34,789 nt of DNA from Geminocystis sp. M7585_C2015_104. GTDB taxonomy: Bacteria; Cyanobacteriota; Cyanobacteriia; Cyanobacteriales; Cyanobacteriaceae. The position numbers and the translations under genes are program-made. Shown one piece after another: positions 1 to 34,789 of the stretch. The stretch is taken from NCBI GenBank assembly GCA_015295805.1, contig DVEF01000005.1:1-34789 (forward strand), given 5' to 3'. The notes below the pieces were generated by a model. That model ran no database searches, was not told the DNA's origin, and saw nothing but the letters and a program-made list of their open reading frames with translations. Position 1 is the stretch's first letter. The number at the start of each line of letters is the position of its first letter.

Positions 1-27
1 GTAGGTTGTCCGGGCCTGTGTACTAGG

Positions 28-891
28 TCAATTCACACAGCCCTCGAAGAGGTTGAATAGCCGGCAGGCGTTGGTTGTGGTGATTTTAGCTATTTCTTCC
101 AGACTTTTTTGGCGGATTTGAGCCAGTTTCTCCGCCACCTTTAGTACGTAGGCCGGTTCATTGCGTTTTCCCCTGTAGGGGGTTGGTGCCAGGAAAGGAC
201 AGTCTGTCTCTATTAAGAGACGATCCTCTGGCACTATGGCGGCACTGGCCTGAACTGTTTTTGCATTTTTGAAGGTTACTACTCCGCTAAAACTGATGTA
301 TAGTCCCAGCTCCAGAAACCATTGGGTTTCCGTGGGGTTCCCTCCCCAACAGTGCATAACACCTGTTATCTTTCCCCCGTGCTGCTGGAATTGTTTTAGT
401 ACTTCTAGTGTTTCTCTAGCAGCTTCTCTACAGTGGATGATAACAGGCTTGTTCAAAATATGGGCTATTTCTAGGTGCTTCCAGAAGACCTCCTTTTGTA
501 GCTCTAAGTTGTTATCCTTGTATAGATCCAAACCCGTTTCCCCTATTGCCACTACCTTGGGATAGGATTGGGCCGCTTGTAGTATTTGATTGTAGGTCCT
601 TTCCCCCTCCCATTTTTCGGTGTAAAGGGGATGTAGTCCTACGGAACAGAACATCTCTGGGAAATTCTGGCATATAGAACTTATCTGCTCGAATTCCCCG
701 GGCGTCACACAGGAGTGCACCAGTTTAGTCACCCCTGCCGACTGCCAGCGACTTCTCACCTCCTGTATATCTTCTTGAAAAACATCAAAATTAACATGGA
801 CATGGGTGTCCACTAAGGACACTGCCGGTGAAGGCAATTGGTCGGCCCCCCCGGCTTCCTCCAATAAGTCCTTTGCCAAAGGCTTTGTCAT
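28..891 (-). CDS. tatD: TatD family metal-dependent hydrolase
   Basis: This is a 287-residue TatD/YcfH-type TIM-barrel hydrolase, a family that includes metal-dependent 3'-5' DNases and acts in the cytoplasm. Visible metal-site residues are H30 and H32 (VDTHVHVNF), E118 (AIGETGLD), H153 (VIIHCREA), H180 (VMHCWGG) and D230 (ETDCPF), so the site is complete. Typical members begin just before the DTHVH motif. This one carries about 25 extra N-terminal residues, and no later Met precedes the motif, so the long start is kept. It lies 66 bp downstream of rpsT on the same strand. In many cyanobacteria rpsT-tatD is followed by rpoB-rpoC1-rpoC2, which would lie just beyond the left edge (inference). 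The physiological substrate is not known from sequence. Confidence 0.93.
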
Positions 892-957
892 ATATATTTC
901 CCTACAAACAGCCCGTCCGCACTCTATCTTATCATCTACCCTAAAAGCCGCGGGAGA

Positions 958-1302
958 CTAGCCAGAGACGGCCGCTGTTTCGCCACCGGTTGTCTCTGAT
1001 GACCTTTCTTTTAGGCTTTGAAGCACCTTAGCCAAAGCCCTGGCCAATCTTGATTTTTTCCTGGCGCCGTTGTTTTTGTGGTATACTCCCCTTTTCACCG
1101 CCTTGTCTATTTTGCTGTAGGCAGCCGACATGCATTCCTGCACCTGTTGCATCATCTCCTCTGTGGGAGATGCCGCATAAGCCTCTACTGCCTTGAAGTA
1201 CTTCTTCATTAGGGCTTTTACCGCCAACTTGTAAGCCCTATTGCGCTTGCGGTTGCGCTCGTTTATTTTTATTCTTTTGAGAGCAGATTTTGTGTTAGCC
1301 AC
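958..1302 (-). CDS. rpsT: 30S ribosomal protein S20
   Basis: Small-subunit protein S20, which binds 16S rRNA in the body of the 30S subunit. The N-terminus ANTKSALKR, the very basic helix that follows, and a later segment with [15 protein letters not shown] are diagnostic. It has 114 residues, longer than the usual 85-100; the extra part is a C-terminal tail rich in Ser, Thr, Glu and Gly. The start codon is GTG, giving M-A-N-T-K, which fits the family N-terminus exactly. Non-ATG starts are also known for rpsT in enterobacteria. No strong Shine-Dalgarno sequence is visible. It probably has its own promoter (-10 at 1348-1353) and is followed by tatD. Confidence 0.97.
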
Positions 1303-1347
1303 TACTTTTCTCTGTGTCTTCTACTACTACACTAGTGTTTCCGGCAG

Positions 1348-1353
1348 ATTATA
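1348..1353 (-). promoter_or_regulatory. candidate -10 box for rpsT
   Basis: Read on the minus strand this is a perfect TATAAT about 46 bp upstream of the GTG of rpsT. No convincing -35 hexamer lies 16-18 bp upstream of it. It sits in the 97-bp gap after the AI-2E gene, suggesting that rpsT is not only read through from that gene. Confidence 0.35.
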
Positions 1354-1399
1354 CTTGGATCATCTATTCTAACCCTCAGGGTTGTTTGTTGACAAGACC

Positions 1400-2419
1400 C
1401 TATTGCCATTGCTCAAAGACGTCCTTTATTAGTATTTCCTCTACTATAATCTGGATTAGGATTGTGAGAGGCACTACCAGAAATAGTCCCAATAATCCCA
1501 ACAGATTGGCAAATATAACCTCTGCTATGAGGATATTAGCCGGGTTAAGTGTTACTCTATTTTTTCTCAGTTTGGGGATTATAATCCTGTCGGTTATGAC
1601 GAAGATAAGGGTATAAGACAATAAAATCACCCAGGGTTTCCAGGGGGAGGATATAAAGGAGATTGCCAGGGGAGACAAAACACTAACTGTTGCCCCGATA
1701 TATGGAGTAAAGGACAGAATCCCAGCCATCAACGACTGTACTAACTCCAGGGGTATCCCCACTAGGTGCAGACATAAATAGGTTAAACTAGTCACGGATA
1801 TTATTCTTATGAATGTGTCCGTCAGCCATTCTTTTAATTCTGCCTCTATTCTGTCAATAATTTCTGCCACCCTTTTTCTGTAAAATGCTGGAAAAGTCTT
1901 TATTATCCCCTGTCTATAAGGGGTCGGCTCTCCCAAAAACATCAGGGTTAGTGCTATAAGTAGGACACCACTTAATAATGCCCCTAATACCCCCGAAATA
2001 AAACTAATTCCTCTGTTTAATAAGTCGTTAATTATCGGCTGAATCTGACCTATGAATGATTTTACATCTAATACCCTCTCTTTTGGTTGAGGAGAAAAAA
2101 AACTTCTTAGTCTCTCTATTTCCGACACTATTTTCTCTAAACCCCGAGGCAGCAATTCAAATAGCTGTTTTAGTTGTAAGGCCAAAGAGGGAACAATAAT
2201 ACAAAAAAACAAGACAATGGACACTAAAAAAATAGCGCTGGCCACCATCACACTGTAGTTTCTTTTTAGCCCCAACTTACAGAAACGTTCCACTATTAAG
2301 TTAAGGGAAATGGCGAGAACTATAGATGTAAAAACAAGAAGAAGAATCTGACGGATTTGCCAGATAACATAAACCGCAACTATAATAGCACTAAAGCCCA
2401 GCCATTGTAATAGGTCCAT
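1400..2419 (-). CDS. AI-2E family transporter (first copy)
   Basis: A 339-residue inner-membrane protein of the AI-2E family (PF01594 type), named after E. coli TqsA. Members have very different substrates, including Na+/H+ exchange, so the substrate cannot be assigned. Two or three hydrophobic segments lie in the first 80 residues. A more polar, amphipathic region follows at about 85-150 (QLKQLFELLPRGLEKIVSEI). Further membrane spans lie after about residue 155, including the family-typical SLMAGILSFTPYIGA and a C-terminal LLGLLGLFLVVPLTILI. A gene for a small membrane protein ends 13 bp upstream, so the two are likely co-transcribed. A second family member at 20923-22032 is clearly divergent, not a recent duplicate. 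Confidence 0.88.
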   Translation of the reverse strand: MDLLQWLGFSAIIVAVYVIWQIRQILLLVFTSIVLAISLNLIVERFCKLGLKRNYSVMVASAIFLVSIVLFFCIIVPSLALQLKQLFELLPRGLEKIVSEIERLRSFFSPQPKERVLDVKSFIGQIQPIINDLLNRGISFISGVLGALLSGVLLIALTLMFLGEPTPYRQGIIKTFPAFYRKRVAEIIDRIEAELKEWLTDTFIRIISVTSLTYLCLHLVGIPLELVQSLMAGILSFTPYIGATVSVLSPLAISFISSPWKPWVILLSYTLIFVITDRIIIPKLRKNRVTLNPANILIAEVIFANLLGLLGLFLVVPLTILIQIIVEEILIKDVFEQWQ

Positions 2420-2432
2420 TGGTTTTTGTTTT

Positions 2433-2654
2433 TTAGCTGTTGTCTTTCAGGCGGGTTTCATCAGTTTTCCTCAGTATCTTGAGTAGGAAAACAGACAGGA
2501 GGGTCAAAGGGGGAGTTGTTACTAAAAGAAAGGCCAAAAAACGCCTGTCCAAAGCCTCGACAAAGGGCTCTGATTGGTATTTTATTATGTAGGAGATTAG
2601 GGTGGAAAATATAAACACCTTAAGGACAAAAAGGAGTTGAGACTTGAAGTTCAT
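2433..2654 (-). CDS. small two-span membrane protein, function unknown
   Basis: A 73-residue hydrophobic protein that I do not recognise. Two likely membrane helices are visible: LLFVLKVFIFSTLISYII near the N-terminus and FLLVTTPPLTLLSVFLLKIL near the C-terminus. A short loop joins them and the tail is charged (RKTDETRLKDNS). I chose the ATG at 2654; the frame also has a TTG three codons earlier. No Shine-Dalgarno is obvious. It ends 13 bp before the AI-2E permease on the same strand, so it may be an accessory subunit of that permease or simply a co-transcribed neighbour. The reading frame is clean, and shadow frames are not usually this hydrophobic with this loop layout. Confidence 0.6.
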   Translation of the reverse strand: MNFKSQLLFVLKVFIFSTLISYIIKYQSEPFVEALDRRFLAFLLVTTPPLTLLSVFLLKILRKTDETRLKDNS

Positions 2655-2710
2655 TTTTAACAAGAGGTTTTTGGGGGGAGAGGGGAATTTCGGGGGACAT
2701 TGAGGAGAAA

Positions 2711-3265
2711 CTATTGCAATTTTTTCTTGATAAACGATACTAGCTGGTTGACTTGTTTTTTCAATTGCTCCACTTCTGACTCTAGTTGTTTGACTCTGGC
2801 CTGGAGGTGGGAGAATTCAGAAGCGTCTATGGTGGCGGTGGCGGCTGGTGGGGCTGCTGTGGTGGCGGCTTGTTGGAGACTGGCCAGTTTTTTGGCCTTC
2901 TCCATGGACTCCTTGATAGCCTGTATTAACTGTTTGGCATCGAAGGGCTTCTCTAGAAAGGAAAAATACTCAAAAGGCTCGGGGATCTTTTCGGTAACCT
3001 CGTCTTTTCTGCCGGACATTATCAGAAGCGGAATTGTCCTGAGACGAGGATCCTTTTGTATTTCCTGAAACACCTCGTAGCCATTTTTCTTGGGAAGGAA
3101 AAAATCTAACATGATGAGGTTGGGGTTACAGGTGTGGATCAATTCTAGCCCCTGTACCCCGTCTTTGGCTTCCACCACCTCGAATTTTCCAGGGGGCAAC
3201 ATATCTCTGACAGTACGTCTAATGACCATACTGTCATCAATTACTAAAACTCGGTGAGTAGACAC
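2711..3265 (-). CDS. orphan response regulator, receiver domain plus C-terminal coiled coil
   Basis: A 184-residue protein with one CheY-like receiver domain (about residues 4-122). The acidic pocket D10-D11, the phospho-acceptor D54 (LIMLDFFLP), the switch residue S84 (IMSGR) and K106 (LEKPF) are all present, so it should be phosphorylatable. An Ala/Thr/Pro-rich linker follows, then a heptad-like stretch (LQARVKQLESEVEQLKKQVNQL) that should form a coiled coil. There is no DNA-binding or enzymatic output domain, so output is probably by protein-protein contact. The start is GTG, with GGAG about nine bases upstream. No histidine kinase is adjacent. It is divergent from lipA across 114 bp. I do not know its partner. 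Confidence 0.88.
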   Translation of the reverse strand: MSTHRVLVIDDSMVIRRTVRDMLPPGKFEVVEAKDGVQGLELIHTCNPNLIMLDFFLPKKNGYEVFQEIQKDPRLRTIPLLIMSGRKDEVTEKIPEPFEYFSFLEKPFDAKQLIQAIKESMEKAKKLASLQQAATTAAPPAATATIDASEFSHLQARVKQLESEVEQLKKQVNQLVSFIKKKLQ

Positions 3266-3284
3266 AACTATACTCCTCTTTTAA

Positions 3285-3313
3285 TTGAACACCCTAATCC
3301 TATTAAGTATATT
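3285..3313 (+). promoter_or_regulatory. sigma70-type promoter for lipA
   Basis: TTGAAC at 3285-3290 and TATATT at 3308-3313 are separated by exactly 17 bp. This predicts a transcription start near 3320 and a leader of about 60 bases before the lipA ATG at 3380. It lies in the divergent gap with the response regulator gene. Confidence 0.6.
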
Positions 3314-3379
3314 AGACTATGAGAGCTCCATATGGTTATGGCTTCTCATCGCCAGTAGTAGTCCAGGAAACTTCGGCTA

Positions 3380-4291
3380 ATGACAGATACTATTCGAGAA
3401 ACAAGTACTAAAAGGGAATTAGTGAATCTACCATCTTGGTTACGCCCCACTATAGGCAGAGCTTCCCAGATTTCTAGGGTACAGAGAATTATAAAACAAA
3501 GGGGGATCCACACTATATGTGAGGAGGGGCGTTGTCCTAATCGAGCAGAGTGTTACAGTCAGGGGGTGGCCACTTTCCTGTTAATGGGGGATATTTGTAC
3601 CCGCAATTGTGGTTTTTGTCAGGTGGCCAAGGGAAAGCCCCCCCGTATTTTGGATGAAAATGAGCCAGCTAAGATAGCAGAGGCGGTTAGTTTACTGGGA
3701 TTAAAGTATGTTGTGCTCACATCGGTGGCTAGGGATGATTTACCTGACGGTGGCGCCTTTTGGTTTGTAAAGGTAATGGAGGCCATTAGGGAGAAAAATC
3801 CTGACACCCTTATTGAGGTGTTGACTCCTGACTTTGCTAGGGGTAAGAATTGGCAACAACAACAGAGGGAAAGCATTGCTAAGATTGTTCGTGCTCACCC
3901 CGCCTGTTATAATCATAACCTAGAAACTGTAGCCCGTTTGCAAGACATAGTAAGACGGGGAGCTAGATACGAGCGCTCTCTGAGGGCATTGGCAATAGTA
4001 AAAGAGTTGAATCCGGCCATACCCACCAAGTCAGGGTTGATGTTGGGGTTGGGAGAGACTTTTGAAGAGATTATCGCCACCATGGAAGACTTACGAAGGG
4101 TGGACTGTAATCGTCTTACCCTGGGACAGTATTTACGTCCTTCCCTTGCCCATCTTCCCGTGCAAAAATACTGGACTGTTGCCGAATTTGACCAGTTGAG
4201 AGACATTGCTTATTCCCTAGGTTTTGAACACGTTAGTAGTGGACCCCTAGTACGCAGTTCCTATCACGCCTCTCTGTCGGTGGAAAGATAA
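3380..4291 (+). CDS. lipA: lipoyl synthase
   Basis: A radical-SAM enzyme that inserts two sulfur atoms into protein-bound octanoyl groups, making the lipoyl cofactor of 2-oxoacid dehydrogenases and the glycine cleavage system. It has 303 residues, normal for the family. The auxiliary [4Fe-4S] cluster ligands C47, C52 and C58 are in [12 protein letters not shown]. The radical-SAM cluster ligands C73, C77 and C80 are in CTRNCGFC. The C-terminal RSSYHA contains the conserved Ser that ligates the auxiliary cluster. The sequence is intact. It has its own promoter upstream and is followed 78 bp later by an unrelated metal transporter. Cyanobacteria often carry two lipA copies; only one is seen here. 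Confidence 0.97.
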
Positions 4292-4315
4292 ATTTTTCAT
4301 AATCCTTTCATTTTC

Positions 4316-4324
4316 TGCTACAAT
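4316..4324 (+). promoter_or_regulatory. extended -10 promoter for the metal ABC transporter
   Basis: TGC directly followed by TACAAT (4319-4324) forms an extended -10 element, about 45 bp ahead of the ATPase ATG. Seventeen bases upstream lies only a weak -35 match (TTCATA, 4296-4301). No clear metal-regulator operator could be recognised. Confidence 0.45.
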
Positions 4325-4369
4325 GGGCAGATACAATAGGCAAAGAACTACCCCAGGGAATGGGAAGGG

Positions 4370-5125
4370 ATGAAGCAAGAAGAAAATGTGATTCGAGTGG
4401 AGAATCTAACAGTTAGTTACCGTGACAGTTATGCCTTGAAGCATGTGTGTTTGACCATCTTGCCGGGAAGGCTGACAGGCATAGTAGGGCCAAATGGTGC
4501 CGGCAAAAGCACATTGCTGAAGGCTATGTTGGGGCTAATCCCTTCCAATTTTGGGGCCACGGTGTGGCGGGGTAGACTTTTATCTAAGTGCCGCGAGCAT
4601 GTTGCCTATGTACCACAAAAAAGTCAAGTAGACTGGACATATCCCGCCACAGTGTGGGATGTGGTGATGATGGGGCGAGTCAGGAAGACAGGCTGGTTAC
4701 GCCCCTTTTCTCATACTAGCAAGCAGAAAGCCAGGATTGCTCTAGGACGAGTTGGCATGTTGGACTACAGCCATCGTCCTATTGGCCAATTGTCAGGAGG
4801 ACAACAACAAAGAGTATTTTTGGCACGAGCCCTGGTCCAAGAGGCCGAGCTATTGTTTTTTGATGAGCCTTTTACCGGTGTAGATTCCAAGACGGAAGAG
4901 ATAATTTTTAGTATCCTTAGGGACTTGGCCAATCAGGGCAAATTTGTATTAGTGGTTAATCACGATTTGGGGGAAAGTATTAATAATTTTGACGATCTTA
5001 TTTTGCTCAATAAAGCCGTTATTGCCCAGGGAAAAAGACAGGTGGTTTTAAATGAAGAAAATCTAATAAATACTTATGGAGGTAGAGTGAATTTTTCCCC
5101 CCAGAATGATTCCATTGTAGCCTAG
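4370..5125 (+). CDS. metal (Mn/Zn-type) ABC transporter ATP-binding protein
   Basis: A 251-residue ABC ATPase of the family that energises manganese, iron or zinc uptake. Walker A is at residues 40-48 (GPNGAGKST), a Q-loop in VPQKSQVDW, the signature LSGGQ at 141-145, Walker B in LLFFDEPF, and the switch histidine in VVNHDL. The combination of YVPQKSQVDWTYP with VVMMGR is typical of the MntA/MntB/SitB group, so manganese is the best guess; zinc (ZnuC) cannot be excluded. It is followed 11 bp later by its membrane partner. The periplasmic metal-binding protein (MntC/ZnuA type), usually in the same operon, is not in the window. Confidence 0.9.
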   Translation: MKQEENVIRVENLTVSYRDSYALKHVCLTILPGRLTGIVGPNGAGKSTLLKAMLGLIPSNFGATVWRGRLLSKCREHVAYVPQKSQVDWTYPATVWDVVMMGRVRKTGWLRPFSHTSKQKARIALGRVGMLDYSHRPIGQLSGGQQQRVFLARALVQEAELLFFDEPFTGVDSKTEEIIFSILRDLANQGKFVLVVNHDLGESINNFDDLILLNKAVIAQGKRQVVLNEENLINTYGGRVNFSPQNDSIVA

Positions 5126-5136
5126 GTGAGGAGATT

Positions 5137-6000
5137 ATGATTTGGAATTTGCTCTTAGAGCCCCTACAATATGGTTTCATGCAACGAGCCCTGGTGGTAG
5201 CAGTGGTGGTGGGGATAATATGTGCCATTGTAGGCAGTTATTTAATGGTGCAAAGATTGGCCCTGTTGGGGGATGCCATTAGTCATTCTTTGTTGCCTGG
5301 AGTCGCCCTCGCCTATATTTTCAATTCCAGCATCTTTCTTGGGGCTTTGATTGCAGGCTTGTTGAGTACAGTGTTAATAAATGGGATTAAAAACTCCTCG
5401 AAAATCAAGGAAGATGCGGCGATGGGTCTAGTTTTTTCTAGTTTCTTTGCTCTTGGTATCATCCTAATAACTTTGGTGCAAAAGGAGAATAAAATTGACC
5501 TGAATCACTTCCTTTTTGGCAACATTTTGGGGGTAAGTGCTGAGGATTTAAAAAATACAATATTAGTGGGGGTAATTGTAGTTTTGACAGTTGTTTTGTT
5601 GTACAAGGAATTATTATTTTATACCTTTGATAGACTAGGAGCAGAGGCTGTAGGGTTACCAGTAATTTGGTTAGATACTGGCTTGATGGTTTTAGTCGGT
5701 TTGACTATTGTTGCTAGTCTAAAAGCCGTGGGTGTAATTCTGGTTTTGTCCCTATTAATAACTCCCCCCGCTACTGCATATTTGTTAGTAAATCGTCTTC
5801 ATCAAGTGATGTACATAGGAATGATAGTAGGAATCATTTCTAGTATCACTGGCATGTATCTCAGCTACTATTTCAATCTACCATCAGGGCCTTCTATTGT
5901 CTTAGTCGCAGCCGGATTTTTTACCCTCAGTTTTCTCTTCAGCCCCAGCCAAGGTTTAGTATCTGGATATTTAAAACTAAAATTGAAGAGAAATTTTTAG
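5137..6000 (+). CDS. metal (Mn/Zn-type) ABC transporter permease
   Basis: A 287-residue ABC-3 family permease, the membrane partner of the preceding ATPase. About eight hydrophobic spans can be seen. Family landmarks are LALLGDAISHSLLPGVALAY near the N-terminus, the coupling region around FGNILGVSAEDL, and LKAVGVILVLSLLITPPATA. The start ATG follows a GGTGAGGAG-like Shine-Dalgarno about four bases upstream. The gene is complete and followed by a weak terminator. The operon therefore encodes ATPase plus permease only. The metal is probably Mn2+, by analogy with the ATPase. Confidence 0.9.
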   Translation: MIWNLLLEPLQYGFMQRALVVAVVVGIICAIVGSYLMVQRLALLGDAISHSLLPGVALAYIFNSSIFLGALIAGLLSTVLINGIKNSSKIKEDAAMGLVFSSFFALGIILITLVQKENKIDLNHFLFGNILGVSAEDLKNTILVGVIVVLTVVLLYKELLFYTFDRLGAEAVGLPVIWLDTGLMVLVGLTIVASLKAVGVILVLSLLITPPATAYLLVNRLHQVMYIGMIVGIISSITGMYLSYYFNLPSGPSIVLVAAGFFTLSFLFSPSQGLVSGYLKLKLKRNF

Positions 6001-6023
6001 CTTTTAGCAGGGGGTAAATGTCT

Positions 6024-6042
6024 AGAGCGAAATGCTTTTTTT
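6024..6042 (+). terminator. weak intrinsic terminator after the metal transporter
   Basis: AGAGC pairs with GCTTT (one G-T pair) around a GAAAT loop, followed by a run of T. It lies 24 bases after the permease stop. The stem is short, so efficiency is doubtful. Confidence 0.45.
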
Positions 6043-6191
6043 GTCATTTTAACCCAGTTTTGCTCCTTTAGCCCCTTGTGGGAAGTAAAGCCAAAGTGCC
6101 CGGGGGAAGTTATCTCCGTTTTTTCCGTTTAGTAGAAGTGTTGGGAAGACAAATGGAAGAGATTGAAAGGGAAAATAATAAAAACAGCCAC

Positions 6192-6227
6192 GGAGGAAGA
6201 GGAAAAAGAGGAAGAGGGAAGAGAAGA
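6192..6227 (+). repeat. uninterrupted 36-nt purine run
   Basis: The plus strand is only A and G from 6192 to 6227, within a wider purine-rich segment from about 6130. It begins 14 bases beyond the stop of the minus-strand protease-like gene, so that gene's transcript would end in a C/U-rich tract. The rest of the 241-bp convergent gap (6001-6241) holds only the terminator above; no gene is supported. Confidence 0.6.
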
Positions 6228-6241
6228 CAATACATAGAATA

Positions 6242-6679
6242 CTAGGGATGACGACCGTATATAAAAGAGTGACCGGCATCCACCAAAAACTTACGACGGA
6301 TTGCCTCTCTCCCCAACAACATCCGAAAACCCATCACGTCTCTATTAGTGAGGGTTAATTCGATTTGCCATTGATATTCCCCCAGTCTGATAGAAGTAAG
6401 AATAACAGGACGAATGGTGGCATGCCCCCCCGAATTAGTAACCTTTCTGTAACCTAAAAGGGGGGCAGTACAACTTATAGTAACGTGGGTTTGCCTTTGA
6501 AGGGGATGCACCTTGAATTCTACCATCTGTTGCTCCCCTTCCTGATAGGTGTGAATGTGATAGGCATGTAGTGCGGACGTCCTCGCGCCTGTGTCAATCT
6601 TGGCCTTGATTTTTTCAATACCCAGTTGGGGTAAACAGACATATTCTCGCCATCCAATCAGGGGAAGGGAGTGTTTCAT
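6242..6679 (-). CDS. retropepsin-like 'ATP-dependent zinc protease' family protein
   Basis: A 145-residue protein of the Zn_protease/RimK-associated family (PF05618 type), which has a retropepsin-like fold. The key motif KIDTGARTSALHA carries the putative catalytic Asp of the D-T-G-A triad. A second conserved block is GFRMLLGREAIRRKFLVDAGHSF. I chose the ATG at 6679 (MKHSLPLIGWREYV). The longer frame would overlap nrdA by 22 bp and adds a non-family N-terminus. It then starts 44 bp after the nrdA stop on the same strand, so it may be co-transcribed. The family is often encoded beside rimK; no rimK is in this window. Protease activity is a family label that I cannot confirm. Confidence 0.85.
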   Translation of the reverse strand: MKHSLPLIGWREYVCLPQLGIEKIKAKIDTGARTSALHAYHIHTYQEGEQQMVEFKVHPLQRQTHVTISCTAPLLGYRKVTNSGGHATIRPVILTSIRLGEYQWQIELTLTNRDVMGFRMLLGREAIRRKFLVDAGHSFIYGRHP

Positions 6680-6723
6680 GAGGTTACAAACGGGGAGGCA
6701 ATGTCCGTTGAATATTTTAAAGC

Positions 6724-9024
6724 TTAATTGGCACAGGCACTGCACTCCTCCTTAAAGGGGTCTTTTTGGACAAAACGCACGTAATATACAGCTTTACAAC
6801 CCCTTTCCCAAGCCATCATCAGAATGTTAAAAATGTCCTTGGCTTTAATAGCCCTTTCTGGCTCGTCTGGAAAGTATACACCCTGATTGAGGTTAAATAC
6901 TAACTCCATGGAAATGCCAGTGTCAATCCACTGCTGGATAGTAGCAACCACATTCACCACACACTCCTGTGGCAGAGTTTTGTTTTCCTGATAATACCAG
7001 TATCTCTCTTTGATGTACGGAGGCGCTATAGGCACTGTCCCCTTGGCCCACTTATCATAGAAAAATCTACTATACACAGGAAGTATACTTGCTGTACAAC
7101 CTTGCACCAGGGAGGAGGAGGTATTGGGTGCGATGGCGGTAATATGAGAATTTCGAATGCCGTAGGTGACAATGTCTTTTGCCAGTTGACGCCAACGGGG
7201 TTTGTCGTAAGCGTGTTGTTCAAACCATTCTACCGGCTTGCCACCAATGAGTAAACCCTTACTCCAGTCACTACCAGGGAAGGCTGGATATGCCCCCCTT
7301 TCCTTTGCCAGTAACATGGAGGCACGGGTGCAGTAATAGCCTATGTCCTCAAACAGATTACTGATTTCCCGAAGATTTGTGTATCTCAACTCCCTTTTGG
7401 CCAACCAGTCTGCCAATCCCATCGCCCCCACCCCGATGGTGCGATACCTCTCATTATGGTTTTTGGCGTCTTGGAAGGGAGGTACTGTTATTTCTATTGT
7501 ATTATCTAATATTCTAACAGCTAAAGTACAAAGATGCTCCAACTCGTAGTCCTCAGCATTGGCCAAGTTGATGGATACTAGATTGCAACAGTGGGCATAT
7601 TTACCGGGAACTACATTACTAAAACTCTCGGTGCAAAGGTTAACCCCGGGGATATAACCTTCATGTTTGTTGGGATTGGCACGATTGATGGTGTCCTTGA
7701 ATGCTAGGTAAGGCATCCCTGTTTCTACCTGTACCCGCATTATATCCTTAAACAGCTCCCTGGCATTGACTCGTTTGTAGAGTGTTAGTTTGGTGCCCAC
7801 ATTGGCTTCCACTATTTGATAGGCTTTTTCAAACTCTTCTCCCCACAAGGGCGCCAGATCTATACCTAACTCCATCAATACTTCATAGGGATCTACCAAA
7901 GTCCACTCCCGTCTATCCCTTACTCGTCGCATGAATTCGTCCACAATCACCAGTTGGGGGAAGACGTCATAGGCCTTGCGCCTTTGATCCCCATTTTCCG
8001 TTTGCATCTCTAAGAATTCTGGCACGTCTAAATGCCAAATGTCCAGACTTACAGTGACAGCGCCTGCCCGTCTACCCCCCTGATTCACAGCAATGGCAGT
8101 GTCATTGAGGAGTTTTATCCAGGGGATGACACCCCCAGAGGCATTTTTCTTCCCCATTACCGTACTACCGGTAGCCCTAATCCGGGATACATTGACTCCC
8201 ACACCTCCACCATTTTTAGAAATTCTGGCAGTGTTTGTAATTTCCCTAAAGATACTCTCCAGATTGTCTTCAATGCTAACAATAAAACAACTAGTAAGAG
8301 AGCCATTGGGGATTCTCAAGTTAGCAAGGATAGGAGTGGCAAGAGAGATACGACGTCTGGCAATAGCTTCGTAAAACTGACGGGCGTAGTGGAGACGATT
8401 TTCTGGAGCCTCTACTAATGCTAACAAAAGGGCACAGGTGAGGAACGCTTCTTGTGGCAATTCCTCAGGGATAAGATAACGAGTGCTGAGTAATACAGCA
8501 CCGGCATAGTCGTAATCTAAGTCCCAGTCCGGATTAATCCATCTACCAGCCTCTTCCAATTCGGCAGGAGAATAGGTGAGAATTCGCGAATCGTATTTAC
8601 CCCGTTCTACAAACGTCTCTACTGTACGTCTATAGTCGGTATACACGTAACCTCTAGTGGCCAACACCTCTTTCCACAGACCCCAGATATGTAGTCTTCC
8701 AGCAACATAACGCCAGTCCGGTTGGCTCTCGTCGCACATTTCTAGGGCACAGTGGATAAGATTATCTTGAATCTCCCTGGTGGTAATACCCGGCCGTAGA
8801 CGGGTTTTTAGGCCCGATTCCAGGGCAATGGGATTCACATCCTTTCCCTCACAGGCCCAAGAAACTACCCTTCTGATTTTAGTAACATCTAAGGGCTCTA
8901 ATTTTCCGTTCCTCTTCACTACATAGATCTGATTCTCTTTCTCATTTCTCCCTTGCGACTTGTTTCCCTCACTACCTTGACACGCAAAACCAGTGATCGT
9001 ATCCCTTTGAGTGTCCAATAACAT
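6724..9024 (-). CDS. nrdA: class I ribonucleoside-diphosphate reductase, alpha subunit
   Basis: Catalytic subunit that reduces ribonucleoside diphosphates to deoxy forms for DNA synthesis. It has 766 residues. An N-terminal ATP-cone (about 33-110; YVVKRNGKLEPLDVTKIRRV) predicts allosteric on/off control by ATP/dATP. Catalytic residues seen: N462, C464 (thiyl radical) and E466 in NLCTES; the redox pair C246 (TSCFIV) and C480 (HCCNLVS); the tyrosine dyad Y747-Y748; and C-terminal shuttle cysteines C761 and C764 (CSAC). The C464-C480 spacing and the Tyr dyad fit class I better than B12-dependent class II. The radical-generating NrdB subunit is not adjacent. The gene is divergent from dnaX, so two replication-related genes share one 251-bp control region. 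Confidence 0.94.
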   Translation of the reverse strand: MLLDTQRDTITGFACQGSEGNKSQGRNEKENQIYVVKRNGKLEPLDVTKIRRVVSWACEGKDVNPIALESGLKTRLRPGITTREIQDNLIHCALEMCDESQPDWRYVAGRLHIWGLWKEVLATRGYVYTDYRRTVETFVERGKYDSRILTYSPAELEEAGRWINPDWDLDYDYAGAVLLSTRYLIPEELPQEAFLTCALLLALVEAPENRLHYARQFYEAIARRRISLATPILANLRIPNGSLTSCFIVSIEDNLESIFREITNTARISKNGGGVGVNVSRIRATGSTVMGKKNASGGVIPWIKLLNDTAIAVNQGGRRAGAVTVSLDIWHLDVPEFLEMQTENGDQRRKAYDVFPQLVIVDEFMRRVRDRREWTLVDPYEVLMELGIDLAPLWGEEFEKAYQIVEANVGTKLTLYKRVNARELFKDIMRVQVETGMPYLAFKDTINRANPNKHEGYIPGVNLCTESFSNVVPGKYAHCCNLVSINLANAEDYELEHLCTLAVRILDNTIEITVPPFQDAKNHNERYRTIGVGAMGLADWLAKRELRYTNLREISNLFEDIGYYCTRASMLLAKERGAYPAFPGSDWSKGLLIGGKPVEWFEQHAYDKPRWRQLAKDIVTYGIRNSHITAIAPNTSSSLVQGCTASILPVYSRFFYDKWAKGTVPIAPPYIKERYWYYQENKTLPQECVVNVVATIQQWIDTGISMELVFNLNQGVYFPDEPERAIKAKDIFNILMMAWERGCKAVYYVRFVQKDPFKEECSACAN

Positions 9025-9078
9025 TACTGCAGCCTCGCTACCCTATATCTTCTACTTAACTCTTCTTCTCTTTTATAC

Positions 9079-9093
9079 CACACATATGGTGTG
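9079..9093. promoter_or_regulatory. short dyad in the nrdA-dnaX divergent region
   Basis: CACAC (9079-9083) and GTGTG (9089-9093) form a 5-bp inverted repeat with a 5-bp spacer, about 55 bp upstream of the nrdA start. NrdR boxes have related half-sites (ACAC...GTGT) but a longer spacer, so this is not a proper NrdR box. A regulator site is possible but unproven. Confidence 0.25.
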
Positions 9094-9235
9094 CATATTA
9101 AGCACGACACCCTAGATATAGAATACGCCCCCATGAAGAGAAAAGGCTCGCATGCTCAATGATAGCAAAATCCTTCTTAACTAAATCTTAAATACTCCTA
9201 GTACAAATTAATTCTCATGTAATTCAAGCCTGTTG

Positions 9236-9244
9236 TGTTATACT
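9236..9244 (+). promoter_or_regulatory. extended -10 promoter for dnaX
   Basis: TGT directly precedes TATACT (9239-9244), an extended -10 element, 32 bp upstream of the dnaX ATG. No -35 match stands out. No gene is supported elsewhere in the 251-bp gap from 9025 to 9275. Confidence 0.4.
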
Positions 9245-9275
9245 GGGGATTCGCCCAAGGTTTCAGCCCGTTACC

Positions 9276-11054
9276 ATGAAGTACGAGCCTTTACATCATA
9301 AGTACAGACCTCAGACCTTTGCACAGTTGCGGGGGCAGGAGGCCATCGCCCAAACCTTGACGAATGCCCTGAGAAGTGGTAGAATAGCGCCTGCATACCT
9401 GTTTTGTGGCCCCAGAGGCACAGGGAAGACTTCTAGTGCCCGAATCCTGGCAAAGTCTCTTAATTGCGTTCAAAGCGATAAGCCTACTGCTAACCCCTGT
9501 GGCGAGTGCGAAGCCTGTAGGAGTATCAGCAACGGCTCGGCTTTAGATTTTATTGAGATAGATGCGGCTACTCATACGGGGGTGGACAACATTCGGGAGC
9601 TTATAGAGAGGGCTCAATACGCTCCAGTCAAATTTCGCTATAAAGTATATGTAATTGATGAGTGCCACATGTTGAGTACAGCGGCCTTTAACGCCCTCCT
9701 GAAGACTTTAGAAGAGCCCCCCCCCAACGTTGTATTTATTCTAGCTACAACAGAACCACAGAGGGTATTGCCCACTATTGTATCACGTTGTCAGCGGTTT
9801 GATTTCCGGCGTATCCCCCTAGAAGAGATGGTAAAACACCTCGGGGAAATAGCTTCTTTTGAAGGGATTGATATCACACCGGAAGCGTTGTCGCTGGTGG
9901 CACAACTGTCTCAAGGTGGCATGAGGGATGCCCAAACCCTTTTGGCTCAACTCAGTCTCTTATCTGGTAAAATCACCCCCGAGAGGGTATGGGATTTTGT
10001 AGGGGCTGTTACAGAACAGGATTTGTTAGACTTGTTAGAGGCTATTGCCTCAGACGAGCCCTCCTCTGTTATCCGTCAGTGTCGTAGGCTTTTAGATAGG
10101 GGCAAAGAGCCCTTGACCATTCTACACAATTTGGCTAATTTTTATGTTGCTCTCTTGATTGCCAAAACCTCCCCTAAAGACAGATACTTGGTGACGGTTA
10201 CAGAAGAAACCTGGGAAAAGTTAGTCGCCCTTGCCCACCAGTGGGAATTATACACTCTCTTCCAGGGGCAGAAAAAATTGAAAGACAGTGAGGGTTTGCT
10301 TCGCAACACCACACAGCCTCGTCTCTGGTTAGAGGTTACCCTCCTTAGTCTTCTCCCCTCCGCCAACACTCCCTCGGTTGCCCCTGTCATCACAACCCCC
10401 CCTTCATTCCCAGATGCCTCCAAAACTACTAGTGTCGACTCTTCTTCTCCCATCCCCACCGTTGCCCTTTCCCCCACCCACCTCAAGAAGCAACTGGCCG
10501 ATATTATAGATAGTAGAACCACAAAAACCTTCTTCCAACAATGGTGTCATATAACCAGCATAGAGGGGGCCACCGTTAAAATCGCCGTGGCTAATGATTC
10601 TCTTCTGGGTATAGCTAGGACACAACAGAAGGACATTGAAAAGGCCCTCTGCCAATTGTATCAAAAACCTATTACAGTGTCCTTCTATGTAAATCCTTCC
10701 CTAAAAAATTTACGGGAAACCCCCCAAGATAGCCCCCCCCAAATCCCCTACCCTAATAGTCCTATTATAGACTTAGGGGATTGTTCAACTACTGCCAATA
10801 ATCCTGCTAATAAACTTGAAGAAAATCAACAGCAGACTACAAATACCACTTATTTTCCTGATAAAAACTCCGGCATTGGCCTTGATGAATACCCAAAAGA
10901 AATTCCCGAAAAGACAGTAGAAAGTATACTAAAAATCTTTAAAGGTGAGATAATTGTTAGGGAAAACAGAAAGTCAAAAAAGTCAATTCCGGCTGAGAAA
11001 AAGGTGAGGATCGTAAATCGCCCCACCCTTGACGGCGATGAAATTCCATTTTGA
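9276..11054 (+). CDS. dnaX: DNA polymerase III subunit gamma/tau
   Basis: Clamp-loader ATPase subunit of the replicative polymerase, 592 residues. The N-terminal AAA+ module has Walker A G45-S53 (GPRGTGKTS), a zinc module with C64, C75, C78 and C81, Walker B followed by DECHML, and the SRC arginine-finger motif (IVSRCQRF). A Ser/Thr/Pro-rich linker (about 360-410) is followed by a domain at about 410-485 (LADIIDSRTTKTFFQQW), then a low-complexity tail ending in TLDGDEIPF. No intein interrupts the ATPase domain, unlike Synechocystis 6803 dnaX. A heptamer A AAA AAG lies in frame at 10976-10982, too close to the C-terminus to make a classic gamma form. The gene is monocistronic by spacing. Confidence 0.97.
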   Translation: MKYEPLHHKYRPQTFAQLRGQEAIAQTLTNALRSGRIAPAYLFCGPRGTGKTSSARILAKSLNCVQSDKPTANPCGECEACRSISNGSALDFIEIDAATHTGVDNIRELIERAQYAPVKFRYKVYVIDECHMLSTAAFNALLKTLEEPPPNVVFILATTEPQRVLPTIVSRCQRFDFRRIPLEEMVKHLGEIASFEGIDITPEALSLVAQLSQGGMRDAQTLLAQLSLLSGKITPERVWDFVGAVTEQDLLDLLEAIASDEPSSVIRQCRRLLDRGKEPLTILHNLANFYVALLIAKTSPKDRYLVTVTEETWEKLVALAHQWELYTLFQGQKKLKDSEGLLRNTTQPRLWLEVTLLSLLPSANTPSVAPVITTPPSFPDASKTTSVDSSSPIPTVALSPTHLKKQLADIIDSRTTKTFFQQWCHITSIEGATVKIAVANDSLLGIARTQQKDIEKALCQLYQKPITVSFYVNPSLKNLRETPQDSPPQIPYPNSPIIDLGDCSTTANNPANKLEENQQQTTNTTYFPDKNSGIGLDEYPKEIPEKTVESILKIFKGEIIVRENRKSKKSIPAEKKVRIVNRPTLDGDEIPF

Positions 11055-11359
11055 ATTAATCACATTCCCTTTAAGTCCATCTGATAGATTTTATCGCCCC
11101 CTTTCCACCCTTTTCTTTATTTTCTTTACCTGCCCCTTTGTAGTTGTCTGTTTGCTATTGTCATTCTCAACCTATGGATGGGGTGCTTTGCCAACTAGAG
11201 TTAACATTTGCTACCCTTAACCTATAGGACTAACAAACAAAATATACCCCTCTTCTTCACTGACTCCTGTCCGGATTTGCTAACCTTAACCCAGAGGGTT
11301 TTTACCTTCTAAGGTTGGTTGGTATATATCTTTTTTTTTCTTTTTGATAGTATAAGCTT
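11055..11359. other. 305-bp gap between dnaX and the ABC exporter
   Basis: No gene is supported here. It is rich in T and C on the plus strand, contains the direct repeat reported separately, and ends in a T-rich run just before the exporter start. GATAGTATAAG at about 11346-11356 is too close to the ATG to be the promoter. A TATATA stretch near 11332 could be part of a -10 region. I see no strong terminator for dnaX. Confidence 0.5.
11206..11293 (+). repeat. imperfect 19-bp direct repeat upstream of the ABC exporter
   Basis: ATTTGCTAnCCTTAACCnA occurs at 11206-11224 and again at 11275-11293, matching at 17 of 19 positions and spaced 69 bp start to start. The core CTTAACC resembles a half-site of the cyanobacterial Pho box (PyTTAAPyPyT/A), but the required tandem 11-bp spacing is absent. 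It may be a binding site for another regulator. Confidence 0.55.
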
Positions 11360-13204
11360 ATGGCCTCTTTCAAGGATTTAATAAAATACTATAATGACTA
11401 TAAACTAACAGCTATTTTGAGTATAGCCGCCTCCGGCTTTTTTGAAGTACTGGATCTGCTGGTGCCATATTTAGTGGGACAAATTCTCAACATTTTGTCT
11501 GGTAACCCCATTGACTCCTTGCTGCTTAACCTGGTAGAAAGAATTGAATTCACTGCCTTTTTCCTGGGCGGCGAAAAGGCAAAATATCTGTTTATTTTGT
11601 GTCTTCTCATCTTTCTAATAACCGTTGCTAGGGCGCCAATACAACCCTGGTTAACCTCCTGGTACCATTGGGAAATAGCCCTCAAGTCAAGAAGAGATTA
11701 CTCCCTCAAAGTTATCCAAAAAATCTTGACACTTCCCCTTAGTTTTTATGATGAAAATAACCCAGGAAGAATTGCCGGAAGAGTAGCAAGGGGATTAGCT
11801 AATCATACCTGGACCTATCCTGAAATAGCTGGACAACTCATTCCAAAAATTATCAGAGTATTGGGAATTTTTGCTATAATTTTCTTCTTGGAAAAAGAAG
11901 TAGCTATTGGTTTTATAATCTCTTTCACCGTAATTTTGACCTTTAGTTTACTCCACCTGAGAAAATTAATTCAACAAGAACAATTGTTGGATAAGCATCA
12001 GGAAAACACTGAAAGTAGAACATCAGAAATCATCACCAATATCAAGACGGTGAAGGCATTCGCCACGGAATCCCAAGAGTTAAGGAGACAGAAAAAAAGA
12101 TTAGATAGGGAGTATAAAGTCGTAATTCACAGAATCCATTTGGGATACGTAATGCTGACAACCTGGTCAAAAACAGTAGTAGAATTGTCCCTATTCTTGG
12201 TGTTAATTTCTATCCTGATTCCCACCCTCCAACAAGATATCTCCCTGGGACATTTTATCACAATTTACACCCTCGCTAGCATGGCCTATTCGGAAATCGA
12301 GCCCATTAGCAATCTAGCAGAAGTTTTTGCTCGGCGCTATGCCTCTATGATTCGCTTCCACGAATTTATGAATTTGCCACCAGGAGAAGATGCTAATTCC
12401 CTGTCTTTATCCCTGTCAAAGCTGCCAAAATCTCCACTGGTTTTCCCAGGTAAACAATACAAGTTTAGCGGCAAAATAGAATTTAAAAATGTCTATTTCG
12501 GCTATAACAGTCAACGTCTTGTTTTGGAGGATATAAATCTGTTAATCCAACCCTATGAAACTGTGGCATTAGTAGGAAGGTCTGGCTCAGGAAAGTCTAC
12601 CTTGGTAAAATTACTATACCGCTATTTTGAGCCACTGTCAGGGGAAATTTTGATAGATGGCATTGATATTCGTAGTCTGGACATTACCGGCTATCGTCGT
12701 CGTTTAGCAATAGTCCACCAAGAGGTAGACCTGTTTAATGGTACTATATTCGATAACCTGATTTATGGCAACCCCAGTGCCACGTGGGAAGAAGTGAAAA
12801 AAGCCTGTCAAATTGCTAGGGTGGATGAATTTATCTCAGAATTACCAGACGGGTATAATACCGTAGTGGGAGAAAGAGGTGTAAGATTGTCAGGTGGGCA
12901 AAAACAGAGACTGGGCATAGCTAGGGCGTTAATAATGAATCCGGATGTTTTAATCTTTGATGAGGCGACTGCTAGTCTAGATTATGAGTCAGAGAGACAA
13001 ATACAATTGGCAATGGCATCCATTTTCGGCAGTCGCACTACCATTATCATCGCCCACCGTCTCAGTACTGTTCGTGCCGCCGACAAAATAGTAGTATTGG
13101 ATAAGGGTAGAATAGTAGAAATAGGCACCCATGAACAACTACTTGCCCAAAATGGTATCTACCACCGACTACACTCCCTTCAGGAAACTGGGGACATTTT
13201 TTAA
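11360..13204 (+). CDS. ABC exporter, fused permease-ATPase (MsbA-like)
   Basis: A 614-residue half-transporter with an N-terminal ABC-transporter type 1 membrane domain (about 1-335, six spans expected) and a C-terminal ATPase (about 375-605). It should work as a homodimer in the inner membrane. ATPase motifs: Walker A at 406-414 (GRSGSGKST), Q-loop IVHQEVDLF, signature LSGGQ at 510-514, Walker B VLIFDEATASLD and H-loop IIAHRLST. The membrane domain has the typical LPLSFYDENNPGRIAGRV intracellular loop. Substrate is unknown; this group moves lipids, polysaccharide precursors, drugs or peptides. There is no accessory or peptidase domain (no C39), so bacteriocin export is unlikely. It stands alone with a 305-bp upstream region. 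Confidence 0.9.
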   Translation: MASFKDLIKYYNDYKLTAILSIAASGFFEVLDLLVPYLVGQILNILSGNPIDSLLLNLVERIEFTAFFLGGEKAKYLFILCLLIFLITVARAPIQPWLTSWYHWEIALKSRRDYSLKVIQKILTLPLSFYDENNPGRIAGRVARGLANHTWTYPEIAGQLIPKIIRVLGIFAIIFFLEKEVAIGFIISFTVILTFSLLHLRKLIQQEQLLDKHQENTESRTSEIITNIKTVKAFATESQELRRQKKRLDREYKVVIHRIHLGYVMLTTWSKTVVELSLFLVLISILIPTLQQDISLGHFITIYTLASMAYSEIEPISNLAEVFARRYASMIRFHEFMNLPPGEDANSLSLSLSKLPKSPLVFPGKQYKFSGKIEFKNVYFGYNSQRLVLEDINLLIQPYETVALVGRSGSGKSTLVKLLYRYFEPLSGEILIDGIDIRSLDITGYRRRLAIVHQEVDLFNGTIFDNLIYGNPSATWEEVKKACQIARVDEFISELPDGYNTVVGERGVRLSGGQKQRLGIARALIMNPDVLIFDEATASLDYESERQIQLAMASIFGSRTTIIIAHRLSTVRAADKIVVLDKGRIVEIGTHEQLLAQNGIYHRLHSLQETGDIF

Positions 13205-13557
13205 GTAAAAATACTATTGGGGTTTTCTGTACCTTGTCTACAGCACGGTTCTGGGAGTATTATTTTACCCTTAAACCACAACCTATTTGTTCCCCATTTT
13301 TCTTTCTGAGGGGGTATAAAACCATTTAATGTACACCCTGTTTTTTTCCTCTTCTAAATGTCTCGAGGCTTCATGTTTACTGGGGGCCAAGGGACTATTT
13401 TCATGGTAAACTCCATTGTTTTAATGAACGGCAATAAGACAATAATCTATTCCACTGAAATGGATTCTGACGCCAACCCCCCCAGAGAGGGGGGTGTAAG
13501 TCACTCGGATAAGGTATTTTTAAACAAGAAACTAGACGCACCATTCAACATAAAACA
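13205..13557. other. 353-bp gap between the ABC exporter and thpR
   Basis: The gap lies between two gene 3' ends. An open frame on the plus strand from 13358 to 13606 (82 codons) runs into the antisense of thpR. I do not recognise its product, it is Met-rich with no domain signature, and I do not call it a gene. A TATAAA-like sequence near 13315 precedes it. The only clear structure is the GC hairpin at 13476-13495. Confidence 0.4.
13476..13495. other. strong 7-bp GC hairpin
   Basis: ACCCCCC (13476-13482) and GGGGGGT (13489-13495) can pair perfectly around a six-base loop. No T-run follows on either strand, so it is not a standard intrinsic terminator. It could be a factor-assisted terminator, an RNA stability element or chance. 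Confidence 0.5.
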
Positions 13558-14109
13558 TCAAATGTCTACTGGGATGGACTCCAAAATGGTGTACACTGAA
13601 CCGTGAGGAGTTAGTTGTGACTGTACCAGGGAAATTGAAGTAATTGGTTCGATTAGTGAGAAAAAAGAAGGCTGAATGGTTTCCCTTTGCCAATAACGGC
13701 TTCTGGCAACGGTAATATGAGGGCGAAAAGGCCTTTTGTCAGATTTTACCCCAAAATCGGTAAAGGCACTATCAAAAAACTGAAAAGCCGAATCGAGTTG
13801 TGGATTGTCTTGAATTGCCACCGCCACCAGCCGCGGCTGGGAAGGAGAAGGAAACAGCATAATCTGTTGTGTCTGGAAGGAAATAGAAGAAAATCTGCCT
13901 ACACCTGCCAAAAATGCCCTTTTTACCTCCTCCATTCGTCTTTTTTCCACGTTGCCGATGAATTTAAGAGTTAAATGTAGCAGTGGGGGGGGAATGAGAC
14001 GCACTTTCGTTTTTAGTTTGCCACACCAATCATCTGCTTTTTGGTATAGTTGTTTTTGCATGGAGGCAGAGGGAAAAATGCCAACAAACAGACGCACTTG
14101 CTCCTCCAT
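13558..14109 (-). CDS. thpR: RNA 2',3'-cyclic phosphodiesterase (2H family)
   Basis: A 183-residue member of the LigT/ThpR branch of the 2H phosphoesterases, which open 2',3'-cyclic phosphates on RNA ends. Both catalytic HxT motifs are present: H45-L-T47 and H131-I-T133. The N-terminus (RLFVGIFPSASMQKQL) is typical of the family. Length is normal. It is divergent from queG across 98 bp. The natural RNA substrate is not known for most members, though a role in RNA end processing is likely. Confidence 0.92.
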   Translation of the reverse strand: MEEQVRLFVGIFPSASMQKQLYQKADDWCGKLKTKVRLIPPPLLHLTLKFIGNVEKRRMEEVKRAFLAGVGRFSSISFQTQQIMLFPSPSQPRLVAVAIQDNPQLDSAFQFFDSAFTDFGVKSDKRPFRPHITVARSRYWQRETIQPSFFSLIEPITSISLVQSQLTPHGSVYTILESIPVDI

Positions 14110-14207
14110 CGTCCGGCATGTACAATAGGGGACGCTAGCAATATTATCCCATAACGGAAGACGAGAGGGGAAAAGACGGTGTATGTCGGCTTGTAGGCTG
14201 TAAGTGT

Positions 14208-15155
14208 ATGGAGGCTACGGCAATAAAACAGAAGGCAATAGAAATAGGTTTCCACCGGGTAGGAATAGCAACAGTCAACCCCAATGAGGAAACAATCCAC
14301 GAAAATAAGAAAAGACTCCAAGCATGGCTAGAAAAGGGCTACCATGCTGGGATGGAATGGATGAAAAACCCTAAAAGACAAGATATTACCCTCTGCTTCC
14401 CCGAAGTTAAATCGATTATATCCTTAGCACTTAATTACTACACCCCCTATCAACACTCCCAAGATAAAAACGTAGGCAAGATATCCCGTTACGCCTGGGG
14501 AAGAGACTACCATAAGGTAATGAGTAAAAAATTGAGACAACTGGCATCCTGGTTACAAGAGAAGTACCCCGGCGTAAAACTTAAATACTACGTAGATACA
14601 GGACCAATACAAGATAAATTTTGGGCGCAACAGGCAGGGATAGGATGGGTGGGGAAGAATGGGAATCTCATCACCAGAGAATATGGGAGTTGGGTGTTTC
14701 TGGGAGAAATACTCACCAATTTACCCCTAGAAGCAGATAAACCCCATACTAACCATTGTGGCACTTGTACTCGTTGTTTGGAGGCCTGTCCCACCCGGGC
14801 TATTGTTCAACCCTATGTAGTGGATGCCAATCTTTGTATAGCCTATCATACCATTGAGAATCGTAGCCCACAACTGCCGAGGGAAATTGCCCAAAATCTC
14901 AACGGCTGGGTGGCAGGTTGTGATATTTGTCAAGACGTCTGCCCATGGAATCAACGTTTTGCTAAAGTTACAGACATACCAGACTTTTTTCCCTATCCCG
15001 CTAATCTAAACCCCCCTCTGACAGAATTGGCAACCATGACGGAAGAAGAATGGGATAAGCGCTTTCAGGCTTCTGCCTTACGTAGAATTAAGCCGGAGAT
15101 GTGGCGTCGTAATGCACAATGTTGTCAAATACACACCATCGACTCATCGTTGTAG
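14208..15155 (+). CDS. queG: epoxyqueuosine reductase
   Basis: Cobalamin- and Fe-S-dependent enzyme of the last step of queuosine synthesis on tRNA, reducing epoxyqueuosine to queuosine. It has 315 residues. Two [4Fe-4S] cluster motifs are clear: C184, C187, C190, C194 (CGTCTRCLEAC) and C238, C241, C245 (CDICQDVCPW), plus a further Cys between them. The YVDTGPIQDKFWAQQAG segment holds the conserved acidic residue near the active site, followed by GIGWVGKNGN. It ends with the typical LRRIKPEMWRRNA. A hairpin terminator follows directly. Other queuosine genes are not nearby. Confidence 0.96.
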   Translation: MEATAIKQKAIEIGFHRVGIATVNPNEETIHENKKRLQAWLEKGYHAGMEWMKNPKRQDITLCFPEVKSIISLALNYYTPYQHSQDKNVGKISRYAWGRDYHKVMSKKLRQLASWLQEKYPGVKLKYYVDTGPIQDKFWAQQAGIGWVGKNGNLITREYGSWVFLGEILTNLPLEADKPHTNHCGTCTRCLEACPTRAIVQPYVVDANLCIAYHTIENRSPQLPREIAQNLNGWVAGCDICQDVCPWNQRFAKVTDIPDFFPYPANLNPPLTELATMTEEEWDKRFQASALRRIKPEMWRRNAQCCQIHTIDSSL

Positions 15156-15156
15156 T

Positions 15157-15180
15157 AAACCCAACGTGGGGTTTTAATAT
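15157..15180 (+). terminator. intrinsic terminator after queG
   Basis: AAACCC (15157-15162) pairs with GGGTTT (15169-15174) around a six-base loop, followed by TAATATT. It starts two bases after the stop codon. A second, looser AAACCC...GGGTTT pair follows at about 15202-15223. Confidence 0.55.
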
Positions 15181-15316
15181 TGCAACTTTATGGGGATTGT
15201 AAACCCACCCACTACAGGGTTTGCCATTATAAATCCTATACACCTCTATTTTCTTATCCCTACACCCTGCCTCCTACATCCTATCCCCTTACATTCTACC
15301 CCCCATAACCCATCTT

Positions 15317-16189
15317 TTAGAGGTATTTCTTCAACAACAAATGCAGCCTCTCAAGAGTTGCGGGAGGAATGGCGTCGGGGGGAGTAACAATGGCATTTTT
15401 TAGGGCAGAATGAGCTACACTGACAAAGGGGTTTTGATGAAGCAGTTTGACAGTTTCCCTAATTATCTTTTGGGCATTGGTAGCATTACGGTGGAGATTT
15501 TCAATTACCGTCTCCACGGTAACATGTTCATATTCCGGATTCCAACAGTCATAATCGGTAACTAGGGCAAGGGTAGCATAAGCTATTTCTGCCTCTCTTG
15601 CCAGTTTAGCCTCCGTCAGATTCGTCATGCCAATAACACTCCCCCCCCAACTGCGATACAGATTCGATTCCGCAATAGTGGAAAAAGCCGGCCCCTCTAT
15701 ACACACATATGTGCCCCCCTCGTGTAAACTTATATCGGGGAAGTTTAAATTCCTCACCGCTTGGGCTAGAATTTTACTCAACTGTCCGCATACTGGGTTG
15801 CCAAATGCTACATGAGCTACTATACCATCCCCGAAGAAGGTGGAGGGTCTGTTTTTTGTGCGATCTATGAACTGGTCTGGTATAACTAAGTCTAGGGGTT
15901 TTATTTCTTGTTTTAGCGAGCCCACTGCAGAGGCTGATATTATATACTCTACCCCTAGTGTCTTTAGGGCATAAATATTAGCTCTGAATGGCACCTCAGA
16001 GGGAAGTAGGTGGTGGTTTCTGCCGTGGCGGGGGAGAAATGCCACCTTCACCCCATCTAGATTGCCCACTATTAGATTGTCTGAGGGTTTACCAAAAGGA
16101 GTGTCTAGATTAACCTCTTCTATTACCTCTAACCCCTCCATTTTGTAAAGTCCACTACCCCCAATTATACCTATCCTTATTGTTTCCAT
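15317..16189 (-). CDS. mtnP: S-methyl-5'-thioadenosine phosphorylase
   Basis: A phosphorylase that splits 5'-methylthioadenosine, a by-product of polyamine synthesis, into adenine and methylthioribose-1-phosphate in the methionine salvage pathway. It has 290 residues, normal for the family. Visible landmarks are the phosphate-binding N-terminus [10 protein letters not shown], the [18 protein letters not shown] block, and [13 protein letters not shown] followed by [17 protein letters not shown] and TDYDCW in the nucleoside site. The ATG has a good Shine-Dalgarno (AAAGGAG) just upstream. It is a single gene converging on queG and followed by no other salvage gene. Confidence 0.95.
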
Positions 16190-16221
16190 TTTCTCCTTTT
16201 TTCTCTTTAAAAGACTACTAT

Positions 16222-16227
16222 ATTATA
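16222..16227 (-). promoter_or_regulatory. candidate -10 box for mtnP
   Basis: Read on the minus strand this is TATAAT, about 32 bp upstream of the mtnP ATG, in the short gap after the histidine kinase gene. No good -35 hexamer is visible. Confidence 0.35.
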
Positions 16228-16256
16228 CCTCGCCATGCCTTTTGAGTGGAAAAATT

Positions 16257-17501
16257 TTATTCTGGTTTTGCGGGTATTTCTAGACAGAATTGACTTCCAT
16301 CTAACTGCTGATTGTCTAACCATCTATAGGGGCTTTTAATGGCTATTTTGATCTTCAGTTTTTCCGCCAAATCTCTAACTATTGCTAGCCCTAGGCCACT
16401 TCCCTTTGTTTTCTCCTTTACCTGGCTGCCTCTATAGTTCCTCTCAAAGATGTAGGGCTGATCTTCCGGTTTAATTCCGCAACCGGTGTCGCTAATTTTT
16501 AACAATACTTTCCCTTCCCCCCCCCTCGAAAGTTGCAATTTTACCTTCCCATTTTCAGGGGTGTACTTCAGCGCATTGTCCATGAGATTATTGATGATTT
16601 CCCTTAAGGCTTTTTTGTTGCTTATAATCGGCTGTAAATCTTCCTCTATCTCAGTCAAGATCTCAATGTTCTTCTCCTGGGCAACAACCTTAAAACTAAT
16701 CAAAACCTCCTCCAGCAGCCTCTTCAAGTCTACCGGGGTAAACTCTTCTATTTTCTCCGTCAAAAAAAAGCTAACATGCTGGGGGTATATTGCTAAATCT
16801 GAAGTTTCCTTTTCCAGTTTAAACTGCTCACTAAAATCGGCAATTAATTCTCGCATCCTCTCACTTTCCCTCAAAATAACCTCGCCCGCTTTGTAGTTAC
16901 CGTCACCGGGGCTGAGTTTCTTCAGAAGAAGCTTTGCCAGAGTTATAATAGCAGTTAGTGGGTTGCGTAATTGATGCAAAAAATCATCCAACAATTGATG
17001 TTCTTCCCCTCTTAACTGTTGCAATTTTACCAGTTTTTCTGCAGTCAACTTCTGCTTCTTCTCCAGGAAACAGGCGACGGCAATTGTTTGTGTTATCTCT
17101 CTGATTTGTATAATTTCTGAGGCTTGCCAAGGCTTGTCTTCCCTGCTAATAACCAGTAAACCAAAAACCAACCCCTGGTAAATCAGAGGGAGAATTAACT
17201 GATGTGGCAACTGGGGATTGGCAGTATTATGAACAATAGTACTGACGTTATTATCACTGGCCAAAACACTACCCCATTTTTTTTCCACAAAGGGAGGTAA
17301 CAGGGGCAATTCTGGTTGGGAATTTTGCTGGGGATATGTTATAATGGGCACTAGGGTTGGCCCGTCTGCGCCCTGAGTCAAATACACGGTACTGACTTGT
17401 GCGGAGAATTGACTAAATAACAGTTTTAATTGGGATTCACACAGCAAAAGAAAATCACCGCTAACGCCGACAACCTCATAATTCACCATGACTCTTGGCA
17501 C
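16257..17501 (-). CDS. GAF-domain sensor histidine kinase (possibly Hik2/CSK-like)
   Basis: A soluble 414-residue kinase with no membrane segment. An N-terminal GAF-like domain spans about 15-150. The dimerisation/phosphoacceptor domain has H176 in LHQLRNPLTAI. The ATP-binding domain has the N-box (IINNLMDNALKYTPE), G1 (DTGCGIKPED) and G2 (GSGLGLAIV). The layout and the N-terminal FLLLCESQLKLL block, with one Cys at position 21, recall cyanobacterial Hik2 and the chloroplast sensor kinase, where an N-terminal Cys takes part in an Fe-S redox sensor. That match is from memory and unverified. M5 is an alternative start. No response regulator gene is adjacent. Confidence 0.85.
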   Translation of the reverse strand: MPRVMVNYEVVGVSGDFLLLCESQLKLLFSQFSAQVSTVYLTQGADGPTLVPIITYPQQNSQPELPLLPPFVEKKWGSVLASDNNVSTIVHNTANPQLPHQLILPLIYQGLVFGLLVISREDKPWQASEIIQIREITQTIAVACFLEKKQKLTAEKLVKLQQLRGEEHQLLDDFLHQLRNPLTAIITLAKLLLKKLSPGDGNYKAGEVILRESERMRELIADFSEQFKLEKETSDLAIYPQHVSFFLTEKIEEFTPVDLKRLLEEVLISFKVVAQEKNIEILTEIEEDLQPIISNKKALREIINNLMDNALKYTPENGKVKLQLSRGGEGKVLLKISDTGCGIKPEDQPYIFERNYRGSQVKEKTKGSGLGLAIVRDLAEKLKIKIAIKSPYRWLDNQQLDGSQFCLEIPAKPE

Positions 17502-17534
17502 CGCCTCTCACTAACTATCAATTATAACTTCCAT

Positions 17535-19133
17535 TCAGGGTTGAGGGCTAATGCCAATGCCAACTGCTTGCCAGGCAATAGCATAGGCTTGTGAGGGTTG
17601 GTTGACTCTTTTAGTATATCTAACTCTGATTTTATACCTGCCAGTCACAGGCAGCTGACAAAAAATATGTTCTACACTATCCACTTTACTTACAGAAGAA
17701 CAAATTGTGGCCTTTTCCGTCTTGTTGTCAATTTTTAGTAACTCCAAATCCAAGTCGTTTAACCCCCTATCTATAAATCTCTCCCCCTGTTCATATTTTC
17801 CACTACCGTTGATATCTTCCAGTTCAACAAGACGATTCCAGGCTATAGTTATACTGATGAAACTCCCCCCTTTCAATGTATCAGAGAAATAGTAGTCATG
17901 AAAGTTGTTTTCCTCAATGGAATCATAGTTCCAACCAATTGGAGGTATTTTAACCCTGTGGCTATATTTTCCAGCTATCAATTGTTTATAGGCGCGCATG
18001 GTGTTTAAATGGCCGGTGCCCATCTCCATATCGAGGGGTATTTTCGGGTCTAAATAAGCGTCACTCTCCAGCCAAGTTTTGTTTCTCTGGGTTAAAACAG
18101 TGCGTGTCATTCCCAGCAAATTGCCGTCACCTTTATCCGCCAATTTGTCAGCAGAATTAAGCAGAATCGCTTTCATAACCTCCGGCTGGCGATAGTCAAG
18201 GGAAGGCAAAACACCCCGACGCCAAAGTCTATCCCCCGCCTCCTGCAAGAGGGCAACTGAACCAGTAATATGGGGAGCTGCAAAACTACTACCAGAAACG
18301 GTCTCCAACCTCCCTTCCAGATTGTACACCCGAAGGCGATGTCCCGGAGCCAAAATACTAACTGCACGTCTGCTACCTACATTGATTTCCCCAGGGATTA
18401 AGGCTTTGGCAATACTGGCTGGGGAGATACTTAAATTGGCAAAGTCGACTTTCCTAAACACCCCATCCTGTTTACGACTATAAGCAGTGGTGATGCCATT
18501 GTAATTGTCAGTAGGAATGGGAATACCCCCCAAACCCTGATTGCCTGCCACCACATATAAAACACTATGTTGTCTGGCAGACCAGTCTAGACACTGAGTG
18601 AACAAAGCGTTACCATCTAATTGGGGGTTTTTCCTCTCATCCCTGGCTAAAGACTCCCCAAAACTGATATTAATCGCCCTAACATTACCACCATCCTGCA
18701 ATGCTATATTTTGAATGGCAAGGCACTCCTGTTGTTGTTGAGCATATTTTAAAGTCCCAATAGCCCCCACATACAGTCTAGCATTAGGGGCAACTCCAGT
18801 AAATCTCTTGTGTCTGCCTACCATCACCCCTGCCACCATCATTGCATGATTGTCAATGTTGCTATTGGCGATGGCAGGGGCATCAAGGTAAAATAAACGG
18901 GCAAGGGGAATTGGACGATGGGTGGGGGGTAGTTTGTCTAAACCGAATTTTTTGGGTCTACCTATCTCCACCTGCCCTATACTAATCTTATGGCCCGTCA
19001 AATTGTAAGGGGGTTGGTGTAACCGTATCACGTCTATCCCCCTCTCCGACAGGGAATCCTCCAGGCTGTTAGCGGCAACAGGCAGAGAAAAAATGGCAAG
19101 GGTGGTTGTAAGGAAAACAAGGGAGTCTCTCAT
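17535..19133 (-). CDS. secreted S8 (subtilisin-like) family peptidase with altered triad
   Basis: A 532-residue predicted exported protein. Residues 1-22 look like a signal peptide (LVFLTTTLAIFSLPVAA). The S8 core follows: H96 (NIDNHAMMVAGV) at the His position, N198 (VVAGNQG) for the oxyanion hole, and S283 (GSSFAAPHI) as nucleophile. At the position of the catalytic Asp (normally D-T-G or D-S-G) the sequence reads GQVEIGRP, so E56 replaces Asp; D66 is a nearby alternative. The C-terminal about 130 residues look like a beta-rich domain (GGSFISITIAWN; GRYKIRVRYTK). It starts three bases after the HMA-domain gene and is probably translated with it. Periplasmic or extracellular activity is inferred; substrate unknown. 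Confidence 0.85.
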   Translation of the reverse strand: MRDSLVFLTTTLAIFSLPVAANSLEDSLSERGIDVIRLHQPPYNLTGHKISIGQVEIGRPKKFGLDKLPPTHRPIPLARLFYLDAPAIANSNIDNHAMMVAGVMVGRHKRFTGVAPNARLYVGAIGTLKYAQQQQECLAIQNIALQDGGNVRAINISFGESLARDERKNPQLDGNALFTQCLDWSARQHSVLYVVAGNQGLGGIPIPTDNYNGITTAYSRKQDGVFRKVDFANLSISPASIAKALIPGEINVGSRRAVSILAPGHRLRVYNLEGRLETVSGSSFAAPHITGSVALLQEAGDRLWRRGVLPSLDYRQPEVMKAILLNSADKLADKGDGNLLGMTRTVLTQRNKTWLESDAYLDPKIPLDMEMGTGHLNTMRAYKQLIAGKYSHRVKIPPIGWNYDSIEENNFHDYYFSDTLKGGSFISITIAWNRLVELEDINGSGKYEQGERFIDRGLNDLDLELLKIDNKTEKATICSSVSKVDSVEHIFCQLPVTGRYKIRVRYTKRVNQPSQAYAIAWQAVGIGISPQP

Positions 19134-19136
19134 CCA

Positions 19137-19340
19137 CTAATCCACCACATCATGGCCGGCATCCATGATTGCTTGTTTTATTCTATCTAAACTCACCGCC
19201 GTTGTCACCTCTATCACCTTCCTCTCCACATCCCCCCTTACCTCCGCCTTAGCATCCAACGCCTGGATTGCCCTTGTAATCGCTGCTATACAAGAGTTAC
19301 AGGAAATACTAGGCACTCTGATTGTAACAGTAAAATGCAT
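19137..19340 (-). CDS. heavy-metal-associated (HMA) domain protein, copper-chaperone-like
   Basis: A 67-residue single HMA domain with the beta-alpha-beta-beta-alpha-beta layout. The metal-binding pair is C14 and C17 (SISCNSC). Copper chaperones of the Atx1/CopZ type usually have MxCxxC; here the Met position is Ser, so metal preference is uncertain. The C-terminus IKQAIMDAGHDVVD is typical. It lies between cysE (15 bp upstream) and the S8 peptidase (3 bp downstream), all on one strand, which looks like a translationally linked operon. Metal delivery or metal sensing linked to the neighbours is possible but not shown. Confidence 0.88.
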   Translation of the reverse strand: MHFTVTIRVPSISCNSCIAAITRAIQALDAKAEVRGDVERKVIEVTTAVSLDRIKQAIMDAGHDVVD

Positions 19341-19355
19341 AGGCCCAGTCTCAGT

Positions 19356-20036
19356 CTACTCCTCTGTGGCGTTTGTAGTTGTTAGCATCTTATTGGCTGC
19401 CAATTGTTGTTTCAACTCACCAACTTGTCTCTCTAACTGTTCTATTCTATCCAACAACGTCCTAATTATCTTAGCCTCGGAGTCCGGCAAATTACTGTGA
19501 TCCAGTGGATCTATTCTAACACCGGAACGATATACTATTCTCCCGGGAATCCCCACTACTGTACAATTGGAGGGAACATCCTTCAACACCACTGAACCAG
19601 CACCAATACGCACATCATCCCCTATTGTAATATTTCCCAGTACCTTTGCCCCCGCACCCACCACCACATTTTCCCCCAGAGTTGGATGGCGTTTCCCTTT
19701 CTCCTTCCCCGTCCCACCCAACGTGACTCCCTGATATATTAAACAATAATCCCCCACCACTGCCGTCTCACCTATCACTACCCCCATGCCATGGTCAATA
19801 AACACCCCCTTGCCTATTTTAGCACCCGGGTGGATCTCAATACCGGTAAGAAAACGGGCAAAATGGGAAATCAACCGGGGAATTACCGGCAAACCAAGAT
19901 TATATAACCAATGGGCAATGCGGTGAAAGATGAGGGCCTGTAAACCTGGATAGCACAACAAGACTTCTAACCAGTTACGGGCGGCCGGATCTCTTTCAAA
20001 TATAATCTTAAAATCGGCGATGATGTGTGAAAGCAC
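19356..20036 (-). CDS. cysE: serine O-acetyltransferase
   Basis: Makes O-acetylserine from serine and acetyl-CoA, the first step of cysteine synthesis. It has 226 residues, the short type found in cyanobacteria and many Gram-positives (E. coli has 273). The N-terminus has [23 protein letters not shown], then RIAHWLY, and a left-handed beta-helix of hexapeptide repeats from about residue 70 to 165, with [11 protein letters not shown] and [16 protein letters not shown] as the active-site region. A short coiled coil ends the protein ([19 protein letters not shown]). The start is GTG, and the family N-terminus fits it. It is the first gene of the cysE-HMA-S8 set and divergent from the VirB10-like gene. 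Confidence 0.95.
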
Positions 20037-20075
20037 AGTTGCCTACTTGTACCTACTAATCTCCTTTATCAATTT

Positions 20076-20168
20076 TAGCTCCTGTTGCGGAGAATTAATT
20101 TACGGTTTGTCTGCAAAAAAAAGGAAACAAACCCCCATGAAACACGTCTTCCCCAACAGGAAAAGCTA
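20076..20168. repeat. nested inverted repeat between cysE and the VirB10-like gene
   Basis: Outer arms TAGCTCCTGTTG (20076-20087) and CAACAGG plus AGCTA (20154-20168) form 12 pairs with a three-A bulge. Inside, GGTTTGT (20104-20110) pairs perfectly with ACAAACC (20127-20133) around a 16-base, A-rich loop. On the plus strand it would sit in the leader of the gene starting at 20185, with the outer right arm 16 bases before the start. It may be an RNA structure, an operator or a remnant of a small repeat element. Confidence 0.6.
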
Positions 20169-20184
20169 GAAATTCTACCGGGGA

Positions 20185-20958
20185 ATGAATTCCATGTTTA
20201 CCTCTTCCCGTCTTTCTCGTAATGCCGCCACTGCCGTCGCCGTGGGATTGTCTCTTTCTACCTTGGTTAATAGCTTCATACCAGTTGCCGCCAAACCCTA
20301 TAAGCCAAATAGACTTATTCGCAACAACTCCCCCCTCTACTGGCAACCCAGAGGCGTCAACACTAACACCAATACTAATACCTATACCAACACCAATAAA
20401 ACCCCCTCTGCCTCCTTCCCTACCCCTTTTGCTAAACAGGCAATTCTTAATCCCGGCGTGGTAATTCCCACCACCCTACCCACCGCCAAAAAAATTCTAG
20501 TAACTAGAGAGGAAACCATGTCTCTCACCCTCGTAGTAGAAAGAGATGTCTTTGAGCAATCTAAAAGGGTAATTGTTATCCCAGCCGGCAGTGAAATAGT
20601 GGGAGAAATTCGTCCTGCAGAGGGAGGTTCTCGTTTTGTCGCTAATAAGGTAAAATTCAAGGATGGGAGGGAATATCCCATTAGTGCCCAGTCTCGCGTA
20701 ATATCTCGTACTGAGAAGGTATCAGCTGGTAAGAATACAGATGCCATCTGGCAAGGCGCCTTAATTGGTGCCGCCGCCGCCGCTGTCATTGCCGCTGTCA
20801 CTGGCGATAAAACCATTGGTATAGAGGAAATCCTAGGTGGCGCCGCCGTTGGTGCCATAGGAGGCTTAGTCTTCGGTGGAGATGTGGAAAGAGAATTGAT
20901 TTCTATAAATCCTGAGGAAGACTTAGATGTTACCCTCACTTCTCCTTTCCCCTCCTAG
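20185..20958 (+). CDS. exported VirB10/TrbI-like protein, function unknown
   Basis: A 257-residue protein. A hydrophobic segment (about 14-36, AATAVAVGLSLSTLVNSF...VAA) looks like a signal peptide or anchor. Residues 59-71 are an Asn-Thr repeat (NTNTNTNTYTNTN). The middle (about 105-190; VIPAGSEIVGEIRPAEGG, ANKVKFKDGREYPISAQS) resembles the outer-membrane-associated C-terminal domain of VirB10/TrbI proteins. A glycine-rich hydrophobic stretch follows (GALIGAAAAAVIAAV; GGAAVGAIGGLVFGG). No other type IV secretion gene is nearby, so a conjugation role is unlikely. A second ATG at 20194 is equally possible. The last 36 bases overlap the end of the convergent AI-2E gene. Confidence 0.78.
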   Translation: MNSMFTSSRLSRNAATAVAVGLSLSTLVNSFIPVAAKPYKPNRLIRNNSPLYWQPRGVNTNTNTNTYTNTNKTPSASFPTPFAKQAILNPGVVIPTTLPTAKKILVTREETMSLTLVVERDVFEQSKRVIVIPAGSEIVGEIRPAEGGSRFVANKVKFKDGREYPISAQSRVISRTEKVSAGKNTDAIWQGALIGAAAAAVIAAVTGDKTIGIEEILGGAAVGAIGGLVFGGDVERELISINPEEDLDVTLTSPFPS

Positions 20959-22032
20959 CAATTCCCCCTCTTTTTCCTCTTCTCCTAGCCCCCTCATGTC
21001 TTCTACAATTCTCTTAATAACACTAGCCGTAGGCACAGCCAAAAATACTCCTAATACGCCACTTATTTTTGCCCCCAAGAAGAGGGATATAATCACCCAT
21101 ATGGGGTTTAAGCCTATTAATTCCCCCATCAATCTGGGGGCTATTAAGTTTTCTGTTATTTGCTCAATAATAGTAGCAGCAACCAGGAAAAAAATCGCCA
21201 ATTTTATACTCTTAAATAGCAATATTATTGAAGATAACACCATCACTACCGCCCCAAAAAAAGGTATTAGACTCGCAATGCCGATTATGAAGGCAAAGAA
21301 TAAGGCTGAGGGAATGCCTATCAACACGAAAATAAACAGACGTAACAAACTGGCCAACCCTATTATAATCAAACGGATAAAAAAGTAGTCCTTAAAGGTT
21401 TCCCTGAAGTAAAAAGGCACTTTTTCATTCCAGGGGGGAGGCAAAAAGCTATAAATGCCTTCCCAGAATTTGTCTCCACCAATCAGCAGAAATACGATTA
21501 GTATCGCTATAAACAAAACATCAAATACCCGGTTAATAGTGGCAAACACAATGTTGAATGTTTGAGAACCCAAAAACTGAATTATACTGGAAATTCTGTT
21601 AGTAATATCTTGAATTATGGCATCAAAATTGATGGGAAAACGCTGGAAAAAGGGCAAGTCAGATAAAGACAGCAAATAATCCCTTCCATGTTTAATCCAG
21701 CCGGGAATGCTAGCAATCAAGTCATTCAACTGTTGGATTAACAATGGGATAATAATCAAACTACTAACTGCTATAATGAACAAGGTTAAAAGGACAACTA
21801 TGGCTATAGATAAGGCGCGATTTAACCCTTTTTCTACTAGTAAATTTACTACCAACTCTATCAAAAAGGCGATAATTGAAGCAATAACCAGAAAACTAAA
21901 AAAAGGCTGGAGATAATCAATCACCTTCAAAAGTAGAAAACTATTCAAACATAACAGCGGGAAAATTAACAACACACGAAACCACTTAGGCGTCTTCCCC
22001 CAGGCAATCCTTGACTTTAACTGATTCTCCAT
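20923..22032 (-). CDS. AI-2E family transporter (second copy)
   Basis: A 369-residue polytopic membrane protein of the AI-2E family. Hydrophobic spans fill about 18-105, then an amphipathic segment (QQLNDLIASIPGWIKHGRDYLL), then further spans from about 165. Family landmarks include FIIGIASLIPFFGAVV and a C-terminal FLGAKISGVLGVFLAVPTASV. The substrate cannot be inferred. The C-terminal 20 residues are a polar Glu/Gly-rich tail encoded where the gene overlaps the VirB10-like gene on the other strand. It is divergent from ruvA across about 180 bp. It is distant from the copy at 1400-2419. Confidence 0.9.
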   Translation of the reverse strand: MENQLKSRIAWGKTPKWFRVLLIFPLLCLNSFLLLKVIDYLQPFFSFLVIASIIAFLIELVVNLLVEKGLNRALSIAIVVLLTLFIIAVSSLIIIPLLIQQLNDLIASIPGWIKHGRDYLLSLSDLPFFQRFPINFDAIIQDITNRISSIIQFLGSQTFNIVFATINRVFDVLFIAILIVFLLIGGDKFWEGIYSFLPPPWNEKVPFYFRETFKDYFFIRLIIIGLASLLRLFIFVLIGIPSALFFAFIIGIASLIPFFGAVVMVLSSIILLFKSIKLAIFFLVAATIIEQITENLIAPRLMGELIGLNPIWVIISLFLGAKISGVLGVFLAVPTASVIKRIVEDMRGLGEEEKEGELLGGERRSEGNI

Positions 22033-22212
22033 GGAAAGTTTTTGGTAATACTTGTATTAAAATAATATGGAAATGAGAGCATTCCTAGTAGGGATTATAG
22101 GCAGTTTGGGAGAATAAGCCAATGACTTTTCTGTCAATCCCTTGCCAGTATAAACTGTATAGGCATTTCCTTCAGCCTTGCCAAATTGAAACTTCTCACA
22201 AGGAAAACAAAA

Positions 22213-22842
22213 ATGTACAGCTATTATAAGGGGATAGTTGCCGATATATATACTCACCACCACCGCCATATTCTTGTTTTGGAAATTAACAACATAGGCT
22301 ATGAAATCCAAATACCCTATCGTTTCCGTCAACAGTTACAGGCTAACCTCCACAATTTGGTGACTGTCTATATCCATCTGCAAATACGAGATGAGCAACC
22401 TTTTTTATATGGTTTTGCTACTATGGCGGAAAGAGATTTATTCCGACAACTTATTGGTGTCTCTGGTGTTGGCGCACAATTGGCTATTTCCCTTCTTGAT
22501 ACCCTAGAATTGGAGAATTTAATCTCTGCTATCGCCACTGGTAATATCCGTCTTTTAACAAAAACCCCCGGCATCGGCAATAAGATTGCCGAAAGAATTA
22601 TCCTAGAATTGAAAGGCAAACTATCCCTCCCCCCCACTTCCTCCGCCGCCTCCGACTCACCCCCACCCCCTCACCATATTGTTGAAGAGGTGGAGAAAAC
22701 CCTTTCAGCCTTGGGGTATACCCCCTCGGAAATTCAACAGGCTATTTCTGTTATCACCAAAGATTCTCTCTTACTCAAAAACCCCCGTTTAGAAGAGTGG
22801 ATTAAAACTGCTATCCAATTTCTATCCCTCAATGCCAACTAA
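22213..22842 (+). CDS. ruvA: Holliday junction branch migration protein RuvA
   Basis: DNA-binding subunit of the RuvAB branch-migration machine used in homologous recombination and replication-fork repair. From the ATG at 22213 it is 209 residues and begins MYSYYKGIVADI, matching the family N-terminus. An AGGA Shine-Dalgarno lies about ten bases upstream. The longer open frame begins with TTG at 22186 and is not needed. Domain I is an OB-fold, domain II has two helix-hairpin-helix motifs (LIGVSGVGAQLAISLL and TKTPGIGNKIAERII), and a Ser/Pro-rich linker leads to domain III (VEKTLSALGYTPSEIQQAI), which contacts RuvB. ruvB and ruvC are not in the window. Confidence 0.96.
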   Translation: MYSYYKGIVADIYTHHHRHILVLEINNIGYEIQIPYRFRQQLQANLHNLVTVYIHLQIRDEQPFLYGFATMAERDLFRQLIGVSGVGAQLAISLLDTLELENLISAIATGNIRLLTKTPGIGNKIAERIILELKGKLSLPPTSSAASDSPPPPHHIVEEVEKTLSALGYTPSEIQQAISVITKDSLLLKNPRLEEWIKTAIQFLSLNAN

Positions 22843-22964
22843 TAACCTAACAAAACCACTGCCATTGTATCATTATAAGCCCATTGTCCCCCATTACGGT
22901 TTTATTTATAAGCCTCCATTATAGACTAAAATAAAACTCCAGTTACCCCCATTTGGTATTCACC

Positions 22965-23372
22965 ATGGAATCCCAGAAAAATAATAACACCCTTACAGTC
23001 CATCTCAACATACCCCAGGATTGGCAAGACAAACTAACCTCTATAGCTGAAAAAAAAAATATAACAATCCCACAATTAATTACAGAAATTATAGGCATTT
23101 ACTTGGGGTATAACCAAACGGAATTGGAGTTGAAAAACCTTAAACAACAACAACAACAACTGGATTATAGACTGAAGATGGTTGAAATAAAAGCCATGGA
23201 AACCGCTAAACTAGAAGAGAGATTCCGTGTCTTGGAAAAACTAGTAGAAAACATCCAAAAACAAATACAAGCAAAACCGAATTCTATCCCCCTTCCTACC
23301 CTTTTTCCCGAAGAAAATGATGATGATTCTGTAGATGAACCAGATGAAGTCCTTATTGACTTTTTGGACTAG
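22965..23372 (+). CDS. ribbon-helix-helix-like protein with coiled coil and acidic tail
   Basis: A 135-residue protein of unknown function. Residues about 10-50 (TVHLNIPQDWQDKLTSIAEKK then TIPQLITEIIGIYLGY) look like a ribbon-helix-helix fold, as in CopG-type DNA-binding proteins. A long heptad-like region follows (LELKNLKQQQQQLDYRLKMVEIKAM...RFRVLEKLVENIQKQI), with a run of five Gln encoded by CAA repeats. The C-terminus is acidic (EENDDDSVDEPDEVLIDFLD). I chose the ATG at 22965; the frame opens with TTG at 22953. It is not a recognisable antitoxin: no toxin-like partner is beside it. It lies 46 bp ahead of a glycosyltransferase gene and may be co-transcribed. Confidence 0.75.
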   Translation: MESQKNNNTLTVHLNIPQDWQDKLTSIAEKKNITIPQLITEIIGIYLGYNQTELELKNLKQQQQQLDYRLKMVEIKAMETAKLEERFRVLEKLVENIQKQIQAKPNSIPLPTLFPEENDDDSVDEPDEVLIDFLD

Positions 23373-23418
23373 TCTAGGATAGTATATCACCCCCTTACTC
23401 CAGAAATCGAGAAAGAAG

Positions 23419-24753
23419 ATGAGGAATGTCCTGAGAAATATCTTACTAGTATCCCATTCTGATTTTCCTACCAACAGTGCCGTCCATGTGCACCATTTTG
23501 CCAATGAATTGGTTAGAATGGGACTGGATTGTGTTGTCGCAGTGCCAAAAGACAAGAATAGCATCCACAGTCTCAATAGAACCAACCTCTACAAGGTTAC
23601 TCAGTATAATGAATACCAAACCATAACAGACTTTTTTGACAATAAACAACCCCCCGACCTAGTTCACTGTTGGACACCCAGGGAACATGTTAGAATCTAC
23701 TGTAAGCAACTTTCTCAACATTACAGTTTCCGCCTGGTGGTTCATTTAGAAGATAATGAAGAAGCAGTAACCGCCAGACTGTTACAAAACCCCTCCAGCC
23801 AATGGGAAGCAACAGAAGGCAGGAAAATGTCTTCTTGTTTGTCTCACCCCCAACATTCTAAAGAGTTTCTCCGTCATGCCAACGGGGTTACGGTTATCAT
23901 TGACACCCTACAACAATTAATACCCTACCCACTTCCCCGTCTAACTGTTTACCCCGGCGTCGACACATCCCAGTTTTACCCCCGCCGCAAAAACTCTCAA
24001 CTTCTCTCCCATTTTTCCATCCCACCCCACGCCACCATTATTTGCTACACCGGCAATGTATATGCCACCAACGTGGCAGAAGTCAGAAGTCTCTATCTAG
24101 CCGTCGGCAAACGGAATAGGGAAGGCAAACCCACCTACCTGATACGTACTGGCATCGATTATACTCCCCTTTTGACACCACAAGAGGACTGGATTCGCAA
24201 ATATCTTATAGAATTAGGCTGGGTGGAGAGAGAAAAAATACCAGAAATACTATCCCTAGCAGATGTTTTAATTCAACCCGGCAAGAGTGATGAGTTTAAT
24301 GACTATCGTTTTCCCTCAAAAATACCAGAATTCCTGGCTATGGGAATACCAGTAATTCTCCCCGACACCAACATCGCCAAATTTCTAACCCATGGGGAAA
24401 ATGCCCTTATATTGCCAGTAGTCAATGAAGAAACCATTCCCCCTGCCATCGATTTATTGCTTAACAACCCCTCCCTGCGACAACGCCTAATCAAAGGGGG
24501 ATTACATTTTGTATACAACTATCTCAACTGGCAGAAAAATACTCGCCAACTCCTTGATTTTTATCAAAGCCTCTTCCCCGACAACAAAAAATTCATTCCC
24601 TTGGAAAACTCATTATATCATTCCCAAAAATGCCATGAATCTCACCCTTCACAGGAGCGACAGTTGCCTCTATACTCCCTCAAACTGGGTAATCTGCGGC
24701 AGAAACTGCAAATATTCTCCATATTTTCAAGAAGAAATTATTCGGATTGCTGA
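23419..24753 (+). CDS. glycosyltransferase, GT4-like (GT-B fold)
   Basis: A 444-residue predicted sugar transferase. The N-terminal half begins ILLVSHSDFPTNSAVHVHHFANELVRMG, the usual acceptor-side Rossmann start of GT4 enzymes. The C-terminal half has TIICYTGNVYATN at the inter-domain start and the nucleotide-sugar site in DEFNDYRFPSKIPEFLAMGIPVILP, where the Glu residues fit the family EX7E motif. The C-terminal about 60 residues are polar and basic. Acceptor and sugar donor are unknown. The neighbouring second glycosyltransferase suggests a shared job in surface polysaccharide or glycolipid synthesis (inference). Confidence 0.88.
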   Translation: MRNVLRNILLVSHSDFPTNSAVHVHHFANELVRMGLDCVVAVPKDKNSIHSLNRTNLYKVTQYNEYQTITDFFDNKQPPDLVHCWTPREHVRIYCKQLSQHYSFRLVVHLEDNEEAVTARLLQNPSSQWEATEGRKMSSCLSHPQHSKEFLRHANGVTVIIDTLQQLIPYPLPRLTVYPGVDTSQFYPRRKNSQLLSHFSIPPHATIICYTGNVYATNVAEVRSLYLAVGKRNREGKPTYLIRTGIDYTPLLTPQEDWIRKYLIELGWVEREKIPEILSLADVLIQPGKSDEFNDYRFPSKIPEFLAMGIPVILPDTNIAKFLTHGENALILPVVNEETIPPAIDLLLNNPSLRQRLIKGGLHFVYNYLNWQKNTRQLLDFYQSLFPDNKKFIPLENSLYHSQKCHESHPSQERQLPLYSLKLGNLRQKLQIFSIFSRRNYSDC

Positions 24754-24847
24754 GCATTTTTAGTTTAAATCCATCTCCCAATAAAATTTTTGCCTCCTTA
24801 CTATTTATAATTTCAATTCTTCGAGGAAAAACGCTTTTAGCAATAAT

Positions 24848-26131
24848 ATGATGGTTAATTTCAACCAGAATATTCATATTTTTACAGTATGTGCTGCTAA
24901 TTACATACCAAGGGCAAGAGTGTTGGCAGAATCTGTCAAAAAACTACACTCCCAAGTGCCATTCCACCTGTTTTTAAACGATTCAATCCCTCCAAATTTT
25001 CCTCAGGATTATGAGCCATTTGATAATATTGTCACCGTCACCCAGTTAAACATACCCAACTTCCCGCAATGGGTATTTAAGCATTCAGTGTTGGAATCAT
25101 GCACAGCTATTAAACCAATCGCTTTCCAGTATCTATTCCAAAAATACAACTGTCATGGTATCATCTTCTTAGACCCCGATGTAGTAGTTTTCTCACCTCT
25201 GGACGAGTTGTTTTCTCATTTCAACCATGCCAGCATATTGTTAACCCCCCACCAACTACAACCAGAAAAAGTACATTCAGCCATTCTAGACAATGAAATT
25301 TGTTTTCTCCGCTATGGCACATTTAATTTAGGTTTTTTAGGAGTAAAAAATTCGCCAGAGGGGAAAAATTTTCTCCAGTGGTGGGGCGATAGATGTTATC
25401 ATTATTGTTATGATGACCATAAGAATGGCATTTACACCGACCAACGCTGGATAGATCTAGTCACCTCCTTTTTCCAAGAAGTAAAGATACTTAGACACCC
25501 CGGGTATAATGTTGCCAACTGGAATCTTAGCCATCGCCAACTGCGAGGAGATTTCAACAGGGGGATAACAGTAAACAATCAGCCTCTATATTTCTATCAC
25601 TTCTCCAACGCCCAAAGAATAATGCCAGAAAAATATAAGCTATACAATGATACCCTCAAATCTCTCCTAAAATGGTACCAAGAAAAGTGTAAGGAGGCTG
25701 GAGAGGAGGAATTTAGCCGGATTCCCTACAAATATGACTACTTTGACAACGGCGAGTTAATCACACCAAATCACAGAATTGTTTACCGTCAAAACCCTGA
25801 CTTACAGCAGAAATACCCCAACCCCTTTGCCGTCGGAGAGAAAGATTGTTACTACCGTTGGTATCAAGAATATGAAAGGGAGAAAAAGAGAAAAGAAAAT
25901 GAATCTCAATACTGGATTGATAAATTATTGGCAGAATTAAACAAAGCCTATGAAATTGTCAGGGAAAAAGACAAAACCATAGACGGCCTCTATCGACAAT
26001 TAAATGAGATTATAGCCCAAAGAGAAGAAATCCAAAACCAGCTTCTGGCAATCCAGAAAAGTAAGTGGTGGAGGATTAGAAAAGCATGGCTGAAACTTAA
26101 AACAATACTCCCCTTGCCACTCGCTAAGTAG
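24848..26131 (+). CDS. glycosyltransferase, GT8-like (GT-A fold), with C-terminal coiled coil
   Basis: A 427-residue protein. The N-terminus (HIFTVCAANYIPRARVLAESVKK) and the metal/nucleotide-sugar motif D109-P-D111 in FLDPDVVVFSPLDEL fit retaining GT-A enzymes close to family GT8. A further block (NLGFLGVKNSPEGKNFLQWW) and DQRWIDLV are typical. From about residue 335 the sequence becomes highly charged and heptad-like (KAYEIVREKDKTIDGLYRQLNEI), a predicted coiled coil, ending in a basic, Trp-rich tail (KSKWWRIRKAWLKLK) that may contact membrane. The gene starts ATG-ATG; either may be used. It follows the GT4-like gene by 94 bp. Confidence 0.85.
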   Translation: MMVNFNQNIHIFTVCAANYIPRARVLAESVKKLHSQVPFHLFLNDSIPPNFPQDYEPFDNIVTVTQLNIPNFPQWVFKHSVLESCTAIKPIAFQYLFQKYNCHGIIFLDPDVVVFSPLDELFSHFNHASILLTPHQLQPEKVHSAILDNEICFLRYGTFNLGFLGVKNSPEGKNFLQWWGDRCYHYCYDDHKNGIYTDQRWIDLVTSFFQEVKILRHPGYNVANWNLSHRQLRGDFNRGITVNNQPLYFYHFSNAQRIMPEKYKLYNDTLKSLLKWYQEKCKEAGEEEFSRIPYKYDYFDNGELITPNHRIVYRQNPDLQQKYPNPFAVGEKDCYYRWYQEYEREKKRKENESQYWIDKLLAELNKAYEIVREKDKTIDGLYRQLNEIIAQREEIQNQLLAIQKSKWWRIRKAWLKLKTILPLPLAK

Positions 26132-26171
26132 GATTACCTATAACCCTCCCATAAATATCCCATAACAAAAA

Positions 26172-26200
26172 TTGAGATTACTATAAGGGGAGAGGATAAT
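26172..26200 (+). promoter_or_regulatory. sigma70-type promoter for the PHP-domain gene
   Basis: TTGAGA (26172-26177) and GATAAT (26195-26200) are separated by exactly 17 bp, about 90 bp before the ATG at 26292. In the predicted leader, GTTACATT near 26250 resembles one half-site of the RpaB/HLR1 box, but the second half-site is not there. Confidence 0.5.
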
Positions 26201-26291
26201 AGGCATAACAAATTCTAGAGTGTATTTAACGCCAAGTGCCGGGAATTTTTGTTACATTAAAACTTAATATTTTGTAATAGTCTGTGAAGAG

Positions 26292-27011
26292 ATGTTACTG
26301 GAGAAAGAAACCACTGCTACCCTGCCTGCCACGACAAACAAGGGTGGGAGTCAGAATAGGGAGACCCTAATAGCAGTTTGGGGGATTATAGACGTCAACA
26401 GTTGCCCCCACCATTATAACTTCCACCTCCACACCACCTGTTCTGATGGACAACTCACACCAGAGGCGCTAATGGAACAAGCCATTGCCATAGGACTAAA
26501 AGGCCTAGCCATTACGGACCATCATACCACAAAAGGGTTTGAAAGAGCCAAACAGTGGCTAGAAAAAGCCGCAACCCTTTACCCCTCCCGCCCATTGCCA
26601 CAAATTTGGACTGGAGTCGAAATTACAGCTGATTTAAATGGTACTTCCATCCACATTCTTGGGTATGCCTTCAACCCCGAGGATGAAAACATGAAACTTT
26701 ATCTTACCGGTGAGACTCCAGAGGGAGAATCCGCCAAAGCTGAAAACGTCATCAACACGATACACCTTGCCGGTGGTTTAGCCATCCTTGCCCATCCCTT
26801 TCGTTATCGTCGTCGTGGCGAAGAGTTAATTCTTGAGGCTTACAGGTTGGGGATTGACGGCATTGAAGCCTATTATGCCTATGGTAACCCTAACCCCTGG
26901 TGCCCCAGTCCCACAGAAACCTCTCTCGCCCTACTCCTAGCGAAGGAATATAACCTGCATACCACCTGTGGCACTGATACCCATGGTTCTAATATTCTAG
27001 TCCGTTTATGA
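26292..27011 (+). CDS. PHP-domain phosphoesterase
   Basis: A 239-residue PHP-family metal-dependent phosphoesterase of the YciV/RNase AM kind. Metal ligands are visible as H45-x-H47 (FHLHTTCSDG), D76-H77 (ITDHHT), the GVEIT Glu, H in ILAHPFRY, and the C-terminal TDTHG. The first about 40 residues are an extra N-terminal segment before the domain. Related proteins act on 3',5'-bisphosphonucleotides or on RNA 5' ends; the substrate here is not certain. The length and the ending match other cyanobacterial PHP proteins from memory. It has its own promoter and converges on the phasin-like gene. Confidence 0.88.
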   Translation: MLLEKETTATLPATTNKGGSQNRETLIAVWGIIDVNSCPHHYNFHLHTTCSDGQLTPEALMEQAIAIGLKGLAITDHHTTKGFERAKQWLEKAATLYPSRPLPQIWTGVEITADLNGTSIHILGYAFNPEDENMKLYLTGETPEGESAKAENVINTIHLAGGLAILAHPFRYRRRGEELILEAYRLGIDGIEAYYAYGNPNPWCPSPTETSLALLLAKEYNLHTTCGTDTHGSNILVRL

Positions 27012-27078
27012 CCCTCCTGCCAACCCCCTCCCCACCAAAATTTTTCCCTTTTCTCCTTGACATTTTATCCGAGCCGCG

Positions 27079-27136
27079 CTACCCTAGGGGGGTAGGGAGG
27101 ACGGCGGGGGAAGTGACCGCCAGGGGTGGCCCTAGG
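27079..27136. other. GC-rich structured block in a convergent intergenic region
   Basis: Two hairpins sit close together: CTACCC/GGGTAG (27079-27095, five-base loop) and GGCGG/CCGCC (27103-27121, nine-base loop). The palindrome-containing heptamer CCCTAGG occurs at 27082-27088 and 27130-27136 and could pair across them. The block is far richer in G and C than the flanks. No T-run follows, so it is not a plain terminator. The 268-bp gap 27012-27279 has no supported gene. Confidence 0.5.
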
Positions 27137-27208
27137 CAATTTATTGTTAAAATAAAATTTCAACTGGGTAGGGTAAGCGAGCAGCAACAAAAGAGAGTAA
27201 TTGAAAAT

Positions 27209-27250
27209 AAGGAAGAGGAGAAAAGGGAAGAAAAGAAGGGGAAGAGGAGA
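27209..27250 (+). repeat. uninterrupted 42-nt purine run
   Basis: Only A and G occur on the plus strand from 27209 to 27250. The run ends 29 bases before the stop of the minus-strand phasin-like gene, so the transcript of that gene would carry a C/U-rich 3' tract. It parallels the run at 6192-6227. Confidence 0.6.
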
Positions 27251-27279
27251 TTTTACCATTGCCATTACCATTTATTATT

Positions 27280-27627
27280 TTATTCTTCTTCTTCGTCTAG
27301 GATCTCAATATCGATAATACGAGGCTCAGAAGAAGACTGGGGGGCATGTGGAGAAGATTGGTGAAGATTTTCAGAGAGAATTTGTTGGACAAACCTACGT
27401 GCTTCCTCAGTGGTGATTTTGCCCTTAGCCACCATATCATCGGCTAGTTGCTGTAGTTTTTGAGGGAAGTCGGCTTCCTGGAAAAATTGAGTAGCTTTTT
27501 GTCTCAACTCCTGGAGATTTTGATTAACTTCCCCGAGGCTGGCACTAACCTTCTCCACGGCATAGCTGGCCATCCCCACCCCTAGGTAGAAGGCTTTTTC
27601 TAAAAAATTTTCCTGCTTATTGCTCAT
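27280..27627 (-). CDS. phasin-like small protein
   Basis: A 115-residue acidic, helical protein. The N-terminal half (EKAFYLGVGMASYAVEKVSASLGEVNQNLQEL) and the segment LADDMVAKGKITTEEARRFVQQIL recall the phasin-like proteins related to polyhydroxyalkanoate-granule regulators that many cyanobacteria encode. The C-terminus is Ser-rich and acidic (DIEILDEEEE). It has no membrane segment or catalytic motif. No PHA synthase gene is nearby, so a granule role is only a family guess. It is divergent from pilT across 250 bp; a TATAAT on its strand at about 27673-27678 could be its -10 box. Confidence 0.75.
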   Translation of the reverse strand: MSNKQENFLEKAFYLGVGMASYAVEKVSASLGEVNQNLQELRQKATQFFQEADFPQKLQQLADDMVAKGKITTEEARRFVQQILSENLHQSSPHAPQSSSEPRIIDIEILDEEEE

Positions 27628-27738
27628 AATAGTTTTGACTTTTTTCTTTAGTAGCTGATGACTTCACAACTCTATTATAATGATAACTAGCGTCAATTAT
27701 TTAGGGACAAAAAAATAAAACTCTCCAGTGAATTTTCC

Positions 27739-27759
27739 CTAATTTCAAGTAGAAATTAG
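27739..27759. promoter_or_regulatory. perfect 8-bp dyad upstream of pilT
   Basis: CTAATTTC (27739-27746) and GAAATTAG (27752-27759) form a perfect inverted repeat with a five-base spacer, in the divergent region between the phasin-like gene and pilT. No T-run follows, so it looks more like an operator for a dimeric regulator or a leader hairpin than a terminator. Confidence 0.45.
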
Positions 27760-27877
27760 CCACAGAATAGAAAAAAAAAGAAAAAGTAAAGAATTGTAAA
27801 GGAAATCCCTAGTGTGGGAAAGGGAAGTTGAGTTATATTGAGAAAACAAGTGGAAGAAGAAGGAGAGGCAAAAAGTT

Positions 27878-28984
27878 ATGGAACTGATGATAGAAGACTT
27901 GATGGAGCAGTTGGTGGAGTTAGGAGGCTCAGATATGCACATACAGGCGGGGGCACCAGTATACTTCCGCATCAATGGAAAACTGACACCCATTGGGGAT
28001 GAGCCCCTTAGTCCACAAGAGTGTCAGCGTTTGATCTTCAGCATGTTGAACAACTCCCAGAGAAAAACCCTAGAACAAGAATGGGAGTTAGACTGTTCTT
28101 ATGGGGTAAAAGGATTAGCCAGATTCCGGGTGAATGTCTATAAGGAGAGAGGTTGTTATGCCGCCTGTTTAAGGGCCTTATCCTCCAAGATACCCAATTT
28201 TGAACAACTGGGACTGCCAGAGGTAATCAAAGAAATAATTGAACGCCCCAGAGGACTAATACTAGTAACAGGACAAACTGGGTCAGGTAAAACTACCACC
28301 CTTGCAGCCATCCTGGACTATATCAACCGCACTCGTCATGAACACATTTTAACCATAGAAGACCCTATAGAATACGTTTTCCCCAATATAAAGAGTCTGT
28401 TTCACCAACGGCAGAAGGGAGAGGACACCAAGAGTTTCGCCAATGCCCTCAGGGCCGCCCTCAGGGAAGACCCAGATATAATCCTAGTAGGAGAAATGCG
28501 GGACTTGGAAACTATCTCCCTGGCCGTCACCGCTGCGGAAACCGGACACCTGGTATTTGGTACTCTCCACACCAGTTCCGCCGCAGGTACTATTGACCGT
28601 ATTGTTGACGTATTTCCTGCCAATGAACAAGCTCAAATCCGGGCAATGCTGTCCAACTCCCTGTTGGCCGTATTCGCTCAGTGTCTTGCCAAGAAGAAAA
28701 ATCCTAAACCCGGGGAATTCGGCCGCGCTCTTGCCCAGGAGATTATGATTGTAACCCCTGCCATTGCCAACCTGATCAGGGAATCAAAAGCCGCCCAAAT
28801 CTACTCAGCTATCCAAACGGGGGGCAAGTTAGGCATGCAAACCATGGAACAGGCTTTGGCTAACTTGGCTAAGGCTGGAATCATAAGCTATGAGGAGGGT
28901 CTTTCCAAGAGCAATAAGCCCGACGAGTACAAACGTCTCATGGGTGTAAGCGAAGGAGGCATGGTTTCTGCCAAGACTCGCTAA
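27878..28984 (+). CDS. pilT: type IV pilus retraction ATPase PilT
   Basis: Hexameric motor ATPase that pulls back type IV pili, driving twitching motility and phototaxis in cyanobacteria. It has 368 residues. Walker A starts at G132 (GQTGSGKTTT, K138). The Asp box (TIEDPIEYV), Walker B (PDIILVGEMRD) and His box (TAAETGHLVFGTLHTSSA) are present. The C-terminal NLIRE followed by MQTMEQAL supports PilT rather than the extension ATPase PilB. A purine-rich Shine-Dalgarno (AAGGAGAGG) lies about ten bases upstream. pilC follows after 11 bp. pilB, often next to pilT in cyanobacteria, is not here. Confidence 0.95.
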   Translation: MELMIEDLMEQLVELGGSDMHIQAGAPVYFRINGKLTPIGDEPLSPQECQRLIFSMLNNSQRKTLEQEWELDCSYGVKGLARFRVNVYKERGCYAACLRALSSKIPNFEQLGLPEVIKEIIERPRGLILVTGQTGSGKTTTLAAILDYINRTRHEHILTIEDPIEYVFPNIKSLFHQRQKGEDTKSFANALRAALREDPDIILVGEMRDLETISLAVTAAETGHLVFGTLHTSSAAGTIDRIVDVFPANEQAQIRAMLSNSLLAVFAQCLAKKKNPKPGEFGRALAQEIMIVTPAIANLIRESKAAQIYSAIQTGGKLGMQTMEQALANLAKAGIISYEEGLSKSNKPDEYKRLMGVSEGGMVSAKTR

Positions 28985-28995
28985 GGGGGTGACAT

Positions 28996-30210
28996 ATGGC
29001 TACATTTATAGCTCAAGTAAAGGACAGAGCTGGCAATATCCTCGAGGAAAGGGTTATTGCCTCCTCCGAACAGGAGGCCAGACGCATTCTTCAAAGACGC
29101 TTTGCCGCCGTCGGCAAAGTGCGACGGGCTGGGATAGAATTGGACTTTGCCAGTCTTGAGGCTGCCCTCAGTCCAGTTTCCGTCAAGGACAAGGCACTTT
29201 TTTCCCGTCAGTTCGCCGTTTTAGTCAACGCTGGGGTTGCCATCGTCCGTGCCCTTAACGTTTTGAGTGAACAGGCCACCAATGCCAAATTCAAGAAGGT
29301 ACTCCAGATTGTTGAAAAAGATGTGCAACAAGGGGCTAGTCTATCTGATGCCATGCGGAAACACCCAGACTGTTTCGACAAACTCTATGTAAGCATGGTG
29401 GAAGCAGGGGAGACTGGTGGGGTATTGGACGAGGTAATGAATCGTCTGGCCAAACTTTTGGAAGACATGGTACGTCTCCAAAACCAGGTCAAATCCGCAT
29501 TGGCCTACCCGGTAACCGTGGGGATTTTTGCGGTGCTAGCCTTCTTGGGGATGACCATGTTTCTTGTGCCCGTTTTTGCCAATATCTTTGAACAATTGGA
29601 CGCAGAGTTGCCCGGCCTCACCCAATTCATGGTAAACCTGAGTAACTTTCTGCGTAGCTGGAAAATCCTCATCCCCATTGGCACTATAGTAGGTCTAGTG
29701 TTTAGCCTCCGCGCCTACTACAAAACCCCAGTGGGGAGAGAACAAATTGACCGTCTGGCTTTAAAGATGCCCATTTTCGGACCCTTGAATGAGAAAAACG
29801 CCGTGGCCCGTTTCTGTCGCATCTTTGGCACATTAACCCGTTCAGGAGTGCCTATCGTCCAGTCTTTGGAAATCGCCCAGGAAACCATCCCTAACGTAGT
29901 CATCGCCCAAGCCATCGCCGCAGCCAAGGAGTCGGTAATGGAGGGGGGTATGCTAAGTACAGCCATCGCCGAAAAAAAAGTCTTCCCCCCTATGGCTATT
30001 CAAATGATGACCATTGGCGAGGAAACGGGGGAATTAGACGCCATGATGATGAAGGTGGCCGACTTCTATGAAGACGAGGTGGAACAGGCAGTAAAAGCCC
30101 TCACCAGTGTGATTGAGCCTCTTATGATGGTGCTAATTGCCTTCCTGGTGGGCACTATCCTCCTGTCCATGTATCTACCCATGTTCAAAATATTCGACCA
30201 ACTGGGTTAA
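28996..30210 (+). CDS. pilC: type IV pilus inner-membrane platform protein PilC
   Basis: Polytopic membrane protein that couples the pilus motors to pilin assembly. It has 404 residues with two copies of the T2SSF domain. The first has LFSRQFAVLVNAGVAIVRAL and MVEAGETGGVLDEVM; the second has RFCRIFGTLTRSGVPIVQSL and MTIGEETGELDAMM. Membrane spans are seen at about 170-195, 222-240 and 375-397. The N-terminal domain starts TFIAQVKDRAGNILEERV. It forms an operon with pilT. Its TAA stop overlaps the stop codon of the opposite-strand penicillin-binding protein gene (four shared bases). Confidence 0.96.
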   Translation: MATFIAQVKDRAGNILEERVIASSEQEARRILQRRFAAVGKVRRAGIELDFASLEAALSPVSVKDKALFSRQFAVLVNAGVAIVRALNVLSEQATNAKFKKVLQIVEKDVQQGASLSDAMRKHPDCFDKLYVSMVEAGETGGVLDEVMNRLAKLLEDMVRLQNQVKSALAYPVTVGIFAVLAFLGMTMFLVPVFANIFEQLDAELPGLTQFMVNLSNFLRSWKILIPIGTIVGLVFSLRAYYKTPVGREQIDRLALKMPIFGPLNEKNAVARFCRIFGTLTRSGVPIVQSLEIAQETIPNVVIAQAIAAAKESVMEGGMLSTAIAEKKVFPPMAIQMMTIGEETGELDAMMMKVADFYEDEVEQAVKALTSVIEPLMMVLIAFLVGTILLSMYLPMFKIFDQLG

Positions 30211-32150
30211 GGCCTTTTACCGTCACTGGGTTTGGGGCGGGGAAACTGAGAGGCGGCCGGGAAATACTTAACCGGCTCATTTTTCAGGGCTGTCAACATA
30301 AACTGCCTCCAAATGGGCGCCGCATAGCCTCCACCAGTGACACCCCTCCCCAGACTCCTACGGAAGTCATCATTGCCTATCCATACGGCCGTGGACAACT
30401 GGGGCACATACCCCACAAACCATACATCCTTCTCCGCGGATGTGGTTCCAGTTTTCCCCGCCGCTGGCCTTCCTATGTCTGCACTCCTTGCCGTACCATT
30501 TTTTATGACATTTTGTAGTGTAGCAGTAAGAGAGGCGGCCGCCCACTCGTTCAATACTAACTTGGGTTTGGGAGTGTTGTCCAAAATGACATTGCCCTGA
30601 CTGTCGGTAACCCGGAGAATCATGGTAGTGGGAGACTGCCAACCGTTGCTGGCAAAGGTAGCATAGGCCTTGGCCATCTCCATGGGGGTGACGCCAATAG
30701 GACCTAGGGGCAGGGAGACTACAGGCGCCAAGGGACTTTCAATGCCTAACACCCGGCAGACTTCTATCACCTTGTCCAACCCTATTCTTTGCCCTAGTAC
30801 TACCGCAGGGATATTCAACGATTTACTAAGTGCCTCAACAATAGTAACTTCGCCGCCCCCATAGTCACCCCCATAGTTGCGAGGACGATAAAAGCCACTG
30901 CCCTCCCGAAACCCTTTTGAATAGTTGGGAATTACAGAGTAGGGAGTGTACTTGCCAGTGGCAAAGGCGGTATAGTAGACAAAGGGTTTAAAAGCAGATC
31001 CAGGCTGCCTACGAGCCTGTAAAACACGATTAAATTGGCTCTTCTCGTAGTCTATCCCCCCTACTACTGTCTTAACAAAATGGGTACGAGGATCAATAGC
31101 AACTAGGGCAATCTGGTCAGCCCTTACCCCCGAGGCGCGAAGGTTTTGGTGAGCTTTCCTCACAATCAGTTCGGCCTTTTTCTGAAGATGGTAATCGATG
31201 GTGGTTTGTACGTGCAACCCGCCCTTTATCAGGACATCTTGGCCAAAACGCTCAATCAACTCCTGTTTGACTGCATCAGTAACATAGGGAAGTTTACTAG
31301 TCTGCCAAGCCTTGGGTTTACCCAGCAACAAGGGCGTCTTCTTTGCCTTCTCCGCCTCTTGCTTCGTAATCCATCCCAACTCCACCATCCTGTTTAACAC
31401 CAGGGCTTGCCTCTCCTTGGCCAGACGATAGTTGACAAAAGGACTGTAAATCTCAGGCGCCTGGATAATCCCCGCCATCATTGCCGCCTCGGCCAAATTT
31501 AGTTTAGAAGCCGGCTTGTTGAAATAACTCTGGGCCGCCGTTTCTGCCCCATAATTGTTATGTCCCCAGTAGATGTTATTGAGATACATCTCTAGTATTT
31601 CGTCTTTGGTAAAAACCTGTTCCACCCTGATAGCCAACACCGCCTCGGCTAATTTGCGAGAAAAGGCCCTCTTATGACTGAGAAACACGTTTTTCACCAA
31701 CTGCATCGTCAGGGTGGATGCCCCCTCTACCACCCTTTTACTCTGAAAATTCACTATCATTGCCCTGACGACACTGCTGGGGTTAACACCCTTATGCTGA
31801 TAGAAGTTACTGTCTTCTATGGCAATCACCGCCAATTTCAAATGGGGCGAAATTGCCTCCAACGGCACGGCAGTCCGATGCTCCTCCCCATGAAACGTAG
31901 TCAATAATACCCCCCTTATATCATAAATGTAACTCGTTTGTGATGGAACATATGTTTTTAAAGTTCTCACATCCGGAAGATTGCGAAAACTGATGGCCAG
32001 GCCCACTAACCCCCCAGCAATGGCCGATGTGGTGAGCACTGTAAGCCCCAAAATAGTCCCTACGGTGGCACGGGCTACACCTACCAGGAAATTCTGAGAA
32101 GCCAGGGGAGAAGAATTATTAGTTTTGCCTTGAATGCGAGTAGATGACAC
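30207..32150 (-). CDS. class A penicillin-binding protein (transglycosylase/transpeptidase)
   Basis: A bifunctional peptidoglycan synthase of the PBP1A type, 647 residues, anchored by one N-terminal membrane helix (about 22-50). The GT51 glycosyltransferase domain shows the catalytic Glu in EDSNFYQHKGVNPSSVVRA, EGASTLTMQLVKN and YLNNIYWG. The transpeptidase domain has S385-x-x-K388 (PGSAFKPF), SLN (KSLNIPAV) and K566-T-G568 (AGKTGTT). The C-terminus ends soon after the transpeptidase fold, with no extra PASTA or FN3 domain. Cyanobacteria carry several such genes, and I do not assign an orthologue. It is divergent from ndhC across 176 bp. Confidence 0.95.
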   Translation of the reverse strand: MSSTRIQGKTNNSSPLASQNFLVGVARATVGTILGLTVLTTSAIAGGLVGLAISFRNLPDVRTLKTYVPSQTSYIYDIRGVLLTTFHGEEHRTAVPLEAISPHLKLAVIAIEDSNFYQHKGVNPSSVVRAMIVNFQSKRVVEGASTLTMQLVKNVFLSHKRAFSRKLAEAVLAIRVEQVFTKDEILEMYLNNIYWGHNNYGAETAAQSYFNKPASKLNLAEAAMMAGIIQAPEIYSPFVNYRLAKERQALVLNRMVELGWITKQEAEKAKKTPLLLGKPKAWQTSKLPYVTDAVKQELIERFGQDVLIKGGLHVQTTIDYHLQKKAELIVRKAHQNLRASGVRADQIALVAIDPRTHFVKTVVGGIDYEKSQFNRVLQARRQPGSAFKPFVYYTAFATGKYTPYSVIPNYSKGFREGSGFYRPRNYGGDYGGGEVTIVEALSKSLNIPAVVLGQRIGLDKVIEVCRVLGIESPLAPVVSLPLGPIGVTPMEMAKAYATFASNGWQSPTTMILRVTDSQGNVILDNTPKPKLVLNEWAAASLTATLQNVIKNGTARSADIGRPAAGKTGTTSAEKDVWFVGYVPQLSTAVWIGNDDFRRSLGRGVTGGGYAAPIWRQFMLTALKNEPVKYFPAASQFPRPKPSDGKRP

Positions 32151-32263
32151 AGTTTTAAATTAGGCCTTTTCAACAGGATTTTTTGTACTAATAGCTCCGT
32201 TTAGAAAAAATAATACCAATATGCCCCGCCAAAATAATACCTACGGGCACGATTTTAGCATGA

Positions 32264-32320
32264 ACCACTTATAATAGCTCTTAAACCATTGGAAAAACAA
32301 ATTATTTTCACCTAAGTGGT
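32264..32320 (+). promoter_or_regulatory. ndhC upstream region: -10 box and inverted repeat
   Basis: A perfect TATAAT lies at 32270-32275, about 52 bp before the ndhC ATG; no -35 match stands out. ACCACTTA (32264-32271) and TAAGTGGT (32313-32320) form a perfect 8-bp inverted repeat. The right arm ends six bases before the start codon, over the ribosome-binding region. Confidence 0.4.
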
Positions 32321-32326
32321 AGAAAA

Positions 32327-32689
32327 ATGTTTGTCCTAAAAGGCTACGAGTATTTCTTAGGCTTTCTCATAGTCAGTGCCGCAGTGCCAGCACTAGCCCT
32401 AACCGCCTCCAAACTCCTACGCCCCCCCACCGGCGGCCCAGAAAGACGTACCACCTACGAATCCGGTATGGAGCCCATCGGCGGCGCCTGGATTCAGTTC
32501 AATATCCGCTACTACATGTTTGCCCTCGTGTTTGTAATCTTTGATGTTGAAACAGTGTTTCTGTACCCCTGGGCAGTGGCCTTTAACGTCCTAGGCCTAT
32601 TCGCCTTTATAGAGGCCCTCATATTTATAGCTATACTAGTAGTGGCATTGGTATACGCGTGGCGCAAAGGCGCGCTAGAATGGTCATAA
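32327..32689 (+). CDS. ndhC: NAD(P)H-quinone oxidoreductase subunit 3
   Basis: Membrane subunit of the NDH-1 complex (NuoA homologue), which in cyanobacteria takes part in respiration and cyclic electron flow around photosystem I. It has 120 residues and three membrane spans. The highly conserved loop [20 protein letters not shown] and the following span with [12 protein letters not shown] are diagnostic. It is the first gene of ndhC-ndhK-ndhJ, the order kept in plastids and cyanobacteria. The gene is complete. Confidence 0.98.
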
Positions 32690-32742
32690 ATGCCTAACTG
32701 AATATAATAGACAAATAACACAGGTAACCGGAAGGAATAACC

Positions 32743-33495
32743 ATGAACACCCCCACTCCAGACTTGGAAACCCTAGAAAGACAGGCAAAAGAGAAAATCC
32801 TCAATCCCGCCTCCCCCTACCAGGTGACCCAAGACCTATCAGAAAATGTCATATTAACCACACTAGACGACCTATACAACTGGGCAAGGCTTTCTAGTCT
32901 CTGGCCACTACTCTATGGCACAGCCTGTTGTTTTATCGAATTTGCCGCCTTGATCGGCTCCCGTTTCGACTTCGACCGTTTTGGCCTGGTGCCCAGATCC
33001 AGCCCACGTCAGGCAGATTTGATCATCACCGCCGGCACCATTACCATGAAAATGGCTCCAGCTTTAGTACGTTTGTATGAGGAGATGCCCGAGCCCAAGT
33101 ATGTGATTGCCATGGGCGCCTGTACCATCACCGGCGGTATGTTTAGCAGTGACTCCCCCACTGCCGTTAGGGGTGTAGACAAACTCATCCCCGTGGACGT
33201 ATATATCCCCGGTTGTCCCCCTCGCCCAGAAGCCATCTTCGATGCTATAATCAAACTACGCAAGAAAGTGGCTAACGAGTCCCTTCAGGAAAGAAACAGG
33301 GTTAGAAGCCAAACCCATCGCTTCTACTCCACCACCCACCGTCTCAAAGTAGTTGAGCCCATATTGACAGGCAAATACCTGCGTAGCGAGACTCGGCAAA
33401 AACCACCAGCCCAAATTGCCGCCGCCATGGGCATGCCCCTAGAAATAGAAACACCGAAGCTTTTAGAAACTACCCCGGAGGCTAGTCAGTCATGA
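32743..33495 (+). CDS. ndhK: NAD(P)H-quinone oxidoreductase subunit K
   Basis: NuoB homologue that carries the terminal [4Fe-4S] cluster N2 of NDH-1 next to the plastoquinone site. It has 250 residues. The cluster ligands are C62, C63 (GTACCFIE), C127 (MGACTITGG) and C158 ([10 protein letters not shown]). The N-terminal segment before the core is short, and a C-terminal tail of about 70 residues follows, as usual in cyanobacteria. An AAGGA Shine-Dalgarno lies just before the ATG. Its stop overlaps the start of ndhJ by four bases (ATGA), indicating translational coupling. Confidence 0.98.
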
Positions 33496-34037
33496 CAGAG
33501 GAAATCCACAATCAACCTTCCCCTGAAACCCCCAACAAAACCGAAACTGCAGAAATAGTCCCGGCTGGGGTTGTTTCCCAGTGGCTTACCAAAAACGGTT
33601 TGCCCCATGAGCCCCTCGAACCGGACCATTGCGGTGTAGAATTAATCAGGGTGGAGCCACAGCATCTTATACCCGTAGCTATGGCTCTCTACAACTATGG
33701 CTTCAACTACCTCCAGTGTCAAGGGGCTTACGATTTAGGTCCGGGAAAACAACTAGTTAGTTTCTACCACCTCATCAAAGTGGCAGACAACGTCACCAAG
33801 CCAGAGGAGGTGAGAATCAAGGTATTCTTGGACAGGGAAAACCCCAGAGTGCCCTCCGTATATTGGATTTGGCGGGGTGCGGACTGGCAAGAGCGGGAGT
33901 CCTATGACATGTTTGGTATAATCTATGAGGGACACCCCAACCTCAAACGCATCCTTATGCCCGAAGACTGGGTAGGTTGGCCATTGCGCAAAGACTACGT
34001 CTCCCCCGACTTCTACGAATTACAAGACGCCTATTAA
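33492..34037 (+). CDS. ndhJ: NAD(P)H-quinone oxidoreductase subunit J
   Basis: NuoC homologue, a peripheral-arm subunit of NDH-1. It has 181 residues. The 30-kDa subunit signature is clear: [20 protein letters not shown], then [16 protein letters not shown]. The first about 30 residues are a variable leader. It starts within the ATGA overlap with the ndhK stop and is the last gene of the operon, followed by a strong terminator. Confidence 0.98.
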
Positions 34038-34048
34038 TCCCCCTTTCG

Positions 34049-34077
34049 CCCCCTCCTTTGGGGGTTTCTATCTTTTT
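34049..34077 (+). terminator. intrinsic terminator of ndhCKJ
   Basis: CCCCC (34049-34053) pairs with GGGGG (34060-34064) around a six-base loop, followed by a T-rich tail with a final run of five T. It begins 12 bases after the ndhJ stop. The tail overlaps the end of the minus-strand glycosyltransferase gene. Confidence 0.75.
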
Positions 34078-34789
34078 ACCACGCCGCCTATCTTCTTTTT
34101 AATTCTTCCTATCATCCTCTCTACCAACCCTCCACTTAAACTAGGTATGTTACTCTTTTCTACTATTTTTTGATAATTGAAGAAAAAATCAATCTGCTCC
34201 AATATTGTCTTTAATCTATCTTCTATTGCCTCTCTTCTATATCTTCGCAATAATTCAGTATTGTCACGAAGTTGCCAGTTTTTTACGGCATTTAGTATTC
34301 TATGAACATCGTATTCAAGAGAATAAACCCTAAGTTTTTGACAGTTAAAACCAGGATCTAAATAGTCAGAAAGGGCATCATTAATACTAGAAAAAACTGT
34401 ACAGCCACAAGCCATGGCCTCTAGGGGAGGTAAGCCAAATCCCTCTGTCAACCCCGTTTGCCACCAATATTCGCTGGAATCGTACAGATATACTTTAGTC
34501 TGATTAAACAGGGATGCCAAGTCTTCCACCCAAGAGTCTATTAAAACCAAATTACAATGAGGTTTCAAAGCAGGCACCAGTTTTTCCAAGAGATATTTAG
34601 AAGACTTACGTTTCTGGACTAAAACGTCGATGGGCCTATCCTGATGCCGATTCTGATACTCAGGAGAAATCTCGTTGGGCAGGTAGAAAATTAGCGAGTT
34701 GGGGGCATGTCTTCCCCAATAGGCCTGAGTGTGTTTGCTTACGGCTATAATGGGCACTTTTGGGGGTAACGTAAATCCGTAACCACTAC
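34068..34789 (-). CDS. glycosyltransferase, GT4-like, C-terminal part (runs off the window)
   Basis: The frame stays open from its TAG stop through the right edge, so the N-terminus lies outside the window. A GTG at 34757 is internal, since in-frame codons continue upstream (GYGFTLPPKVPIIAVSK). About 240 residues are visible, mainly the donor-binding half of a GT-B glycosyltransferase: LIDSWVEDLASLF, SSEYWWQTGLTEGFGLPPLEAMACGCTV (the EX7E-type nucleotide-sugar site), then NDALSDYLDPGFN. The tail is very basic (RMIGRIKKKIGG). The acceptor is unknown. It converges on ndhJ. Confidence 0.85.
   Translation of the reverse strand, partial: SGYGFTLPPKVPIIAVSKHTQAYWGRHAPNSLIFYLPNEISPEYQNRHQDRPIDVLVQKRKSSKYLLEKLVPALKPHCNLVLIDSWVEDLASLFNQTKVYLYDSSEYWWQTGLTEGFGLPPLEAMACGCTVFSSINDALSDYLDPGFNCQKLRVYSLEYDVHRILNAVKNWQLRDNTELLRRYRREAIEDRLKTILEQIDFFFNYQKIVEKSNIPSLSGGLVERMIGRIKKKIGGVVKR

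Follow-up and report, generated by a model that had tools for sequence, protein, structure and literature searches.

Subtilisin-type enzymes normally use an aspartate as their catalytic acid. We analysed a stretch of 34,789 nucleotides from Geminocystis sp. M7585_C2015_104 (contig DVEF01000005.1), hereafter called the window, in which an open reading frame encodes a subtilisin-like protein with a glutamate where this aspartate is expected. This raises the question whether the protein is a working variant of the catalytic triad, a zymogen-like form or an inactive relative, three options that a first-pass annotation of the DNA had left side by side. Among these the working triad is the best fit, with activity as its prediction. 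The gene probably encodes an exported, active subtilase of KP-43 architecture, in which Glu56, His96 and Ser283 would form the catalytic relay and Asn198 would lie in the oxyanion hole. This reading builds on four observations, i.e. the fold, the alignment of the four active-site positions, their conservation and the gene linkage in relatives, from which we infer activity and export. In the proposed mechanism Glu56 would orient and polarise His96 through a hydrogen bond, the role played by Asp32 in subtilisin. Ser283 would be activated by His96, and the acyl-enzyme would then be formed and hydrolysed as usual.

Gene layout and neighbourhood

The reading frame lies on the minus strand, which the first-pass annotation had left unstated, and the residue numbers given there for E56 (in KISIGQVEIGRP), D66, H96, N198 and S283 hold (Table 1). 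The N-terminal sequence suggests that the protease is likely exported. The zymogen-like form found no support, as the likely signal peptide and the first strand of the fold are only about 29 residues apart.

A subtilisin alpha/beta fold is indicated by the Pfam profile PF00082 (residues 89-341, E value 2.4e-20, 73.5 bits) and by structural comparison with VIA-align, in which the best 50 matches listed were all subtilases with Z above 30. The match to PF00082 sets in at position 49 of the 288-position profile. Similarly, in the Pfam search the matches at family places in related genomes begin at profile positions 44-52, compared with 1-6 for most other rows. Because the match begins after the Asp strand, it is a subtilase call in which the acid is not covered. 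For NCBIfam, no model scored above its cut-off with the window protease. The C-terminal beta-rich domain noticed earlier reappeared in the predicted structure, as a series of strands.

On the minus strand the gene order is cysE, HMA, protease and histidine kinase, separated by gaps of 15, 3 and 33 bases. Of 20 contexts compared, four have a cysE gene, all of them from the window's family, and three have the kinase. Three further genomes of this family share with the window the HMA reading frame near cysE and the protease. In other contexts the protease often has a ribulose-phosphate epimerase gene as its neighbour (9/20, with one member named by Pfam). The neighbour genes of the protease point to no function.

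Table 1. Features of the protease locus, with positions counted from the first letter of the window
Feature	Position	Strand	Basis
Subtilisin-fold protease, predicted to be secreted, 532 aa, E56/H96/N198/S283	17535..19133	-	ORF with ATG start; PF00082 E 2.4e-20; model pLDDT 89.3; KP-43 match Z 34.6
Likely Sec signal peptide, about residues 1-21	19071..19133	-	Sequence reading alone: hydrophobic stretch to PVAA; model helix 3-14
E56 codon (GAG), catalytic Asp position	18966..18968	-	Glu in 88/88; MAFFT against 14/14 canonical subtilases; ends strand 51-56
H96 codon, predicted catalytic His	18846..18848	-	88/88; residue 2 of helix 95-105
N198 codon, predicted oxyanion-hole Asn	18540..18542	-	87/88
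S283 codon, predicted nucleophile Ser in GSSFAAP	18285..18287	-	86/86 rows with a letter
C-terminal beta-rich domain, about residues 399-523, KP-43-like	17565..17939	-	Model strands 399 to 522; structural match to residue 523; PPC Pfam match weak, below cut-off
GAF/HisKA/HATPase histidine kinase, 33 bases downstream of the protease	16257..17501	-	Pfam
67-aa HMA (heavy-metal-associated) ORF	19137..19340	-	PF00403 1.1e-07; stops 3 bases before the protease ATG
cysE, serine acetyltransferase-like, upstream	19356..20036	-	Hexapeptide repeats, weak SATase_N

Position of the catalytic acid

We pooled the catalytic domains of the Glu-type family with those of canonical cyanobacterial subtilases and aligned them with MAFFT. 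All four modes placed E56 on the catalytic Asp of 14/14 canonical sequences and G58 on the Gly of the D-x-G motif. A profile-profile alignment of the family against canonical subtilases was local and stopped short of the Asp strand. In the AlphaFold model of the window protease, built on a 64-row alignment, the strand 51-56 ends at E56 and H96 comes second in the next helix. The same arrangement was seen in a control model of a canonical paralogue from the same genome (L125), where the strand 154-159 ends at D159 and the helix 192-201 starts at H192. The control model is weak overall (pLDDT 68.6), with block means of 96 (residues 151-160) and 91 (residues 191-200) in the regions used. The MAFFT alignment and both models thus back the earlier proposal that E56 occupies the catalytic Asp position. 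By alignment and model, E56 holds the register of the catalytic aspartate, and a Glu-His hydrogen bond would be expected from this placement.

The first-pass annotation had also asked for a family alignment of E56 against D66. Both residues are conserved in 88/88 sequences, and it is E56, not D66, that falls on the catalytic Asp. An active enzyme could nevertheless pair His96 with D66 or D94 as the acid and use E56 structurally, e.g. in a salt bridge to R59. The strict conservation of D66, an acidic residue at D94 in 87/88 sequences, an Arg at R59 in 88/88 and the lower model confidence at residues 61-80 (pLDDT 78-79) would fit such an arrangement. However, D66 is in the loop that follows strand 1, ten residues beyond it, its column is a gap in 9/14 canonical subtilases, and E56 stands in the register of the catalytic Asp. 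We therefore regard a D66 or D94 partner as improbable.

The glutamate might also be an artefact of a misread strand or of a gene-model or sequencing error, with an ordinary Asp elsewhere. Misalignment did make a plasmid subtilase seem Glu-type. Against an artefact here, an identical Glu was found in 88/88 sequences, and the printed alignment from residue 30 to H96 contained no conserved D-x-G strand, with D84 being Asp in 16/37 sequences only. The chance of such an error is therefore very small, and we return to E56 as the candidate acid.

Conservation of the active site

The conservation alignment comprised 88 sequences, which are a part of the family, with pairwise identities of 31 to 96% (median 53%). 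Two repeats (L001, L031), the sequences of two genomes in which the E56 region is missing (G161, G306) and the second pieces of three split genes (L056_1, L059_1, L065_1) were left out. Two of the aligned sequences are cut short and S283 was therefore counted over 86.

Instead of the aspartate on strand 1 that is a hallmark of S8 enzymes (D-[ST]-G), all 88 sequences carry Glu. Of the 22 glutamates of the window protease, E56 alone is unchanged in all rows. It is encoded by GAA (67) or GAG (21) and never by an Asp codon, the third base never being T or C. As this base is free to vary, the absence of Asp looks like selection for Glu and not for any acid. The second S8 hallmark, a catalytic His opening the next helix, is present in all 88 sequences. 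Besides, the nucleophile motif G-[TS]-S-x-A-x-P was kept together with the oxyanion Asn (G281 in 86/88, P287 in 87/88), and the lone exception at N198 is an Asp. N155 (87/88) and S157 (88/88) correspond by motif to Asn123 and Ser125 of the subtilase core described in PMC11593635. Other invariant acids of the family are D183 and D209 (88/88), in addition to D66. Near the Glu strand, Q54 is likewise invariant (88/88), as are R59 and D66.

The family has lost the usual D-[ST]-G and H-G-T-H motifs, whose places are taken mostly by E-[IVL]-G and H-[AS], with Ala (80/88) or Ser (8/88) and not Gly following the catalytic His. As the surroundings of both the acid and the His have changed as well, the active site appears to have been rebuilt, which is more than a simple swap. 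The changed contexts could also belong to a pseudo-protease, in which the subtilisin fold was retained for a binding or chaperone role and the Glu is a sign of lost catalysis. There is a precedent, as the Csp proteins of spore germination include inactive members with a subtilase fold; an NCBIfam model of this kind scored far below its cut-off here. On the other hand, a diverse set of 88 sequences retains His, Ser and, apart from a single Asn-to-Asp change, the oxyanion Asn. Many relatives also have a serpin gene linked to the protease, as described below. The inactive relative is therefore disfavoured, and we consider a pseudo-protease unlikely.

Distribution and origin of the family

Of 388 Cyanobacteriia genomes sampled, a protein search matched the Glu-type family in 242, in most cases at a single place per genome. 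In a set of 30 genomes that were inspected again, several places in one genome proved to be fragments of one gene, except for one genome (G088) with a second gene. This paralogue (L089:1422-3803, minus strand, 794 aa) was found in that one genome and retains the Glu, His and Ser. It has AAD for AGN at the oxyanion site, thus accounting for the exception at N198, and an RTX-type C-terminus. No second copy of it was found among 38 genomes of its order. A Nostoc plasmid sequence (L147) was dropped as a second Glu-type subtilase since it was misaligned and carries an ordinary VAVLDG motif further along.

On viral contigs no relative of the family was found, and four plasmid records gave partial matches to the protease (26-28%). 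A scan with the protein encoded by the neighbouring cysE gene gave no match. Scanning genome contigs with patterns from one sequence yielded eight loci, all titled cyanobacterial. Four genomes of one family in the same order (f7; G123, G277, G339 and G369) had no match to the Glu-type family, and G123 has 10 PF00082 matches.

A tree was built from 69 catalytic domains. One branch (SH-aLRT 100, length 2.42) separated the 25 sequences of the family from 44 other subtilases. This was a quick tree without bootstrap, and the 44 are non-family rows, several of them without a letter at the Asp column. Overall, the Glu-type site is a real and old departure from the subtilase norm, which most likely works as a Ser-His-Glu triad.

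Linkage to serpin genes

Serpins of the inhibitory kind trap active serine or cysteine proteases only. A serpin linkage therefore favours an active protease. First hints came from two context loci (L152, L166) in which a gene of the serpin cluster lies downstream of the protease. We then compared the 91 genomes for which the places of both protease and serpin had been entered. In 30 of them the serpin gene immediately follows the protease gene on the same strand, the two matches being 278 to 1911 bases apart, and in the other 61 it lies elsewhere or on a different contig. The 30 linked genomes span eight cyanobacterial families (f3, f4, f6, f10, f27, f30, f38, f39), and this linkage argues against a pseudo-protease. 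Linked serpin loci include L188 and L191-L212, and the arrangement is a candidate bacterial protease-serpin module.

A class-wide search detected serpins in 143 of the 388 genomes. Counted by eye, they occur in 122/242 genomes with the protease and in 21/146 without it, which is weak by itself because many small genomes lack both genes. The hinge was GTEA, the inhibitory type, in 19 of 20 adjacent serpins fetched and GTTA in one. As 17 of 20 non-adjacent serpins also had GTEA, the hinge is no marker of a dedicated partner. Reading by eye, many serpins have a hydrophobic N-terminus and some a lipoprotein-like Cys. The genome of the window gave no serpin match at 1e-10, and the same holds for four relatives from its genus and family (G360, G300, G323, G351). 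Therefore, the linkage argument concerns the family and not the window copy. A gene annotated as Serpin B showed the strongest up-regulation at low salinity in Nodularia spumigena (PMC5853447).

In many cyanobacteria the adjoining exported serpin would probably act as a suicide brake on the protease. Taken further, the Glu-type protease may have arisen a single time and persisted over much of the history of cyanobacteria, secreted and mostly encoded by one gene copy per genome. In many lineages it may form a bacterial protease-serpin control module with a serpin of its own encoded next to it. We put this wider scenario forward tentatively, as a serious possibility that falls somewhat short of an even chance. 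A survey of the open-licence literature at the level of titles and abstracts found neither a Glu-type subtilase nor a cyanobacterial protease-serpin gene pair, and the serpin gene adjoining the Glu-type protease is a new observation of the present analysis. If the proposed reading is true, a natural Glu variant of such age would show that the catalytic acid is exchangeable with His and Ser unchanged, and it would offer a clean system for measuring the effect of Asp versus Glu. Moreover, activity could be tested directly through the linked serpin, which is also one of the rare candidates for a bacterial serpin whose partner is known.

Comparison with known systems

Ser-His-Glu hydrolases of the acetylcholinesterase type use the same three residue types as the proposed relay, but their alpha/beta-hydrolase fold is unrelated and the sequence order is different. 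A further comparison is L125, the canonical subtilase with a DUF5942 domain from the window's own genome, which has the same catalytic positions in the same order. It differs in its VAVIDTG and GHGTHVAG motifs and falls on a different branch of the tree.

For subtilisin-like proteins, a structural survey of 2024 named two triads (PMC11593635). In its description, S53 enzymes have a base Glu, an acid Asp at base+4 (E78 and D82 in kumamolisin) and an oxyanion Asp. The first-pass annotation had pointed to these sedolisins, and S53 chemistry, with the Glu as part of a Ser-Glu-Asp machinery, might be considered for the window protease as well. Both share a subtilisin-like fold, and kumamolisin has a glutamate, E32, on the strand matching that of E56, where it is bonded to the catalytic Asp82 (PMC11593635). 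However, the survey's account of the S53 segments describes the first one, including the dipeptide on the E56 strand, which is the Asp strand of subtilases, as having no catalytically important residue (PMC11593635). Kumamolisin E32 and E56 are thus alike in position and not in chemistry. The sedolisin comparison fails because the S53 Glu stands for the His, whereas the window protease keeps His at the base (H96, 88/88), Val at base+4 (V100, 88/88) and Asn at the oxyanion site (N198, 87/88). These residues speak against S53 chemistry, to which we give very little chance. Among the best 50 Foldseek or VIA-align matches listed there was no S53 chain, an absence that alone proves nothing.

The nearest known systems are KP-43 and SubHal, and KP-43 (1wmd) ranked first in both Foldseek and VIA-align. 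With VIA-align, KP-43 matched at Z 34.6 (rmsd 3.1, 390 aligned residues, model residues 24-523 against 1-434) and SubHal (5fax) at Z 34.5 (rmsd 3.0, 388 aligned, model residues 24-523). As the KP-43 match extends to residue 523, it accounts for the C-terminal beta domain. Both enzymes share with the window protease a subtilisin domain followed by a C-terminal beta domain, which is the KP-43-type architecture. Identity over the aligned residues is 18 and 19%, and the comparison was made at the level of the fold. Unlike KP-43 and SubHal, the window protease has Glu for the catalytic Asp and, in its family, Ala or Ser after the catalytic His.
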